This document shows, in pieces, positions 1 through 64,000 of a stretch of DNA of 64,000 bases. Each line of letters starts with the position of its first letter. Position 1 is the first letter of the stretch. Origin of the DNA: Gammaproteobacteria bacterium (lineage in GTDB: Bacteria; Pseudomonadota; Gammaproteobacteria; Steroidobacterales; Rariloculaceae); the NCBI GenBank assembly GCA_022820625.1, contig JAJEFE010000147.1:1-64000 (forward strand), written 5' to 3'. The notes under the pieces were generated by a model, which made no database searches, was not told the origin of the DNA, and saw only the letters and a program-made list of their open reading frames with translations. The position numbers and the translations under genes are program-made.

Positions 1-74
1 GGCAACCAGTCCCTCATATCGGACGGCAGCAACAAACCCTGATCCGGATGATAGGGACGAAACGTCGTCGGCAT
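1..74 (-). CDS. IS1182-type transposase, N-terminal fragment (runs off window)
   Basis: The minus strand reads from an ATG at 74 into the window edge as 24 complete codons beginning MPTTFRPYHPDQ and continuing through LLLPSDMRDWLP. That opening, with a proline/arginine/tyrosine start, a DQ and a WLP, is the usual N-terminus of IS1182-family DDE transposases. A GGGAG ribosome binding site lies about 9 bases upstream. Only the N-terminus is visible, so I cannot say whether the transposase is intact. Its upstream end points at the truncated SulP gene at 110-523, which suggests the element inserted into that gene. Confidence 0.75.
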   Translation of the reverse strand, partial: MPTTFRPYHPDQGLLLPSDMRDWL

Positions 75-112
75 CGCAATCTCCCACAAACTGCGACACA
101 ATTATCTCATTA
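1..112 (-). mobile_element. End of an IS1182-like insertion sequence
   Basis: This is the transposase start plus its leader up to the point where the neighbouring SulP homology stops. The exact boundary, somewhere in about 108-130, and the terminal inverted repeat cannot be fixed because the other end of the element lies outside the window. The leader is more AT-rich (attatctcattaattt) than the flanking gene, consistent with foreign sequence. Confidence 0.55.
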
Positions 113-523
113 ATTTCCTACGGCGCAGCCTCCTAGCGTCAGGCAGCAGATGCCGGTGAGCACGGCGCTGAGAATGAGGGCTACCGATGCGCTGACGAAC
201 AGGGCCTCCCCGCTGGCGTCCATCGTGGAGCCGATGGCCGCCATCCCGACGATCAGTGCAGGCGACAAGCCGGCAATGGCGCCGCGATAGCCGCCCGCGA
301 GGGCGACGACCAGGCAGGCGGCGAAACATCCGAACAGCACCAGCCCCACACCCTGGGAAGAGTAGGCGCTCAGGGGCCCGGAGAATATGAAGGCCGCGTA
401 GGCTATGTGGGCGACCAGAAGCCCGAGACCGGTCGTCACGCCGGTGGAAAGGGCGGGAACGGCCCGGCCTGCCGCGACATCGCCGCGCAGCTCGTTGGCC
501 AGATCGAGGAGTAGCGGTTTCAT
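110..523 (-). pseudogene. SulP-family anion permease, 5' fragment cut by the insertion sequence
   Basis: The 137-residue reading frame starts MKPLLLDLANELRGDVAAG and continues with hydrophobic segments of SulP permease type: AAFIFSGPLSAYSSQGVGL, a GGYRGAIAGLSPA stretch, then two more membrane segments. SulP transporters usually have 500 to 750 residues and 10 to 14 membrane segments followed by a STAS or cyclic-nucleotide-binding domain. Here only the first four or so segments remain. Homology stops around LTLGG and the frame ends six codons later in sequence that looks like the insertion-sequence leader. The protein is almost certainly non-functional. The rest of the gene may lie on the far side of the element. 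Confidence 0.65.
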
Positions 524-628
524 GGCGATGCGCGTACGTCAAGCTCCCCGAGCGCCTGTGGATGACAGGGAGCGGAGCTGGGGAACAGCGTTACCTCTTC
601 TGCGGCGCGCAACTCCGAATGGATGCCG

Positions 629-1054
629 CTATTCGCCGTCGCCCCGCGCGAGACGGATTCCCATGGCGCCGGTGACCAGCGGCAGCAGGGCGTCGATGAC
701 GATCCACACCAGGGAAACCGTTTCGTCGCCGATCGCGGTAAATTCCGGACTCCGGAGGTTGAACCAGTTCCAGAAGAACAGGATGCTCACGAACAGGAAG
801 CCGTAGAAGAGCGTGTTTGCGGTGAGATACTCGCGCGTCACTCCGCCCCCGTCATTGTCGGCGCTGCTTTTGCGGAGATAGCCGTAGACAAGGCCGAGGA
901 CGAGCGCGACGATCATCATCGGGTTGAGGATGTCCCAGGCTGCGCTGTACGGACGCGCTTCCGTGGAGACGTGATACAGCGGTTCGACGACAGTGTGCAC
1001 ACCCACCAGGACCGCTACCAGGATCAGGTAGATTCCGACTATTTTCTTTGGCAT
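629..1054 (-). CDS. Small four-helix membrane protein of unknown function
   Basis: The product has 141 residues beginning MPKKIVGIYLILVAVLVGVH. It shows about four hydrophobic helices: residues 5-25, a second near the IVALVLGLVYGYL stretch, a third with an aromatic FFWNWFNL motif, and a C-terminal one. I recognise no family. I chose the ATG at 1054 because GGGAG lies 10 bases upstream; an in-frame ATG at 1075 would add seven residues. The gene runs toward the truncated SulP gene, about 100 bases away. I cannot assign a role. Confidence 0.6.
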   Translation of the reverse strand: MPKKIVGIYLILVAVLVGVHTVVEPLYHVSTEARPYSAAWDILNPMMIVALVLGLVYGYLRKSSADNDGGGVTREYLTANTLFYGFLFVSILFFWNWFNLRSPEFTAIGDETVSLVWIVIDALLPLVTGAMGIRLARGDGE

Positions 1055-1189
1055 CCGGCTAATCTCCCAGTTCAAGGTTCACTGAATAGACCACATCGCC
1101 CGGCCGACCGCAACAGGTTTGCCGCGAGTGCCGGACCGGGGCCGCAATGTCCTCTTCGACGCGGTTCAGCCCTGCGCCGGCCGCCGTCT

Positions 1190-1960
1190 TCACGGCAGCG
1201 AGAACTCGGCCACCACTGGCGTGTGATCGGATGGCCTCTGCAGCCGGCGCGGCGCCACGTCGATGGAGCAACCGGTGCAGGCGGCGCTCAAGTCGTCCGA
1301 CGCCAGTATCAGATCGATTCGCAATCCATTGTTCCGTCGAAAGGCGCCCTGACGGTAGTCCCACCAACTGAAGCTCTTCTCCTCCTGCTCGAACAGCCGG
1401 AAGGCGTCCTTGAAACCCGCCTCGAGGATGCCGCCCAGCGCGGCGCGCTCCCTTGGACTGCAGAGGATCTTGCCTTCCCACTGGACCGGGTCGTGCACGT
1501 CGCGGTCGTCCGGGGCGATGTTGAAATCGCCGACGGCGACGACGTGCTTGTGGCGCTCGAGATCCTGCCGCAAGTGTGCGTCCAGGGCGGCCAGCCAGGC
1601 GAGCTTGTAATCGTATTTCTCCGAGCCGACGCTCTGCCCGTTGGGGACGTACAGGTTTAACACTCGAACGTCGCCATAGGTGGCGCACAATACCCGCCGT
1701 GCGGGATCGTCGTAGCCTTCGAGGTCGACCACGACATCCGCCGGCGGCAACCGGGAAACCACCGCGACACCGTTGTAGGTGGGCTGTCCGCTGTAGGCGA
1801 CATGGTAGCCCAGGTCCTCGAAGTCGGCCGCGGGAAACAACTCGTCGGTGACCTTGGTTTCCTGCAACCCGAGCACGTCGGGCTGAGCCTGCTTCAGCCA
1901 GTCGGTGACGTGTTCCAGCCGTACCCTCAGGCTGTTGACGTTCCAGGTCGCTATTTTCAC
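1190..1960 (-). CDS. xthA: Exodeoxyribonuclease III
   Basis: This AP endonuclease and 3'-5' exonuclease takes part in base excision repair. The protein begins MKIATWNVNSLRVR, the classic family start, and contains the metal-binding QETKV motif, the YVPNG loop, the catalytic GDFNIAP motif, the RIDLIL segment and the terminal SDHTPVVAEF histidine motif, all in order. At 256 residues it matches the family length of about 260. I chose the GTG at 1960 because AAGGA sits 8 to 12 bases upstream and the protein then starts exactly where homologues do; an in-frame TTG at 1978 would add six residues. It stands alone, with about 110 bases to the next gene downstream. Confidence 0.95.
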   Translation of the reverse strand: MKIATWNVNSLRVRLEHVTDWLKQAQPDVLGLQETKVTDELFPAADFEDLGYHVAYSGQPTYNGVAVVSRLPPADVVVDLEGYDDPARRVLCATYGDVRVLNLYVPNGQSVGSEKYDYKLAWLAALDAHLRQDLERHKHVVAVGDFNIAPDDRDVHDPVQWEGKILCSPRERAALGGILEAGFKDAFRLFEQEEKSFSWWDYRQGAFRRNNGLRIDLILASDDLSAACTGCSIDVAPRRLQRPSDHTPVVAEFSLP

Positions 1961-2186
1961 GGCTTTCCTTGCGCTCAATCGTGAATGCCGGACTTGCGTT
2001 GCAGCGTCTGGCGGACGGCGGGCTCCACGGGTTCGGGAGAAATGGACGCGAAGGCCGGCAATTCCCGCGTATCCATGAGCGGATTGTCCAATCGAATGCT
2101 CCAGCCAGCCGCCTCGGTACAGGCCGAAACACTACCATTTTTCCTGTTAAGCTGCGCCTCCGTTTCGGTCGGACAGGATCTGCCGG

Positions 2187-3536
2187 GTGACGAATTACGA
2201 CTTCATTGTTTTGGGGGGCGGGAGCGGTGGACTGGCTGCGGCACAGCGCGCCGCGCAGTACGGTGCCCGAGTGGCTGTGGTCGAGTCCGGACGGCTGGGC
2301 GGCACCTGCGTGAACGTCGGCTGCGTCCCGAAGAAGGTAATGTGGAACGCGGCCCAGTTGGCCCACGCCCTGGAGGACGCTACCGGCTATGGTTTCAGCG
2401 TGACCCGCCATGGACACGACTGGGCGGCGCTCAAGAGCGGCCGCGATGCCTACGTGGAAAGGCTCAACGGAATCTACCAGCGCAACCTGGAACGCAAGTC
2501 CATCGACTGGGTTCGCGGGGCAGGGCGCTTCACGGGCAGGAATCGGGTCGCCACTGATCATGGTGACGTCCTCGGCGCCGAACATGTGCTCATAGCCACC
2601 GGTGGTTATCCGATCGTTCCGGATCTCCCCGGGGCGGAGCATGGGATCACGTCAGACGGATTCTTCGAACTTGAGGCGTTGCCAACCCGCACGGCCGTGA
2701 TCGGCAGCGGCTACATCGCGGTGGAACTGGCCGGCGTGCTGCGCGCGCTGGGCAGCGAGGTGGTGCAGTTGGTCAGGTACGATGGGGTGCTGCGTGCCTT
2801 TGACGACATGCTCGGCAGGCATCTCGCAGAGCACATGCGCGCGGCGGGAATCGACGTGGTCACCGAGGCAGTGCCCGAGTCGGTGCAAGCCGGGCATGGC
2901 GGCTTGACCGTACAAACCGCCGACGGCCGTGAATTCGAAGGGTTCGATTGCCTGTTGTGGGCGATCGGCCGGAGCCCCAACTCCGCGGCACTCGATCTCC
3001 CCGGGGCGGGCGTTGCAACGGGACCCCGCGGGCACGTGGTCGTTGACGCCTGGCAGAACGCCAGCGTCGGGGGAATCTACGCTGTGGGTGACGTCACCGG
3101 CAAGGCGCAATTGACGCCGGTCGCCATCGCCGCCGGCCGACGCCTGGCGGACCGGTTGTTCGGCGGCCTTCCGGACCGGCGCCTGAGCTACGAGAACATT
3201 CCTTCGGTGATCTTTTCCCATCCGCCGGTGGGCACCGTGGGGCTGTCGGATGCGCAGGCGCGGGAGCGGTTCGGCGACGATTCGGTGCGTGTCTACCGGT
3301 CTGAATTCGTGCCGATGTACAACGCACTGACGGAACACAAGCCCAGGACGGCGATGAAGCTGGTTACCGTGGGGGAGGATGAGCGGGTGGTCGGTTGCCA
3401 TCTCATCGGCGCCGGGGCGGACGAGATGCTGCAGGGGTTCGCGGTGGCGGTGACGATGGGGGCGACGAAGGCCGATCTGGACAATACGGTCGCGATACAT
3501 CCGACCAGTGCGGAAGAGCTTGTGACGATGCGTTGA
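2187..3536 (+). CDS. gor: Glutathione-disulfide reductase-like flavoprotein
   Basis: This FAD- and NADPH-dependent class I disulfide reductase has 449 residues, the usual size of glutathione reductase. Visible parts are the N-terminal FAD fold [17 protein letters not shown], the redox disulfide in [16 protein letters not shown], the NAD(P) fold [11 protein letters not shown], the second FAD motif [20 protein letters not shown], and the C-terminal IHPTSAEE with its active-site histidine and glutamate. The [10 protein letters not shown] spacing and the following W and N fit glutathione reductase better than lipoamide dehydrogenase or mercuric reductase. Translation starts at a GTG. Its end converges with the MEKHLA gene, leaving only nine bases between the stops. 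Confidence 0.9.
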
Positions 3537-3545
3537 CCGGTTTTT

Positions 3546-4019
3546 TTAGCTAACTGGGGTCAGGGGCTTCCAGTCCGAGAAGGCGACTGCCTGCCCGAGT
3601 CTGATCCCGCCCTCGTCCAACACGTTCCACACAGTGGCATGCTGTACGAGGAACCGCCGCCCCGTCCGCGAGACCCGCACCCCCCGATAGTCATCGACGA
3701 AGCCCTGGGCCGTCACCCGTCGCAGCATCCCGGCGCGCTCCTCGCGTAATAAAGGCTCGGCGGTCAACCGCGAAGGCGTTGCGGTGAACTCCTCCCAGGT
3801 CGTCTCCCAGAGATCGAGGGCCTGCCGGTTGCCGTAGTTGAGGATGGGATCGGCGGAGTCCAGGTGGGACGCCACCACGAAGGGGGCCAGGAAAAGCCGC
3901 TCGCTCTGAGCCTCGATGCTCCCACTGCGATCGATCAGCTCCTGCTTTAGCCACAAGGCATGGCTGTCCAGCAGCCTCCGGACCCAGGCTATGTCGACGG
4001 CAGGCACTCGCTTCGCCAT
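3546..4019 (-). CDS. MEKHLA domain protein
   Basis: This soluble protein of 157 residues is consistent in layout with the MEKHLA (PAS-like) family. It has a helical N-terminus, then SADPILNYGNRQALDLWETTWEEFTATPSRLTAEP, then RRVTAQGFVDDYRGVRVSRTGRRF and a C-terminal VWNVLDEGG strand. The NYGNRQALDLW and PSRLTAEP signatures are typical. Bacterial single-domain members have no established activity; a small-ligand or sensory role is inferred from the PAS resemblance. It converges with gor and is about 77 bases downstream of aroE on the same strand. Confidence 0.8.
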   Translation of the reverse strand: MAKRVPAVDIAWVRRLLDSHALWLKQELIDRSGSIEAQSERLFLAPFVVASHLDSADPILNYGNRQALDLWETTWEEFTATPSRLTAEPLLREERAGMLRRVTAQGFVDDYRGVRVSRTGRRFLVQHATVWNVLDEGGIRLGQAVAFSDWKPLTPVS

Positions 4020-4096
4020 TCTTCCTCTTTCGCTTTCGGGAAGGTTCGGGATGAGCGCGAAATTACAGGATGGGCGAGCTGGGGCCGAGGCGGATT

Positions 4097-4999
4097 TCAG
4101 GCGCGGAGCTGCGCCAGCACGCGTTTCAATACCGGGGCGGTATCAGGGCGGACGCCGCGCCATATGTTGAACGACTCGGCGGCTTGTTCCACCAGCATGC
4201 CCCAGCCCTGGACGGCCTCGCCGGCGCCGTGGCGCGTGGCCCATCCCACGAATGGTGTTTGCCGCGGGCCGTAAACCAGGTCGTAGGCAAACGTTTCGGC
4301 ATTCAGGCAGTTCGGCGAAAATGGCAACTCCGTGGTGTGTAACCCCAACGAAGTGGCGTTGACGACGATATCGAAGGGTTCGTGATTGGCTACCTGCGTC
4401 AGCGAACATGCGGAGAAATCGGCCGGTGCGCTCACCGCAGCAAGCAGGTTGACAGCCTTTTGGACGGTTCGATTGGCCACCATAAGCTCGTCCAGCCCAG
4501 CGCTCGATAACGCTGCCAGAACACCCCTGGCAGCACCTCCGGCGCCTAGTAGCAGCATGCGTTTCTCGTGTAGGTCAATTCCGTAATTGCGCTCAATATC
4601 GTGGCGGAATCCGATGCCGTCGGTATTGTCACCCCGGACCCGCGCGTCGGGGGCGAATGACAGGGTGTTGACGGCGCCGGCGCGGCGGGCTTCAGGTCCG
4701 ACTTCGTCGGCGAGGTCGAAAGCCGCCTCCTTGTGGGGCACGGTGACGTTCAGACCCCTGCCCCCGTCGGCGGCGAACCGTCGAACGGCACGATGGAGCA
4801 TCTCCGGCTTCGCGGCAAGGCGCGTATAGGTCAGGTTCTCTCCGGTTTGCTCGGCGAACAGCCGGTGGATCAGCGGAGAGTAGCTGTGATCGATCGGAAA
4901 GCCGACGACCGCGTAGCGATCGGGAGTTGTGTTGCGAGCCACCCGAGGGGATGGGTCGGCAGGCTGGGCGGACTCGAGGTTTGGTCTTGTTTGCGGCAT
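4097..4999 (-). CDS. aroE: Shikimate dehydrogenase (NADP+)
   Basis: This enzyme reduces 3-dehydroshikimate to shikimate in aromatic amino acid synthesis. Its 300 residues include a roughly 27-residue N-terminal extension before the conserved start (YAVVGFPIDHSYSPLIH). The NVTVPHK motif carries the catalytic lysine, followed by GDNTDGIGF, the nucleotide-binding LLLGAGGAARGV and NRTVQKA motifs, VVNATSLGL, and the C-terminal GWGMLVEQAAESF. It follows tsaC by 18 bases on the same strand, a pairing common in Gammaproteobacteria. The N-terminal extension may mean the true start lies downstream, but I see no better-placed start codon before the conserved region. Confidence 0.95.
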   Translation of the reverse strand: MPQTRPNLESAQPADPSPRVARNTTPDRYAVVGFPIDHSYSPLIHRLFAEQTGENLTYTRLAAKPEMLHRAVRRFAADGGRGLNVTVPHKEAAFDLADEVGPEARRAGAVNTLSFAPDARVRGDNTDGIGFRHDIERNYGIDLHEKRMLLLGAGGAARGVLAALSSAGLDELMVANRTVQKAVNLLAAVSAPADFSACSLTQVANHEPFDIVVNATSLGLHTTELPFSPNCLNAETFAYDLVYGPRQTPFVGWATRHGAGEAVQGWGMLVEQAAESFNIWRGVRPDTAPVLKRVLAQLRA

Positions 5000-5017
5000 G
5001 CGGTCCCCCGGTTCGGC

Positions 5018-5590
5018 TCAAGATGCCCTGAGGACGGCGCCGGTTCGACCGTCTCGTATCATGGTGGGGTTGGCGAGCCCGCCGAGCTCACCCGTGAGCA
5101 CATAGTCCACGCGGGCGCCGAATTCGCGCCGTACATGGAGCGGGTGGCGCAGGGGCGGGCGTCCCGACCGATTGGCGCTGGTCGAGATCAGCGGGCTGGC
5201 GGCAGCTTCGCACAGCCTGCGCGACAGGGCGTGACCGGTGACTCGAACCGCCAGCGTGTCCCGGCCTCCGGTGAGCCAGAATGGAATGCCCGGCCGTGCG
5301 TTCAGCACCCAGGTGACGGGGCCGGGCCAACTCAGGCGCAGTTCCTCGGCCAACGCGCCAGTCGGAAATTCGACCAGGGGCTCAAGTTGCTCGAGGCTGG
5401 CGGCGATGAGCGACAGTCCTTTACGCCAGGAGCGACGTTTGGTGTCCATCAGCTGTTCCACCGCGCGCCGCTCCCAGGGTAGGCAGCCCAGCCCGTAGAC
5501 GGCCTCGGTGGGATAGGCGACCAGCCCGCCCTGATGCAGGATGCGCGCGGCTTTTTCCAGGTGAATCCGGGACACAGCGCTACGACCCAT
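5018..5590 (-). CDS. tsaC: Threonylcarbamoyl-AMP synthase (Sua5/YciO/YrdC family)
   Basis: This enzyme makes L-threonylcarbamoyl-adenylate from threonine, bicarbonate and ATP, the first step of the t6A37 tRNA modification. The 190-residue single-domain protein has the YrdC features: GGLVAYPTEAVYGLGC near the N-terminus, KRRSWRKGLSLIAA with its basic substrate-binding cluster, WPGPVTWVL, LAVRVTGH, and PLISTSANRSG. It lacks the extra Sua5 domain, as expected for the short TsaC type. It is likely co-transcribed with aroE. Confidence 0.93.
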   Translation of the reverse strand: MGRSAVSRIHLEKAARILHQGGLVAYPTEAVYGLGCLPWERRAVEQLMDTKRRSWRKGLSLIAASLEQLEPLVEFPTGALAEELRLSWPGPVTWVLNARPGIPFWLTGGRDTLAVRVTGHALSRRLCEAAASPLISTSANRSGRPPLRHPLHVRREFGARVDYVLTGELGGLANPTMIRDGRTGAVLRAS

Positions 5591-5654
5591 TCACATCAGC
5601 AGCGATGATCGCCATGGTAAACGCATTCAGCGCGATTAGGGGAATGCCGACGGG

Positions 5655-8246
5655 TCAAGTGTCCTTTGCGGACGGTCGGGACCGCTGTCGACGGGCACGA
5701 CCCGTGGTCCGTCTCCTGTTGCGGGCTTTGCGCTTCGGCGCAGCAGCAATGAGTTTCCTGCACTCTTCCAGCGTCAGGTCCTCCGGCTGGCGCTCCTTGG
5801 GAACGCTGGCGTTTTTCTTGCCGTCGGTCACGTAGGGTCCGTAGCGGCCGTTGAGAACGATGATGCCGGCTTCCTCGAATTCCACTATCGGCTTCCGGGC
5901 GGCCCCTCTCCCGCCGCGGGAACCCCCGCTGGCGATATGCTGCGCGATCAGTTCCAGCGCTCGCGGCAGCTCGATGGTGCAGGGATTGTCTTCACGTAGG
6001 CTCACGTAAGTCTTGCCGTAACGCACATACGGTCCGAGCCTTCCGATACCGGCCGACACTGGCTCGCCGGACTCGGTTTCGCCGAGGTCTCGCGGCAACC
6101 GCAACAATTGCAGTGCTTCTTCAAGGGTGATTTGGTCAACTTCCTGGCTCGGAAGCAGGCTGGAGTAGGCGGGCTTGGGCTTGTCGCCGCGGGCACCAAG
6201 CTGAACGAACGGGCCGTATCGGCCGCGGCTCGCAAATACAGGCCTACCGCTGGCTGGATCGGTACCCAACCGCCGCATCTGAGTGAACAGCTTCAGCGCT
6301 TCCTCGAGCGTAATTCGGTCAATTTCCTGGTTCGGCAGCAGGCTGGCGAAGTCGGGCTTGACATCCTCGCCGGCGTCGCCGATCTGAACCATCGGTCCGT
6401 AGCGCCCGAACCGCGCGAATACCGGTCGGCCGCTCTTGGGATCGGTTCCGAGCGGTCTTGGCGGGACGGCCTGGGCGCGGGTGACCGAGGATTCGATCTG
6501 CTCCACGCGCTTCCGGAACGGTTGCCAGAATTCGCCCAGCAACGGGGTCCATTCCCGTTCGCCCCGGGACACCGCGTCGAGACGGTCTTCCATGCGGGCC
6601 GTGAACTCATAGTCCACGTAGTTTGTGAAAAGCCGCGTGAGAAACCGGTTGACGACCTTGCCCATATCGGTGGGGACGAAGCGGCGCGACTCCATGGCGA
6701 CGTATTCCCGGTCGCGCAATGTCGACAGTATGGCTGCGTAGGTCGATGGCCGGCCGATACCGTACTCCTCCAGCGCCCGCACCAATGTTGCCTCCGAATA
6801 GCGCGGTGGAGGCTCCGTGAAATGCTGTTCGCTGAGCAATTTCCTGAGTTCGAGCCGGTCGCCGACCTTCAGTGGCGGCAGGATACGGTCGTCCCTGTCG
6901 AGATTGGCTTCCAGGCGTCCGCGCTTCTGCTGGGAGCCGTCGTCCGTGCCCTCTCGATAGACGGTCATGAAGCCGGGTTTGACCAGTACGGATCCGGTGG
7001 CGCGAAACTGGTGGTTCGCCTCGCCGGGGACTCCCGCCGACAAATCCAGGCTCACTGTATCGAAAACGGCGGAACTCATCTGTGACGCGACCGTGCGCTT
7101 CCAGATCAAATCGTAAAGTCGCCGTTGTTCCGACGGCAACGACGCTTCAAGGTTACCAGGAAGCCGGGAGGCGGATGTTGGCCGTACCGCCTCATGAGCT
7201 TCCTGGGCGTTCTTCGCCCTGGTCCTGTAACGACGCGGGCTCTTCGGCAGGTTCTCTGCGCCGTAACGCTCCTGAATAAGCGATCGCAACTCGGCGATCG
7301 CGCCTCCGGCCAGAGTGACCGAGTCCGTGCGCATGTATGTGATCAGGCCGTCCTCGTAGAGCCGTTGCGCCGTGGACATTGTTTTTCGAGCGCTGAAGCG
7401 GAGCTTGCGCGCCGCTTCCTGCTGAAGCGTGGAAGTTGTGAAGGGCGCAGCGGGATGGCGCTGCCGCTTCTTCTTTTCCACTTTGGCAACGGTCAGCGTC
7501 CCGTCCGCCGCCTGATTGATCGCCGCCTCGGCCTCGCGCACGGCTGCTTCATTCGTGAACGTGAACTGCTCGACCTTCTCTCCGGCGTAGCGGGCCAGGC
7601 GGGCCCGGACGGTCTGCCCCGCTCCGTCTTGCGCATCGGCGGCGGCTTCGGCCTTGATGGTCCAGTATTCCCGCGGTTCGAAGGCTGCAATTTCTTCCTC
7701 GCGCTCGACGATCAGGCGCAGCGCCGGACTCTGGACCCTTCCCGCCGACAGTCCCCGCCTGATCTTCTTCCACAGCAGCGGCGACAGGTTGAAGCCCACC
7801 AGGTAGTCCAGCGCCCGGCGCGCCTGCTGGGCGTTGATCAGCGAGTCCGAGAGCTGCCGCGGCGCGGCGATGGCCTGTTGGATGGCAGTGCGCGTGATCT
7901 CGTGAAAGACTACGCGGTAGACCGGCTTGTCGCGCAGGGCGCCCTGCTCCTTGAGCACCTCGCACACATGCCAGGAAATGGCTTCGCCTTCTCGGTCCGG
8001 GTCCGTCGCCAGGTAGAGTGCGTCGGCGCGCCGCAGGGCCTTGGCAATGTTCTGAATGTGGCGCTTGTTCTTGTCGATTAGCTGATACTTCATGGCGAAG
8101 TCGTGCTCGGGATCTACCGCCCCGCCCTTGGGCACCAGGTCGCGGACATGCCCGTAGGAGGCAAGGACCTCAAAGTTCTTGCCCAGGTAGCGCTCGATCG
8201 TCCTAGCCTTGGCGGGCGACTCGACGATGACCAGGTTCTTGCTCAT
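5655..8246 (-). CDS. topA: DNA topoisomerase I (type IA)
   Basis: This enzyme relaxes negative supercoils by single-strand passage. The 863-residue protein begins with the TOPRIM domain (NLVIVESPAKARTIERYLG, with DPDREGE for metal). The catalytic tyrosine, Tyr304, sits in GLITYMRTDS. The C-terminal third has repeated GTDP..SGRPVFAR.GRYGP.VQ units, about four in total, followed by a very basic tail (KRKARNRRRTTGRARRQR). I see no four-cysteine zinc ribbons of the E. coli kind; the repeats replace them, as in several other bacterial lineages. The smg and dprA genes lie immediately upstream on the same strand. Confidence 0.96.
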   Translation of the reverse strand: MSKNLVIVESPAKARTIERYLGKNFEVLASYGHVRDLVPKGGAVDPEHDFAMKYQLIDKNKRHIQNIAKALRRADALYLATDPDREGEAISWHVCEVLKEQGALRDKPVYRVVFHEITRTAIQQAIAAPRQLSDSLINAQQARRALDYLVGFNLSPLLWKKIRRGLSAGRVQSPALRLIVEREEEIAAFEPREYWTIKAEAAADAQDGAGQTVRARLARYAGEKVEQFTFTNEAAVREAEAAINQAADGTLTVAKVEKKKRQRHPAAPFTTSTLQQEAARKLRFSARKTMSTAQRLYEDGLITYMRTDSVTLAGGAIAELRSLIQERYGAENLPKSPRRYRTRAKNAQEAHEAVRPTSASRLPGNLEASLPSEQRRLYDLIWKRTVASQMSSAVFDTVSLDLSAGVPGEANHQFRATGSVLVKPGFMTVYREGTDDGSQQKRGRLEANLDRDDRILPPLKVGDRLELRKLLSEQHFTEPPPRYSEATLVRALEEYGIGRPSTYAAILSTLRDREYVAMESRRFVPTDMGKVVNRFLTRLFTNYVDYEFTARMEDRLDAVSRGEREWTPLLGEFWQPFRKRVEQIESSVTRAQAVPPRPLGTDPKSGRPVFARFGRYGPMVQIGDAGEDVKPDFASLLPNQEIDRITLEEALKLFTQMRRLGTDPASGRPVFASRGRYGPFVQLGARGDKPKPAYSSLLPSQEVDQITLEEALQLLRLPRDLGETESGEPVSAGIGRLGPYVRYGKTYVSLREDNPCTIELPRALELIAQHIASGGSRGGRGAARKPIVEFEEAGIIVLNGRYGPYVTDGKKNASVPKERQPEDLTLEECRKLIAAAPKRKARNRRRTTGRARRQRSRPSAKDT

Positions 8247-8293
8247 CGGCTGTGGATGCTACTGCCTGTCCGTGACGGGTCGGGATTCCCGGA

Positions 8294-8770
8294 TCAGTGC
8301 AGCCAGCCGGAATTGTCGGTGAAGACCAGGTCTTCCATCTGCATGTAGGCCTGCTCCTGTCCGGGCTGGCTGAACAGGACCATCATCACGACCCACTTGA
8401 CGTGATCGCTGTCGATCTCGTCGGTGTGCAGGGCGAGCAGGCGGTCGATGACGAGTTCCCGCTGGGCCTGGGAGAGGATGCCGACCTGTTCCAGGTGCAG
8501 CAGATAGCCTCTGCAGGACGCGTCCAGGCGATCCTGCTCGAAGCCATCGTAAATCCTCACGGATTCCGGCTTTGGTTCCGGCGTCACGTCCTCGACGACG
8601 ACACTGTTCAGGCCATCCAGCCACTCCAGCGCCCGCTCGATCTCCCATTCTCCAAAACCGGCGCACTGGAGTTCTTCCCTCAGGCTGTACCGATCGGGTT
8701 CGTATTCCTCTTCATCGTCGACCATCACGTCGATCAGGTACATGAGCACGTCAAGAACGGTTTCTTTCAT
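8294..8770 (-). CDS. smg: Smg/DUF494 family protein
   Basis: This acidic protein of 158 residues begins MKETVLDVLMYLIDVMVDDE, the standard opening of the DUF494/Smg family. It continues with LREELQCAGFGEWEIERALEWLDGL and ends VFTDNSGWLH, near the usual length. The family is regularly found between dprA and topA, as here, but its biochemical role is not established. The ATG at 8770 overlaps the dprA stop as ATGA, so the two genes are probably translationally coupled. A longer in-frame start near 9412 is rejected because it would overlap most of dprA. Confidence 0.92.
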   Translation of the reverse strand: MKETVLDVLMYLIDVMVDDEEEYEPDRYSLREELQCAGFGEWEIERALEWLDGLNSVVVEDVTPEPKPESVRIYDGFEQDRLDASCRGYLLHLEQVGILSQAQRELVIDRLLALHTDEIDSDHVKWVVMMVLFSQPGQEQAYMQMEDLVFTDNSGWLH

Positions 8771-9900
8771 GGGGTCCTCTTTGACAGGCGGCAATATCGT
8801 CCGCCCGGCAGGGCTTCGACCAGCCCCTCCATTTCCAGGAGCAGGAGCATGGATGAAAGCTCTGCCGCCGTCAATCCGGTCCGCCGCGCCAGATCGGAGA
8901 TTCCGCAAGGGTCGAAACCGAGCGCTGCGAGCAGTTCCGCGTAGCCTGGCTGGCATTCGAGCGCCGCAGTCTCCTCCGGCGTTTCGGCTGGGGCGCCAGC
9001 CGTCGGCTCGGCGGGTTCCATGGCGAGTTCGAGCAGCGGCGGCAGTTCGACGAGCACGTCCGCGGCCTCCTCCACGAGCTTTGCGCCGTCCCGGATCAGG
9101 CGGTGACATCCCTTCGCCATCGGGTTGTGGATGGAGCCGGGAATTGCGAAAACCTCCCGCCCGTAGTTTCCCGCCAGGCGTGCGGTGATGAGCGAACCGC
9201 TGCGCCGCGCCGCTTCCACCACGAGGGTTCCTGCGCTCATCCCGGCGATTATCCGGTTTCTCTGCGGAAAGTGGGCGGCCAGCGGCGGCGTTCCCGGCGG
9301 ATACTCCGTAACGATCAGCCCCCTGGCGATGATTTCCGCTGCCAGACGCGCGTGGGACCTGGGAAACAGCACGTCGGGACCCGATCCGAACACGGCCACT
9401 GTGCTGCCGCACCCTTGCAGACCGCCGCGGTGGCTGGCGCCGTCAATCCCCGCGGCCAGCCCGCTGACGATGGTCAGGCCCCTTTCGCTCAGGTACCGGG
9501 CGAATTGCTGCGCCGTTTCGCGGCCGTTGGCGGTGGGCTTTCGGCTGCCGACCATCGCAAGCTGAGGGCCGTTCAGGAGGTCGCTGCGCGCTCCCTCGAT
9601 CCACAGCGCCAGTGGAGGATCCGGCAGTTGCTTCAACATGGCGGGGTAGTCGGAGGAATCCCTCGTGATCAACCCGCGGCCGGGGCGGTCGAGCCAATGC
9701 CGCCATTGGTCCATGCGCTGCCGATCCGGGTCCTTGAGACGTTCAGTCTGGCGTTTGGAGAGTCCCGCCGCCATCAGCTCGGAGCGGGGCAAGTCGACGA
9801 CGTTCGCTACCGAACCATGCCGTTCGATCAGTGCCGGGAGGCGCTGCGAACGAGTGGGCGTAGCGGACTGGAGCAGTGTGAGCCAGGCGTTGAGTTTCAT
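8767..9900 (-). CDS. dprA: DNA-processing protein DprA/Smf
   Basis: This protein loads RecA onto incoming single-stranded DNA during natural transformation. It has 377 residues, with an N-terminal SAM-like region, a central Rossmann-type DprA domain (AMVGSRKPTANGRETAQQFA, GLTIVSGLAAGIDGASHRGGL, TVAVFGSGPDVLFPRSHARL, PLAAHFPQRNRIIAGMS, VVEAARRSGSLITARLA, EVFAIPGSIHNPMAKGCHRLIRDGA), and a C-terminal winged-helix (DLARRTGLTAAELSSMLLLLE). I prefer the ATG at 9900 (MKLNAWLTLLQ) to the upstream in-frame start at 9957 because homologues begin here. It overlaps smg by four bases. Its presence alone does not prove competence. Confidence 0.94.
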   Translation of the reverse strand: MKLNAWLTLLQSATPTRSQRLPALIERHGSVANVVDLPRSELMAAGLSKRQTERLKDPDRQRMDQWRHWLDRPGRGLITRDSSDYPAMLKQLPDPPLALWIEGARSDLLNGPQLAMVGSRKPTANGRETAQQFARYLSERGLTIVSGLAAGIDGASHRGGLQGCGSTVAVFGSGPDVLFPRSHARLAAEIIARGLIVTEYPPGTPPLAAHFPQRNRIIAGMSAGTLVVEAARRSGSLITARLAGNYGREVFAIPGSIHNPMAKGCHRLIRDGAKLVEEAADVLVELPPLLELAMEPAEPTAGAPAETPEETAALECQPGYAELLAALGFDPCGISDLARRTGLTAAELSSMLLLLEMEGLVEALPGGRYCRLSKRTP

Positions 9901-9921
9901 CGTTTGTCGTACTGGTATAAT
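9890..9921 (+). promoter_or_regulatory. Candidate sigma-70 promoter for def-fmt-rsmB
   Basis: A perfect TATAAT lies at 9916-9921, in the divergent gap between dprA and def, about 130 bases before the def start. No clean -35 sits at 17 bases. TTGAGT at 9890-9895 is 20 bases away and TTTCAT at 9895-9900 is 15 bases away. This is sequence match only. Confidence 0.4.
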
Positions 9922-10052
9922 CGGTCGTCGCGGGTCGCGGAACGACTCCGGGGTCACGCCGGTCTATAGACTACTACTCTCAACCTGCCCGCGCGTTGGC
10001 CAAAACCGGCGGATTCGTACGGAAACTCCAGTAGAGCACCAGGAAACCAGAG

Positions 10053-10601
10053 ATGGCACAGTTACCCATCCTTCACTATCCGGACCCCCGGCTGCGGATT
10101 CGGGCCAAGCCGGTCGCCGAGGTCGATGCGCGTATCCGCACCCTCGTGGCGGACATGCTGGAGACCATGTACGAATCCTCCGGTATCGGGCTGGCGGCAA
10201 CCCAGGTGAACGTTCATGAGCGCGTCCTGGTGGTGGATATCTCCGAGGAACGGAACCGTCCGCTCTGCCTGATCAATCCGCGCATCCTGCACTCAGAAGG
10301 CGAGGTCAGTTACGAGGAGGGTTGCCTCTCCGTGCCGGATGTATTCGAGGCTGTCAGCCGCGCCGAGTCGATCCGCGTCGCGGCGCTCGGCGAGAAGGGC
10401 GAATCGATTGAAATGGATGCTGAAGGATTGCTCGCCATCTGCATTCAGCACGAGATGGATCACCTGGAAGGGAAGCTGTTCGTGGACTACCTGTCGGCGC
10501 TGAAACGCACTCGGCTGAAAACGAAGTTCCGCAAGAAGGCCAGGCGCGCTCCCGATACCCGTGACGCCGGACGGTCAAGGATTTCGGCGCCTGTCATCTG
10601 A
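10053..10601 (+). CDS. def: Peptide deformylase
   Basis: This metalloenzyme removes the formyl group from nascent N-formylmethionine peptides. The 182-residue protein has all three active-site motifs in order: [17 protein letters not shown] with the metal-binding cysteine, and [13 protein letters not shown] with HEMDH supplying the two histidines and the catalytic glutamate. The C-terminal tail is basic ([10 protein letters not shown]). It heads a def-fmt-rsmB-DUF4390 series on the plus strand, grouping formyl removal with the enzyme that adds the formyl group to initiator tRNA. Confidence 0.96.
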
Positions 10602-10627
10602 CCCACTCTCATCCGCAGGCTGAGGTC

Positions 10628-11560
10628 ATGCCGCAAATCGCATTTGCGGGAACGCCGGACTTCGCCGTGCCCTGCCTGCGCTCGCTGCTTGCCGGCGGCT
10701 ACGAGATTTCACTGGTGCTGACCCAACCCGACCGCCCGGCGGGGCGAGGCCGTCGCGTGACCCGAAGCCCGGTCAAGCGCGAGGCTCTGGAGCAGGGGCT
10801 CAACGTATGTCAGCCGCTTCGCCTGGCCGGCGGTGCGGTTCCGGAAGACTGGGGCGCCGCTCCGGATCTGTTGGTGGTGGCCGCTTACGGTCTGCTGATT
10901 CCGCGCTGGCTGCTCGATTGGCCCCGGACCGGTGCCGTGAATGTTCACGCCTCACTGCTGCCGCGCTGGCGGGGCGCCGCTCCCATCCAGTATGCCATCC
11001 TGGCGGGTGATGTGGAGACTGGAGCCAGCATCATGAAAATGGACGCCGGACTCGATACGGGCCCGGTGTACAGTCGGCAAAAGCTCGCCATCGAAGCCGG
11101 TGAAACCGCGGGGACGCTGCATGATCGGCTCGCCCGGCGCGGCGCCGAACTGTTGGTGGAAACGCTGCCGGGCATTCTGAACGGCGTCTTGAAGGCCGAG
11201 CCGCAGGATGATGCCCTGGCGACTCATGCCCCGAGAATCGCCAAGTCCGACGGTGTCCTGGACTGGACTGCCCCGGCTGTCGAACTGGAACGCCGGGTAC
11301 GCGCCTTCAACCCCTGGCCGGTGGCCGAAACCAGGGTCCGAAACGGTGAGCGGGTACGGATTTGGGAGGCTGTCGCCCTGGAGGGGTGCTCCCGGCAATA
11401 TCCGGGGTCGGTGATTCGGGCCGGTGCCGATGGAATCGATGTGGCCACCGGTGCCGGCATTCTGCGCATCCGGAGCTTGCAGCGGCCCGGGGGGCGCGTG
11501 ATGGGTGCGGGCGACCATGTCAACGCGCACCCCCTCAAGGGCGAGACGTTTGGCGGCTGA
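10628..11560 (+). CDS. fmt: Methionyl-tRNA formyltransferase
   Basis: This enzyme formylates Met-tRNA(fMet) using 10-formyltetrahydrofolate. At 310 residues it matches the family. It starts MPQIAFAGTPDFAVPCLRSL and shows TQPDRPAGRGRR, VVAAYGLLIP, NVHASLLPRWRGAAPIQ (catalytic Asn and His), GDVETGASIMKMDAGLDTGPV, and the C-terminal domain with VRAFNPWPVA and HPLKGE. It lies 26 bases after def. Its end overlaps the start of rsmB by some 40 bases. Confidence 0.96.
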   Translation: MPQIAFAGTPDFAVPCLRSLLAGGYEISLVLTQPDRPAGRGRRVTRSPVKREALEQGLNVCQPLRLAGGAVPEDWGAAPDLLVVAAYGLLIPRWLLDWPRTGAVNVHASLLPRWRGAAPIQYAILAGDVETGASIMKMDAGLDTGPVYSRQKLAIEAGETAGTLHDRLARRGAELLVETLPGILNGVLKAEPQDDALATHAPRIAKSDGVLDWTAPAVELERRVRAFNPWPVAETRVRNGERVRIWEAVALEGCSRQYPGSVIRAGADGIDVATGAGILRIRSLQRPGGRVMGAGDHVNAHPLKGETFGG

Positions 11561-12869
11561 AGGCAGGAAAACGCCGCAGGAGGCGCCCGGATCCGGCGTT
11601 CGGGCCCTTGCAGCGAAGATCAACGCCCGGGTCGTGGCGGATGGGTCGTCGCTGGAGGCGGCGTTTGCGGCCTTTTCGCCTCCGCCGGAGCGGGATATCG
11701 GACTGTTGCGGGAGCTCTGCTACGGATCGCTGCGCTGGCACCATCGGCTGGCGCACCAGGTCAAGCGGCTGCTGAGACGGCCGTGGGACCCCGTGGATCC
11801 GCCGTTGGCTGCGCTGATGCGTATCGGCCTGTACCAGCTTCAGTGGTTGCGGATTCCTGACCATGCCGCCGTCGCGGCGACGGTGAGTGCCGCGGAAACC
11901 CTCGGGGCCATGCGTGCGAAGGGATTCGTCAACGCCGTGCTGCGGCGCTTCCTGCGCGAGCGGGAGAAACTGACGTCCCGCCTGAGCGGTATCCGTGAAG
12001 CCGAAACCAGCCACCCGGACTGGATGGTGAGCCGGCTACGGGCGGAGTGGCCGGACGACTGGCAGCGGGTGATCGAGCAGAATAATCGCCCGCCGCCCAT
12101 GTGGCTGCGAGTCAACGCGAGCCGCACGACCCGCGCCGCCTACCTGGACACGCTGGATGCACAGAATATTGCCGCGAAGCCCGCGGAGACCCTGTCCAGC
12201 GCAGTACTACTGGACCGGCCCAGGCCCAGGGACACGCTGCCCGGATTCGGCGAAGGCCTGGTATCCGTGCACGACGCCGGCGCGCAACAGGCGGCACGTT
12301 GGCTTGCCCCGAAACCCGGCCAGCGGGTGCTGGATGCATGCGCGGCGCCCGGCGGAAAGTGCGCCCACCTGCTGGAGAGTTGCCCCGGCCTGGGCGAGAT
12401 GGTGGCGCTCGATCTGGATCGGGACCGCCTGGCCGTCGCAGCCGGGGAATTGGAACGCCTGGGGCTTTCGGCATCACTCATCTGCGGAGATGCGGCATCG
12501 CCGCGGGAGTGGTGGGATGGCCGCATGTTCGATCGGATCCTGCTGGACGCGCCGTGCAGCGCGCTGGGCGTGATTCGCCGTCACCCGGACATCAAGGTAC
12601 TGCGTCGCCCGGCCGACATTGCACAGGCTGCAGCCAAGCAGCGCATGCTGCTGGAAGCACTCTGGCCGCTGCTGGCCCCCGGCGGACGGTTGCTTTACGT
12701 TACCTGCACGCTGGTCCACGAGGAGAACCGGGATCAGATCCAGAACTTCCTTGCAGCCACGCCGACGGCCCGGAGCGGCGGTGCCGGGTCTCCTTCAAGT
12801 CGGCAGATCCTGCCCGGGGAGACTAATATGGATGGGTTCTATTATGCTTGCCTCCGAAAGGCGGGATAG
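11517..12869 (+). CDS. rsmB: 16S rRNA (cytosine-967-C5) methyltransferase
   Basis: The 450-residue protein pairs an N-terminal NusB-like RNA-binding domain (ALAAKINARVVADGSSL, YGSLRWHHRLAHQV, KGFVNAVLRRF) with a C-terminal SAM-dependent methyltransferase domain. The latter has VLDACAAPGGKCAHLLE for SAM, DLDRDRL, ILLDAPCSALGVIRRHPDIK with the PC motif, and YVTCTLVHEEN with the catalytic TC cysteine. The start is uncertain: ATG 11517 is used here, but GTG 11505 and TTG 11550 are in frame and all overlap the fmt end. Family alignments would favour a start close to the VRALAAK segment. Confidence 0.92.
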   Translation: MSTRTPSRARRLAAEGRKTPQEAPGSGVRALAAKINARVVADGSSLEAAFAAFSPPPERDIGLLRELCYGSLRWHHRLAHQVKRLLRRPWDPVDPPLAALMRIGLYQLQWLRIPDHAAVAATVSAAETLGAMRAKGFVNAVLRRFLREREKLTSRLSGIREAETSHPDWMVSRLRAEWPDDWQRVIEQNNRPPPMWLRVNASRTTRAAYLDTLDAQNIAAKPAETLSSAVLLDRPRPRDTLPGFGEGLVSVHDAGAQQAARWLAPKPGQRVLDACAAPGGKCAHLLESCPGLGEMVALDLDRDRLAVAAGELERLGLSASLICGDAASPREWWDGRMFDRILLDAPCSALGVIRRHPDIKVLRRPADIAQAAAKQRMLLEALWPLLAPGGRLLYVTCTLVHEENRDQIQNFLAATPTARSGGAGSPSSRQILPGETNMDGFYYACLRKAG

Positions 12870-12870
12870 G

Positions 12871-13500
12871 GTGATCGCGGCATGGTCTGGCCAGACAGGG
12901 AAACCAGTGCGGTTCTTGCGGTCTGAAATTCGCGGCTGGTGCTGGTGCGCTGCCGTTCTGGCAGCGTTGTGGCTGACGCCGTACCGGCCGGCCGCTGCAC
13001 AGGAAGACCCCGGCCGATTCGACGTTCGCACCGCGGGCGTCACGTTGACCTCCGGGGTCTACTATCTTGACGCGTGGGTGGAGTACCGGCTTTCCACGGA
13101 CGCCCGGGATGCCCTGGACGCAGGCGTGCCGCTCACGTTCGACCTGGACGTGGAGTTCATTCACCCCAGGTGGTATTGGACGGATGAGACCGTCGGCAGG
13201 CTTACGCAGAGCTACCAGCTGCAATACCATGCCCTGAGCGAGCGCTATATCGTGCTCAATCTCAACAGCGAGGAACAAAATACCTTCGCGACCCTTTTCT
13301 CAGCCCTGAATTTCCTTGGGCGCATTGGCCAGCTTCCGCTGATCGACGTCACGTTACTGAATCCGAACAACGTCTACGACATCCGGATTCGTACGCTGCT
13401 GCGCGTCGAGGCGGTACCTGATCCGTGGGGCTTCGTCGCCTTCTGGCGGCGGGACTGGTCACTCAGAAGCGAGTGGTACAGATGGCGCATGCAAGACTGA
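12871..13500 (+). CDS. DUF4390 family exported protein
   Basis: This protein has 209 residues with an N-terminal hydrophobic signal (CWCAAVLAALWLTPYRPAAAQ), so it is probably periplasmic. After cleavage it has a beta-rich body with VYYLDAWVEYRLS, FDLDVEFIHPRWYWTDE, LQYHALSERYIVLN, and a C-terminal FVAFWRRDWSLRSEWYRW typical of DUF4390. The function is unknown. The family habitually sits between rsmB and an NtrY-type kinase, as here. I use the GTG at 12871, just after the rsmB stop and preceded by AAGGCGGG; an ATG at 12844 is the alternative. It overlaps the kinase start by 19 bases. Confidence 0.85.
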   Translation: MIAAWSGQTGKPVRFLRSEIRGWCWCAAVLAALWLTPYRPAAAQEDPGRFDVRTAGVTLTSGVYYLDAWVEYRLSTDARDALDAGVPLTFDLDVEFIHPRWYWTDETVGRLTQSYQLQYHALSERYIVLNLNSEEQNTFATLFSALNFLGRIGQLPLIDVTLLNPNNVYDIRIRTLLRVEAVPDPWGFVAFWRRDWSLRSEWYRWRMQD

Positions 13501-15707
13501 GACCGGTAGCCATCGTCATGGCTCTCACAGCCGGCGCCTTCATCTGGCTGGCGGGCCTCATCTGGTTCGCTCAGGTCGCTCAGAACTCCGCGGCGCTGGC
13601 CCGCTTGCAAAATGGCATTCTGCTGATCAGTGTCGCCGCGATCTGCGTGCTGTCGCTGGTAATCATCGGCAATGTCCTGCGACTCGCGCGCGATTATCGC
13701 GCCAAAGTGCCCGGCGCGCGTTTGACGGTGCGCATGGTGACCCTGCTGGTCGTCCTGACAGTCGTCCCGCTGCTGGTCGTCTATACCTTCTCGCTGCAAT
13801 TCATCAACCGGGGGATTGACAGCTGGTTCAGCCTGGAGCTGGAGGAGGGACTTGAGGCTTCGCTTGAGCTGAGCCGCAGCGCACTGGACGTGCAAATGCG
13901 GGAAAACCTGGTCGAGGCGCGGCGGATCGCGCTGGAATTGGCGGGCAGCGACAGCGCCGATCTGATCGGCGAACTCGGCGATCTGCGGCGCGGCAGCACC
14001 GCGGTGGAATTGACGGTTTTCAGCACGGCCGACGACCGCATACTGGCCACCAGTTCGGGGGATACATCGCCGGCCGTTCCCCGATTTCCCGGAGCGGAAC
14101 TGGTCTTCCAGCTTCGCCAGGGCGGTTCCTACGTGAACCTGGAACCGCGTACAGACGGCGGTGTAGAGATTCTGGCCGCCGTGAACGTTATCGCCGGCGA
14201 CCCGCGAGGCGAACGCGACGTCCTGCTTGCCCGGTTTGCAGTGGAGCCCCAATTGGGCGAACTGGTGGAGCGCGCCGAGGCCAGTTACGAGCAGTACGCG
14301 GAATTGTCGTTCCTGAGGACGCCGCTGAAGACGAGCCTCACGCTGACGCTGAGCGTCGTCCTGTTGACCGGACTGCTGGTGGCGCTGTACGGCGCCTTCT
14401 TTTCGGCCCGGCGGCTCGTGGGCCCGATCCAGCAACTCATGACTGCGACAGGGGACGTGGCGCGAGGCAAGTTCGATACCCAGTTGCCTACCGGTGCGGG
14501 TGACGAGATCGGATTCCTGGTCAATGCTTTCAACGACATGACCCGGCGCCTTGCGAGGGCCGATACCAGGACCAGGGAGAGTCAACAGCAGTTGGAGAGC
14601 GAGCGTGGAAAACTGGAAGCCATACTCGGTCGCCTGTCGACCGGCGTTATCGCGCTGGAATCGGATCTGCGCATCCGCACGGCCAACCGGGCCGCGAGCG
14701 CCATTCTCGGTGTCGACCTGGAGCGGAGCCAGGGCGAAGAGCTCGTGGATATCGGGACGAAACGGCCGCGATTGGAGCCGTTCCTGTCGGTGTTGCAACG
14801 CCACCTTGACCGCGGCGACACCGACTGGCGGGAGCAGATCGAATTTCTCCGGGAGGACAGTCGGCGCGTGCTGGTTTGCGCCTGTGCCGCGTTGCCCCCC
14901 GAGCGTAGAGATCCCGGCGGCTTCGTGGTCGTTTTCGATGACATCACGGCGCTGCTGAGGGCTCAACGCGATGCCGCCTGGGGCGAAATCGCCCGGCGCC
15001 TGGCCCACGAGATCAAGAATCCCCTGACTCCGATCCAGCTTTCGGCGGAGCGGTTGCGGCACCGCTATCTGCCTTCCAGTACCGTCGACCCGGAACTGCT
15101 CGACCGCTCGACATACGTCATCATCCAGCAGGTCGAAGCGCTGAAGGACATGGTCAATGCGTTCAGCGAGTACGCGCGCATGCCGGCGATGGACATGACG
15201 CAATTCGACCTCAACGACCTGGTATCGGAGGTCGCCGAACTCTACCATCACCGGCAATCGCCGCTGGATTTGCAGCTCGAGCTGGGTGACCTGCCGGAGG
15301 TAACCGCCGATGCGGGAAGGCTCAGGCAGGTGCTCCACAACCTGATCCGGAACGCCCAGGAAGCCATGGAGCAGAACAGCGGTCCTCGGTTGCGGATATC
15401 CACCCGCCCGGTCAGGCACGAACACAGGGACATGGTCGAGATTCGGATTGCCGACAACGGACCGGGCTTTCCGGCCGATATCGCCGCGGAGGCTTTCGAT
15501 CCCTACGTCACCAGCAAGCCGAAGGGCAGCGGGCTTGGCCTGGCCATCGTCAAGAAGCTGGTTGATGAGCACGGTGGGCGCATCCGCGCTCGAAACCGGC
15601 GACGCCGGGGGGCGGAGATCGTTATACTGTTGCCCATCACCGCAGAAGTCGGTGCTGAAATTTCCTGGGGGACGGGCCGGCAAGACAAGAGGAGGGAGTT
15701 CGCGTGA
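13482..15707 (+). CDS. NtrY-type sensor histidine kinase
   Basis: This membrane sensor kinase of 741 residues has the NtrY layout. Two N-terminal membrane helices and a third near residue 75 precede a periplasmic segment of about 185 residues. A further helix (LTLTLSVVLLTGLLVALYG), HAMP (RRLVGPIQQLMTATGDVARG), a PAS domain (ESERGKLEAILGRLSTGVIAL), HisKA with phospho-acceptor His509 (RRLAHEIKNPLTPIQLSAER), and an ATPase domain (NLIRNAQEAM, DNGPGF, KGSGLGLAIVKKL) follow. It overlaps the DUF4390 gene by 19 bases and the regulator gene by four (GTGA), so the set is coupled. NtrY proteins are linked to nitrogen or redox control and to cell-envelope status in different bacteria; the signal here is unknown. 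Confidence 0.9.
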   Translation: MAHARLRPVAIVMALTAGAFIWLAGLIWFAQVAQNSAALARLQNGILLISVAAICVLSLVIIGNVLRLARDYRAKVPGARLTVRMVTLLVVLTVVPLLVVYTFSLQFINRGIDSWFSLELEEGLEASLELSRSALDVQMRENLVEARRIALELAGSDSADLIGELGDLRRGSTAVELTVFSTADDRILATSSGDTSPAVPRFPGAELVFQLRQGGSYVNLEPRTDGGVEILAAVNVIAGDPRGERDVLLARFAVEPQLGELVERAEASYEQYAELSFLRTPLKTSLTLTLSVVLLTGLLVALYGAFFSARRLVGPIQQLMTATGDVARGKFDTQLPTGAGDEIGFLVNAFNDMTRRLARADTRTRESQQQLESERGKLEAILGRLSTGVIALESDLRIRTANRAASAILGVDLERSQGEELVDIGTKRPRLEPFLSVLQRHLDRGDTDWREQIEFLREDSRRVLVCACAALPPERRDPGGFVVVFDDITALLRAQRDAAWGEIARRLAHEIKNPLTPIQLSAERLRHRYLPSSTVDPELLDRSTYVIIQQVEALKDMVNAFSEYARMPAMDMTQFDLNDLVSEVAELYHHRQSPLDLQLELGDLPEVTADAGRLRQVLHNLIRNAQEAMEQNSGPRLRISTRPVRHEHRDMVEIRIADNGPGFPADIAAEAFDPYVTSKPKGSGLGLAIVKKLVDEHGGRIRARNRRRRGAEIVILLPITAEVGAEISWGTGRQDKRREFA

Positions 15708-17035
15708 AGGATGCGCGGATCCTGGTCGTAGACGACGAAGCCAACATCAGAATGCTCCTGGAGGAGATTCTGAGCGAAGAGGGTTACGACGTCACCACGG
15801 CCGAGAACGCGGCGGCCGCCAGGGCCGCCAGGTCGGAACAGGACTTCGAACTGGTACTGCTCGACATCTGGATGCCCGACACGGACGGCATATCGCTACT
15901 CAAGGAGTGGGCGAGGGAAGGCTCCATCGGATCGGTGGTGGTAATGTCCGGACACGGTACCGTCGACACCGCCATCGAAGCGATCCGCATCGGCGCGCTG
16001 GACTTCATCGAGAAGCCGGTGTCGTTGGTGAAGTTGCTGCGTACGGTGGAGAAGGCGCTGGCTGAACACGCCGGGACGCGTCGTCAACTGGTCCCGCCGG
16101 TACTCGCGCCGGTGGGCAAGAGCGAACCCATGCAGGTGATGCGCGAGCAGTTGACGCGGATCGCGGGCCACGATACGCATACGTTGCTGACCGGCGAGCC
16201 GGGCAGCGGGCGGGAGGCATGCGCGAGGTACCTGGCCAGTCTCAGCGACAGGGCGGACGCGCCGTTCGTGGTCCTCAAGGCCGGCGGCCGTGACGATGAC
16301 AAGGCGGTTTCATTGCTGGGCGACGATCGCGGCCCAGGGGCGCTGGAACGCGCCGCCGCCGGCGTACTGTTCATCGGCGAGATCACCGATATGCCGTCGG
16401 ATACGCAGCGAGAGCTGTTGGCCGTGCTGGAACAGGGCCGCTTCCGGTCGGGAGGAGGTACCGAACAGCAGGATCTGAATGTACGCATACTTTCCAGTGC
16501 GCCCCCGGACTTTGAGCAAGCTACAGACGATTTTCGCCGTGAACTGCTGTTCCACCTGAGCGTTGTGGTGGTGCGCGTACCGCCGCTGCGGGACTATCTG
16601 GAAGATGTGCCGGAGCTCTTGCGCTGCAGCGTAGACATGCTGGTGGATACGGAAGGATTGCCGTTCAGGCGCTTTGGCGTGGCCGCCCAGAACAGGCTCC
16701 GCAACTACCCGTGGCCAGGGAATGTCCGCGAACTGGAAAATATCGTGCGCCGGCTGTTGATCATGGGGGCGGACGAGGAAATCAGTCTGCCGGAAGTGGA
16801 GGCTCAACTGGCTGCCGCGGCCACGAAGGGCGAGCCGCTGGTCAAACTGGACTTGCTCTCCATGCCGCTGCGCGAGGCCAGGGAGCACTTCGAGCGCGCC
16901 TATCTGCAGCAGCAGCTCGTGCTTTGCGACGGGAAGGTGGGGAAGCTTGCGGCGCGGGTGGGGATGGAGCGGACGCACCTGTATCGGAAGCTGCGGTCTT
17001 TGGGCGTGGATTTTAGGCGTATCGCGGCGGAGTAG
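15704..17035 (+). CDS. NtrX-like response regulator with a degenerate AAA+ domain
   Basis: This 443-residue regulator has a receiver domain (ARILVVDDEANIRMLLEEIL, LVLLDIWMPDTDG, SGHGTVDTAIEAIRIGALDFIEKP), a central AAA+ domain and a C-terminal Fis-type helix-turn-helix (LAARVGMERTHLYRKLRSLG). The AAA+ core is altered at three essential places. The Walker A lysine is arginine at position 170 (GEPGSGRE). The Walker B aspartate is glycine at 225 (VLFIGEI). The GAFTGA loop that contacts sigma-54 is missing. It probably works as an ATP-independent, sigma-54-independent DNA-binding regulator. Some NtrX proteins in other bacteria also lack GAFTGA. It starts at a GTG overlapping the kinase stop. Confidence 0.88.
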   Translation: MKDARILVVDDEANIRMLLEEILSEEGYDVTTAENAAAARAARSEQDFELVLLDIWMPDTDGISLLKEWAREGSIGSVVVMSGHGTVDTAIEAIRIGALDFIEKPVSLVKLLRTVEKALAEHAGTRRQLVPPVLAPVGKSEPMQVMREQLTRIAGHDTHTLLTGEPGSGREACARYLASLSDRADAPFVVLKAGGRDDDKAVSLLGDDRGPGALERAAAGVLFIGEITDMPSDTQRELLAVLEQGRFRSGGGTEQQDLNVRILSSAPPDFEQATDDFRRELLFHLSVVVVRVPPLRDYLEDVPELLRCSVDMLVDTEGLPFRRFGVAAQNRLRNYPWPGNVRELENIVRRLLIMGADEEISLPEVEAQLAAAATKGEPLVKLDLLSMPLREAREHFERAYLQQQLVLCDGKVGKLAARVGMERTHLYRKLRSLGVDFRRIAAE

Positions 17036-17131
17036 TCCCTCCACCGCGTTCCAGTATCGGCTACGCTCCGAGCGCGGCCAGTGCTAGTAACGTATCTGAT
17101 TCCAGCGTATTGCTTCCATTCCGTTTTCTTT

Positions 17132-17152
17132 TCACGAAAACCCTTCGTGAAT
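17132..17152 (+). terminator. Hairpin downstream of the NtrX-like gene
   Basis: A perfect 8-bp inverted repeat, TTCACGAA and TTCGTGAA with a 5-base loop, lies about 100 bases past the stop at 17035 and is followed by ttgattta rather than a clean T run. It may help terminate transcription. The match is structural only. Confidence 0.35.
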
Positions 17153-17224
17153 TGATTTATCCGTAAAGTTTTTCCGTTCTACTTAAGGTCCTGATTTCCC
17201 CAAGATTCGGTTTTTCCAAAGTCC

Positions 17225-17364
17225 GGGTGTGCGCGTGCACAGCCCCCGCGCGCTTAACCTGGCCCGCCATCCATGGCGGGCCAGGATCGGCGCTCGGCGC
17301 TCTTGCCTTCCGTGGCGTCGCGCCGAGCACACGACGCGCGCGGGGGCTGTGCACACGCACACCC
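17225..17364. repeat. Large compound inverted repeat in a convergent intergenic region
   Basis: Two 29-base arms at 17225-17253 and 17336-17364 are reverse complements with one mismatch. The loop between them contains a perfect 11-bp hairpin (CCTGGCCCGCC/GGCGGGCCAGG around ATCCAT, 17255-17282) and a second hairpin with GCTCGGCGC/GCGCCGAGC arms (17292-17328). It lies between convergent genes, the NtrX-like regulator and the SPOR protein, a typical place for REP-like elements that act as bidirectional transcript ends. Part of it recurs at 33734-33784. The rest of the 17036-17457 gap contains no gene I can support. Confidence 0.85.
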
Positions 17365-17457
17365 TCAGTGGTTGATTGTTGCGTGTGGGGGTGAGCGCGC
17401 GGGAGGGGTGCGCAGGTACAAAAGAAATGGTGCCGGGTAAAGAGCTGGCTGGGGGGC

Positions 17458-18033
17458 TCAGTCGGAGAGTTTGATCAGGAGGACTTCGATTTCGGCGTCC
17501 CAGAGGCGGGTGCGGATGCCGTTGAGGGAGTCGAGGTCGGTGGTGGGGCCGATGCGTACTCGGTGGTATTCGTCGGTGTCGATGGTGACTCGCTGGATGC
17601 TGGATTCGATTCCGAGGAGGGCCAGGCTGGCGCGCCTTCCCTCGGCGTCGGCTTCGGCCCGGAAGGAGCCTGCCTGCAGTACGTAGCGGCCGGGGTCTTC
17701 GAGCACGGGCTCGGTCGTGTCGGGAATGTCCGGTCTTGCTTCCAGTTCCGTTTCGGGCAGGACGACTTCGAATCTCGGCAGCAGGTCGTAGAACTCGAAT
17801 TGCATGCCTTCGCCCGTGCCGGTTTCGGCCGCTTCGGGTTCCGGGGCCGTCGGCACGGGTGTTTCGGCGGCGGGCGGCGCCGTTACGGTCACGGCGACGG
17901 GCGGTCCGGCGGTCTGCTGGCCGTCGAGGTAAACCAGGAATGCCACCGTCAGGCCCAGGCCCAGGCCGAACAGCATCCAGACCCAACCGGGCGCTCCCTT
18001 CTTTCTTGATCTTGAACGCCGTCTGGCCGCCAT
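17458..18033 (-). CDS. SPOR domain membrane protein (FtsN-like)
   Basis: The 191-residue bitopic protein has a very basic cytoplasmic start (MAARRRSRSRKKGAPG), one membrane helix (WVWMLFGLGLGLTVAFLVYL), a Pro/Ala/Glu-rich periplasmic linker, and a C-terminal SPOR domain from about residue 112 (YVLQAGSFRAEADAEGRRASLALLG). SPOR domains bind glycan strands stripped of stem peptides at the septum. The arrangement and the priA-argS context match the position of FtsN-like proteins in Gammaproteobacteria. It is eight bases after argS and likely co-transcribed. Confidence 0.88.
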   Translation of the reverse strand: MAARRRSRSRKKGAPGWVWMLFGLGLGLTVAFLVYLDGQQTAGPPVAVTVTAPPAAETPVPTAPEPEAAETGTGEGMQFEFYDLLPRFEVVLPETELEARPDIPDTTEPVLEDPGRYVLQAGSFRAEADAEGRRASLALLGIESSIQRVTIDTDEYHRVRIGPTTDLDSLNGIRTRLWDAEIEVLLIKLSD

Positions 18034-18041
18034 CGGACCGC

Positions 18042-19793
18042 CTACATGCTCTCGGGCGCCGATACGCCCAGGAGCGTCAACCCGTTGCGCAGGACTTGCT
18101 GCACGCCGCGAGCCAGGGCCACCCGGGCGTTGCGCAGCGAATCGTCGCTGACCAGGACCCGGTGGGCGTTGTAGCAGGAGTGAAAGCTGGCGGCCAGAGT
18201 ACGCAGGTATTGCGCCACGTGCGTGGGCGCCCGATTCACGGCGGCCAGATGAATCACTTCGGGGTAACGGCTCAGGGAAACCAGCAATTCCATCTCCGCT
18301 GTCTCCGTCAGGCGGCGCAGGTCGGAGCGTGAGGCCGGCGTCAGGGGAAAACCTTCCAGGGCCATTTTCTTCAACAGGCTGGCGACACGTGCATGAGCGT
18401 ATTGAACATAGTACACCGGATTGTCGTTGGACTGTGCCTTGGCCAGTTCCAGGTCGAAGTCCAGGTGCTGGTCGTAGGAGCGGGACACATAGAAGAACCG
18501 CGCCGCGTCATTGCCGACCTCCTCGCGCAACTGGCGCAGGGTGACGAACTCGCCGGCGCGGGTCGACATCTGTACCTTCTCCTTGCCGCGGTAGAGCGCC
18601 ACAAACTGGACCAGACGCACTTCCAGCGACTCGCCGGGTTCGCCCATGGCCTGAAGGGCCGCCCTGACCCTGGATACGTATCCATGGTGGTCGGCGCCCA
18701 GGATGTCCAGCAGCAGCTCGTAGCCCCTTGTGCGCTTTTCGTAGTGATAGGCGATGTCGGAGGCAAAATACGTGGTGGCGCCGTTCTCGCGGACGACCAC
18801 GCGGTCCTTGTCGTCGCCGTATTCGGTCGCCTTGAACCACACTGCGCCGTCGCGAACGTAGAGGCGGTCCCGCTCATTGAGGCGCTTCAGGGCGCGTTCC
18901 AGCGCTCCGCCGTCGGCGAGGCTGCGTTCGGAGTACCAGTTGTTCGGGCGGACGCCGAATTCGGCCAGGTCCTCCCTGATATCGTCGAGCACGCTGTAGC
19001 GGGCTGCATTGAATATCACGGAAAAACCCGTGTCTCCCAGTCCGTGTCGCACCGCGGCGATGATCCGGTCCAGCAGTACGTCGTCGCTGGATGGGGGGTC
19101 GGCGAGAAGCCGGAGCAGCGATGAGCGGTCGAAGCGCGCCAGCCTGTCGTCCCACTGGGCGTGCAGTTGCCGGGCGATGCTGTGCACGTAGTCGCCCCTG
19201 TAGGCTCCCTTGGGGAACTCGATCTCCTCGCCGAGCGTCTGCAGGTACCGGAGCCAGACGCTCACGGTCAGGATGTCCATCTGCCGCCCGGCATCGTTGA
19301 CGTAGTACTCCTCGTGGACATCGTGGCCTGTAGCGCGCAACAGGTTGGCCACGGAGGCGCCGTAGGCGGCGAGGCGGCCGTGACCGACGTGCAGCGGACC
19401 GGTCGGATTGGCGGAGACGTATTCCGCGATAATGCGGCGGTTGGCGCCCCACGTCGAGCGGCCGTACGAATCGCCGGCTTCGATGATGTCGGCCAATTCA
19501 CCGCGATAGGCGTCGGCGGACACGGAGAGGTTGATGAATCCCGGTCCGGCGACATTCACGCCCGCGATCACGGAGGATTCCGGGATCAGGTCCGCCAGTT
19601 CGGCCGCAAGCTCACGAGGCGGCCGCGCGAGCGGTTTGGCGAGCCTCAGGGCGATGTTGGTGGTGAAATCACCGTGTCTGGGGTCGCGGGTTCGCTCCAG
19701 TTGCGGGTTCAGGTCGATGGAATCGTCGACTTCGTGCTCGGCCGCGAAGTGCGCGAGGGATTTCCTGAGTAGTTGATCGATCTGCGCGCGCAC
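18042..19793 (-). CDS. argS: Arginyl-tRNA synthetase
   Basis: This class Ia synthetase of 583 residues charges tRNA(Arg). The N-terminal tRNA-binding domain includes DFTTNIALRLAKPL. The catalytic fold has EYVSANPTGPLHVGHGR, the HIGH-type signature (HVGH), and KVQMSTRAGEFVTL in the KMSKS position, written here as QMSTR. The C-terminal DALR anticodon-binding domain (YVQYAHARVASL, EVIHLAAVNRAPTHVAQYLRTLA) ends LTLLGVSAPESM. Translation appears to start at a GTG. priA lies 92 bases upstream and the SPOR gene 8 bases downstream on the same strand. Confidence 0.96.
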   Translation of the reverse strand: MRAQIDQLLRKSLAHFAAEHEVDDSIDLNPQLERTRDPRHGDFTTNIALRLAKPLARPPRELAAELADLIPESSVIAGVNVAGPGFINLSVSADAYRGELADIIEAGDSYGRSTWGANRRIIAEYVSANPTGPLHVGHGRLAAYGASVANLLRATGHDVHEEYYVNDAGRQMDILTVSVWLRYLQTLGEEIEFPKGAYRGDYVHSIARQLHAQWDDRLARFDRSSLLRLLADPPSSDDVLLDRIIAAVRHGLGDTGFSVIFNAARYSVLDDIREDLAEFGVRPNNWYSERSLADGGALERALKRLNERDRLYVRDGAVWFKATEYGDDKDRVVVRENGATTYFASDIAYHYEKRTRGYELLLDILGADHHGYVSRVRAALQAMGEPGESLEVRLVQFVALYRGKEKVQMSTRAGEFVTLRQLREEVGNDAARFFYVSRSYDQHLDFDLELAKAQSNDNPVYYVQYAHARVASLLKKMALEGFPLTPASRSDLRRLTETAEMELLVSLSRYPEVIHLAAVNRAPTHVAQYLRTLAASFHSCYNAHRVLVSDDSLRNARVALARGVQQVLRNGLTLLGVSAPESM

Positions 19794-19885
19794 GGGATTG
19801 GTCGAATGGCGTTGACAGGCCCTGAGCCGGGAAGCAGGGGATGCGGAATTCTACCTGAAGCCGGTTGCGTTGCGGTTGGCCGGCT

Positions 19886-22081
19886 TCAGGCGTCGATGGG
19901 ATCGACGTCGACGCTCCAGCGAACGCGGCGTGCCGCGGGCCATGTGCGTACCAGGGGCGCAAGTTCCGCCATCAACCGATGCAGCGCCGGCCGACGCCTG
20001 CCCTGCAGGAGCAGCTGCGCGCGGTACCTCCCGCCGCGCCGTTCCATGGAGGCTGGAGCGGGACCCAGCACATCGACCCTCGCGGCGCGCGCACGCGCGG
20101 CCGTGGCCACCTGTTCCAGAAAGGCGTGGGCCGCCGTCCGGCGCGTCGCTTCGGCGCGCCACAGTATCAGATGGGAAAATGGCGGCCACCCGGCGCTTCT
20201 GCGTTCCGCAAGCGCCATCCGTGCGAAGTCGGAGTAGTCCTGGCTGGCCAGCCGCAGCAGCAGCGGGTGCTGCGGGTAGTGGCTCTGGATGAGCACTTCG
20301 CCGGCCCGGTCCCGCCGTCCGGCCCGGCCTGCCACCTGGAGCAATATCTGCGCGAATCGCTCGGTGCTGCGATAGTCGGTGCCGAACAGCCCCTGGTCGG
20401 CGTTGAGCACGCCCACCAGGGTGACCCGGGGGAAGTCGTGCCCCTTGGTGAGCATTTGCGTGCCCACCAGGATCTGGGTATCGCCCCGCTCCACCCCGGC
20501 AAGCACGGTGTCGATGCCGCCATGCCGGGTGGCGGCGTCCCTGTCCAGCCGTGCGATGCGCGCATCGGGGAACAGGGTGGCCAGTTCGCCGGTGATCCGT
20601 TGTGTGCCCGCGCCCACGGCGACACGCTCGGAGCCGCAGGCGACGCATACCCAGCTCAGCGCGTGCGTGCGGCCGCAATGGTGGCAGCGCAGCCGTCCGC
20701 TTGCGGCGTGAATGGTCATTCTGGCGTCGCAACGACCGCAGTCCTCCGCGGTGCCGCACGTCGGGCAAAGCAATACCGGGGCGAATCCGCGGCGGTTGAG
20801 AAACAGCAGGACCTGGCAGTCGGCGTCCAGGTGGCGCCGAATCGCCGTCACCAGGGGCGTGGACAGACCCTGGCGAACGGCGTGGCGGTTCATGTCGATG
20901 ACGCGCATGTCCGGCTGGCCCGCCGTGCCGATTCGGCGACTGATGGACAGGGGATGGTACTGGCCCCTGTCTGCGTTGTGGACGCTCTCAAGCGAGGGCG
21001 TCGCAGATGCCAGAAGTATCGGGATGTCGAGGCGCTTTGCCCGCAGAACCGCCAGATCCCTGGCCGAGTACCGGAAACCGTCCTGCTGCTTGTAGGAAGG
21101 ATCGTGTTCCTCGTCGACAATGACGATTCCGGGATTCGCCAGGGGCGCGAAGACCGCCGAGCGCGTGCCGACGACGAGTTTCGCCGCGCCGGTGCGCGCA
21201 TCCTGCCACGCATCCAGGCGGCGCCCGGAGGCAAGCCCCGAGTGCATCACGGCGAGGCGCTGCGCGAATCGTTTCTGCAGCCGGTCGATCAATTGGGGCG
21301 TGAGGCCGATCTCCGGCACCAGCAGCAGGCTTTGACGGCCGGCTGCCAGCTCGCGCGCGATCAGGCGCAAATACACTTCCGTCTTGCCGCTGCCGGTAAC
21401 CCCCTGTAGCAGCCAGGTGCGATAACCCGGGGGCGATGCAGCGATGGCGTCCACGCAGCGCTGCTGCTCGGCGGTCAGAGTCGGAGGGGTGTCGCGGGCC
21501 GCCTCCAGAGGGGCGCCGGCGCGCCCTTGAGGCCGGCGTCGGACCCAGCCCCTGGCGTTCATGCGCCGCAGGACGGCCGCACCCACGCCCTGTCCGCGCA
21601 ACTCGCCGGCGTCGACGGGGCCCGAACGGCGGAGTATGTCCAGTGCTTCGGCCTGGCGCCGGGCGCGGCGGCGAACGGCGTCGGCATCCTGGGAGAGCCC
21701 CTCGGCGGTCAGCTCCCACGGACCCGCAGCCGCCCGCAAGGGGCTGCGTCCCCGGCGCAACAATACGGGCAACGCCTGGTTCAGTACCTCGCCGATGGGG
21801 TGGTGGTAGTAGTCGGCGCACCATCGCAGGGTTCGCAGGAGCTCCTCGCCAAGCACCGGTTCCTTGTCAGTGGCTTCGATGACATTGCGGAGTTTCTCCG
21901 GCGGCAGGGACGTCTTTCGGGGATGATCGAGGACCACGCCGATGCGCTCGCTGCGGCCCAGCGGCACACGCACCCGGCACCCCCGCCGAGGCGGGGCGCC
22001 GGGTCCTTCCCAGCGATAGTCGAGTGCGTCGGACAACGGCACGGGGACGGCCACGCGCACCAGCCTGGGCGGTGCCGTCAT
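19886..22081 (-). CDS. priA: Primosomal protein N' (replication restart helicase)
   Basis: This superfamily 2 DNA helicase restarts stalled replication forks. The 731-residue protein begins MTAPPRLVRVAVPVPLSDALDYRW (3'BD domain). It has Walker A GVTGSGKTEVYLRL, the DEEH box IVDEEHDPSYK, and the inserted zinc-binding region with paired cysteines (LCPTCG, DCGRCD, CHHCG, CVACGS). Helicase motifs V and VI are GTQMLTKGHDFP and LLQVAGRAGRRDRAGEV. I chose the ATG at 22081, because the in-frame extension up to 22342 has no homology. It is divergent from pntA, with a 315-base gap. Confidence 0.96.
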   Translation of the reverse strand: MTAPPRLVRVAVPVPLSDALDYRWEGPGAPPRRGCRVRVPLGRSERIGVVLDHPRKTSLPPEKLRNVIEATDKEPVLGEELLRTLRWCADYYHHPIGEVLNQALPVLLRRGRSPLRAAAGPWELTAEGLSQDADAVRRRARRQAEALDILRRSGPVDAGELRGQGVGAAVLRRMNARGWVRRRPQGRAGAPLEAARDTPPTLTAEQQRCVDAIAASPPGYRTWLLQGVTGSGKTEVYLRLIARELAAGRQSLLLVPEIGLTPQLIDRLQKRFAQRLAVMHSGLASGRRLDAWQDARTGAAKLVVGTRSAVFAPLANPGIVIVDEEHDPSYKQQDGFRYSARDLAVLRAKRLDIPILLASATPSLESVHNADRGQYHPLSISRRIGTAGQPDMRVIDMNRHAVRQGLSTPLVTAIRRHLDADCQVLLFLNRRGFAPVLLCPTCGTAEDCGRCDARMTIHAASGRLRCHHCGRTHALSWVCVACGSERVAVGAGTQRITGELATLFPDARIARLDRDAATRHGGIDTVLAGVERGDTQILVGTQMLTKGHDFPRVTLVGVLNADQGLFGTDYRSTERFAQILLQVAGRAGRRDRAGEVLIQSHYPQHPLLLRLASQDYSDFARMALAERRSAGWPPFSHLILWRAEATRRTAAHAFLEQVATAARARAARVDVLGPAPASMERRGGRYRAQLLLQGRRRPALHRLMAELAPLVRTWPAARRVRWSVDVDPIDA

Positions 22082-22243
22082 GGGGACGGCGGCATGCCCT
22101 TGAGCATGGACTGCGAGCTCAAGTCGAGGGCTTGGCGATGTTGGAATCCGGGCACGGTTTTCGGACGGTAGATGGAGGAACGCAGTGTAACAAGGGGCGG
22201 GGAAACCGGAACGCCCACATGTTGTCGATTTGCGCATCTTTGG

Positions 22244-22272
22244 ATTCACCGCGACGAAGATTTGTTTACAAT
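22244..22272 (+). promoter_or_regulatory. Candidate promoter for pntAB
   Basis: TACAAT at 22267-22272 resembles a -10 box, with ATTCAC at 22244-22249 spaced 17 bases upstream as a weak -35. This would give a leader of about 115 bases before pntA. The 22082-22396 gap otherwise shows nothing I can assign. Confidence 0.3.
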
Positions 22273-22396
22273 CCGCGCCTGAACTTGCCGGGGCCGTGGG
22301 AGATACGGCCGGACAGGGCGTCAAACACGGCGCCTGGCTCAAGCGTATGGCTATTCAGGGCATGTCGGCTCGAGACGGGTCGGCGGGAGGGACTCT

Positions 22397-23932
22397 ATGA
22401 AGATCGGTGTTCCAGGTGAAACTCATCCGGGCGAGCAGCGGGTTGCAATCACGCCGGATGTGGCGGAACAGCTTCAGAAACTCGGATTTTCTGTCGCAAT
22501 CGAGTCGGGCGCCGGCGAATCCGCCAGTTTCGGGGACGGGGCCTACGGCGATGCCGGCGTTGACGTGGTCAGCGATCGCGCCGAACTCTGGTCGGGCAGT
22601 GACATCATCCTCAAGGTAAGGGCCCCGAACGATGAAGAGCTTGACCTGTTCAGTTCCGGGCAGGTGCTGGTTTCATTCCTGTGGCCGGCCCAGAATCCCG
22701 AACTCCTCGAACGGCTGGCCCAGGCGGGCGTGACCACGCTCGCCATGGACAGCATTCCGCGCATCACCCGGGCCCAGAAGCTCGATGCGCTGAGTTCCAT
22801 GGCCAATATCGCCGGCTACCGAGCGGTGGTCGAGGCCGCACAGCACTTCGGCCGCTTCTTTACCGGGCAGATCACCGCCGCCGGACGGGTACCGCCGGCC
22901 AAGGTACTGGTGATCGGCGCCGGCGTGGCGGGGTTGGCGGCCATCGGCGTGGCCCGGAGCATGGGCGCGATCGTGCGGGCCTTCGACACGCGCCCCGAGG
23001 TCAAGGAGCAGGTCGAGAGCATGGACGGCGAATTCCTGATGCTGGACTTCGAGGAGGAAGGCTCCGGGGAGGGCGGCTACGCCAAGGTGATGAGCGAGGA
23101 GTTCATCAAGGCCGAGATGGCCTTGTTTGCCGAGCAGGCCAAAGAGGTGGACATCATCATCACCACCGCATTGATTCCGGGCAGGCCGGCGCCGGAACTG
23201 ATCACGGAAGAGATGGTCTCGTCGATGAAGCCAGGCAGCGTCATCGTTGATCTGGCCGCGGAACAAGGCGGCAACTGTGCCGTCACCGAAGCCGACCGGA
23301 TCATCCGCAAGCACGGCGTCACCATCATTGGCTACACGGATCTGCCCAGCCGGTTGGCGGCGCAGTCGAGCCAACTTTACGGGACCAACCTGCGGCATCT
23401 GCTGGACGACATGTGTCCGGAGGGTGACGGTCAACTGACCGTCGACATGGAGGACGAAGTGGTTCGGGGCGCCACCGTCGTCAATGGTGGGGAGATCACC
23501 TGGCCACCGCCAAAGATCGCCGATCCGTCCCCGCCCCCCGCCCCGGCCGACGCGACCGAAGCGCCTCCGGTGCCGGAAAAACCCAAGCGCACGTTCCTCG
23601 GGCCGCTGCTTACCTTCGGTATCGGCGGACTCGCCCTGCTGGGCCTCGGCGCGGTGGCGCCGCCGTCCTTCATGGCGCACTTCACCGTGTTCGTGCTGGC
23701 CTGTTTCGTGGGCTACATGGTGATCTGGAACGTCACGCCGGCGCTGCACACGCCGCTGATGAGCGTCACCAACGCGATCTCAAGCATCATCATCATCGGC
23801 GCGCTGATACAGATCAGTTCGCCGTTGAACTGGATCGCCTGGGTGGCCGGCCTCACCGTCTTCATCACGAGCATCAACATCGCCGGCGGCTTCGCGGTCA
23901 CCCGGCGCATGCTCGACATGTTCAGGAAGTAG
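22397..23932 (+). CDS. pntA: NAD(P) transhydrogenase alpha subunit
   Basis: This subunit of the proton-translocating transhydrogenase couples hydride transfer from NADH to NADP+ with proton flow. The 511-residue protein is the fused form. The NAD-binding domain I (MKIGVPGETHPGEQRVAITPD, VLVIGAGVAGLAAIGVARSMGA, RPEVKEQVESMDGEF, VDIIITTALIPGRPAPELI) is joined by a Pro/Ala-rich linker at about 375-395 to about four membrane helices (GPLLTFGIGGLALLGLGAV, FTVFVLACFVGYMVIW, ISSIIIIGALIQI, WIAWVAGLTVFITSINIAGGF). A strong GGGAGGGA ribosome binding site precedes the ATG. It lies nine bases before pntB. Confidence 0.96.
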   Translation: MKIGVPGETHPGEQRVAITPDVAEQLQKLGFSVAIESGAGESASFGDGAYGDAGVDVVSDRAELWSGSDIILKVRAPNDEELDLFSSGQVLVSFLWPAQNPELLERLAQAGVTTLAMDSIPRITRAQKLDALSSMANIAGYRAVVEAAQHFGRFFTGQITAAGRVPPAKVLVIGAGVAGLAAIGVARSMGAIVRAFDTRPEVKEQVESMDGEFLMLDFEEEGSGEGGYAKVMSEEFIKAEMALFAEQAKEVDIIITTALIPGRPAPELITEEMVSSMKPGSVIVDLAAEQGGNCAVTEADRIIRKHGVTIIGYTDLPSRLAAQSSQLYGTNLRHLLDDMCPEGDGQLTVDMEDEVVRGATVVNGGEITWPPPKIADPSPPPAPADATEAPPVPEKPKRTFLGPLLTFGIGGLALLGLGAVAPPSFMAHFTVFVLACFVGYMVIWNVTPALHTPLMSVTNAISSIIIIGALIQISSPLNWIAWVAGLTVFITSINIAGGFAVTRRMLDMFRK

Positions 23933-23941
23933 GGGAGCGCC

Positions 23942-25357
23942 ATGCCAGAAGGAATCGTGACGGTCGCCTACATCGCAGCGACGATACTCTTCATCCTCGC
24001 CCTCGGCGGGCTGAGCCACCCGGAGACCGCCCGGCGCGGCAACCTCTACGGCATCATCGGCATGAGCATCGCGATGCTCGCCACGATATTCGGCGTGGTG
24101 ACGGCGAACTACGTGATGCTGATCGTTGGGCTGATCGCGGGCGGCATGATCGGCCTGATCCTGGCGCGGCGCGTGCAGATGACGCAGATGCCGGAGCTGG
24201 TGGCGATCCTGCACAGCCTGGTGGGTCTGGCGGCAGTGCTGGTGGGCTTCGTGAACTTCCTGGACCCGGAAGTGCATTACACGGGCGTGGAACTCACCAT
24301 CCACGATGTCGAGACGTACCTGGGCATCCTCATCGGCGCGGTGACCTTCTCCGGATCGGTCATCGCCTTCGGCAAGCTCAGCGGCAAGATCGGCGGCGCG
24401 CCGCTGACGCTCCCGGCACGCCACTGGCTGAACCTGGCGCTGCTTCTGATTGCGATCTGGTACGGCTACGAGTTCGTCATCCAGTCCGCGGGCGGCGGCA
24501 ATCCGGTGGCCGGTCTGCCGCCGGGGCTGGTTCCGCTGCTCATCATGACCGCCGCCGCACTGCTGTTCGGCATCCACATGGTGATGGCCATCGGCGGTGC
24601 GGACATGCCGGTGGTGGTGTCGATGCTCAACAGCTACTCGGGTTGGGCGGCTGCGGCGACCGGATTCATGCTCAGCAACGATCTCCTCATCGTCACCGGC
24701 GCCCTGGTGGGCAGCAGCGGCGCGATCCTGAGCTACATCATGTGCCGGGCGATGAACCGGCGCTTCCTGGCGGTCATCGCCGGCGGGTTCGGAACCGCGG
24801 GCAGCGCGGCGGTGGGTACCGGGGGCGACCAGGGCGCGGTCGTACCCGTGAACGCGATGGAAGCGGCGAATCTGCTGGTGGGTTCGAAGGAAATCATGAT
24901 CGTGCCGGGCTACGGGATGGCCGTCGCCCAGGCCCAGCACATCGTCTGCGAGATCACCAAGATCCTGCGGGACAAGGGCATCAACGTGCGCTTCGGCATC
25001 CACCCGGTGGCGGGCCGCATGCCGGGCCACATGAACGTGTTGCTGGCCGAAGCCCGGGTTCCGTACGACATCGTGTTCGAGATGGACGAGATCAACGAGG
25101 AATTTCCCGACATCGACGTCTCCATCGTCATTGGCGCCAACGACATCGTCAATCCGTCGGCCCAGGAGGAACCCGAAAGCCCCATCGCGGGCATGCCGGT
25201 GCTGGAGGTCTGGAAGGGCCGGACCACCATCGTCCTGAAGCGGAGCATGGCTACCGGCTACGCGGGGGTGCAGAATCCGTTGTTCTTCAAGGAGAATACG
25301 CGGATGTTGTTTGGGGATGCGCGGGAAAGTCTGGATGAGGTGCTGAAGGAGATCTAG
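23942..25357 (+). CDS. pntB: NAD(P) transhydrogenase beta subunit
   Basis: This 471-residue integral membrane subunit carries the NADP(H)-binding domain III. It has about eight or nine N-terminal membrane helices. The C-terminal soluble domain shows [65 protein letters not shown]-type segments and [19 protein letters not shown]. It pairs with pntA to form the complete enzyme and is preceded by GGGGAG. Together they supply NADPH, which serves the GltBD and glutathione reductase-type enzymes encoded in this window. Confidence 0.96.
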
Positions 25358-25405
25358 ACAGGCGCTGTATAGTTGGGTTTCGGTATCGCACACTGACAGT
25401 TCAGA

Positions 25406-25551
25406 ATGCAGCCCACCGTCTACATCGAAACATCCGTGGTGAGTTACCTCACGGCGCGGCCGTCGCGCGATATCGTTCTGGCTACGCGTCGCCGGTGATC
25501 TGCACACTGAGTGAACTTTTGGAGGGCAGCGATGCCAATGACACACCCTGA
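25406..25551 (+). pseudogene. PIN-domain (VapC-type) toxin gene with internal deletion
   Basis: The ATG at 25406 opens MQPTVYIETSVVSYLTARPS, the characteristic first beta strand and acidic residue of a PIN-domain family, then hits TGA at 25496 after 30 codons. In another frame immediately after, 25492-25551 reads PVICTLSELLEGSD, which looks like the last segment of the same protein family. Intact members have about 150 to 180 residues, so roughly 110 central codons are missing and the two ends are out of frame. The product would lack most of the PIN active site and cannot be a working ribonuclease. Confidence 0.72.
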
Positions 25552-25732
25552 CCACGTCATTGCGGAGGTTCAGGCCATCCGTGACAGGCATGCCGCGCGT
25601 TTCGACTACGATGTGAAAGCCATCTTCCGGGACATACGGTCATTACAGAAAACGTCTGGCCGTGAACTCGTTCGCTATCCCGCACGGGCATTCGTTGCCG
25701 AAACGACGGATGTTCAAGAGTCAACCACATGA
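25532..25732 (+). CDS. Small protein associated with PIN-domain toxins
   Basis: This 66-residue protein beginning MPMTHPDHVIAEVQAIRDRH is preceded by GGAGGG. Similar short proteins with HPDHIVAEVRAIRDE-type starts, a DYDVKAI core and a GRELVRYPAR C-terminal motif commonly overlap the 3' end of this PIN-toxin family. It begins inside the relic of the toxin gene, overlapping it by 20 bases. It may be the antitoxin or an accessory partner; I infer this from position only. Unlike the toxin it looks full length. Confidence 0.6.
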   Translation: MPMTHPDHVIAEVQAIRDRHAARFDYDVKAIFRDIRSLQKTSGRELVRYPARAFVAETTDVQESTT

Positions 25733-26022
25733 CAGCGTGAGCGTCGGGTTGCCTACCTTGCCTTGCTGGCGAATCTTCGTTCATGGCGTGCACCCGGCTG
25801 AGCAGAATGAGCTTCTGCAGTGCGCGGCACTCGCCCACCTTCTTCCGCGTGGTGTTGAAGCGAAGTGTTCACTCGTCCAATCCGTGACGGACCATAAGGT
25901 CGCGCGCCTGGGCCGGGACTGCGCTCAGCCGCGTGGCGCGCGACGGGCGGTCATTGGCCTGACGAGAACGAAGGCTGAATGCGTTACCAATGCACTATAT
26001 GATTCGCGACCCGGTTGTGGAA
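25733..26022. other. 290-base stretch without a recognisable gene
   Basis: Between the PIN-associated ORF and the end of the aminotransferase operon I see only unrecognised short frames on both strands. Given the neighbouring toxin relic, this may be eroded coding sequence, but nothing in it can be named. Confidence 0.5.
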
Positions 26023-27417
26023 TCAGCGGTTTCGGCTCAACAGCAATAGCGTTTCGTCAAGCGAGGCTTCCAGCTTGCAGAACAGCTCGTCGATCTCGTT
26101 CGAGGAAATGACCAACGGCGGGCAAAGCGCGATGGTATCGGCGAGCGGCCTCACCAGCAGTCCGTGCGCTTCGCAACGCACCGCGCATTCAAGGCCCACG
26201 CCGCGTTCCGGTTCGAACCGGGCCTTGGTTGCCTTGTCGGCGACCAGTTCAACCCCGCCGATTAGACCCACGCCGCGTACGTCTCCAACCAGTGGGTGCC
26301 GAGCGAGTGCGTTCAGCCGCCGTTGAAAAAGCACCGCCATGGCTTGCACGTGGGTGTATATCCCGCGCTCTTCCAGCAGTTCAAGGGTGCGCAGCGCCAC
26401 GGCCGAGCACACGGGGTGCCCAGAATAGGTGAAGCCGTGCCCGAACATGCCGGGCTCCTCGGAGGCTTCCACGATCGGCCCGTACATGGGTTCCGGAATG
26501 AGCACGGCACTGAGCGGCAGGTAGGCTGACGTGAGCGATTTCGCCACGCTCATGGTGCTCGGACGGATGTCGAACGCCTGGGCGCCGAACGCGTGCCCCG
26601 TGCGTCCGAACCCGCAGATCACCTCGTCGTCGATGAACAGGATATCGTGTTTCTCCAGGATGTCCTGGACCCTGCGGAAGTAGCCCTTCGGGGGCACGAT
26701 CACGCCGCCCGCGCCCTGGACCGGTTCGGCAATGAACGCCGCGATCGTCTCCGGTCCCTCGCGTTGGATCAGTGCTTCGAGATTCCCGGCGAGCCGCGCG
26801 GAGAAGGCCTCCTCGCTTTCGCCGTCCCGAGCGTCGCGGTAGAAATAAGGGCACTCGGCGTGCAGCACGCCGGGGACGGGCAGATCGAAGTGCCGATGGA
26901 ATGCCGGCAGGCCCGTGAGCGATCCTGCGGCGAGCGTGGAGCCGTGGTAGCCTCGCCAGCGGCTGATGATCTTTTTCTTTTCAGGTTTGCCGATCGCGTT
27001 GTGGTAGTAGCGGATCAGCTTGACCTGGGAGTCGTTGGCATCGCTTCCGGAGAGTCCGAAGAACACCCTCCCGGCGTCGAAGGGCGCCATGGCCTTGAGT
27101 TTTTCGGCCAGCATCACGCCCGGTTCGTGGGTCCTGCCCGCGAACAGGTGCGAGTAGCTCAGTCGGCGCAACTGCTTCTCCGCCGCCTCGATCAGGGCTT
27201 TCTCGCCGTAACCGAGCGCCGCGCACCAGAGCCCCGACAACCCTTCCAGGTACTGCTGGCCGCGGTTGTCCCATACGTACACGCCCTCGGCCCGCTCGAA
27301 CACCGTCGGGCCGAGCCGGTGGTGGCGCTTCAGGTCTGTCGCCGGGTGAAGCAGGTGTCGGAGGTCCCTCGCTTGGATGGAATGGGCCGGAGGGCGCTTG
27401 TGCAGCGTTTCGGGCAT
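26023..27417 (-). CDS. Class III (omega-amino acid) aminotransferase, PLP-dependent
   Basis: This fold-type I transaminase of 464 residues is the last gene of the five-gene operon. It shows [23 protein letters not shown] near the N-terminus, the cofactor phosphate loop [41 protein letters not shown], the [12 protein letters not shown] motif with the pyridine-binding Asp, and the Schiff-base lysine Lys293 in [12 protein letters not shown]. The family covers enzymes for GABA, putrescine, beta-alanine and taurine with pyruvate or 2-oxoglutarate. Next to a guanidinobutyrase, GABA or a similar omega-amino acid is the natural guess. It starts 7 bases after the upstream stop. Confidence 0.88.
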
Positions 27418-27424
27418 CGTCGGC

Positions 27425-28378
27425 TCACCGGATGCGCCGGCATCCCGGGAAGGCGCAGAGCATCTCGAACACAAGATTCGCGGCCAGCAGCGCGGTGTTG
27501 CCGGTCGTATCGTACGGCGGGGAGACCTCCACCAGGTCGCATCCGACGAGATTCAGGCCGAAACAGCCCCGGATGATTTCCAGTGCCTGCGGCCCGGTCA
27601 GACCGCCCGGCTCGGGCGTACCCGTGCCCGGCGCCACCGAGGGATCCAGCCCGTCGATATCGAACGAGAGATACGCGGGCACGGATGCGCCGGTCCGGGC
27701 CCGCACCTCCTCCATCAACGGGGCCAGCGAACGGTGCCAGCATTCTTCGGCCGTCACCACGCGAACGCCCTGCCTCCTCGCCCAGTCGAAGTCGTCGGGC
27801 GCGTAGCCCGTGGCGCGCAGCCCGATCTGAACCATTTTCTGCGGATCGACCAGTCCCTCTTCGATGGCGCGGCGCATGATGGTGCCGTGGGTGACCGGTT
27901 CGCCGAACATGGCGTCGTTCGTGTCGGCGTGCGCGTCCACGTGAACCAGGGCGACGGCGCCGTGCGTCTCATGCAATGCGCGCAGGATCGGCAGCGTGAT
28001 CGTATGATCGCCTCCCAGCGTCACGGGCCTGGCGCCCGTCTTCGCAAGGCGGCGGTAGAACACTGTAATGATCCGGATCGACTCCGACAGGCTGAAACTG
28101 TTCAGCGCCACGTCGCCGATGTCGGCGACCTGAAACGAATCGAACGGCGCGGCGCCCGTCGCCATGCCGTAGGGGCGCACCAAGCAGGACTCGCTCCGAA
28201 TCTGGCGCGGGCCGAAGCGCGACCCCGACCGATTGCTCGTGCCGATGTCGAGCCCAACGCCGACGATCGCGATGTCCAGGGGGTCCCCGATCGACGCCGT
28301 GGGCAACCGGAACATCGTGGCGTGGCCTGCGTAGCGGGGCATTTCGTTGCCGCCCAGAGGCTGATTGAAGCGGGTCAT
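27425..28378 (-). CDS. Guanidinobutyrase/agmatinase-type ureohydrolase
   Basis: This manganese ureohydrolase hydrolyses a guanidino compound to urea and an amine. Its 317 residues start [21 protein letters not shown]. All metal ligands are present: His125 in LGGDHT, Asp148, His150 and Asp152 in [11 protein letters not shown], and Asp240 and Asp242 in SFDIDGLDP. The [10 protein letters not shown] start, the [16 protein letters not shown] and ATGAAPFDS segments and the EECWHRSL motif resemble guanidinobutyrase (GbuA) and guanidinopropionase more than classical agmatinase (SpeB). The expected reaction is 4-guanidinobutyrate to 4-aminobutyrate plus urea. It sits four bases after the hydrolase and seven before the aminotransferase. 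Confidence 0.88.
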
Positions 28379-28382
28379 GGCC

Positions 28383-29531
28383 CTACCGTCCCCCGGTTCG
28401 CCTCGTGTCGTTGATCGCCCGCGAGATGGCCCTGCATGCGTCCCGCAAGCGAACGATGAACCCGTAGTCCAGGCCGTTGTCGCCTTCGGTGGCGTTGAAT
28501 GAGGCCACGACAATGCCCCTGGCCGGCTCGACGTAGAGGTATTGCCCTCCGTAGCCCAGATGCCCGACGAAGCGCCCGTCGGTCTCCAGAAAGCTCCGGT
28601 AACGGGTCCCGTCGCCGTAGTGCGTGCCCGCCTCCGGATTCAAGAGCGCTTCGCGGATCAGGCCTTGTTGAGAATCGCCGTTGGGCCTGTCGAAACAGAA
28701 TAATCGGCCCAAGCGCGCCAGATCCCTCAGGGTCATGTGCAGCCCCCCGCCGAGGAAGGGCACCCCTTCCCTGTCCGTGGAGACGAACACCGCCTGCGCC
28801 GTGCCCGCCTGTTCGATCAGTTCGACCAGGGCGCTTCGCAGCGATTGCCCTGTCACCCGCTCGCATATCCAGGCCACGATGTCGGTGTTGGCGGTCTTGT
28901 ACTGGATGTCCCCGTGCTCGCCGGGCCGAGCGCGCCCCCCGACGGATACCAGGTAGTCGCGCAACGAACGCTCCCGGTCGGCGGGGCCGATGCGCCAGCC
29001 GTGCGCGCATTCGAGCTTCCCCACGTCCGAATCCGGGTCCGTGTAGTCCTCGACGTACCCGTTCACGACGTTCATGTCGAGCAATTGCCGCACGGTGGCA
29101 TCGGCGTAACCGCCGCCGATGCGAGGCAGGTAATCGGCGGTGCGCCGCTGCAGGTCGATGAGACGGCGGCTGAGGCAGCGGGCGGCCAGCAGGTTGACTG
29201 CCATCTTGCTGATCGACTGGATCGAGTGCACCTGCCGCCCATCGAAATCGTCCGCGCAGGCTTCGAATCGGATCTCGTCGCCCCTGAGCGCGATCAGGCC
29301 GACGAACGCCGGGTCGTTCAGGCATCGGGCGACCTCGGCCCGGTTCCCGATGCGCGGATCGATCCGTTCTCCAAGGGGTCGCGCGGACGGGGCGCGCAGT
29401 ACGAGGCCGTAGCGATTGAACCGGTGCAGCGACCGAAGCCCGGCCCGGCGATGCCCAGGGACATCCCATTGCCCTCGTCCCGTCGAGGCGTCCGTCGAGA
29501 TGCCGTCGGCGCCCGGCCAGTTCCCGTTCAT
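28383..29531 (-). CDS. SxxK serine hydrolase (beta-lactamase / class C-like family)
   Basis: The 382-residue protein belongs to the penicillin-binding protein / class C beta-lactamase fold. The nucleophile motif is SISK (Ser106, Lys109), the second motif is YKTANTD (Tyr211), and the third is GHLGYGGQ around residue 324. Members include esterases, amidases, D-aminopeptidases and nylon-oligomer hydrolases, so the fold does not fix the substrate. I see no signal peptide, so it probably acts in the cytoplasm on an imported compound. The ATG at 29531 overlaps the stop of the MFS gene (ATGA); a longer upstream start would lie inside that gene. In this operon it may release the guanidino acid from an amide or ester. 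Confidence 0.82.
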   Translation of the reverse strand: MNGNWPGADGISTDASTGRGQWDVPGHRRAGLRSLHRFNRYGLVLRAPSARPLGERIDPRIGNRAEVARCLNDPAFVGLIALRGDEIRFEACADDFDGRQVHSIQSISKMAVNLLAARCLSRRLIDLQRRTADYLPRIGGGYADATVRQLLDMNVVNGYVEDYTDPDSDVGKLECAHGWRIGPADRERSLRDYLVSVGGRARPGEHGDIQYKTANTDIVAWICERVTGQSLRSALVELIEQAGTAQAVFVSTDREGVPFLGGGLHMTLRDLARLGRLFCFDRPNGDSQQGLIREALLNPEAGTHYGDGTRYRSFLETDGRFVGHLGYGGQYLYVEPARGIVVASFNATEGDNGLDYGFIVRLRDACRAISRAINDTRRTGGR

Positions 29532-30739
29532 TGGATCGATGGCCCCGCCGACGCCGCCGCGAGGCGTCCCTTCCGGTTCTGGTATACGGCCAGCAGAAAG
29601 CACCCGTAACATAACGCCAGCGTGACTACACCGGCATCCAGCACGGGCGTGTAGTCCGTCCCGGCGACGAGTTTCGACCCGGCGTACGGCCCGAAGGCCA
29701 GCGCAAGGTGCATGCTCGTGCCGTACGTGGCCACGAACCGCCCGCTTCGGTCGGCGTCGCTGTAGATGACGATCTGGTAGGCGATGATGTAACTCCAGAA
29801 GAACTGAAACACGATGTTGATGACCAAGAACGCGCGCGCGACGTCATCGAAGCGCTCCAGGTTGGCGAACAGGACCAGCATCGCGATCTGCGCCGAACCG
29901 GCCACGAGCATCGGCAGCGCGCGCCCGAGCCGGCAACCGAGCCACGCGGCGGCCAGAGAGCCGGAAAGGCTGATCAAGTACCCGACGCCCAGCGACACCG
30001 CCACTTCCTGGCTGCTCATCCCCGCCGCCCGGGCGACCCGCTCGAGGTACGCCCAGACCATGCCGATAGTCAGAAAGTACGCGGCCGTGCCCAGCACGAC
30101 GGCCGGGCCGCGCGCGGCCAGGGATCGCCACCTGAATCCGGCGGCGTCTCGATGAAGCCCCGGTTCGGTGGGAAAGGCGAAGAAGGCCACAACAAGCGCT
30201 GCGGCGACCCACACGTTCATGTAGGCAAACACGGCGTCAATCTGCCAGTTCGAACCGACCAGGGGCAGGATGAACGATCCGGCCGCGCCGAACAGCACCT
30301 GCCCGCAGACCATGAGCGCGGCGTTGCGGTCGTTCCTCACCGTATCGCAGAGTCCGGCCAGCGCGATCGCGTAAGCGGCCCCGGCCGCCGCGCCGGCGAG
30401 CACGCGCAGGCCAAACAGCGGCTGAAAGGACTCGATCCAGACGGAGGCGAGGTTGGCTATGAAGAATGCGGCGATGAGTGCCAGAACGGTTTCCCGCCAC
30501 CGGACGCGGCGCAGCCACCAGGCGGCCGACAGCGTGCTGGCGGCGATTCCGGCCAGGTCGGCCGAGCCCAGCAGGCCGACCTGGGACTGCGAAAACGAAG
30601 CCCTGTCCGATATCGCCCCCACGTAGACCGGAAGGAGCAACAACATGGCTTCGGTGACTGTGGCGACCAGCAACATGGCTAGGATCGACCGGCCCCTGTC
30701 GATCTCGCGTGGTCGCATCGTGCCGACGGCGCTCGCCAT
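29528..30739 (-). CDS. Major facilitator superfamily transporter
   Basis: This 403-residue membrane protein has about 12 hydrophobic helices in two halves. Examples are ILAMLLVATVTEAMLLLLPVYVG at the start, VLAGAAAGAAYAIALAGL in the first half, and FLVINIVFQFFWSYIIAYQIVIY and FGPYAGSKLVAG in the second. The acidic residue in TVTEAM, inside the first helix, suggests cation-coupled transport. I cannot name the substrate. It is 15 bases after the receptor and overlaps the hydrolase by four bases, so it probably moves the compound the receptor brings in across the inner membrane. Export is also possible. Confidence 0.82.
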   Translation of the reverse strand: MASAVGTMRPREIDRGRSILAMLLVATVTEAMLLLLPVYVGAISDRASFSQSQVGLLGSADLAGIAASTLSAAWWLRRVRWRETVLALIAAFFIANLASVWIESFQPLFGLRVLAGAAAGAAYAIALAGLCDTVRNDRNAALMVCGQVLFGAAGSFILPLVGSNWQIDAVFAYMNVWVAAALVVAFFAFPTEPGLHRDAAGFRWRSLAARGPAVVLGTAAYFLTIGMVWAYLERVARAAGMSSQEVAVSLGVGYLISLSGSLAAAWLGCRLGRALPMLVAGSAQIAMLVLFANLERFDDVARAFLVINIVFQFFWSYIIAYQIVIYSDADRSGRFVATYGTSMHLALAFGPYAGSKLVAGTDYTPVLDAGVVTLALCYGCFLLAVYQNRKGRLAAASAGPSIQ

Positions 30740-30754
30740 GGCTGGCGGCCGGGC

Positions 30755-32854
30755 CTATTCCCAACGGAAGTTCGCGGTCAGGCCTACGGTGCGCGGCGCT
30801 GCGGGAAACCCGACCGCCAGGGCGCCGTCGCTGAAAATCTCCCCGAAGTACGCTTCGTCGCCCAGGTTCTTGCCCCAGACCGAGACGGTCCAGCGACCGT
30901 CGTCCGGGCCGAACCCGACTCGCGCGTTCGCGAGCCAGTAGGCGTCCTGTACCTGGTTCGGGTTGCCCGTGATGGAGTAGTTGACATCGCCCTGGTAACT
31001 GGCGGCGAACATTGCCCGCACCCGGTTGCCGTTGCCGATCGGCCACTCGTAGGCCAGCGACGTGTTGAACTGCACCTCCGGCGCATTGCCCAGCCGGTTG
31101 CCCACAGCCACGTCCGGCAGGGACGATTCGGTCACTTCGGTGTCGAGTAGCCCGACCCCGGCCCTGATATCGAGCGATTCGGTGGGGACCCACCAGGCGT
31201 CCAGCTCCGCGCCGGTGACCTGAACCGATTCGACATTGAAGATCCGGAAGAAACCGCCCACGCCCGCAAACGCCTGCAGATCCTCGTAGTCGTAGTAAAA
31301 CGCGGCACCGTTGAGCCGCAGCAGTCCGTCCGCAAGATCGGACTTGAACCCGACCTCGTAGGAGTCGATAAATTCGGGATTGTACGGGTCCTTCTCTTCG
31401 GGAACGAAGACGAAGAAACCAGTGAACCCGCCGGTCTTGTAACCGCGGGAGTAACTTGCATAGGCCATGGCGGCACCGCCCAACGAACGTTCGATGCCCA
31501 GCCGCCCCGTGATTTCAGAATAGTTCACCGTGCTGTCCACCTCGGCGAACCCCAGCGTGCCGCCCCTGAAGGAACGCTCTTCATCCGTGATCCGCGCCCC
31601 GACCGTCAGCGTCCATTCGTCCGCCAGCACGATGTCGTTGTGGGTGTACAGCGCCAGTGACGCGGTCTCCTGGTTGTAGACCTCGTCCAGCACGAGATCG
31701 AGGAAAAACGGGTGATCGGTCTCATCGAAGATGTCGGCCTCGTCGAGTTCGTCCACCCCGTAGAACGCGCCTACGATCCAGTCCCAGCCGCCCCCGGCCG
31801 GAGAGGTGAATCGCAGTTCCTGAGAATACGTGGTCAGGTCGCCCGTATAGTCGTTGTTCCCGGCCGAAAGCACCGTCGAATCGAAGTCTTCCTGGCGGGC
31901 GTAGTCCATGGCCTCGAAGGAGGATATCGAACGAATCGAGAAGTTCTCCAGGTCCCAGTCCACGGTCAGCGCGGCGCCCGAGGCGGAGTTGTCGATCTTC
32001 GGCGAGGAATTGAACGCCCCCCGGTAGATGTCGCCGTCGACGGGGTCCGCAGCCACGATCAGATCGCCCTCCGGGAGGCCGGACTCGTTCGCCAGCAACG
32101 AGTAGAACCAGTTGTCGGACCCGTCCCGCCCGCCGTGCACCTTCAACAGCACCGACGTGTCCTCGGCATCCCATCGGAGCTGACCGCGCCAGCCCAACCG
32201 ATCGACGGCGCCGTGGTTTTCGCCGGACGCGGTGTTCGTGAAAAAGCCCTCGCCCTGGCTCTCCGAGGCGAACGAAAACCGGCCGGACAGGTTCTCGCCG
32301 AGCGGGCCGCCCACCGCCCCCGCGATCCCGAATGCCTGGTAGTCGCCCGCCGTCAGTGTCACCTCCGCATCGAAGTCGTCGGTCGGTTGCCTAGAGATGA
32401 AGTTGACCGCCCCTGCGGTCGTGTTGCGCCCGTAGAGCGTGCCCTGCGGTCCCTTCAGCGCCTCCACCCGCTCGATATCGAACACCTGGAAGCTGAGTTG
32501 CGAGTTGTTCACAAGGTACACCTCGTCGACATAGACGCCGACGGGCTGCGTCCCGTTCGTCGCAAAATCGTTCAGGCTCAGGCCGCGGATCGAGAAAATC
32601 GGCGCCGTATTGCCCACCGCGTTCTTCGTCAGCAGGTTGGGCGTCTGCGCGGCGATGTCCTTCGCCTGGGTAATGCCCTGCTCCGCGATGTCCTCGCCGG
32701 TGAACGCGGTCACCGCAACGGACACGTCCTGCAGGCTCTGTTCGCGCTTCTGGGCCGTGACGACGATCTCCTCGATCGCGCCGGACTGCGCCAGGACGCT
32801 GCCGGAAATGCCGCAGGCAACCACTATCAGGAATGTTCTCGGTTCGAATTTCAC
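30755..32854 (-). CDS. TonB-dependent outer membrane receptor
   Basis: This active outer-membrane transporter has 699 residues. It begins with a signal peptide (KFEPRTFLIVVACGISGSVLAQ), a TonB box EEIVVTAQKR, a plug domain (SLQDVSVAVTAFTGEDI, GTQPVGVYVDEVY, VEALKGPQGTLYGRNTTAGAVNFI), then a 22-strand barrel ending in an aromatic C-terminus (LTANFRWE). I chose the GTG at 32854 because AGGGGG lies just upstream and the signal peptide then starts cleanly. The in-frame GTG at 32905 falls within the spacer between the palindromes and would give an extra charged leader. It heads the five-gene guanidino operon. Confidence 0.92.
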   Translation of the reverse strand: MKFEPRTFLIVVACGISGSVLAQSGAIEEIVVTAQKREQSLQDVSVAVTAFTGEDIAEQGITQAKDIAAQTPNLLTKNAVGNTAPIFSIRGLSLNDFATNGTQPVGVYVDEVYLVNNSQLSFQVFDIERVEALKGPQGTLYGRNTTAGAVNFISRQPTDDFDAEVTLTAGDYQAFGIAGAVGGPLGENLSGRFSFASESQGEGFFTNTASGENHGAVDRLGWRGQLRWDAEDTSVLLKVHGGRDGSDNWFYSLLANESGLPEGDLIVAADPVDGDIYRGAFNSSPKIDNSASGAALTVDWDLENFSIRSISSFEAMDYARQEDFDSTVLSAGNNDYTGDLTTYSQELRFTSPAGGGWDWIVGAFYGVDELDEADIFDETDHPFFLDLVLDEVYNQETASLALYTHNDIVLADEWTLTVGARITDEERSFRGGTLGFAEVDSTVNYSEITGRLGIERSLGGAAMAYASYSRGYKTGGFTGFFVFVPEEKDPYNPEFIDSYEVGFKSDLADGLLRLNGAAFYYDYEDLQAFAGVGGFFRIFNVESVQVTGAELDAWWVPTESLDIRAGVGLLDTEVTESSLPDVAVGNRLGNAPEVQFNTSLAYEWPIGNGNRVRAMFAASYQGDVNYSITGNPNQVQDAYWLANARVGFGPDDGRWTVSVWGKNLGDEAYFGEIFSDGALAVGFPAAPRTVGLTANFRWE

Positions 32855-32886
32855 GCCGGTCGCCCCCTTGATGTGACAGATGGAGT

Positions 32887-32903
32887 GGTTAATCCGTTTA
32901 ACC
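32887..32903. promoter_or_regulatory. Palindromic operator, site 1
   Basis: GGTTAA-N5-TTAACC is a perfect 17-bp palindrome, 33 bases upstream of the chosen receptor start and in the gap to the divergent TetR gene. With site 2 it forms a matched pair, the typical picture of an autoregulated TetR operator. Confidence 0.75.
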
Positions 32904-32908
32904 ACATT

Positions 32909-32925
32909 AGTTAATTGATTTAACC
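32909..32925. promoter_or_regulatory. Palindromic operator, site 2
   Basis: AGTTAA-N5-TTAACC is the same palindrome with one mismatch in the outer base. Its centre is exactly 22 bases, about two helical turns, from that of site 1. It lies between site 1 and the TetR gene at 33064. Confidence 0.72.
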
Positions 32926-33063
32926 TATCCGATATGCGGTGTCAAGGCCGGACGGCTTCACGAGGCCGGCTCCACCGAGTGCGCCCCGACGCGACGCGCC
33001 GGCATTTCCAAAGCATCGCAGTGTGTAGTAGCGTTTGGGGACGTAGCAAAATCGGGTTCTAAC

Positions 33064-33729
33064 GTGACACTGGCCCCTGCACCACGCGTTCGAGACAGCG
33101 CTCGGCACACGAGAGAGCTGATTCTCGACAAGGCGGAAGAACTTATCGCCGCCAAAGGAGTCTTTGGCTTTCGTCTGAAGGACATTGCCAGTCCGCTGGG
33201 CATCCGTGTGCCGGCGATCTACAAGCATTTTGGCAATCGGGACGATGTGCTGATCAGCGTCAGCCGTCGATTTGTCGATTTGTTGTCTCAACAGTTCGAA
33301 CTCGATGCGACATTGCCACCACGCGCACGGATCAAAACAGCCCTGGCTTCATTCGTGGATTTCAATATTCAGCATCCGGCGTACGTACGTCTGGCCTTGA
33401 TTGACTTCGCCACGCCGGAAGGAGGCATGGAATATGTGAGGATTGCCGCAGGGGGCACATTCAAGGACAACTTTAGGTCCGGACCGCTTGCGCCCATGCA
33501 CAGGAGACTTCGGCGGACGCTCGATGAAGGTGCCCGTACCGGCGAGTTCTGCCGATCCGACCCGCTGCAGTTCTATCGCGTCATTTACGGCACTACGCTG
33601 GTTCAACTCGTTTTTCCGGAAGACGCATTGCTGTTTCCAAACCGAAGTGCCAGAGAAGTTGCGGAGGTCAAAAAGAACCTCATTGACGTTGCGATGCGAT
33701 ATCTTTCAAGCCCTGGAAGGGGACGTTAG
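33064..33729 (+). CDS. TetR family transcriptional regulator
   Basis: This 221-residue regulator has an N-terminal helix-turn-helix (TRELILDKAEELIAAKGVFG, LKDIASPLGIRVPAIYKHFG) typical of TetR and a helical ligand-binding domain beyond about residue 65. The start is a GTG with only a weak ribosome binding site. It diverges from the receptor-transporter-hydrolase-ureohydrolase-aminotransferase operon, and the gap holds two matched palindromes. It most likely represses that operon and itself, with an intermediate of the pathway as inducer. The coding region ends just before a REP-like repeat. Confidence 0.9.
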   Translation: MTLAPAPRVRDSARHTRELILDKAEELIAAKGVFGFRLKDIASPLGIRVPAIYKHFGNRDDVLISVSRRFVDLLSQQFELDATLPPRARIKTALASFVDFNIQHPAYVRLALIDFATPEGGMEYVRIAAGGTFKDNFRSGPLAPMHRRLRRTLDEGARTGEFCRSDPLQFYRVIYGTTLVQLVFPEDALLFPNRSAREVAEVKKNLIDVAMRYLSSPGRGR

Positions 33730-33733
33730 TTGA

Positions 33734-33784
33734 GCGCTCGGCGCTCCTGGCCATCCATGGCCCCGCGCCGAGCACACGACGCGG
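33734..33784. repeat. REP-like palindromic repeat, second copy
   Basis: GCGCTCGGCGCTC, a 20-base loop, then GCGCCGAGC followed by ACACGACGCG. The arms and the ten-base tail match the repeat at 17290-17338 exactly; the loops differ but keep a CC.TCC.TGGC pattern. A CTTTGGAAAAA word follows at 33807-33817, and its reverse complement lies next to the other copy (17211-17221). It sits just after the TetR gene. Confidence 0.8.
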
Positions 33785-33901
33785 GCAAAGGCAGTCTGTA
33801 CAGGCCCTTTGGAAAAAGTCGGTTTTTTGCATCAATAGCGGTTGAATATTGGCGCGGTGTCGGTGAAACTTGTTGCGCCCGAGACGAGTCCGGTCGATAC
33901 G

Positions 33902-34546
33902 ATGCAACCTTACGCTGTTACCCAGGATGTTCTGCGCACCGATGTCGCAGGCATGCCCCTGGAGTGGATCGACTATCGTGACGCCGTGAGGCTGTACTAC
34001 ATGTCGAGGGTTGCCTACGTTTGCGGTTCGCCGATTTATCGGGTCCGTGGCGGATGGAACGCTCGGACGGGGCTGCGCAGCGTTGTGGAGGTCAACTCCA
34101 TTATTGCCACCGAGGGCGATCCGAAATTGCGCGAGCGCGGGGATGCGTTCACGCCGCCGCTCAACAACCCGACGCTGTTCAAGCGGGATGCGAATCTGTG
34201 CATGTATTGTGCGCAGCAGTTTCCGACCCGGGACCTGACCCGGGATCACATCACGCCCTTCAGCCAGGGCGGCCGCGACGTGTGGACCAACGTGGTGACG
34301 GCGTGCCGGCGCTGCAACAATTTCAAGGGCGGGCGCACGCCGGAGCAGGCGGGGATCAAGCTCATCGCGGTGCCGTTCACGCCCACCTACGCGGAATACA
34401 TCTACCTGAAGGCGCGGCGGGTTCTGGCGGACCAGATGGAATACTTGCTCACGCACTTTCCGCGCACTTCTCCGCTCCACGCGCGGCTGCGGACACATCT
34501 CGCCCGGGAGTCGGGTGTGGGCGGGCTTGCCAGGGCGACGGCCTGA
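33902..34546 (+). CDS. HNH endonuclease family protein
   Basis: This protein of about 214 residues has a C-terminal HNH nuclease domain. Two CxxC zinc knuckles (CMYC, CRRC) bracket LTRDHITPFSQGGRDVWTNVVTAC, with the catalytic histidine in RDH and the Asn in WNN-like position (TNV). The segment after it, FKGGRTPEQAGIKLIAVPFTP, and the N-terminal VLRTDVAGMPLEWIDYRDAVRLY are typical of a widespread chromosomal HNH family of unknown role. The start is uncertain: ATG 33902 fits the homologous region; GTG 33857 and TTG 33842 are in frame. Its stop is followed two bases later by the next gene. Confidence 0.82.
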   Translation: MQPYAVTQDVLRTDVAGMPLEWIDYRDAVRLYYMSRVAYVCGSPIYRVRGGWNARTGLRSVVEVNSIIATEGDPKLRERGDAFTPPLNNPTLFKRDANLCMYCAQQFPTRDLTRDHITPFSQGGRDVWTNVVTACRRCNNFKGGRTPEQAGIKLIAVPFTPTYAEYIYLKARRVLADQMEYLLTHFPRTSPLHARLRTHLARESGVGGLARATA

Positions 34547-34547
34547 C

Positions 34548-35435
34548 TTGCTGAGCCCGGTCGTCCGGGAACTGGAACACCGCACCGGGATTCGGGGCGA
34601 CGCGTCCCGGGCTCGCGCCGTCGGCGGCGGGAGCATCAACCAGGCATTCAAGGTTCCGGGGGATCCCCGGCCGCTGTTCGTCAAGATCAATCGGGCGTCG
34701 GCGCTGCCGGACTTCGAGGCGGAGGCGGAAGGCCTGGAAGCGATCGACGGAGCGGGCAGTGTCGCCGTACCCGAAGTCATCGCCAGCGGGTGCGTTGGAG
34801 ATACTGCCTTTCTTGCGCTTGCGTGGGTCGACATGGGCAGCCGTACGGTGGCCGCTCAACAGCGACTCGGCACCGGACTTGCCGAACAGCATCGCGCGAC
34901 GGCGAAACATTTCGGCTGGCATCGTCACAACACCATCGGTTCGACCCCGCAACGAAATACGCCCAGCGTGGATTGGTTCGAGTTCTTCCGGCGCGAACGC
35001 TTCGAATACCAACTGGAACTGGCATGCCGGAACGGACTGCCGAGCCGACAGCAATCGAAGTGTCGCAGGCTCTCCGAGCGGCTGGAGAGCTTCTTTTCCG
35101 GATATCAGCCGGAACCCTCGCTGCTTCACGGCGATCTGTGGTCCGGCAACTGGGGCGCAGACGAGACAGGCACGCCTTACCTCTTCGACCCCGCTGTCTA
35201 CTACGGCGACCGGGAAGCGGATCTGGCGATGACGCGGCTATTTGGCGGCTTCGGCGCAGCCTTCTACATGGCGTACGAGGAGCGGTGGCCGTTGGCACCG
35301 GGCTGGGAACCGCGGGTGGATCTCTACAACCTCTACCACTTGCTCAACCATTTCAATCTTTTTGGCTTCGGCTACCTGAGTCAGGTGTCAACCTGTCTGT
35401 CCCGGCTGACGGCGTTCGCGGATGGCGAACGATAA
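34548..35435 (+). CDS. Fructosamine kinase family protein
   Basis: This protein of about 295 residues is in the fructosamine-3-kinase / ketosamine kinase family (aminoglycoside phosphotransferase-like fold), which phosphorylates glycated amines so they break down. Visible motifs are VGGGSINQAFKV, LFVKINRAS with the ATP lysine, LLHGDLWSGNWG (catalytic Asp and Asn) and LFDPAVYYGDREADLAMTRLFGGF. These match the family closely. The start seems to be a TTG at 34548, two bases after the HNH stop, but an in-frame GTG at 34515 exists. The coupling to the HNH gene has no obvious functional meaning. Confidence 0.85.
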   Translation: MLSPVVRELEHRTGIRGDASRARAVGGGSINQAFKVPGDPRPLFVKINRASALPDFEAEAEGLEAIDGAGSVAVPEVIASGCVGDTAFLALAWVDMGSRTVAAQQRLGTGLAEQHRATAKHFGWHRHNTIGSTPQRNTPSVDWFEFFRRERFEYQLELACRNGLPSRQQSKCRRLSERLESFFSGYQPEPSLLHGDLWSGNWGADETGTPYLFDPAVYYGDREADLAMTRLFGGFGAAFYMAYEERWPLAPGWEPRVDLYNLYHLLNHFNLFGFGYLSQVSTCLSRLTAFADGER

Positions 35436-35529
35436 AATGCCCGGTTCTCACGGTTGAGCGCGATTTGCCGCCTTGACGGCGAATCGATCGAGGATAGACT
35501 GTGCCGGCCGCGAATGGCGGTTTGCAATG

Positions 35530-36606
35530 TTACACGGCCAGCGACTTTGCACTGTCGAGCAACTCGGATCCGGTATCGCAGTCCATGATGAGAACGCCCG
35601 CCTCGGCCAGCCGCGCGGGATCGGTCACGGTCCCGAGGCGGTCGGCGAGTTCCTCCGCCACCGTCGGGCCGAACTTGCGCTCGGCCATGCTGCACAACAG
35701 CTCGCATTGCTGGACGATGCCGGCCGCCATGCCCTGATCCAGTCCGCGGGTCATGCCCTGTTCCAACCCCTGGGCCATGCTCCTCCGCACGATCGAACCC
35801 AGCAACGCGTCATCTTCCGGCCCGGTTCCCTCACGCTCGCCCAGCGTCCGCCCGATGCGCTCCAGCACCCGGACCGTAGCGGCCGAGGGTACCGGTTCGT
35901 TCAGCGCTGCGCCGATCTCCGCCGCCTTCCAGCCGGGAAGCGCCAGGCTCTCGCCGATGACGCGGTAGGCGCCGCCTTCCAGGCGGTAGACCGTCAGCCC
36001 CGGTGTCCGGCTGCGCGGGCGGCTGGGGGAAGGGCGGTCCGGGACCTGAATCCACAACTCCGGGAACCCCCAGGCTTCGTACAATTTGAGCTTGCCCCGG
36101 CGCGCGTCTGTGCTGTGGTCCACTTCCAGGACTACATCCGGAAAGTCGTGCTCGCCCACCACCATCGCCGGCGCATCCGGCAAGCATCCGCGGCCCGGAT
36201 GCAGATAGACGGATTGGTCGGCCTCAATGATCCGGCGGGGCGCCCCGTCCGGGTCCCGCACCAGCAGGTCCATCGCTCCGAGGCACTTGATGGGGGAGCC
36301 GCGCACGTGGGCGATGGTCTGGAGCAGGCCCGCCAACCCGTGGATCGGTTCCTCGTGGTATGGCGTCGCAGGTTCGCATATCCAGGCGGTCGCGGCGACG
36401 GCGTCCCAGAATTCCAGCCGCCCCTCGTACGCATCGATCTCCTGTGCCGTCAGGCGGCGGGTAACGCACCCCGGGAAAGACAGATCGGCCAGGGACGGAA
36501 ACTCGCACAAATCCCTTGCGTGCCTCTCCGCCCGGCTTTCGCCGCCCCGGTCGCCGCGCGACGTCCGATCGGACCCGGGTTCGGATTGGGCTCCTTGCAC
36601 ACTCAT
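35530..36606 (-). CDS. Uma2 family putative endonuclease
   Basis: The 358-residue protein has a Uma2 (DUF820) PD-(D/E)XK-type core in the middle: PDVVLEVDHSTDARRGKLKLYEAWGFPELWIQVP supplies the Asp, the E/D pair and lysine of the nuclease site. An N-terminal segment of about 150 residues and a C-terminal helical tail with GLEQGMTRGLDQGMAAG imperfect repeats extend it beyond the usual 190 to 200 residues. No substrate is established. It is isolated: a 94-base gap separates it from the convergent kinase and 148 bases from the symporter. Confidence 0.75.
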   Translation of the reverse strand: MSVQGAQSEPGSDRTSRGDRGGESRAERHARDLCEFPSLADLSFPGCVTRRLTAQEIDAYEGRLEFWDAVAATAWICEPATPYHEEPIHGLAGLLQTIAHVRGSPIKCLGAMDLLVRDPDGAPRRIIEADQSVYLHPGRGCLPDAPAMVVGEHDFPDVVLEVDHSTDARRGKLKLYEAWGFPELWIQVPDRPSPSRPRSRTPGLTVYRLEGGAYRVIGESLALPGWKAAEIGAALNEPVPSAATVRVLERIGRTLGEREGTGPEDDALLGSIVRRSMAQGLEQGMTRGLDQGMAAGIVQQCELLCSMAERKFGPTVAEELADRLGTVTDPARLAEAGVLIMDCDTGSELLDSAKSLAV

Positions 36607-36650
36607 GCTAACCGGCCTCGCGCTATCGCTTTCGCAGCAATCGATTCCTT

Positions 36651-36672
36651 ACCTGGGATCATTTTCCCAGGT
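36651..36672. terminator. Hairpin between the symporter and Uma2 genes
   Basis: A perfect 8-bp stem ACCTGGGA/TCCCAGGT with a 6-base loop lies about 80 bases past the symporter stop on its strand. There is no clear T run, so termination is only a possibility. Confidence 0.3.
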
Positions 36673-36754
36673 TGCTCCACGCCTCCCGCTGAGGGACGCG
36701 CTCCGAACCGTAACACCGCGCCGAAAGCAGCGACAACGGGCATTTCTCGGCAAT

Positions 36755-38431
36755 TCAGCCAGTTTTGAACTCGCCCGTCTTCAGCCTCTCGATGTAGTCG
36801 TGGTAGGCGCGCATGGCCTGGCGGCCGAAGATCCAGATGATGGGCACGTTGGCCCACAGCATCACGCCGGTGCCGACGCCGGTGAGGTTGTCGAGGTCGG
36901 CGTCGGTTTCGATCAGGCCCATGGTGGCCACGAGGATGAGCAGGCAGTAGATGACCTTGTAGGTCAGCACCATGCGGTCGCCGAACAGGAAGACGACGCC
37001 CTGCTCGCCGTAGTAGCTCCAGGAGATCATGGTGGAGATGGCGAACAGCCAGGCCGCGACGGTCACCAGCCAGCGGCCCAGGCCCGGCACGACCGTGTCG
37101 AACGCCTTCGCGGTCAGGGTCGCGCCCACGTAGCTGGCGTAGATGCCGGCGTCCTGCAACTGCGGCGTGGCGTCGCTGGCCACCGTGCCCCACTCCATCG
37201 ACAGTGCGCCGCCGTCACCGGCCACGACGCGTCCCTCCACCCGGTGGGCGTCGTTGCCCGTCTGGGGGTTGGCATCGGCGTGCACGATCATGAAAACGTT
37301 GTCGCCGTCGCGCCAGATGTCGCCGATTCGCTCCGGCGCCGGCCCGGTCTCTATCGTCCACACGCCCGGGCTTTCGGCCACCACCGCGGGCGCCACGGCG
37401 TACTCGGCTTCCGCCGCACGGTTCCACACGCCGGTGGAAAGGATCACCAGGGCCGTGAAGGTGCACACGACGATGGTGTCGATGAACGGTTCCATGCCGG
37501 CCACCACCGCCTCGCGGACCGGTTCGTTGGTCTTGGCGGCGGAGTGGGCGATGGGGGAGGATCCCTGTCCCGCCTCGTTGGAAAACAGGGCGCGCTTCAT
37601 GCCGTACAGGAAGGCGTAACCGGCCGTGCCGCCGATGAAGGCCCCGGTCATTTCCTGGGGCATGAAGGCGGACTTGAAGATCAGCAGGAACATGGCGGGA
37701 ATCTCGCCGGCGTTGGCGATCAGCACAACCGTGCCGCCCAGCAGGTAGAGCACGCACATGAAGGGCACCAGGCGGCCGGCCACTGCGCCGATACGCTTGA
37801 TGCCGCCGATGATGACCATGCCAACCAGGATCGCCAGCACGACGCCCGCGGCGATGCTCGGAATGCCGAAATAGACTTCGGTGATCTCGCCCACGTTCCA
37901 TGCCTGGAACATGTTCCCGCCGGTTATGGTGGAAACCAGCAGGGTGAGGCAGAACAGGCCGCCGACGAAGCTGCCCAGAGGGCCGAGCTTCGGATTCATC
38001 CGCCGCAATCCCTTGCCGACGACCCACATGGGCCCGCCGTGGGGGTTTTCGGGGTCGTCGGTGTTGCGGTAGAGCATGGACTGGGTGACTTCGGTCAGCT
38101 TGATGGACATGCCGAAGAAGCCCACCGTCCACATCCAGAAGATGGCGCCCGGGCCGCCCAGGGCGATGGCCAGGGCCACGCCGCCGATGTTGCCCAGGCC
38201 CACCGTGGCGGAGAGCGCCGCGGAAAGCGCCTGGAAGTGGTTGATCGCCCCCGGGTCGTCGGGGTCGTCGTACTTGCCCCGCACCACGTGGAAGCCGTGG
38301 GTCAGGGCCCGATACTGGCTGAACCGGCTCCAGATCGTGAACACGACACCGGTGCCGAGCAGGATGAACAGCACGCTGTCGTGCCAGATGATGAGGTTGA
38401 GCAGGGTCAGAAACCCGGCGAAGCCTTCCAT
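36755..38431 (-). CDS. Sodium:alanine (AGCS family) symporter with a soluble insertion
   Basis: This 558-residue transporter uses sodium to take up alanine, glycine or related amino acids. AGCS signatures are visible: SATVGLGNIGGVALAIALGGPGAIFWMW, MYRNTDDP-like (MLYRNTDDPENPHGGPMWVVGKGL), GYAFLYGMKRALFSNEAGQGSSPIAHSAAKT, and the C-terminal ISTMISWSYYGEQGVVFLFG. A segment of about 100 hydrophilic residues (from about VWNRAAEAEYAV to DAGIYASYVG) interrupts the usual helix order. Family members typically have 440 to 480 residues. It is 12 bases after the thiolase gene and likely co-transcribed. Confidence 0.9.
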   Translation of the reverse strand: MEGFAGFLTLLNLIIWHDSVLFILLGTGVVFTIWSRFSQYRALTHGFHVVRGKYDDPDDPGAINHFQALSAALSATVGLGNIGGVALAIALGGPGAIFWMWTVGFFGMSIKLTEVTQSMLYRNTDDPENPHGGPMWVVGKGLRRMNPKLGPLGSFVGGLFCLTLLVSTITGGNMFQAWNVGEITEVYFGIPSIAAGVVLAILVGMVIIGGIKRIGAVAGRLVPFMCVLYLLGGTVVLIANAGEIPAMFLLIFKSAFMPQEMTGAFIGGTAGYAFLYGMKRALFSNEAGQGSSPIAHSAAKTNEPVREAVVAGMEPFIDTIVVCTFTALVILSTGVWNRAAEAEYAVAPAVVAESPGVWTIETGPAPERIGDIWRDGDNVFMIVHADANPQTGNDAHRVEGRVVAGDGGALSMEWGTVASDATPQLQDAGIYASYVGATLTAKAFDTVVPGLGRWLVTVAAWLFAISTMISWSYYGEQGVVFLFGDRMVLTYKVIYCLLILVATMGLIETDADLDNLTGVGTGVMLWANVPIIWIFGRQAMRAYHDYIERLKTGEFKTG

Positions 38432-38443
38432 TGTTTTCTCCAG

Positions 38444-39727
38444 TCAGCCCGCTTCGAGGACAGCGGCGACGCCCATGCCGCCCGCAGTGCACACGCCCAT
38501 TAGACCACGTCCGGACCCGCGCTGGTGAAGCAGCTTGGCAAGCGTCCCGAGAATGCGTGTCCCGGTGGCGGCAAACGGGTGGCCGACGGCCACGCTGCTG
38601 CCGTTGACGTTCAGCCTGCTCCGGTCGATGGTCCCGAGGGGCTCGGATCGGCCCAGCCGCTCCCGGCAGAACGAGTCGGACGCCCACGCTTTCATGGTCG
38701 CCAGCGGCTGGGCGGCGAAGGCTTCGTGAAGCTCGTAGTAGTCGAAGTCCTGGAGGGCATGGGGCGCCTTCCCGAGCAGTTCCGAAACCGCGTAGGCCGG
38801 ACCCATCAACAGCCCCTCGCTGCCTACGAAGTCCACCGCCATGACGTGTGCGTGGGTCATCCGTGCCAACACGGGGAGCCCCCGCTCCCGGGCCCAGTCT
38901 TCGGAGGCCAGCAGCGCGGCCGAGGCGCCGTCGGTCAGCGGAGTGCTGTTGCCCGCGGTGAGCGAACCGGAGCCGCTGCGGTCGAAGGCCGGGCGCAGTT
39001 TCGCCAGCTTCTCCAGGCTGGAATCGGGCCGAACGTTGTTATCGCGGGCCAGACCGGCGTATTCGACCACCAGGTCGTCGAAGAACCCTTCGGACTGGGC
39101 GCGCGCCGCGTTCAGGTGGCTGGCCTGGGCCAGGGCGTCCTGCTCCTCGCGGGAGATTTCCCACTCTTTGGCCGTCAACTCCATGCTCTCGCCCATGGAA
39201 AGGTTGGTTCGCGGTTCCTTCACGTCCACCAGGCGCGGCTTGAAATGCTTCGGCCGCAGCGCAAGCCATGGCTTCAGCCTTTCGCCGAAAGAGCGTCCCC
39301 GGGCGCTCTCCAGAAGGATCCGCCGGTATCCGTCCGGGTAGACGATGGGCAGGTCGCTGATGCTGTCGGTGCCGCCGGCGATGCCGGCGTCGATCAGCCC
39401 GGTGGAAATTTTCGAGGCGATCAGGACCGCAGCCGAGAGGCTCGTGCCGCAGGCGCGCTGGATGTCGAATGCCGGTGTTTCGGGCGCGAGGCCCGAGGAA
39501 AGCACGGATTCCCGGGCAAGATTGAAGTCCCGGGAATGCTTGACCACCGCGCCCAGAGACACGTCGCCCAGTCTCTCGCCGGCCAGGCCGTACTTGTCGA
39601 CCAGGGCGTTGAGTACATGGGACATCATGTCCAGATTGGATCGGTTTCGATAGGCGGTATGGGCGCGTGCAAACGGGATTCGCAGACCGCCCACGATCGC
39701 CACGGGCCGGGCAGGTTGATTACGCAT
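38444..39727 (-). CDS. Acetyl-CoA C-acyltransferase (thiolase, FadI-like)
   Basis: This thiolase of 427 residues cleaves 3-ketoacyl-CoA in fatty acid degradation. The nucleophile is Cys93 in QRACGTSLSAA. The other active-site motifs are ELHEAFAAQ (His in place of the common Asn), VGHPFAATGTR and CTAGGMG near the C-terminus. These variants and the length fit FadI-type thiolases rather than biosynthetic acetyl-CoA acetyltransferases. It is upstream of the symporter on the same strand; no partner fadJ is in the window. It is divergent from gltB, with a 482-base gap. Confidence 0.88.
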   Translation of the reverse strand: MRNQPARPVAIVGGLRIPFARAHTAYRNRSNLDMMSHVLNALVDKYGLAGERLGDVSLGAVVKHSRDFNLARESVLSSGLAPETPAFDIQRACGTSLSAAVLIASKISTGLIDAGIAGGTDSISDLPIVYPDGYRRILLESARGRSFGERLKPWLALRPKHFKPRLVDVKEPRTNLSMGESMELTAKEWEISREEQDALAQASHLNAARAQSEGFFDDLVVEYAGLARDNNVRPDSSLEKLAKLRPAFDRSGSGSLTAGNSTPLTDGASAALLASEDWARERGLPVLARMTHAHVMAVDFVGSEGLLMGPAYAVSELLGKAPHALQDFDYYELHEAFAAQPLATMKAWASDSFCRERLGRSEPLGTIDRSRLNVNGSSVAVGHPFAATGTRILGTLAKLLHQRGSGRGLMGVCTAGGMGVAAVLEAG

Positions 39728-39996
39728 GTTGTGGAAACTCGTCGTTCTGGTGCATCGTTCGATAGCTGGAGGCGCTTTTCGAGAGATTTTCTCCGAGGGC
39801 GATTCCGGCGACGCCTACCTTAATGCGCCCGGCGCCCGCGGCCAAGGGGTCACGCAAAATCGGGACGTCGACCGGCCTTTCGTCCGGCTTCGAACCGCTC
39901 GCCGGGGGACGAATCGCTCTCCCGGGCAGAATCGTTCGCCCCTGGCCGCTCGTTCATTCCTGACACATTCCCGAAGAGCGATGGGATCGTCGGTGC

Positions 39997-40002
39997 TATA
40001 AT
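39997..40002 (+). promoter_or_regulatory. Candidate -10 box upstream of gltB
   Basis: A perfect TATAAT lies 208 bases before the gltB start. The expected -35 position has no good match. The surrounding 39728-40209 gap holds no gene I can support; it should contain the divergent control region for gltB and the thiolase operon. Confidence 0.3.
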
Positions 40003-40209
40003 CGCCGCCCGCGACAGCCCGAGGACACCCGTGTCCGGGTTTGTAACCGGCTCCGAGGCCACCGGAATTGATCCGGATCGCTTCGATTCACCCGCGCGGA
40101 ACGCGCGCCAAGCCGAATGCGTAAAATGTGCGATGCGGCCACCAGGTGATCGCCGCGGGCGAAACGCCGCGCAACAATTGGATGGAGCGTTGACTCTCAC
40201 AGGGGACGA

Positions 40210-43200
40210 ATGGATCGGAAAAAGGACATCCGGTCGGCGGGCGGCCTTCCGTCTGCACATGGCCTGTACTCTCCCGAACGGGAGCACGAGAGCTGTGGCG
40301 TCGGCTTTGTGGCCCATGTCAAGGGACAACGCAGCCATGAAATCATTACCGACGCCGAACACTTGCTGTGCCGGATGGACCACCGCGGCGCCCGCGGCGC
40401 CGAGGAAGCGACAGGAGACGGCGCCGGAATCCTGACGGCGCTCCCCCACGAGTTTCTCGCCCGGGTCGCCCGTGAAGAACTCGGCAGGGACCTGCCGGAG
40501 CCCGGCGAGTTCTCCGCAGGGATCGTCTTTCTCCCCAACGACGCTGCGCAGCGGGAGAAATGCAAACGGGCAGTGGCTCGAATCTGCGCCGAGGAAGGCC
40601 AGCTTCTGGTGGGCTGGCGGCCGGTGCCCACGCACCCTGAGGAAGCGAGAATCGGCCCCACCGCGCTGGCGGCGGCGCCCGCGATCGAGCAGGTATTCAT
40701 CGCAGCCGGCGGGGGATTGAGCGGCGATGCCTTCGAGCGAAAGCTCTACCTGATCCGCAAGCGCGCCAGCCACCTGCTCCGCTCCGACCGCCGGATGAGC
40801 GAGCGCAAGGCGTTCTATGTCTCCAGCCTCTCCACCAAGGTGCTCATCTACAAGGGGATGCTCACGCCCGGCCAGTTGATGGCGTTCTACCCGGACCTGA
40901 GGGAGCCGGACTACACGTCCCACCTGGCAATGGTCCACTCGCGGTTCTCGACGAATACGTTCCCCAGTTGGGACCGGGCGCAGCCCAACCGCTTCATGTG
41001 CCACAACGGCGAGATCAACACGCTGCGGGGCAACGAGAACTGGATGGCCGCGCGTCAGGGCGTGGCTCATACGGAGCTGTTCGGAGATTCCATCAAGCAG
41101 CTGTTCCCGGTGGCGGAACCGGATTGTTCCGACTCGGGCACGTTCGACAACGTACTGGAATTTCTGCTCATGACCGGGCGCACGCTGCAGGAGTCGGTCA
41201 TGATTATGATTCCCGAGGCGTGGCAGAAGAATGGCCTGATGCCCGAGAACAAGCGGGCGTTCTACGAGTTCCACTCCTGTGTGATGGAACCCTGGGACGG
41301 CCCGGCGTCCATCGCCTTCACCGACGGCCACTACATCGGTGCGGTGCTGGACCGCAACGGGCTGCGGCCGAGCCGTTACTACCTCACCCACGACGACAGG
41401 GTCATCATGGCCAGTGAGGTCGGCGTGTTGCCGGTTGACCCGGCCATGGTCAAGTACAAGGGCCGGCTTGAGCCCGGACGCATGTTCCTCGTCGACTTCG
41501 TATCCGGCCGACTGGTGCCCGACGACGAGTTGAAGCACGAATTCGCCGACCGGCAACCCTATGGCGAGTGGCTTGCGTCGGAACGGCTGACGCTTGAGGA
41601 CTTGTCGTCCGATTCGGACGAGCCTGCGCCCGCACTGGAGGCGTCGACGCTGCTGCCGAGGATGCAGGCGTTCGGCTACACGGTCGAAACCATGCAGTTC
41701 ATGCTGCAACCGCTGGTGGAGCAGCTTCGCGACCCCGTGGGCTCCATGGGCAACGACTCCGCCCTGGCATGCCTCAGCGACCAGCCCCGCATGCTCTACG
41801 ACTACTTCAAGCAACTGTTTGCCCAGGTCACCAATCCCCCGATCGATTCGATCCGGGAAGAAGTGATCATGTCGCTGGAGTGTTACGTGGGCCCGGAGCC
41901 CAACCTGCTGGAAACCACGCGCAAGCATGCTCATCGCCTTCGGGTGCCGCACCCCATCCTCGACAACGAAGAACTGGCGTCGCTGAAGCGCATGGACCAT
42001 CGTGGCTGGCGGTCCAGAACCATCGACATCACCTTCCCTCGCGACCTCTCGGACCAGGGCATGGCCGGAGCGCTGGAACGGATCTGCGCCGAGGCCGAGG
42101 CGGCCATCAACGAGGGTTACAGCATCGTGATCCTGTCGGACAGGCGGATCGGGAAAGACCGGATACCGCTCAGCAGCCTGGCCGCCTGCGGTGCGGTGCA
42201 CCATCACCTGGTCCGCCGGGCGAAACGCACCCGGATCAGCATCGTGCTGGAAACGGGGGAGGCGCGCGAGGTTCACCATCACTGCCTCCTGATCGGTTAC
42301 GGCGCCGACGCCATCAATCCGTACCTGGCGTTCGAGGCGCTCTGGGACACGCGGGCGAAGGGGTTGCTGGATCCCGTCAAGCATCCGGACGACCGCTCGG
42401 TGGTCGCCGCGTATCGCAAGGGTGTAGCCAAGGGCATGCTCAAGGTGATGGCGAAGATGGGCATCTCCACGCTGCAGTCCTACAAGGGGGCGCAGATTTT
42501 CGAAGCCGTGGGTCTCGCCGACGAGGTGATCGAGCGCTGTTTCGCCGGCACCGCGAGCCGGTTGCAGGGGGTCGGGCTCGACGTGCTCGAGCAGGAATCC
42601 CTGCGGCGGCATGCCCTTGGCTACCCGGGCAAGGGGCGCGACCGGCTGGCGGCGCTGCCGAATCCCGGAGAATTCCACTGGCGCAGCCGGGGCGAGCGTC
42701 ATGGCTGGGACCCCGTCGTGATCTCGACGCTGCAACAGGCTGCGCGTACCCGCTCCGGCAGAGCTTATGCGCAGTTCGCCGAACAGGCCAACGACGAGGC
42801 GCGCGCCAATTGCACGTTGCGGGGATTGTTGCGGCTGAAGACCGGAGTGCAGGGACCGGCGATCCCGCTGGAGGAAGTGGAACCGGCGAAGGAGATCGTC
42901 AAGCGTTTCTGCACCGGCGCCATGAGCTTCGGCTCGATCTCGGCGGAGGCGCACGAATCCCTGGCGGTGGCAATGAACCGCATCGGCGGGCGCAGCAATA
43001 CCGGCGAAGGCGGCGAAGACCCGGAACGCTACATTTCGCTGCCGTCCGGCGATTCGAAGCGCTCCGCCATCAAGCAGGTGGCCTCCGGCCGGTTCGGAGT
43101 CACCATCTGGTATCTGACCAACTCGGATGAATTGCAGATCAAGATGGCCCAGGGCGCCAAGCCCGGCGAGGGCGGCGAACTGCCGGGACGCAAGGTGGAC

Positions 43201-44838
43201 GAGACCATCGCGCGGATCCGCTACTCCACGCCCGGAGTGGGGCTCATCAGCCCCCCGCCCCACCATGACATCTATTCCATCGAGGATCTCGCGCAACTCA
43301 TCCATGACCTTAAAAACTCCAATCCAGGCGCGCGGATCAGCGTGAAACTGGTGTCGGAGGTGGGCGTGGGAACCATCGCCGCGGGCGTGGCCAAGGCGCA
43401 TTCGGATCACATCCTGATCTCGGGCGATTCCGGCGGTACCGGGGCCTCGCCGCTGACCAGCATCAAGCACGCGGGCCTGCCGTGGGAACTGGGCATCGCC
43501 GAAACGCACCAGACCCTGGTGATGAACGACTTGCGCAGCCGGGTCATCCTGCAGACCGACGGCGGTTTGAAGACCGGCCGGGACGTGGTCATGGCAGCGC
43601 TGCTCGGGGCGGAGGAGATGGGTTTTTCCACCGGCCCGCTGATCGCGCTCGGTTGCATCATGATGCGCAAGTGCCATCTCAACACCTGTCCGGTGGGGAT
43701 CGCGACCCAGGATCCGGTGCTGCGGGAGAAGTTCACCGGTACGCCCGAACACGTCGTCAACTACCTGTTCCTGGTGGCCGAGGAGGCCCGCGAGTTGATG
43801 GCTCAACTGGGATTCCGCCGAATGGACGACATGATCGGGCGGGTCGACGTGCTGGAGACCCGCGACGCGGTCGACCACTGGAAGGCCGACGGCCTGGACC
43901 TGACGCCCATATTGACGCCGGCGATCAGGCCCCACGAAGACGTCGAGGTGCGTTGCACCATCGAACAGGATCACGGACTGGACCGAGCCCTGGACCAGTT
44001 GTTGGTGAAATTGTCGCAGGAAGCAATTCACCATGGACGCCGTGTTCGGCTGGATCTTCCCATCGTCAATACCAACCGCACCGTGGGCACGATACTCAGC
44101 CACGAGGTGGTCAAGGCCAGAGGCGAAGCCGCCCTGCCCGACGACACCATTCACATCAAGCTGGACGGTTCGGCAGGGCAGAGTTTCGGGGCGTTTCTGG
44201 CCAGGGGGATTACCCTGGAACTCGAGGGCGACAGCAACGACTACGTGGGCAAGGGGCTGTCCGGTGGCCGGCTGATTGTCTATCCGCCCCGGCAAAGCAC
44301 GTTTGTTCCCGAAGAGAACGTCATTATCGGCAACGTCGCCCTCTACGGCGCCACAGGCGGGCGGGCATTCTTCCGGGGTCGCTCGGCCGAGCGGTTCTGC
44401 GTACGCAACAGCGGCGCCGAAGCGGTCATTGAAGGTGTGGGCGACCACGGCTGCGAATACATGACCGGGGGGCGCGCGGTCATCCTCGGTCCCACGGGTC
44501 GAAACTTCGCCGCCGGCATGTCCGGTGGCGTCGCCTATGTCTGGGATCCGCGGAACCGATTCAACGCCCGATGCAACACCGAAACGGTCGAGCTGGAGAG
44601 CCTGGAAGATCCATCGGATATTGACGAATTGCGCCGCCTGGTCGAACTGCACCGGCAGTACACGGGCTCGACCGTGGCATCGCGAGTGCTTGAGGATTGG
44701 TCGAGGATGATCTCCCAGTTCGTCAAGGTAATGCCCACCGACTACAAGCGTGTCCTTGCCGAACGCAAGCGGCGCGATCCGGCCAAGGTTTCGGCAGTCA
44801 GCCCGCCTCCACCGCTGCCCCTGGTCGCCGAGAGGTAG
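40210..44838 (+). CDS. gltB: Glutamate synthase (NADPH) large subunit
   Basis: This 1542-residue subunit combines an N-terminal glutaminase with an FMN/[3Fe-4S] synthase domain to make glutamate from glutamine and 2-oxoglutarate. Cys29 in ESCGVGF is the amidotransferase nucleophile, exposed after removal of a 28-residue propeptide. Other landmarks are [55 protein letters not shown], and the cluster ligands in [21 protein letters not shown]-terminal beta-helix domain ([21 protein letters not shown]) follows. Length and order are standard. AGGGGA precedes the ATG, and gltD follows by five bases. Confidence 0.97.
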
Positions 44839-44843
44839 CCCCT

Positions 44844-46337
44844 ATGGGCAAGCACTCGGGATTTCTGGAATTTCCCAGAAGCGCGGTTCCCTATCGGGAC
44901 GCCCGGGAACGCACCGGCGATTTCAACGAGATCTTTACCGATCCGGACGAGTCGCTGTTGCGGCGCCAGGGGGCGCGGTGCATGGATTGCGGAGTTCCGT
45001 TCTGCCAGACTGCCACCGGCTGTCCCATCGACAACCTCATCCCCGAATGGAACGATCTGGTCTACCGGGGCCAGTGGAAGGCGGCGCTCGACCGGCTCCA
45101 CCAGACGAACAACTTCCCCGAGTTCACCGGCCGAACCTGCCCCGCTCCCTGCGAGGGCGCCTGCGTGCTGGGCATCACCGATCCCCCGGTCACCATCAAG
45201 AATATCGAGAACGCCATCATCGATCGGGGGTTTGCCGAGGGATGGGTACGGCACGATCCGCCCGTGCAACGCACGGGCAGGACGGTGGCAGTAGTCGGAT
45301 CCGGCCCCGCGGGTCTCGCTGCGGCGGATCAGCTCAACAAGGCGGGGCACGAGGTGACGGTCTTCGAGCGCGAAGACCGGATCGGGGGATTGCTGATGTA
45401 CGGCATTCCCAACATGAAGCTCGACAAGTCGCTGGTGGATCGCCGCGTTCAGATGATGGCGGAGAGCGGCATTCATTTCCGCGTGGGCGCGGATGTGGGC
45501 GTCAATGTGGATCCCGAGGAACTGAAGGCGGAATACGATGCTGTGTTGCTCGCCACCGGGGCGACACGGCCCAGGGATCTGCCCATCCCCGGACGGGAAC
45601 TGTCGGGGATTCACTTCGCCATGGATTTTCTCACCGCCAATACCCGCAGCCTGCTGGACAGCGGACTGAGGGACGGCCGCTTTATCAATGCCAGGGACAG
45701 GGATGTCATCGTGATCGGCGGCGGCGATACCGGCGCGGACTGCATCGGTACCGCGCTGCGCCACGGGTGCCGCAGCCTGGTGAACCTGGAGTTGCTGGAC
45801 CGTCCGCCCGCGGAGCGCGCCCCGGACAATCCGTGGCCCGAGTGGCCGCTGATCTTTCGCACCGAATACGCCCATGAGGAAAGTGCGGCCCGGTTCGGGA
45901 GCGACCCGCGCAGCTTCAGCGTACTCTCCAGGTCGTTCTCCGGTAATGGCGGGGGGGTCACCGCGCTGCACACCATCGACATTCTCTGGCGATCGGATGG
46001 CGGGGCACGGAAGATGGTCGAACTGGAAGGCACTGAGAAGACATTCAAGGCCGACCTGGTGCTGCTGGCCATGGGTTTTCTGGGCCCCGAGGACTACGTG
46101 GCGCAACCGCTTGGGGTGACCCTGGACTCACGCTCCAATTACCAGGCTGCGCATGGCGACTATCGTACCAACGTGCCGGGCGTATTCGCCGCCGGCGACT
46201 GCCGGCGGGGCCAGTCGCTGGTGGTCTGGGCCATCAACGAAGGCCGCGGCGCCGCCGAAGCCATTGACGAGTGGTTGTCCGTGGCCGCGATCGAGCCGCG
46301 GTCTGACGACATCGCCCTGGGAACTGCTCATGTTTGA
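44844..46337 (+). CDS. gltD: Glutamate synthase (NADPH) small subunit
   Basis: This 497-residue flavoprotein passes electrons from NADPH to GltB. The N-terminal ferredoxin-like region holds cysteine clusters for two [4Fe-4S] centres ([34 protein letters not shown]). It is followed by the FAD fold [21 protein letters not shown], the NADPH fold [21 protein letters not shown], and a C-terminal FAD motif [19 protein letters not shown] chose the ATG at 44844, five bases after gltB; the in-frame upstream extension lies inside gltB. Its last eight bases overlap the start of msrA. Confidence 0.96.
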
Positions 46338-46941
46338 CCGGGTCGGCCGTTCGGAACGAAAGCGGTCGCTTCCGGCACAGGAGCTGCACTTCGTAACCGG
46401 ACGCCGGATTCGTCCGCCCTTCCCGGACGATACCGAGCAGGCGTTGTTCGGCATGGGCTGTTTCTGGGGAGCCGAGCGCCGTTACTGGGAGCTGGACGGT
46501 GTCTGGTCCACCGCGGCCGGGTACTCCGGGGGCACGGCAGCCGATCCCACCTACGAGGAAGTCTGCAGCGGACGTACCGGACATGCAGAGGTAGTCCTGG
46601 TGGTATTCCGTCCCGAGGCCGTGAGTTACGAGCGCTTGCTGAAGCTCTTCTGGGAGGCCCATGATCCTACCCAGGGCATGCGCCAGGGCGCCGACATCGG
46701 ATCTCAGTACCGCTCGGCGATCTACACTCATGGTGACGGTCAGCACCGGGCGGCCAACCAGAGCCTCAAGGCCTACCAGGCGAATCTCGCAGGAGCCGGG
46801 TACGGCCCGATCACCACCGAGATCGCGCCGGCGGGGCCGTTCCATTACGCCGAGGATTATCATCAACAGTACCTGGCCAGGAACCCCGGAGGTTACTGCG
46901 GGCTCGGCGGCACCGGCGTTTCCTGCAGCCTTACGGCCTGA
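46330..46941 (+). CDS. msrA: Peptide methionine-S-sulfoxide reductase
   Basis: The 203-residue enzyme reduces methionine-S-sulfoxide in proteins. The catalytic cysteine is Cys44 in [45 protein letters not shown] and the [12 protein letters not shown] segment are family signatures, and two C-terminal cysteines (GGYCGL, GVSCSL) are probable resolving residues. The start overlaps gltD by eight bases, so it is translated from the glutamate synthase message. That pairing is unusual in function and may simply reflect tight packing. Confidence 0.94.
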
Positions 46942-46973
46942 CGGCCCGTGGCAGAAGCCCCCCGGCGTTGGGC

Positions 46974-47013
46974 GGAAGACCGCGTCGCCGAAGACGGCTG
47001 ATCGACCGGCGAT
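46974..47013. repeat. 40-bp direct repeat, left copy (flanks the STAS gene)
   Basis: GGAAGACCGCGTCGCCGAAG starts the unit, which contains GCCG-AAGA-CGGC and outer CGTCGCCG/CGGCGAT arms that can fold. The right copy at 47502-47541 matches at 38 of 40 positions in the same orientation. Weaker similarity (CCCGTGGCA) extends about 30 bases upstream in both copies. Confidence 0.85.
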
Positions 47014-47117
47014 GCATCCCACCGGGCTGCGAGCTGCCGGGAGGTTTGCAAGAAGGCCGCAGGGTAGTACAGTTGGAACGAGGTGGCCGAGATTACCGCC
47101 CCGAGGGGGTGCGCAAA

Positions 47118-47456
47118 ATGAATGTGACCAGCAGGACGGAAGACGGGGTGGTAATCGTATCGGTCGAGGGGAGGGTGCACCGCGAAAGGGCCCGGCAATT
47201 CATGCTGGAGGCCAAGCTGGCAATCGGCGATCAGTGGGGAGGCCGAGTCCTGCTCGACTGTCAGAAGATGACCTATATCAGTACAGCGGGACTGCGCGAG
47301 GTCCTGTTGATCGCAAAGAAAATATCCAGGCACCAGGGACGATTCGCCATCTGTACGCTGGCTGAAGGGATCGACCGCGCATTCGAAGTCATCGGCTTCG
47401 ACCAGATTATCGACATCCACAAGTCGTCGGAAGCCGCGTTGGCATCGATCTCGTAG
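47118..47456 (+). CDS. STAS domain anti-anti-sigma factor-like protein
   Basis: The 112-residue single-domain protein has a SpoIIAA-like STAS fold. MNVTSRTEDGVVIVSVEGRV supplies the first strands, LLDCQKMTYISTAGLREVLLIAKK carries the conserved site with Ser55 in the position phosphorylated in SpoIIAA, and a C-terminal VIGFDQIIDIHKSSEAAL helix closes it. No cognate anti-sigma kinase or phosphatase is nearby. The ATG at 47118 is the best start. The gene stands alone between two 40-bp direct repeats and ends 121 bases before a convergent bactofilin gene. Confidence 0.88.
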   Translation: MNVTSRTEDGVVIVSVEGRVHRERARQFMLEAKLAIGDQWGGRVLLDCQKMTYISTAGLREVLLIAKKISRHQGRFAICTLAEGIDRAFEVIGFDQIIDIHKSSEAALASIS

Positions 47457-47501
47457 CGGCGCAACCTGGCAGCCCGTGGCAATGGCAGCGCGGCACGGGG
47501 T

Positions 47502-47541
47502 GGAAGACCGCCTCGCCGAAGACGGCTGATCAACCGGCGAT
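47502..47541. repeat. 40-bp direct repeat, right copy (flanks the STAS gene)
   Basis: This is the second copy of the unit at 46974-47013, identical except at two positions and in the same orientation. It lies between the STAS stop and the bactofilin stop. Confidence 0.85.
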
Positions 47542-47577
47542 ACGTCCCGCCCGCCCGCGTTGGCCGGAAGGTCGAAG

Positions 47578-48153
47578 TTATCCGGAGGATGCGGTTGGCG
47601 CCCGTGCGGGCGCCGGAGCGGGCGCCGGCGCCGAGGCCTTCTTGGGTTTGGGCGCTGCTGCGGGCTTGGATACGCTCATGTCGATCCGGCCCTTGAACTT
47701 CGCACCGTCCTCGATCTGGATTCGCGGCGCCACGATCGTGCCGATCACGGCGCCCGTGGCAAATATCGTCACCTTGCTCCTGGCCTCGATATCGCCCTGC
47801 ACCTTGCCGCGGATGTTAACGTTCCGGGCAAGGATGCCACCGTCCATGAAGCCCTTGGCCTCGATATTGGCGTCGTTTTCCGGCAGATCGACAGTGCCTT
47901 CAACCCGGCCGCTGATCGCCAGATCGCCCTTCCCCGTGATATCGCCGCGGATTGTGGCAGCCGCACCAATGGTTACAGTCTCTTCGGCGCGGCTGCGTCG
48001 CACAGGCTCGTCTGCGGGCTTCGCCGAGCTGCCACCGGAACCGGCGGCGGGTTTCGACGGCGCTCCACCGGTCCGGCCCATGATGCCCAGGACGGGCTTC
48101 TGCTGCTTGGCCTTGGTCTGGGCTGCTGCCTTTTTCTTGGATCCCTCAAACAT
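47578..48153 (-). CDS. Bactofilin family cytoskeletal protein
   Basis: Bactofilins polymerise without nucleotide into filaments that place cell-wall enzymes and other machinery. The 191-residue protein has a disordered Lys/Ala/Pro-rich N-terminus, a right-handed beta-helix core at about 65-155 (TIGAAATIRGDITGKGDLAISGRVEGTVDLP, NVNIRGKVQGDIEARSKVTIFATGAVIG), and an Ala/Pro-rich C-terminal tail (PAAAPKPKKASAPAPAPAPA). GGGAG is seven bases before the ATG at 48153, making it the preferred start; an earlier start at 48171 would add six residues. It lies 68 bases downstream of the PdsS-like kinase gene on the same strand. Confidence 0.9.
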   Translation of the reverse strand: MFEGSKKKAAAQTKAKQQKPVLGIMGRTGGAPSKPAAGSGGSSAKPADEPVRRSRAEETVTIGAAATIRGDITGKGDLAISGRVEGTVDLPENDANIEAKGFMDGGILARNVNIRGKVQGDIEARSKVTIFATGAVIGTIVAPRIQIEDGAKFKGRIDMSVSKPAAAPKPKKASAPAPAPAPARAPTASSG

Positions 48154-48221
48154 GTCACTCCCCGTTTGCACAAGCGCGGTATCGCCACCGCAATCGGCTC
48201 AATCGAGTACATTGTAAACCG

Positions 48222-50312
48222 TCAGGGCGTCATCGGCACATCGCAGTTCCCCGGGGGGTGGCCGGGGATTTCCTCCACCGGCATTGTGACAGCGAATACC
48301 ACGCCGCTCCCATCGGGCAGATCCTCGCCCCGAACCGTGCCGCGATGGAAGTCCGCGACCAGCGATACGATGTGCAGGCCCAGCCCCAAATGATGCCGCC
48401 CGTCGCGTTCCCGGCGAATCGAAACCAGCGAGTCGAACAACTGCGAGCGCATGGAGGACGGAAGGCGCGGACCGCGGTTGACGACGTTGATCGTGAGTTC
48501 CCGGTGCGTACCGCCGAGCGTCACCTGGATGGGCGCATCCTCCCGGCTGAAGCTCACCGCGTTGTCGATCAGCTTGTCCATCATCTGGACAATGAGTTCC
48601 CCCGATCCCAGCACGCCGGTATGGAGCGCCTCGCAACGGTATTCGATGGTGTGGCGGGGATAGACGTCACGGTAAGCGGCCGTGCAGCTCGCCAGAACGG
48701 CGTCCAGGTCGAAAATCTCCGGTTCGGTGGCGGAAACGGACTGTTCGATCAGCGTGGCTTCCGTCATGGCGCCGAGGATGCCGTCCAGCCGGGAAACACC
48801 TTCCTTCAACCTGGAAAGATAGGGCGACAGATTGGCGCCGTGGGGCTCACGCTCCAGGTTTTCAAGCGATGTGGATGCCACGGCCAGCGGCGTACGCAGC
48901 TCGTGGGCCAGTTTGGACTTGAGCGTTGTCAGGTAGGCGGTATAGTCCCGGAGCCGATTCAGCAGATCGCTGAAACTGCGGGCCAGGTCGCCGATTTCAT
49001 CTTTCGCGCGGCGTCCCGGCAGCGACGCGCGGATTTCTCCCTTGGGGCCCAACGCGGTTTCGGCGGCGCGGGAAAGCCGCCGCACGCGGAACGACAGCAC
49101 GGTGGCGTAGCTCAGGAGCCCCGCCGCAACGACGAGCATCGCCAGAAAGGTCACGCTCAGCAGGCGCACCAGGGCGGCGTTGGTCAGCGTAAGAATCGAG
49201 TCGCTTCCCTGCTCCAGGATCACCGCGCCCAGTTGCTCGTCGCCGCGAATGATGGGTGCACCGACCGCCACCACCGCGCTTTCGTCTCCGCCTCTGGCGA
49301 ACCACGCCGTCACCGAGGCGCCTTCCAGGACGGATCGGAGCGGCCCGCGGCCCAATCGGCCGGGCGGTTGTTCGAACCCGGTGAAGTCAGGGTCGTCCCG
49401 CCTGAGCATGAACCGGTAGATCTGCTCCATCAGGCTCGGATTGAAGTCGTCGAAGGTGGCCGAGAGGGGGTCGATCTCACCCTCGTCGAAGAGCACCCAA
49501 CCGGCGGGCCCGACAACGACCAGACGCCTTCCCGACTGGATGAACTGTGTTGCAGACATGGCAAGACGCGCGGGCCGGTACAAGAGCATGCCGGGATCGT
49601 CTCCGGGCCAGGAACTCTCCACGGCCACCTGGAAAGTTTCGGCTGCCGGGTCGGAACCTCCCGGGTCCACGTCAACCACTGCAATTCCGAGCCGTTCGCC
49701 GGCCCTCGCAAGTGGCAGCCTGATCTCTACCGCGAATCCGTCCCCAGATTCTCGCCAGAACGCCGGCACCCTGGCATCGCGGCGTCCCGTCGGCGTGAAC
49801 AGGGGCGCCGAGGTTTCCTGAGCGCGAAGGCTGCCGGGCGTGGTCGTGTGGAACAGGAGCCAGTCCGGTTGCTCCGATTCCGTCAGGAGCAATACCCGGT
49901 CACCATAGGGTGTTTCCCCCGGTGCGCGTTGGTACACGACATTCGGGTCCGGGTAGTGCAGAAACAGGAACAGGCTGCGCTGGTACACGCCGATCCAGAA
50001 TCGCCCGGACCCGCCCAGGGGAACGCCGGTGGTTTCCGCGCTGCTCCAGTCGTCACGATAGCCGTCGATCAGGGGCTCGGAGGTCAGCGGGTGGGCATAC
50101 ATGACCCCGCCCGGCTGCGCGGCCGACCGGGATGCATTGGTTTGCAGATCCTGCCCGGGAAGCGCTGCCGCCGTGGACTCGGCGGTCGCCAGCAGCGATT
50201 GTGCAAGCCCCGACCGCAGCGCGCCTTCGAGCTCCTGCACGTAGCGGTACCCGGCCCAGGGCAGGACCAGCGTGAGCAAGCCCAGGCCCAGGAGCTGGAG
50301 ACGCAGCGACAC
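48222..50312 (-). CDS. Sensor histidine kinase, proteobacterial dedicated sortase (PdsS) type
   Basis: This membrane kinase has 696 residues. An N-terminal helix (LLGLGLLTLVLPWAGYRYV) precedes a long periplasmic domain with a carbohydrate-binding-like segment (PLIDGYRDDWSSAET, FWIGVYQRSLFLFLHYPDP, VPAFWRESGDGFAVEIRLPLA). A second helix, HAMP, HisKA with His470 in KLAHELRTPLAVASTSLENL, and an ATPase domain (KLIDNAVSFS, GLGLHIVSLVADFHRG) follow. Length, the periplasmic domain and the paired regulator match the kinase of the dedicated sortase systems. Two bases separate it from the regulator gene. No sortase is visible nearby. Confidence 0.82.
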   Translation of the reverse strand: MSLRLQLLGLGLLTLVLPWAGYRYVQELEGALRSGLAQSLLATAESTAAALPGQDLQTNASRSAAQPGGVMYAHPLTSEPLIDGYRDDWSSAETTGVPLGGSGRFWIGVYQRSLFLFLHYPDPNVVYQRAPGETPYGDRVLLLTESEQPDWLLFHTTTPGSLRAQETSAPLFTPTGRRDARVPAFWRESGDGFAVEIRLPLARAGERLGIAVVDVDPGGSDPAAETFQVAVESSWPGDDPGMLLYRPARLAMSATQFIQSGRRLVVVGPAGWVLFDEGEIDPLSATFDDFNPSLMEQIYRFMLRRDDPDFTGFEQPPGRLGRGPLRSVLEGASVTAWFARGGDESAVVAVGAPIIRGDEQLGAVILEQGSDSILTLTNAALVRLLSVTFLAMLVVAAGLLSYATVLSFRVRRLSRAAETALGPKGEIRASLPGRRAKDEIGDLARSFSDLLNRLRDYTAYLTTLKSKLAHELRTPLAVASTSLENLEREPHGANLSPYLSRLKEGVSRLDGILGAMTEATLIEQSVSATEPEIFDLDAVLASCTAAYRDVYPRHTIEYRCEALHTGVLGSGELIVQMMDKLIDNAVSFSREDAPIQVTLGGTHRELTINVVNRGPRLPSSMRSQLFDSLVSIRRERDGRHHLGLGLHIVSLVADFHRGTVRGEDLPDGSGVVFAVTMPVEEIPGHPPGNCDVPMTP

Positions 50313-50314
50313 GT

Positions 50315-51031
50315 TCAGTCTCCCGGGTCTGGCTGGGGGCTGATCCAGCGATAACCCATGCCATAGACGGTGTCGATGGCCCTGAACTGCGGATCGGCGG
50401 CGGAAAACTTCGCGCGAATGCGCTTGATCTGAGAGGTCACGCTGCCGTCGTCAAGCACCACATTGGCAGCGGCCATGAGCTGTTCGCGCGTGCGCACATG
50501 ACCGGGATGCCTCGCCAGGGCATGCACTACCCAGAATTCGGTGAGGGTAAGGGGGACCGTAACGTAGTGCCAGGAAACGCTGACCCGATCCAGATCCATC
50601 TCCAGGGGTCCACGGCTCAAGAGCTGTGGTTCGGCTGCCGCGTTGGTCAGCGCCTCGACGCGCCTGAGCAGCGCGGCGACCCTGGCGAGCAGGTGCTCCA
50701 GGCTGATGCGTTTGGTCAGGTAGTCGTCGGCGCCGAGCCGCAATCCGGATATGGCGTCCAGTTCGCTCTCCCGGGCAGTCAGAAAAATGATCGGCAACTG
50801 CGTCGAACGGGCTCTCAGTTCGCGGCACAGTTCGAATCCCCCCTCGACCTCGCCGGACAGGTTGATGTCTATGATCACCAGGTCGGGAAGGCGGGCCTCG
50901 AAGGCGTCCAGCGCTTCCCGGCGCGAGCTGAAACCTGCGACCCGATAACCCTGTCGCTTCAGCGCCGCCATGTAGTTGTCGCGGATCGCGATCTCGTCTT
51001 CCACGACAGCGATGAGTTTGCCCGCATCCAT
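50315..51031 (-). CDS. Response regulator, proteobacterial dedicated sortase (PdsR) type
   Basis: The 238-residue OmpR-like regulator has a receiver domain (KLIAVVEDEIAIRDNY, phospho-acceptor Asp55 in LVIIDINLSGEVEGGFELCREL, LPIIFLTARESELDAISGLRLGADDYLTKRISL) and a winged helix (LTEFWVVHALARHPGHVRTREQLM, IDTVYGMGYRW). The VEGGFELCREL segment after the phosphorylation site and the EFWVVHALARHPGHV helix closely resemble the regulators of dedicated sortase systems. A GGAGA ribosome binding site precedes the ATG. It is transcribed with the kinase immediately downstream. Confidence 0.85.
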   Translation of the reverse strand: MDAGKLIAVVEDEIAIRDNYMAALKRQGYRVAGFSSRREALDAFEARLPDLVIIDINLSGEVEGGFELCRELRARSTQLPIIFLTARESELDAISGLRLGADDYLTKRISLEHLLARVAALLRRVEALTNAAAEPQLLSRGPLEMDLDRVSVSWHYVTVPLTLTEFWVVHALARHPGHVRTREQLMAAANVVLDDGSVTSQIKRIRAKFSAADPQFRAIDTVYGMGYRWISPQPDPGD

Positions 51032-51259
51032 TGAACCGTCTCCAATCGTAGCTTCATGCGCGCACCTCTGGACAGGGTAGTCCCACGCGTGTCCACTGAC
51101 GGAAACTGTACCGCATGGGGTCACGTCACTCGAAAAGGGATCACGCCCGCACCAATCCGGGCGTCATTTCACCATCCACGAATCATGAAGCGCCGCACTG
51201 TTCACCCGGCAACGGGTAACGGTCGGTAAGGAAGTGCTGCACCCCTTGCGGTGCGCGCG

Positions 51260-52111
51260 TCAGGCCGCGACGGATCCCCTGAGCTTGCGGATGGCGTTCG
51301 CCTCGATCTGGCGGATGCGCTCGGCGGAGACTTTGTATTCGGCAGCCAGTTGGTGAAGGGTAGCCTTCTTCTCCACCAGCCAGCGGCGCTGGACGATATC
51401 GCGGCTGCGGTCGTCCAGTGCGGCCAAAGCGTGTCCCAGTCGCCTGCGCGAATCGGCTTCCCAGTCGGCCTCCTCGACCACATCGGCCGGGTCGCTGTCC
51501 GGACTCGGCAGATAGGCGACCGGTGCGTACTCGTCTTCCTCCGTGGGGGAGCCGTCGTAGGAGACATCGCGGCCGGAGAGGCGCCGTTCCATCCGGGTGA
51601 CTTCGGTCGGACTGACGCCGAGGTCTTCGGCAACCGCTTGGGTCTCCTCGCTGGACAGCCAGCCGAGGCTGCTCTTGGCCTTGCGCAGGTTGAAGAACAG
51701 CTTTCGCTGGGCCTTGGTGGTGGCCACCTTGACCAGACGCCAGTTCTTCAGGACGTATTCGTGAATTTCGGCGCGGATCCAGTGCACGGCGAAGGAGACC
51801 AGCCGCACGCCCACCTTGGGATCGAAGCGCTTGACCGCCTTCATGAGGCCGACGTTGCCTTCCTGGACCAGGTCGCCGAGCGGCAGTCCGTAACCGGTAT
51901 AGCCACGGGCGATGTGCACGACGAATCTCAGATGGGAGAGGATCAGGCGCTGGGCCGCTTCCAGGTCATCGTTTTCGCGAAGCCGCGTGGCGAGATCGAA
52001 CTCCTCCTCCTTGCTGAGCACGGGAACCGCGCGGACGGCCTGGATGTAATGATCCAGGCTGCCGATGGGCGCCCCGAGCACCAACTGATTGTGGGCGATC
52101 GCCGTGGTCAC
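51260..52111 (-). CDS. rpoH: RNA polymerase sigma-32 (heat shock sigma factor)
   Basis: This sigma factor of 283 residues directs transcription of heat-shock genes. It shows region 2 ([68 protein letters not shown]), the sigma-32-specific RpoH box [12 protein letters not shown], and region 4 ([23 protein letters not shown]). Translation starts at GTG with GGGAGACG upstream. It follows ftsX on the same strand, the usual gammaproteobacterial order. A perfect CIRCE element lies 77 to 103 bases before the start, overlapping a promoter-like sequence, which suggests control by HrcA. Confidence 0.96.
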
Positions 52112-52187
52112 GATGCTTCGTCTCCCGTCATGATGACTCGCCTGTCAACGCGCAAAACCGCTTGCATGGTTGCGCGGACGCGCGATT

Positions 52188-52214
52188 TTAGCACTCCGAC
52201 GGTTAGAGTGCTAA
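52188..52214. promoter_or_regulatory. CIRCE operator (HrcA binding site) upstream of rpoH
   Basis: TTAGCACTC-N9-GAGTGCTAA is an exact match to the CIRCE consensus bound by the heat-shock repressor HrcA. It lies between ftsX and rpoH. On the rpoH strand, TTAGCA and TAAAAT spaced by 18 bases form a promoter whose boxes overlap the operator arms. A second TTGACA at 52144-52149 has no paired -10. Confidence 0.92.
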
Positions 52215-52269
52215 CACTTTGAATGGTTCCGATCAGGGCGAAATTCAACCCACACCATGCGGTAGTCGA

Positions 52270-53184
52270 TCAGCTGGGTTCGATCTCCCGCAGATGGCGG
52301 GCGACGGCAATGCCGGCGCCGGCCCAGCCGAGGAAACCGCCCACGCCCAGCAACCACGCCATATCCGCCAGGCTGAGTCCTGCCAGGCGATAGTCCGATC
52401 CGTACAATTCCATCAGCGCACGGGCGGGCGAGGCAACCAGGCCGAGTCCGAGGACGATGATCAGCGCCGCAAGGATTCCCGCGCCAACGCCGTAGCACAG
52501 CCCCAGGTACAGGAAGGGACGCCGGATATAGCCGTCGCTGCCACCTACGAGCTTGATGATTTCGATCTCTTCGCGGCGATTGCCGATCTCCAGGCGGATC
52601 GTGTTGCCGATGACCACGATCACGGCCAGACCGAGCAGCACCGTGGTCACGTCCACCACGCGGCGCGCCAATTCAAGAATCGCCCGCAGCCGTTCCAGCC
52701 ACTCCGTATCGAGCTGCACAAGGGCGGTTTCCTCCAGGGCATCCAGATCCTCGACCAGCTGATCCAGATCGGCGCTCGTGCCGGCCGGCCGCACGATGAT
52801 GGCATGGGGCAGGGGGTTCTCGGCCAGCAAATCCAGCGCTTCCCCGAACCCCGAATAGGCGCGAAACTCCACAAGCGCGTCGGAGCGGTCAAGCAGTTCG
52901 GCCCGCTCCACGTCGTTTCGCTGCCTGATCTGCAAGGCGAGATCTTCGGCCGCCGGGTCGTCCACGGCCATTTCAAGGTATACCGTGAAGTCCGCAGCCC
53001 CTTGCCAGGTACCGCTCAGCGCACGCGCATTGTCCACCATCACCCGCAGTCCGGCGGGTACGGCCAGCGCGATGGCAATGACCAGGATGGTCATTAGGCT
53101 GCCCAGCGGACGGTCCGCCACGCGGACGACGGCGCCGGTCATGTTTTCAACGTGCAGTGAAAGGTAGCGGGCGATCGTGTCCAT
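52270..53184 (-). CDS. ftsX: Cell division ABC transporter-like permease FtsX
   Basis: This membrane partner of FtsE couples cytosolic ATP hydrolysis to activation of periplasmic cell-wall hydrolases at the septum. The 304-residue protein has the FtsX layout: a first helix (SLMTILVIAIALAVPAGLRV), a large periplasmic domain at about 50-165, and three C-terminal helices (DVTTVLLGLAVIVVIGNTI, YLGLCYGVGAGILAALIIVLGL, MAWLLGVGGFLGWAGAGIAV). IRLEIGNRREEIEIIKLVGGSDGYIRRPFLY is the conserved coupling segment. It starts 10 bases after ftsE. Confidence 0.95.
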   Translation of the reverse strand: MDTIARYLSLHVENMTGAVVRVADRPLGSLMTILVIAIALAVPAGLRVMVDNARALSGTWQGAADFTVYLEMAVDDPAAEDLALQIRQRNDVERAELLDRSDALVEFRAYSGFGEALDLLAENPLPHAIIVRPAGTSADLDQLVEDLDALEETALVQLDTEWLERLRAILELARRVVDVTTVLLGLAVIVVIGNTIRLEIGNRREEIEIIKLVGGSDGYIRRPFLYLGLCYGVGAGILAALIIVLGLGLVASPARALMELYGSDYRLAGLSLADMAWLLGVGGFLGWAGAGIAVARHLREIEPS

Positions 53185-53194
53185 GCGCAGGCCT

Positions 53195-53866
53195 TCAGCC
53201 GGGTACCGCAGCCGGACCCGCCATGCTTCCGGCCTCCAGGTAGAGCCGCCGGTAGCCCATCCGGCTGATCAGCTCCAGGTCGTGGGTTGCGATGAGCACG
53301 GTGGTTCCCACATCGTTGAAGCGCCCGAACAGGCGCATGATCTCCAGCGAGAGCCCCGGATCGAGGTTGCCCGTGGGCTCATCGGCGATGACCAGTTGCG
53401 GACGGCTGGCCACCGCCCTGGCAATGCCTACGCGCTGCTGTTCTCCAGAGGAGAGGGACAGGGGGAACTGGTTCTCGTAGCGCAGCAGACCCACCTGATC
53501 CAGGGCGGCGCGCACCCGTCCCCGCAGCTCCCGGCGCCGTAACGACGAGATCATCAGGGGCAGCGCGACATTGTCGAATACGGTCCGGTCGTGCAGCAGT
53601 TTGTGATCCTGGAAGACGATGCCGATCTGCCGTCGAAACTGTGGAATCCGGCGCCGCGGGACGCGGGCCGTGTTCTGACTGGCCACCAGTACGGTACCGC
53701 GCGTGGGTCGTTCGATGAGTGCAACCAGCTTGAGAAGCGTGCTCTTGCCGGCGCCCGAGGGACCGGTGAGAAAGGCCATTTCGCCCCTTTCGAGGCGGAA
53801 GCTGACCCCGCGAAGCGCTTCCCTTCCCGCGGGATAGCGCTTTCGCACGTTCTCGAAACGGATCAT
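53195..53866 (-). CDS. ftsE: Cell division ATP-binding protein FtsE
   Basis: The 223-residue ABC ATPase works with FtsX. Walker A is FLTGPSGAGKSTLLKL, the Q-loop is IGIVFQDHKLLHDRTVFDNV, the signature is LSLSSGEQQRVGIARAVASRP, and Walker B is LVIADEPTGNLDPGLS, followed by the His switch LIATHDLEL. The opening MIRFENVRKRYPAGREALRGV is a canonical FtsE start. ftsY, normally next to ftsE in Gammaproteobacteria, is not here: the upstream neighbour is the divergent rsmD, 59 bases away. Confidence 0.96.
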   Translation of the reverse strand: MIRFENVRKRYPAGREALRGVSFRLERGEMAFLTGPSGAGKSTLLKLVALIERPTRGTVLVASQNTARVPRRRIPQFRRQIGIVFQDHKLLHDRTVFDNVALPLMISSLRRRELRGRVRAALDQVGLLRYENQFPLSLSSGEQQRVGIARAVASRPQLVIADEPTGNLDPGLSLEIMRLFGRFNDVGTTVLIATHDLELISRMGYRRLYLEAGSMAGPAAVPG

Positions 53867-53925
53867 GATCGCGGCATTATACTGGCGCGCGAGTCCGCCC
53901 CGGAGGCGGTATCAAGAGATCATCG

Positions 53926-54516
53926 ATGCAGAGCAGGAGGCGGGCAAAATCCACCGGCGTGCGCATAGTCGGTGGAAGTTGGCGGGGACGTCGGCTGACG
54001 GTTCCGGCGGGGACCGAGGTGCGTCCCACGCCCGACCGCGTGCGCGAGACGCTGTTCAACTGGCTCGCACCCTCCCTCCCGGGCGCGCAGTGCCTGGACC
54101 TGTTCGCCGGCACGGGCGTCCTCGGCCTGGAAGCACTGTCGCGTGGCGCCGCGGGGACAACGTTCGTGGAGCGCGATCCCGTTCTGGTGCGGGCGCTCGA
54201 GGAGAGCATAGGCGCCCTGGCGGCCGAGGCGCAGGTATTTCACGAAGATGCGCTGGAATTTCTGGCGTCGCGGCCGCGACGTCCCGTCGATGTCGCCTTC
54301 CTGGATCCGCCCTACGCGACTGGGCTGGCGCAAGTGCTGGAGAACCTGGTTGGCTGGCTCGCGCCCGGCCATCTGGTGTACGTGGAACGCCCGGTGGAGC
54401 GCGGCGGACGTTCCTTGGGCGATGCGGTCGCTGCTGTACCCGGCGTGCGATTGTTGAAACACGGCACGGCCGCGCGAGTGGCCTTCGGGCTGCTCCGCCG
54501 GGCAGACGCAGAGTAG
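53926..54516 (+). CDS. rsmD: 16S rRNA (guanine-966-N2) methyltransferase
   Basis: The 196-residue SAM-dependent methyltransferase modifies G966 of 16S rRNA. It shows VRIVGGSWRGRRLTVPAG, RPTPDRVRETLFNWL, the SAM motif CLDLFAGTGVLGLEALSRGA, and the catalytic DPPY in VDVAFLDPPYATGL. Length and motifs are standard. It is followed 33 bases later by coaD, a conserved pairing. Confidence 0.95.
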   Translation: MQSRRRAKSTGVRIVGGSWRGRRLTVPAGTEVRPTPDRVRETLFNWLAPSLPGAQCLDLFAGTGVLGLEALSRGAAGTTFVERDPVLVRALEESIGALAAEAQVFHEDALEFLASRPRRPVDVAFLDPPYATGLAQVLENLVGWLAPGHLVYVERPVERGGRSLGDAVAAVPGVRLLKHGTAARVAFGLLRRADAE

Positions 54517-54549
54517 AATACCCACTTTCCTGTCCGACCCCTCCGTACG

Positions 54550-55032
54550 ATGAACGTAGCGGCAATGTATCCCGGAACCTTCGACCCGGTCACTCTGGGC
54601 CACGAGGACCTTTTGCACCGCGCCGCTGTCCTGTTCGACAGCGTGGTTGTGGCCATTGCCGCCAGTCCCGGTAAATCGCCGGTATTCAGTCTGGAGGAAC
54701 GTCTGCAACTGGCTGCCGAAGCCTTTCGGGACATGCCGAGTGTGACGGTGACGGGATACGAGGGACTGACGGTCGACTTTGCCCGCAGCCATGGGCTGCG
54801 AGTGATCATCCGCGGGCTGCGGGCGGTGTCGGACTTCGAGCACGAGTTTCAGCTTGCGGCCACGAACCGCCAGTTGACCGAAGAAGTGGAAACGGTGTTC
54901 CTGACGCCCACCGAGAAATATACGTTTGTTTCCTCCAGCCTGGTGCGGGAAGTCGCACAGCTCGGAGGAGATGTATCCGCCTTTGTGCGGCCCCATGTGG
55001 TCGAGGCCCTGAATCGAAAATTCGGAGATTGA
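54550..55032 (+). CDS. coaD: Phosphopantetheine adenylyltransferase
   Basis: The 160-residue enzyme makes dephospho-CoA from 4'-phosphopantetheine and ATP, the penultimate step of CoA synthesis. It begins NVAAMYPGTFDPVTLGHEDLLHR with the (T/H)xGH-type nucleotide motif and has YEGLTVDFARS, VIIRGLRAVSDFEHEFQLA and TPTEKYTFVSSSLVREVAQLGGDVS. coaBC, an earlier step of the same pathway, is encoded at 61.3 kb. The downstream ggt start lies only six bases after its stop. Confidence 0.96.
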   Translation: MNVAAMYPGTFDPVTLGHEDLLHRAAVLFDSVVVAIAASPGKSPVFSLEERLQLAAEAFRDMPSVTVTGYEGLTVDFARSHGLRVIIRGLRAVSDFEHEFQLAATNRQLTEEVETVFLTPTEKYTFVSSSLVREVAQLGGDVSAFVRPHVVEALNRKFGD

Positions 55033-55037
55033 AGCGA

Positions 55038-56717
55038 ATGAACAGGCTGAACGCTCTACTTGTTCCCCTTTTGCTGCTGTGGGCAGCCGCGGGCCTCGCC
55101 CAGACGCCGAATCGGGCGGCGGTGGCGAGCGCGAATCCGCTGGCAAGCGAGGCGGGAATCGAGGTTCTGGAAGAGGGGGGCAATGCGTTCGACGCGGCGA
55201 TTGCCGTCAGCGCCGCACTTGGGGTCGTGGAACCCTACGGGTCGGGACTCGGCGGCGGCGGGTTTTTCCTGCTGCATCGAGCCAGCGACGGCTTGCAGGT
55301 GTTCATAGATGGGCGCGAAACGGCTCCCGGCGCCGCGCGGGAGGACATGTACCTCGATGAGCACGGCGACCCCATTCCGGGCGCGTCGCGCAACGGTCCG
55401 CTGGCCGCAGGGATACCGGGCCTGCCCGCGGCCCTTGTACACCTGGCCGAGAACTACGGGCGCCTGACGCTGGCGGAGTCCATGGAGCCGGCGATCCGAT
55501 ACGCCGAGGAAGGATTCCCGGCCTATGAGACGCTTGTTCAGCGGCTGTCTCGGCGGGTGCCCGGCCTGAGCGAGGGGGCGAGAGAGGTGTTCGCACCCGG
55601 CAGCGACGTGCCTGCCGCAGGCGAGCTGTTCAGGCAGCCTGAGCTTGCGGCCACGATGCGAACCCTGGCGCGGGAGGGCCACGACGGGTTCTACCGGGGG
55701 GCCGTCGCCGACATGCTGGTCGATGGCGTGCAGCGCGAAGGCGGCATCTGGAGCGCCGAGGATCTTCTCAATTACAGTGTGGTGGAGCGGGAGCCGCTGA
55801 TCGGCACGTACCACGATGTCGCCATCACCACCGCGCCGCCGCCGTCCGCCGGCGGCGTGGCGCTGATCAACATGTTCAACATGCTCTCCGGTTACGATCT
55901 CGCGGGCGTGGACCGGGTCACCCGGACGCATCTGCTGACCGAGGTCATGCGTCGCGCCTATCGGGATCGAGGGCCGTACCTGGGCGATCCCGATTTCATC
56001 GCCATCCCGGTGGATCGCCTGACTCATCCCTATTACGCAGCGGGTCAGATAGCGAGTCTGCGGATCGACCGCGCCACGCCCAGCGACAGCCTTCCGGGTA
56101 TTCAGCCCGATGGCGCCGGCGGCGGTCCACAAACCAGCCATTTCTCGGTGCTTGACCGGGAAGGCAACATGGTCGCGGCAACCCAGACCATCAATTTCGG
56201 TTTCGGCAGCGGCTTCGTCGCGCCCGGGACGGGCGTCCTGCTCAACAACGAAATGGACGACTTCTCGATGAAGCCCGGCCAGCCGAACGGCTATCAGCTC
56301 CTGAGCGCCGAAGCCAACAGCATCCAGCCGGGCAAGCGGATGCTTTCCAGCATGACGCCCACGATCCTGCGCACCGATGACGGTGTCGCGCTGCTCGGGT
56401 CGCCGGGCGGCAGCCAGATCATCACCATCGTCTTCCTGGCGAGCCTGGCCTGGACCGAGGGCGCCGACGCAGCGACCATGGCTTCGAATCCCCGCTTCCA
56501 CCACCAGTACTTTCCCGACCGGCTCATGTTCGAGCCCGACGCGCTCTCCGAAGAGGAAGAAGAGGCCTTGCTGGGCCTTGGCCACAATATGGCCCGCACC
56601 CGGCAACTGAGGGGCAACGGCAATCTGCAAATCGTCACCTGGGATCGCCGCAGTGGCGAAGTCGACGCCGCGTCGGATCCGCGGGGCGTCGGGGAGCCGA
56701 GGTTTTCCGCGCCATGA
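55038..56717 (+). CDS. ggt: Gamma-glutamyltransferase (glutathione hydrolase)
   Basis: This N-terminal nucleophile hydrolase cleaves gamma-glutamyl bonds of glutathione in the periplasm. The 559-residue precursor has a signal peptide (LNALLVPLLLLWAAAGLAQ). The sequence shows ANPLASEAGIEVLEEGGNAFDAAIA, VEPYGSGLGGGGFFLL, and the autocleavage site PQTSHFSVLDREGN with predicted nucleophile Thr366. LLNNEMDDFS and LLGSPGGSQIITIVF form the substrate pocket. The second residue after the nucleophile is Ser instead of the more common Thr. I prefer the ATG at 55038 to the in-frame TTG at 55029. It may use glutathione kept reduced by the Gor-like enzyme. Confidence 0.94.
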   Translation: MNRLNALLVPLLLLWAAAGLAQTPNRAAVASANPLASEAGIEVLEEGGNAFDAAIAVSAALGVVEPYGSGLGGGGFFLLHRASDGLQVFIDGRETAPGAAREDMYLDEHGDPIPGASRNGPLAAGIPGLPAALVHLAENYGRLTLAESMEPAIRYAEEGFPAYETLVQRLSRRVPGLSEGAREVFAPGSDVPAAGELFRQPELAATMRTLAREGHDGFYRGAVADMLVDGVQREGGIWSAEDLLNYSVVEREPLIGTYHDVAITTAPPPSAGGVALINMFNMLSGYDLAGVDRVTRTHLLTEVMRRAYRDRGPYLGDPDFIAIPVDRLTHPYYAAGQIASLRIDRATPSDSLPGIQPDGAGGGPQTSHFSVLDREGNMVAATQTINFGFGSGFVAPGTGVLLNNEMDDFSMKPGQPNGYQLLSAEANSIQPGKRMLSSMTPTILRTDDGVALLGSPGGSQIITIVFLASLAWTEGADAATMASNPRFHHQYFPDRLMFEPDALSEEEEEALLGLGHNMARTRQLRGNGNLQIVTWDRRSGEVDAASDPRGVGEPRFSAP

Positions 56718-56765
56718 CCGGCGGATGGCGGTCCCGATTCCGGTCGGCTTGATCTTGTAAATCCG

Positions 56766-57815
56766 ATGAAATCGATTTTCGGGTGGTCAGGCGTGATGGT
56801 TGCCCTGCAGTTGCTGGCGCCTCTCGTAGCCCATGCCCATCACGGCAGAGGCGAATTCTTCAATCAGCCGGTCGGCGAGATCGAGGGTGTCGTCGTGGAC
56901 ATCAGGTGGCGCAATCCGCACGTCACCATCACGATAGACAGTTCTGCGGAGGGCGGCCCTGAAATGTTGTGGGTCCTTGAAGGTTCAGATGCCGGCACTC
57001 TTGCCCGGCGTGGACTGACCGACGGGCACATTCAGGTCGGCGACCGCATCAGGGCGGCGGGCGCGATTTCCAACCGCAGGGACCGGTGGCTGGCGACACG
57101 CAACATCCTGCTGCCCGGCGGTTCCGAACTGATCTTCGGAAGCTCGGGAAGTCCCAGGTGGTCGACGAACCATGTCGGCGGCGACCCGCTTCCTGCCGCG
57201 GTGGCGGTCACCGAAAGGGCATCCGAAGGCGGGATTTTCCGCATGTGGATGGGTGAGGGCGGTACGCCCTACGTGGTGGAAGAGGAACCGCCGCTGACGC
57301 CGCCCGCCCGGGCAGCCTGGCAGGCATACGATGCGCTCAGACACGATCCCGTGCTGGATTGCGCGATTCCCGGAATGCCGCGCGTCATGACGGTGGTCGG
57401 TGCGCGGCCGATCCAGTTCGAGAGGCAGGGCGAGGACATCCTCCTGCGCTCCGAAAACTACAACCTGACGCGGCTCATTCACATGGAGGCGGCAGACGGC
57501 CCGGACGAAATCGCCCCGTCTGCGCTCGGATATTCGCGCGGTCGCTGGGAGGGTGAGACGCTGGTTGTGACGACGACGCGGATCAGCTGGCCGTACTTCG
57601 ACCTGCCCCCGTTGATCGGTATTCCGCAAAGCGGGGAGGTGGAGATCGAGGAGCGCTTCACCATCACGGACGGGCAGTTGATCTACGACCTCCGGGCATA
57701 CGATCCTGTGAATTTCACCGAGCCGATAGAGGAGACCCGCTACATGGTCTGGAGTTGGCGGCCCGGACTCAGCCTGGGGATCGACGCCTGCGAAGACTAC
57801 GTGGAAGTCGATTAG
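56766..57815 (+). CDS. DUF6152 family exported protein
   Basis: This 349-residue protein has a signal peptide (MKSIFGWSGVMVALQLLAPLVAHA) and is likely periplasmic. The N-terminal half carries the DUF6152 pattern: HHGRGEFFNQPVGEIEGVVVDIRWRNPHVTI, LWVLEGSDAGTLARRGL and VGDRIRAAGAISNRRDRWL. The C-terminal half is a beta-rich region with GYSRGRWEGETLVVTTTRISWPYFD and YMVWSWRPGLSLG. The function is not known; many such proteins occur in multiple copies in environmental Gammaproteobacteria. It follows ggt by 48 bases and converges with mutM with a four-base overlap. Confidence 0.8.
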   Translation: MKSIFGWSGVMVALQLLAPLVAHAHHGRGEFFNQPVGEIEGVVVDIRWRNPHVTITIDSSAEGGPEMLWVLEGSDAGTLARRGLTDGHIQVGDRIRAAGAISNRRDRWLATRNILLPGGSELIFGSSGSPRWSTNHVGGDPLPAAVAVTERASEGGIFRMWMGEGGTPYVVEEEPPLTPPARAAWQAYDALRHDPVLDCAIPGMPRVMTVVGARPIQFERQGEDILLRSENYNLTRLIHMEAADGPDEIAPSALGYSRGRWEGETLVVTTTRISWPYFDLPPLIGIPQSGEVEIEERFTITDGQLIYDLRAYDPVNFTEPIEETRYMVWSWRPGLSLGIDACEDYVEVD

Positions 57816-58624
57816 CGCTGGCAGTTCGCACAATAGTAGGTGGCGCGCTGGCCGATGGTGCGGACCCTGATGGGCCGCCCGCACCGGACACACGGTTCGC
57901 CTGCCCTGCCATAGGCATCCAGTGTGAGTTGGAAGTACCCGGGCTTGCCGTCGCCGCCGACGAAGTCCTGTAGCGTCGTACCGCCAGCCTGTATGGCCTC
58001 GCGCAGTACTTCTCCAACCGTATCGGCGAGACGTTGCAGGCGCATGCGCGACACGCGTCCTGCCGGTCTGGATGGGTGTATGCCGGCCCTGAACAGGGCT
58101 TCGTTGGCGTAAATGTTGCCCAGCCCGGCGACGATGCGGCCGTTCATCAGCAGTGTCTTGATCGCGACACGGCGCCCGCGAGAAATGCGCCAAAGATAGT
58201 CACCGCTGAATTCCGCTCCCAGCGGTTCCGGGCCCAGGTTTTCAAGCAGCCAATGGGCTTCGGGCGAAGCGGACCAGTGCAGGCTGCCGAAGCGCCTGGG
58301 ATCGTTGAAGCGCAGCATCGCGCCCGATACGAATTCGAGATCGAAATGGTCGTGGCGTGCAGGCTCGCTCCGTTTCTTGAGGAATCGAAGACTGCCTGAC
58401 ATGCCGAGATGAACCAGCAAGCTGCCGGCGTCGGTGGTTATCAGTAAATACTTGCCCCGGCGGGAAAGCGCCTGCACGGTCCGGTTGCGCAATCGCCGGT
58501 CGATCGAGGGTTCCACAGGCCACCGCAGCCGCGGCTCACGCACCGCGAGCGAACGGATCGTTTGCCCGACGACCAGGGGCTCCAATCCGCGCCGCGTGGT
58601 CTCGACCTCAGGCAGTTCGGGCAT
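57812..58624 (-). CDS. mutM: Formamidopyrimidine-DNA glycosylase
   Basis: This bifunctional glycosylase/AP lyase removes 8-oxoguanine. The 270-residue protein begins MPELPEVETTRRGL, with Pro2 as the catalytic amine and Glu3 and Glu6 conserved. It has the helix-two-turn-helix lysine region (KTLLMNGRIVAGLGNIYANEALFRAGIHP) and a C-terminal zinc finger (CVRCGRPIRVRTIGQRATYYCANCQ). It overlaps the end of the DUF6152 gene by four bases. Confidence 0.97.
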   Translation of the reverse strand: MPELPEVETTRRGLEPLVVGQTIRSLAVREPRLRWPVEPSIDRRLRNRTVQALSRRGKYLLITTDAGSLLVHLGMSGSLRFLKKRSEPARHDHFDLEFVSGAMLRFNDPRRFGSLHWSASPEAHWLLENLGPEPLGAEFSGDYLWRISRGRRVAIKTLLMNGRIVAGLGNIYANEALFRAGIHPSRPAGRVSRMRLQRLADTVGEVLREAIQAGGTTLQDFVGGDGKPGYFQLTLDAYGRAGEPCVRCGRPIRVRTIGQRATYYCANCQR

Positions 58625-58697
58625 GGTGTGAATGGTTCATTGGAGAGAGATTCCGCATGGGCTATAGTGGCATGTCTGCGGGGGAAGGAGTCATCAG

Positions 58698-59903
58698 GTG
58701 CTGCAGTTTGTCGCGGAATATTATTACGGGATTCTTGGGCTGGGCTTTTGGGGCTACGTGATCGCGGGGGCAGTCGGCGTTCACATCACGCTGATCGCCA
58801 TCACCTTGTACCACCATCGCGAGCAGGCTCACCGTTCGATCGATCTGCACCCGGCACTGCGGCACTTTTTCCGGTTCTGGCTGTGGATGAACACGGGCGT
58901 CATCACCAGGCAATGGGTGGCGGTGCACCGCAAGCACCATGCCATGTGCGAACGGGACGGAGACCCGCACAGCCCGCAGCTCGTTGGCCTGAAGACAGTG
59001 CTGCTGCAAGGCGCGGAGCTGTACCGGAAGGAGGCGCGCAACCCGGAGACCGTGGAAAAGTACGGCCGCGGCACGCCCGACGACTGGGTGGAACGCCATG
59101 TCTACAGTCGCTGGCCGAATGTGGGCATCGGCCTGTTGTTCTTCGTGGTCGTGTTCCTGTTCGGACTGCCGGGCATCGCGTTGTACGGGTTCCAGTTGAT
59201 CACCATGCCCCTGCTTGCCGCCGGGATCATCAACGGGCTGTCCCACGCCAGGGGCTACAGGAACTTCGAGACCGATGACGCTTCCACCAACCTGTGGCCG
59301 TTGGCGGTGTTCGTCGCCGGAGAGGAGCTGCACAACAACCATCATGCATTTCCCAGTTCCGCCCGATTCTCCCAGCACCCGTGGGAGATTGACCTGGGCT
59401 GGTTGCATCTGCGGCTGTTCGCGGCCCTCGGGCTTGCCCGGATCAGGCGCGTGGCTCCGAAACCCGAACTGGTGGAGGAGACCTCGAATCCGGATATCGA
59501 AGCCCTGCGTTCCATACTCATCAATCGCATGCACGTGCTGCGGCACTACAGGAAAAGCGTGACGTTTCCCGTGTTGCGAGGCGAGATCCGGCGATACAAG
59601 GGCAAGGCAAGGGCGCCGATCCGGCGCGCCAAGCGATGGCTGACCCACCATCCCAGCCTGCTGGACAGCCAGTCCAGGGAACGCCTGGCGGAATTGATGG
59701 AGAAGTATCCCAGCCTGAAGACGGTGATGGAGTACCGCAATGAGCTGAAGGCGCTCTGGGAGAACACCGAGCTGAGCAATGAAGGGCTGTTGGCGGAACT
59801 CATGGGGTGGTGCAGCCGGGCCGAGGCCAGCGGGATTCAGGCGCTGGAGGAGTTCTCCGCGTACCTGAAGTCATTTCGTCCAAGTACGCACCTGGCGGGA
59901 TAG
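58698..59903 (+). CDS. Membrane fatty acid desaturase (DesA-type) with C-terminal extension
   Basis: This di-iron acyl desaturase, probably delta-9, introduces a double bond into membrane fatty acids. The 401-residue protein shows the histidine boxes HREQAHRS, HRKHHAMCE and EELHNNHHAFPSSARFS. Several helices precede and follow them. The last 130 residues (from about LRSILINRMHVLRHYRKSV to YLKSFRP) form a long helical cytoplasmic tail, a feature of the proteobacterial DesA-like group. The start is a GTG with AAGGAG nine bases upstream. It diverges from mutM and converges with rpmG. Confidence 0.9.
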   Translation: MLQFVAEYYYGILGLGFWGYVIAGAVGVHITLIAITLYHHREQAHRSIDLHPALRHFFRFWLWMNTGVITRQWVAVHRKHHAMCERDGDPHSPQLVGLKTVLLQGAELYRKEARNPETVEKYGRGTPDDWVERHVYSRWPNVGIGLLFFVVVFLFGLPGIALYGFQLITMPLLAAGIINGLSHARGYRNFETDDASTNLWPLAVFVAGEELHNNHHAFPSSARFSQHPWEIDLGWLHLRLFAALGLARIRRVAPKPELVEETSNPDIEALRSILINRMHVLRHYRKSVTFPVLRGEIRRYKGKARAPIRRAKRWLTHHPSLLDSQSRERLAELMEKYPSLKTVMEYRNELKALWENTELSNEGLLAELMGWCSRAEASGIQALEEFSAYLKSFRPSTHLAG

Positions 59904-59918
59904 GCGCAGGCGGCGGTC

Positions 59919-59938
59919 CGGCGGCGCAAGTGCCGCCG
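59919..59938. terminator. Strong GC hairpin between convergent genes
   Basis: CGGCGGC/GCCGCCG with a six-base loop lies between the desaturase and rpmG stops. No T run follows on either side. It could stall transcription from both directions. Confidence 0.35.
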
Positions 59939-60010
59939 CGCGCCTGGCGGGGCATCGCTATCCAGGGGGTTACCGTTATCCGGGCGGTCAAGGAGCGCCG
60001 AGCGAACGCC

Positions 60011-60166
60011 TTACTTTATTTTCGTCTCTTTGTAGATGACGTGTTTGCGTACGCGCGGGTCGTACTTCTTGACTTCCATCTTCTCGGGGTGGAGGCGCTT
60101 GTTCTTGGTCGTGGTGTAGTAGTGGCCGGTTCCCGCCGTTGACCGCAGTCTGATTTTCTCTCGCAC
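60011..60166 (-). CDS. rpmG: 50S ribosomal protein L33
   Basis: The 51-residue protein reads [20 protein letters not shown], then NKR with [20 protein letters not shown], the standard L33 sequence of the cysteine-free type. It begins with a GTG at 60166 and a GGGAGA ribosome binding site, and is preceded 13 bases upstream by rpmB on the same strand. rpmB-rpmG is the universal pair. Confidence 0.95.
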
Positions 60167-60179
60167 AGGTTGTCTCCCG

Positions 60180-60416
60180 CTAAATCTTCTGGCCTTGCTC
60201 GCGCAGGTCCTGAACGACCTGTTCGATGCCCTTCTTGTCGATGATTCTCAAGCCCTTGTGCGAGACTTTCAGTTTGACGAAACGCTGCTCGCTCTCCAGC
60301 CAGAAGCGCTGGGTATGAAGGTTCGGCAGAAAACGACGCCGGGTCTTGTTGTGGGCGTGCGAAACGTTGTTGCCCGCCATCGGGCGCTTGCCGGTTACCT
60401 GGCACACTCTCGACAT
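60180..60416 (-). CDS. rpmB: 50S ribosomal protein L28
   Basis: This 78-residue protein begins [25 protein letters not shown] and continues with [27 protein letters not shown], the canonical L28. It has no zinc-binding CxxC pair beyond the single N-terminal cysteine, so it is the zinc-independent form. It starts the rpmB-rpmG unit, 60 bases downstream of radC on the same strand. Confidence 0.96.
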
Positions 60417-60476
60417 TGGAAGGCTCCTCGAGGGGGCTTGTCCATGGAGGCGACGGACTATACCCGTTGCACAAGT

Positions 60477-61157
60477 CTATATCCAGCCCCGTTCGGCCAG
60501 TGAGACATGCCCGTCGCGGGTCACTACGAGATGGTCGAGGAGCCGTATATCCACCAGCGCCAGGGCCCGGCCCAGCTTCAGAGTGATGCCGCGATCGGCT
60601 TCGCTTGGCTCGGAAATTCCCGACGGGTGGTTGTGACCGAAAATGACGGCTGCGGCGTTGTGATGCAGTGCACGCTTGAGGACTTCACGGGGATATACCG
60701 CAGCACCGTCCACGGTACCGCGAAACAATTCCTCGTAGCGGATCAGCCGGTGACGCGTGTCGAGGAACAGGCAACCGAAGACCTCGTGGGGCAGGTCCGC
60801 CAACCGTGCCCGAAAGTACCGCACCGCATCCTCCGGGGCACTGAGGGCGCTGCGGTGGGGTACGGGCGCCTCCAGATGCCGGCGGCCGGTCTCCAGCGCC
60901 GCCTTGATCCTGGCGACCCTGGCGGGTCCGAGGCCGGGCGCCTGTTTCAGCGCGACCGGACTGGCCGTCAGCACGCGGCTCAGGTCGCCGCAGGCGTGCA
61001 GCAACCGGTGACTCAATTCGAGCGCATCCTCGTTGGCCGTTCCGTGCCCGAGCAGAACGGCGAGCAGCTCGCCGTCCGTCAGGCTTCGCGCTCCATTCCT
61101 CAGCAGTTTTTCCCGGGGCCGCTCCGACGGCGGCCAGTTACTCAATCCCACATTCAC
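60477..61157 (-). CDS. radC: RadC/MPN domain protein
   Basis: The 226-residue protein has an N-terminal helix-hairpin-helix region (LLRNGARSLTDGELLAVLLGHG, APGLGPARVARIKAA) and a C-terminal JAB1/MPN metalloprotease-like domain (HNAAAVIFGHNHPSGISEPSEAD). The latter keeps the HxHP(x)nSxxD zinc motif. Its cellular role is not settled despite the DNA repair name. It is divergent from coaBC, with a gap of about 130 bases. Confidence 0.93.
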   Translation of the reverse strand: MNVGLSNWPPSERPREKLLRNGARSLTDGELLAVLLGHGTANEDALELSHRLLHACGDLSRVLTASPVALKQAPGLGPARVARIKAALETGRRHLEAPVPHRSALSAPEDAVRYFRARLADLPHEVFGCLFLDTRHRLIRYEELFRGTVDGAAVYPREVLKRALHHNAAAVIFGHNHPSGISEPSEADRGITLKLGRALALVDIRLLDHLVVTRDGHVSLAERGWI

Positions 61158-61290
61158 TCCACTGTCAGGGTTTTGCAGAATCTATTACTGCGTCGGGCCT
61201 TCGGCTACCCCCAGAAACTGGGCGAAATCTACCGAAACTCGACATGGCGCGGTGGTAAAGGGGTGTTTCAGGGGATATGCTGAACGGCTC

Positions 61291-62535
61291 ATGTCCGAAA
61301 CTGAACAAAACGGCGGGATCCGGATTCTTCTCGGCGTGACCGGAGGCGTGGCTGCGTACAAGAGCCCCGAGCTCGTGCGCCGGCTGCGCGAGAAGGGCGC
61401 GCAAGTGCAGGTCGTGATGACGCCGGGCGCCGGCAAATTCGTCTCGCCGCTGACTTTCCAGGCGGTGTCGGGTCGCCGGGTGCGCGACGATCTCTGGGAT
61501 GAAGGCGCCGAAGCTGCCATGGGCCACATCGAGTTGGCCCGTTGGGCCGACCTGGTGCTGGTAGCGCCGGCGACCGCGAATTTCATGGCGTCGTTGACCG
61601 CAGGCCTGGCCGACGGGTTGTTGAGTACGCTTTGTCTTGCCAGCCAGGCGCCTGTAATGCTGGCGCCGGCCATGAACCAGGCCATGTGGCAGCACCCGTC
61701 GGTGCAGGCAAATCGCCGCGCGCTGGAAGGGCGCGGGGCCCGTATCCTGGGTCCGGCCCACGGGGACCAGGCGTGCGGTGAGGACGGTCCGGGCCGCATG
61801 GTGGAGCCGGAGGAAATCGTGGGCACGGTGTTCGAAGAACCGGTCGCCATCGGTTCACAGTCCCTGAAGGGTCTGCGTGCCGTGATCACCGCCGGGCCGA
61901 CCCGAGAGCCCATCGATCCGGTGCGCTACATCACCAACAGAAGCTCGGGCAAGATGGGATATGCCCTGGCGGCGGCGGCACAGCGGGCGGGCGCCGAGGT
62001 GGTATTGGTCAGCGGACCGGTTGCCGTGCCGACACCTGGGGGCGTCCGGCGGGTCGACGTGGAAACAGCCGAGGAAATGTACGCCGGCGTCCACGAGTGG
62101 ATTGGCGATGCGGACATTTTCATCGGTTGCGCCGCGATATCCGACTACAGGCCGGAGTGCGCCGCCGGCCAGAAGATCAAGCGAACCGGCTCGACAATGA
62201 ACCTGCAACTGGTGCGTTCGCCCGACACGCTCGCCAGCGTGGCGGCACTGGAGAATCGGCCCTTCACCGTGGGATTTGCCGCCGAAACGCAGAATCTCAG
62301 GGAGAATGCAAGGGGCAAGCTGGTCGACAAGGGCCTGGACATGATCGCAGCCAACCGCGTCGGCAGCGACTGCGGGTTCGACCTTGAGATCAATTCGCTG
62401 ACCGTGCTCTGGGAAGGCGGTGAGGCAGACCTCGAGCAGGCGCCGAAGACCGTCGTGGCCACGCGGCTGATAGAACTGATCGCGGAACGATTCCACGCGA
62501 TGCGCCCGGAGCTGAGTTCCTCGCAGGCGGGCTGA
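61291..62535 (+). CDS. coaBC: Bifunctional phosphopantothenoylcysteine decarboxylase / phosphopantothenate-cysteine ligase
   Basis: This bifunctional CoA synthesis enzyme has 414 residues. The N-terminal flavin-dependent CoaC domain has [43 protein letters not shown] and [20 protein letters not shown] with catalytic Asn/His. The C-terminal CoaB domain has [31 protein letters not shown], a substrate loop [15 protein letters not shown] and [10 protein letters not shown]. The ATG at 61291 is used because the in-frame upstream stretch runs through the divergent radC. It is followed by dut, a common neighbour. Confidence 0.96.
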
Positions 62536-62581
62536 TCCGCAGCGCCTGGGCAGGGAAGCGCGAATCCGCCAGGGACCACCC

Positions 62582-63052
62582 ATGGAAACGAATTCCGTGC
62601 GCCGCGTGCGCCTGAAGGTGCTCGATCCGAAGATCGGCAAGGAAATCGCTCTGCCGCGGCGCAGCACCGACGGATCGGCGGGCGTCGATCTGAGAGCATG
62701 CCTGGCTGAACCCCTGACGCTGCCTCCCGGTGAGTGCGAGTTGATCCGCACCGGCATCGCCATCCACCTGGAAGATTCCGGACTGGCCGCGGTGATCCTG
62801 CCGCGCTCGGGACTCGGCCACAGGCACGGCATCGTGCTCGGCAACCTGGTGGGGCTCATCGACTCCGATTACCAGGGCGAACTGCTGATTTCCTGCTGGA
62901 ACCGCGGCTCGGAGCCCTTTCGGATCGAGCCGGGCGAACGCATAGCGCAACTGGTCATCGTGCCGGTGGTGCAGGCGGAATTCGAAGTGGTGGACTCCTT
63001 CGCCGAAAGCGCGCGCGGCGCCGGCGGATTCGGTCATACCGGCACAAGCTGA
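62582..63052 (+). CDS. dut: dUTP diphosphatase
   Basis: This trimeric enzyme hydrolyses dUTP to dUMP, keeping uracil out of DNA. The 156-residue protein shows the five motifs: [47 protein letters not shown] and the C-terminal [10 protein letters not shown] that closes the site. The sequence is full length. It lies 46 bases after coaBC and converges with pyrE over 31 bases. Confidence 0.97.
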
Positions 63053-63083
63053 ACCAGGGTATCCAGGCGCCAGCGCGAGTGCG

Positions 63084-63731
63084 CTATTTCGCGCCGTAAC
63101 GTTCTCGATAGGCGCGCATGGCCGGCAGGTGTTTCGCGAAAGCCGGGTGCGCCTGCATGTGGGCGACCAGGTCCTCCAGCGAGACGATGCTGAGGACGGG
63201 GACACCCAGCCGGTCCGCCAGTTCGCGCACCGCCGAGCGGCTGCTTCCCGTGGCGACCTCCTGCCTGTCCACTGCAACCAGCACACCCCCGACAACGCCG
63301 CCGCCGGCTTCGATGATCTGCACGGCTTCGGTGACCGCGGTGCCGGCCGTGATCACGTCGTCGACGATGATAACGCGGCCTGAAATCGCCGCGCCGACGC
63401 TTGCGCCGCCTTCGCCGTGGTCCTTGGCTTCCTTGCGGTTGTACGCGTACGGGCAGTCCAGGCCGTGGTGTTCGGCCAGTGCGGCGGCGGTCAGGGCCAC
63501 GAGGCTGATGCCCTTGTAGGCCGGGCCGAAGAGCATGTCGAAGCGTAGGCCGGCATCGGCCAGCGCGGCGGCGTAACAGCGTCCGAGCCGGGCGGCCGCA
63601 CGGCCGGTGCTCAATTGGCCGGCGTTGAAGAAATACGGGCTGATCCGCCCCGACTTGAGTTCGAACTCGCCGAATCGAAGCGCGCCGAGTTCGAGGGCCA
63701 GTTCGAGAAATTGAGTCTTGTGAGATTGCAT
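63084..63731 (-). CDS. pyrE: Orotate phosphoribosyltransferase
   Basis: This enzyme joins orotate to PRPP to give OMP in pyrimidine synthesis. The 215-residue protein has ALRFGEFELKSGRISPYFFNAG, DMLFGPAYKGISL, AYNRKEAKDHGEGG with the catalytic lysine loop, and the PRPP motif RVIIVDDVITAGTAV. I chose the ATG at 63731 (MQSHKTQFLELALE), the usual start. It is 78 bases from the divergent ampG start. Confidence 0.96.
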   Translation of the reverse strand: MQSHKTQFLELALELGALRFGEFELKSGRISPYFFNAGQLSTGRAAARLGRCYAAALADAGLRFDMLFGPAYKGISLVALTAAALAEHHGLDCPYAYNRKEAKDHGEGGASVGAAISGRVIIVDDVITAGTAVTEAVQIIEAGGGVVGGVLVAVDRQEVATGSSRSAVRELADRLGVPVLSIVSLEDLVAHMQAHPAFAKHLPAMRAYRERYGAK

Positions 63732-63753
63732 GATGAGGGCGGACCCGCTCCTG

Positions 63754-63759
63754 TATGAT
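63754..63759 (+). promoter_or_regulatory. Candidate -10 box upstream of ampG
   Basis: TATGAT lies 51 bases before the ampG start in the divergent gap with pyrE. There is no convincing -35. Confidence 0.25.
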
Positions 63760-63809
63760 ACAGCGCATCCGCGGCCGCGGGGCGGCCGCGACCGGCTGCA
63801 GATCACCGT

Positions 63810-64000
63810 ATGACGAACGCTTCCGCTACGGCGGCCGCCCCCGCCGACACCCGGAACTGGCTTGAGAGCCTTCTCGTTTACCTCAACCCCCGGGTCCTCG
63901 GGATGCTGTTCCTGGGCTTCTCGGCGGGACTGCCCTTCCTGCTGGTGTTCACCACCCTCAGCGCGTGGCTCCGTACCTTTGAGGTGAGCCGCACTGCCAT
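63810..64000 (+). CDS. ampG: Muropeptide MFS permease AmpG, N-terminal fragment (runs off window)
   Basis: The ATG at 63810 opens MTNASATAAAPADTRNWLES and then runs into LLVYLNPRVLGMLFLGFSAGLPFLLVFTTLSAWLRTFEVS. The PRVLGMLFLGFSAGLPFLLV segment is the hallmark of AmpG, which imports anhydromuropeptides for cell-wall recycling. About 63 codons are visible, all in the first cytoplasmic stretch and first helix or two. The 3' end lies outside the window, so completeness is unknown. Confidence 0.85.
   Translation, partial: MTNASATAAAPADTRNWLESLLVYLNPRVLGMLFLGFSAGLPFLLVFTTLSAWLRTFEVSRTA

Follow-up and report, generated by a model that had tools for sequence, protein, structure and literature searches.

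Control of the heat-shock response by the repressor HrcA, which acts through the CIRCE operator, and control by sigma-32 are usually described as parallel, with an overlap at groESL. The locus described here raises the question of whether the gene for sigma-32 can itself be an HrcA target. The window (the whole stretch of 64,000 nucleotides that was analyzed) contains a CIRCE element at positions 52188-52214, a feature without assigned strand, between ftsX and rpoH and 76 bp from the GTG start of rpoH (52111). The full site, TTAGCACTC-CGACGGTTA-GAGTGCTAA, is 27 bp long and has no mismatch to the operator (TTAGCACTC-N9-GAGTGCTAA). It is the only CIRCE in the window at up to 3 mismatches (0.01 expected by shuffling), and base composition predicts about 2e-7 exact matches per window and about 2e-5 per genome.

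The ORF that follows (51260-52111, minus strand) was identified as rpoH, encoding the heat-shock sigma factor sigma-32, by NCBIfam model TIGR02392 (401.6 bits; cut-off 323.1). The original prediction of a perfect CIRCE directly upstream of rpoH is thereby borne out for both the operator and the gene. The upstream neighbours on the same (minus) strand are ftsX (52270-53184; TIGR00439, 317.1 bits) and ftsE (53195-53866; TIGR02673, 281.7 bits), and the order ftsE-ftsX-rpoH is that of E. coli. Directly downstream of rpoH (48222-51124, minus strand) lie ORFs whose translations, on reading, resemble a histidine kinase and a response regulator.

The operator overlaps promoter-like elements on the rpoH strand. 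One of these, TTAGCA-N18-TAAAAT, had been pointed out before; it is present, with a score of 9/12 and a TG extension before the -10, but it gave an incomplete picture, as a sigma-E-type promoter is also interlocked with the operator. The sigma-70-type extended -10, TGCTAAAAT (52185-52193, minus strand, detected as a scan match), is made up of the CIRCE right arm and three further bases, and qualifies as such by TGNTANNNT and by conservation of the A and the final T. The weak -35-like TTAGCA (52209-52214, minus strand) lies inside the CIRCE left arm; it is inseparable from the operator sequence, so that its conservation is no test of TTAGCA as a -35.

The sigma-E-type elements consist of a -35 core, GGAAC (52226-52230, minus strand), located 11 bp upstream of CIRCE, and a -10, TCTAA (52203-52207, minus strand), of which TC ends the CIRCE left arm and TAA begins the spacer. 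On the rpoH strand the whole composite has the layout GGAAC-N11-TTAGCACTCTAA-N6-GAGTGCTAA-(A/T)AT. Its GGAAC-N18-TCTAA matches a sigma-E promoter in the distance between -35 and -10, which equals that of E. coli rpoH P3, although GGAAC is followed in this species by CA and not by the preferred TT. E. coli P3 also resembles the composite in having GAAC-N18-TC (GAAC-N18-TCTGA in E. coli) and then TAAAA, but it has no CIRCE palindrome. E. coli was not among the genomes matched when control genomes were searched for the hrcA family.

According to a search of the assembly (4.56 Mb in 169 contigs), the genome has one hrcA gene (G000:C19:62871-63872; 316.7 bits, over the TIGR00331 cut-off), the presence of which had been proposed as a check on HrcA control. 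Only two CIRCEs occur in the genome at up to 3 mismatches, one at rpoH and the other at groESL, 67 bp before groES and after a sigma-32-type promoter (CTTGAAA ... CCCCTAT). A CIRCE at hrcA itself was ruled out, as none lies at the hrcA-grpE-dnaK-dnaJ locus within 3 mismatches; the DNA upstream of hrcA showed, by eye, only a TTGACA-like element. The genome also encodes one RpoE-type sigma factor over the family cut-off (TIGR02939, 304.6 bits), and the ORFs that follow rpoE read like the anti-sigma factors RseA and RseB on inspection of their translations. Upstream of rpoE, CGAAC-N18-TCTAT, with its -10 overlapping the apparent ATG, is a candidate site for rpoE autoregulation.

Conservation was followed in 57 rpoH loci from 54 genomes of the order, which were chosen by RpoH protein similarity and not by the composite pattern. 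CIRCE was present (up to 2 mismatches) at 52 of the 57 loci, corresponding to 51 of the 54 genomes. The five loci without it belong to three genomes of one family (G032, G045 and G056) and to second rpoH copies in G008 and G019. Its occurrence in close relatives had been named as a second check; in the three exceptional genomes hrcA likewise gave no match, and the whole genome is devoid of CIRCE. Within the order, GAAC was found at the identical offset in 38 of 52 rpoH CIRCEs as against 0 of 16 groES CIRCEs, and the spacer begins with TAA in 33/52 and 1/16, respectively. Six small genomes (G002, G003, G012, G033, G046 and G057) keep CIRCE and the -10 and are missing GGAAC. At the groES loci (L002, L044-L072), CIRCE is usually preceded by a sigma-32-type promoter, with little variation in the distance between the two, indicating that groESL is probably under joint control of sigma-32 and HrcA.

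The composite extends beyond the order. A scan of GTDB genomes detected at least 117 loci with an exact composite; among the matches listed, the next gene was rpoH in all 113 with enough downstream DNA, and in the other four the DNA ends within 135 bp downstream. The composite (up to 2 mismatches) was found in 108 of 369 genomes of the class, with none for a reversed-pattern control, and all four composite-matching genomes in a sample of the phylum belong to this class. An hrcA gene was found in 270 of the 369 genomes, and the composite occurred in 104 of these 270 as against 4 of the 99 hrcA-less genomes (Fisher p about 1e-12, with the reservation that the genomes are related, so that counts cannot be treated as independent trials, and that many of them were assembled from metagenomes). 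The four hrcA-less carriers are assemblies of 62-85% completeness, and hrcA may therefore simply be missing from them.

A further 75 genomes without the strict composite, taken from the best RpoH matches and hence not random, gave a similar association: CIRCE (up to 3 mismatches) preceded rpoH in 45 of 54 hrcA-positive genomes vs 3 of 21 without hrcA, and 8 of the 54 had no CIRCE at rpoH. CIRCE is conserved at rpoH orthologues and disappears where hrcA has been lost. The original prediction had placed CIRCE mainly at groESL, dnaK and hrcA, which needs revision, since its location at rpoH is usual in the hrcA-bearing Gammaproteobacteria examined and was predicted for Geobacter sulfurreducens as early as 2004, according to the passages on that species (PMC545781).

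The pattern of variation within the element was examined in a wider set of 131 rpoH CIRCEs, which includes loci chosen by the pattern. With that selection, GAAC was at the expected offset in 89/131, most commonly followed by the dinucleotide TT, and about a quarter had no GAAC near this offset, indicating that the sigma-E part is not universal. Position 3 of the left arm departed from consensus in 27 of the 131, compared with only 1 of the 131 for the mirror position, which is the first T of the -10; such an asymmetry would not be expected if a symmetric repressor were the sole constraint. The A at the second position of the -10 was invariant throughout the set, and the last T was kept in 127. 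This last base of the hexamer is the third base after CIRCE, a position left free in the search pattern, and was T in 116 of 116 exact composites among the matches listed. The bases flanking the element are near background while the palindrome is conserved across many families.

With good confidence, we read the element as a working HrcA operator that overlies the promoter region of rpoH, where HrcA, kept active by GroEL, would repress both sigma-E- and sigma-70-driven transcription of rpoH. The presence of hrcA, the retention of CIRCE in nearly all relatives in the order and its recurrence in the class support the original proposal that rpoH is under HrcA. An unlikely alternative is that the operator sits on a sigma-70-type promoter only, GGAAC and TCTAA being incidental or inactive in this species; this would suit the 9/12 score and TG extension of TTAGCA-N18-TAAAAT, the last T of the -10, which is more nearly invariant than GGAAC, and the six small genomes that have CIRCE and the -10 and no GGAAC. 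It does not, however, account for the strong enrichment at rpoH of GGAAC at a single offset and of the spacer TAA, which are missing or infrequent at groES, nor for the preference for TT after GAAC in the wider set and the spacing shared with E. coli P3.

The inverted repeat could also work at the RNA level, as an attenuator or thermosensor hairpin in a read-through transcript from ftsEX, instead of as a DNA operator, since only a short gap separates rpoH from ftsX, which is upstream on the same strand, and such an RNA would include the whole repeat. This was rejected as very improbable: the predicted stability of the leader is no greater than that of shuffles (z -0.09), and the asymmetry of the arms follows the needs of a promoter and not those of pairing. 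Moreover, the repeat is identical to CIRCE including the N9 spacing, it recurs at groESL, and it is rare where hrcA is absent. That the palindrome is a functionless relic or a chance inverted repeat is scarcely credible, given the expectation of about 2e-5 per genome noted above, its conservation across many families between flanks near background, and the retention of hrcA.

Under the favoured reading of a working operator on two promoters, we infer from the sequences how HrcA binding, occlusion, sigma-factor use and dynamics at rpoH may be ordered. GroEL is the activator of HrcA. In the unstressed cell, HrcA activated by free GroEL would bind CIRCE at rpoH and block both the sigma-E-type promoter (-35 GGAAC, -10 TCTAA) and the housekeeping extended -10 TGCTAAAAT. 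When misfolded protein occupies GroEL, HrcA activity would be lost, and rpoH could then be transcribed by the housekeeping sigma factor, and more strongly via sigma-E under additional envelope stress. The resulting sigma-32 would drive groESL, the sigma-32-type promoter of which carries the only other CIRCE of the genome, and the rise in GroEL would restore HrcA. On this model rpoH and groESL would share one chaperone-sensing repressor, with sigma-32 linking rpoH to groESL.

Two classic heat-shock systems thus appear to be wired together, unlike in E. coli. Conservation of the operator on rpoH would place HrcA upstream of the whole sigma-32 regulon and tie it to sigma-E, and the composite would offer a chaperone feedback on sigma-32 at the level of transcription. 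In E. coli, chaperones exert this kind of feedback mainly by acting on the sigma-32 protein. With somewhat more than even confidence, we suggest that HrcA has rpoH as its second core target, after groESL, in most of the Gammaproteobacteria that carry it, many former Betaproteobacteria among them, that the operator co-evolved as one composite with the sigma-E promoter and the extended -10, that GroEL availability gates the envelope-stress input, and that rpoH control of the E. coli type is the state after HrcA loss.

Permina and Gelfand, in 2003, reportedly described HrcA and sigma-32 regulons of beta, gamma and epsilon species. Compared with the known HrcA/CIRCE systems at groESL and hrcA-grpE-dnaKJ, the operator and its N9 spacing are identical, and this genome likewise has hrcA and a CIRCE at groESL. 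The differences are that the target here is the gene of the heat-shock sigma factor, that the operator is intertwined with -10 elements of the sigma-E and sigma-70 types and does not come after a sigma-32 promoter, and that the hrcA-grpE-dnaK locus is without CIRCE. In G. sulfurreducens the relevant passages give, as here, a perfect CIRCE a short distance before rpoH (at -51 in the table) and groESL as a further target; unlike here, the organism belongs to a different class and also has CIRCE before hrcA-grpE-dnaKJ (PMC545781). Those passages describe no overlapping sigma-E promoter. A sigma-E-type factor acting on an rpoH promoter region is known from Bordetella bronchiseptica, where, according to the main text of the report, SigE transcribes in vitro its own rpoH (fam) promoter region and E. 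coli rpoHP3; HrcA does not appear in that main text (PMC3490749). The main text on PromoterAtlas, a 2026 promoter model for Gammaproteobacteria, likewise mentions neither HrcA, CIRCE nor rpoH. CIRCE at rpoH has been predicted previously, and earlier reports of it from beta or gamma species are possible, but no account of the composite with sigma-E and an extended -10 was recognised in the parts of the literature searched.

Lineages without hrcA provide natural comparisons. One genome listed as 100% complete (G024; L031/L043) carries two perfect CIRCEs, one of them at rpoH and the other elsewhere, and has no hrcA family match, for which an assembly gap, divergence or true loss may be responsible. 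In the three genomes of the order that lack both hrcA and CIRCE (G045, G056 and G032; L086, L087 and L089, respectively), the DNA upstream of rpoH contains, by eye, a sigma-32-like CTTGAAA-N13-CCCC, which would point to autoregulation of rpoH in this family once HrcA was lost. The same CTTGAAA-N13-CCCC, again with no CIRCE, lies upstream of the divergent second rpoH copies in G019 (L097) and G008 (L098), of about 50% identity, and these paralogues therefore look sigma-32-controlled. Some hrcA-less genomes have a broken palindrome, with TCTNA and TGCTAAAAT remaining. Decayed relics of CIRCE at rpoH could be read by eye in three such genomes, all from one family (G133, G259 and G361; L338, L328 and L336); in these relics, among them TTGGCACTC-TCATTTGT-TAGTGCTAAAAT, the spacing or an arm of CIRCE is lost while the sigma-E motif and the extended -10 are kept.
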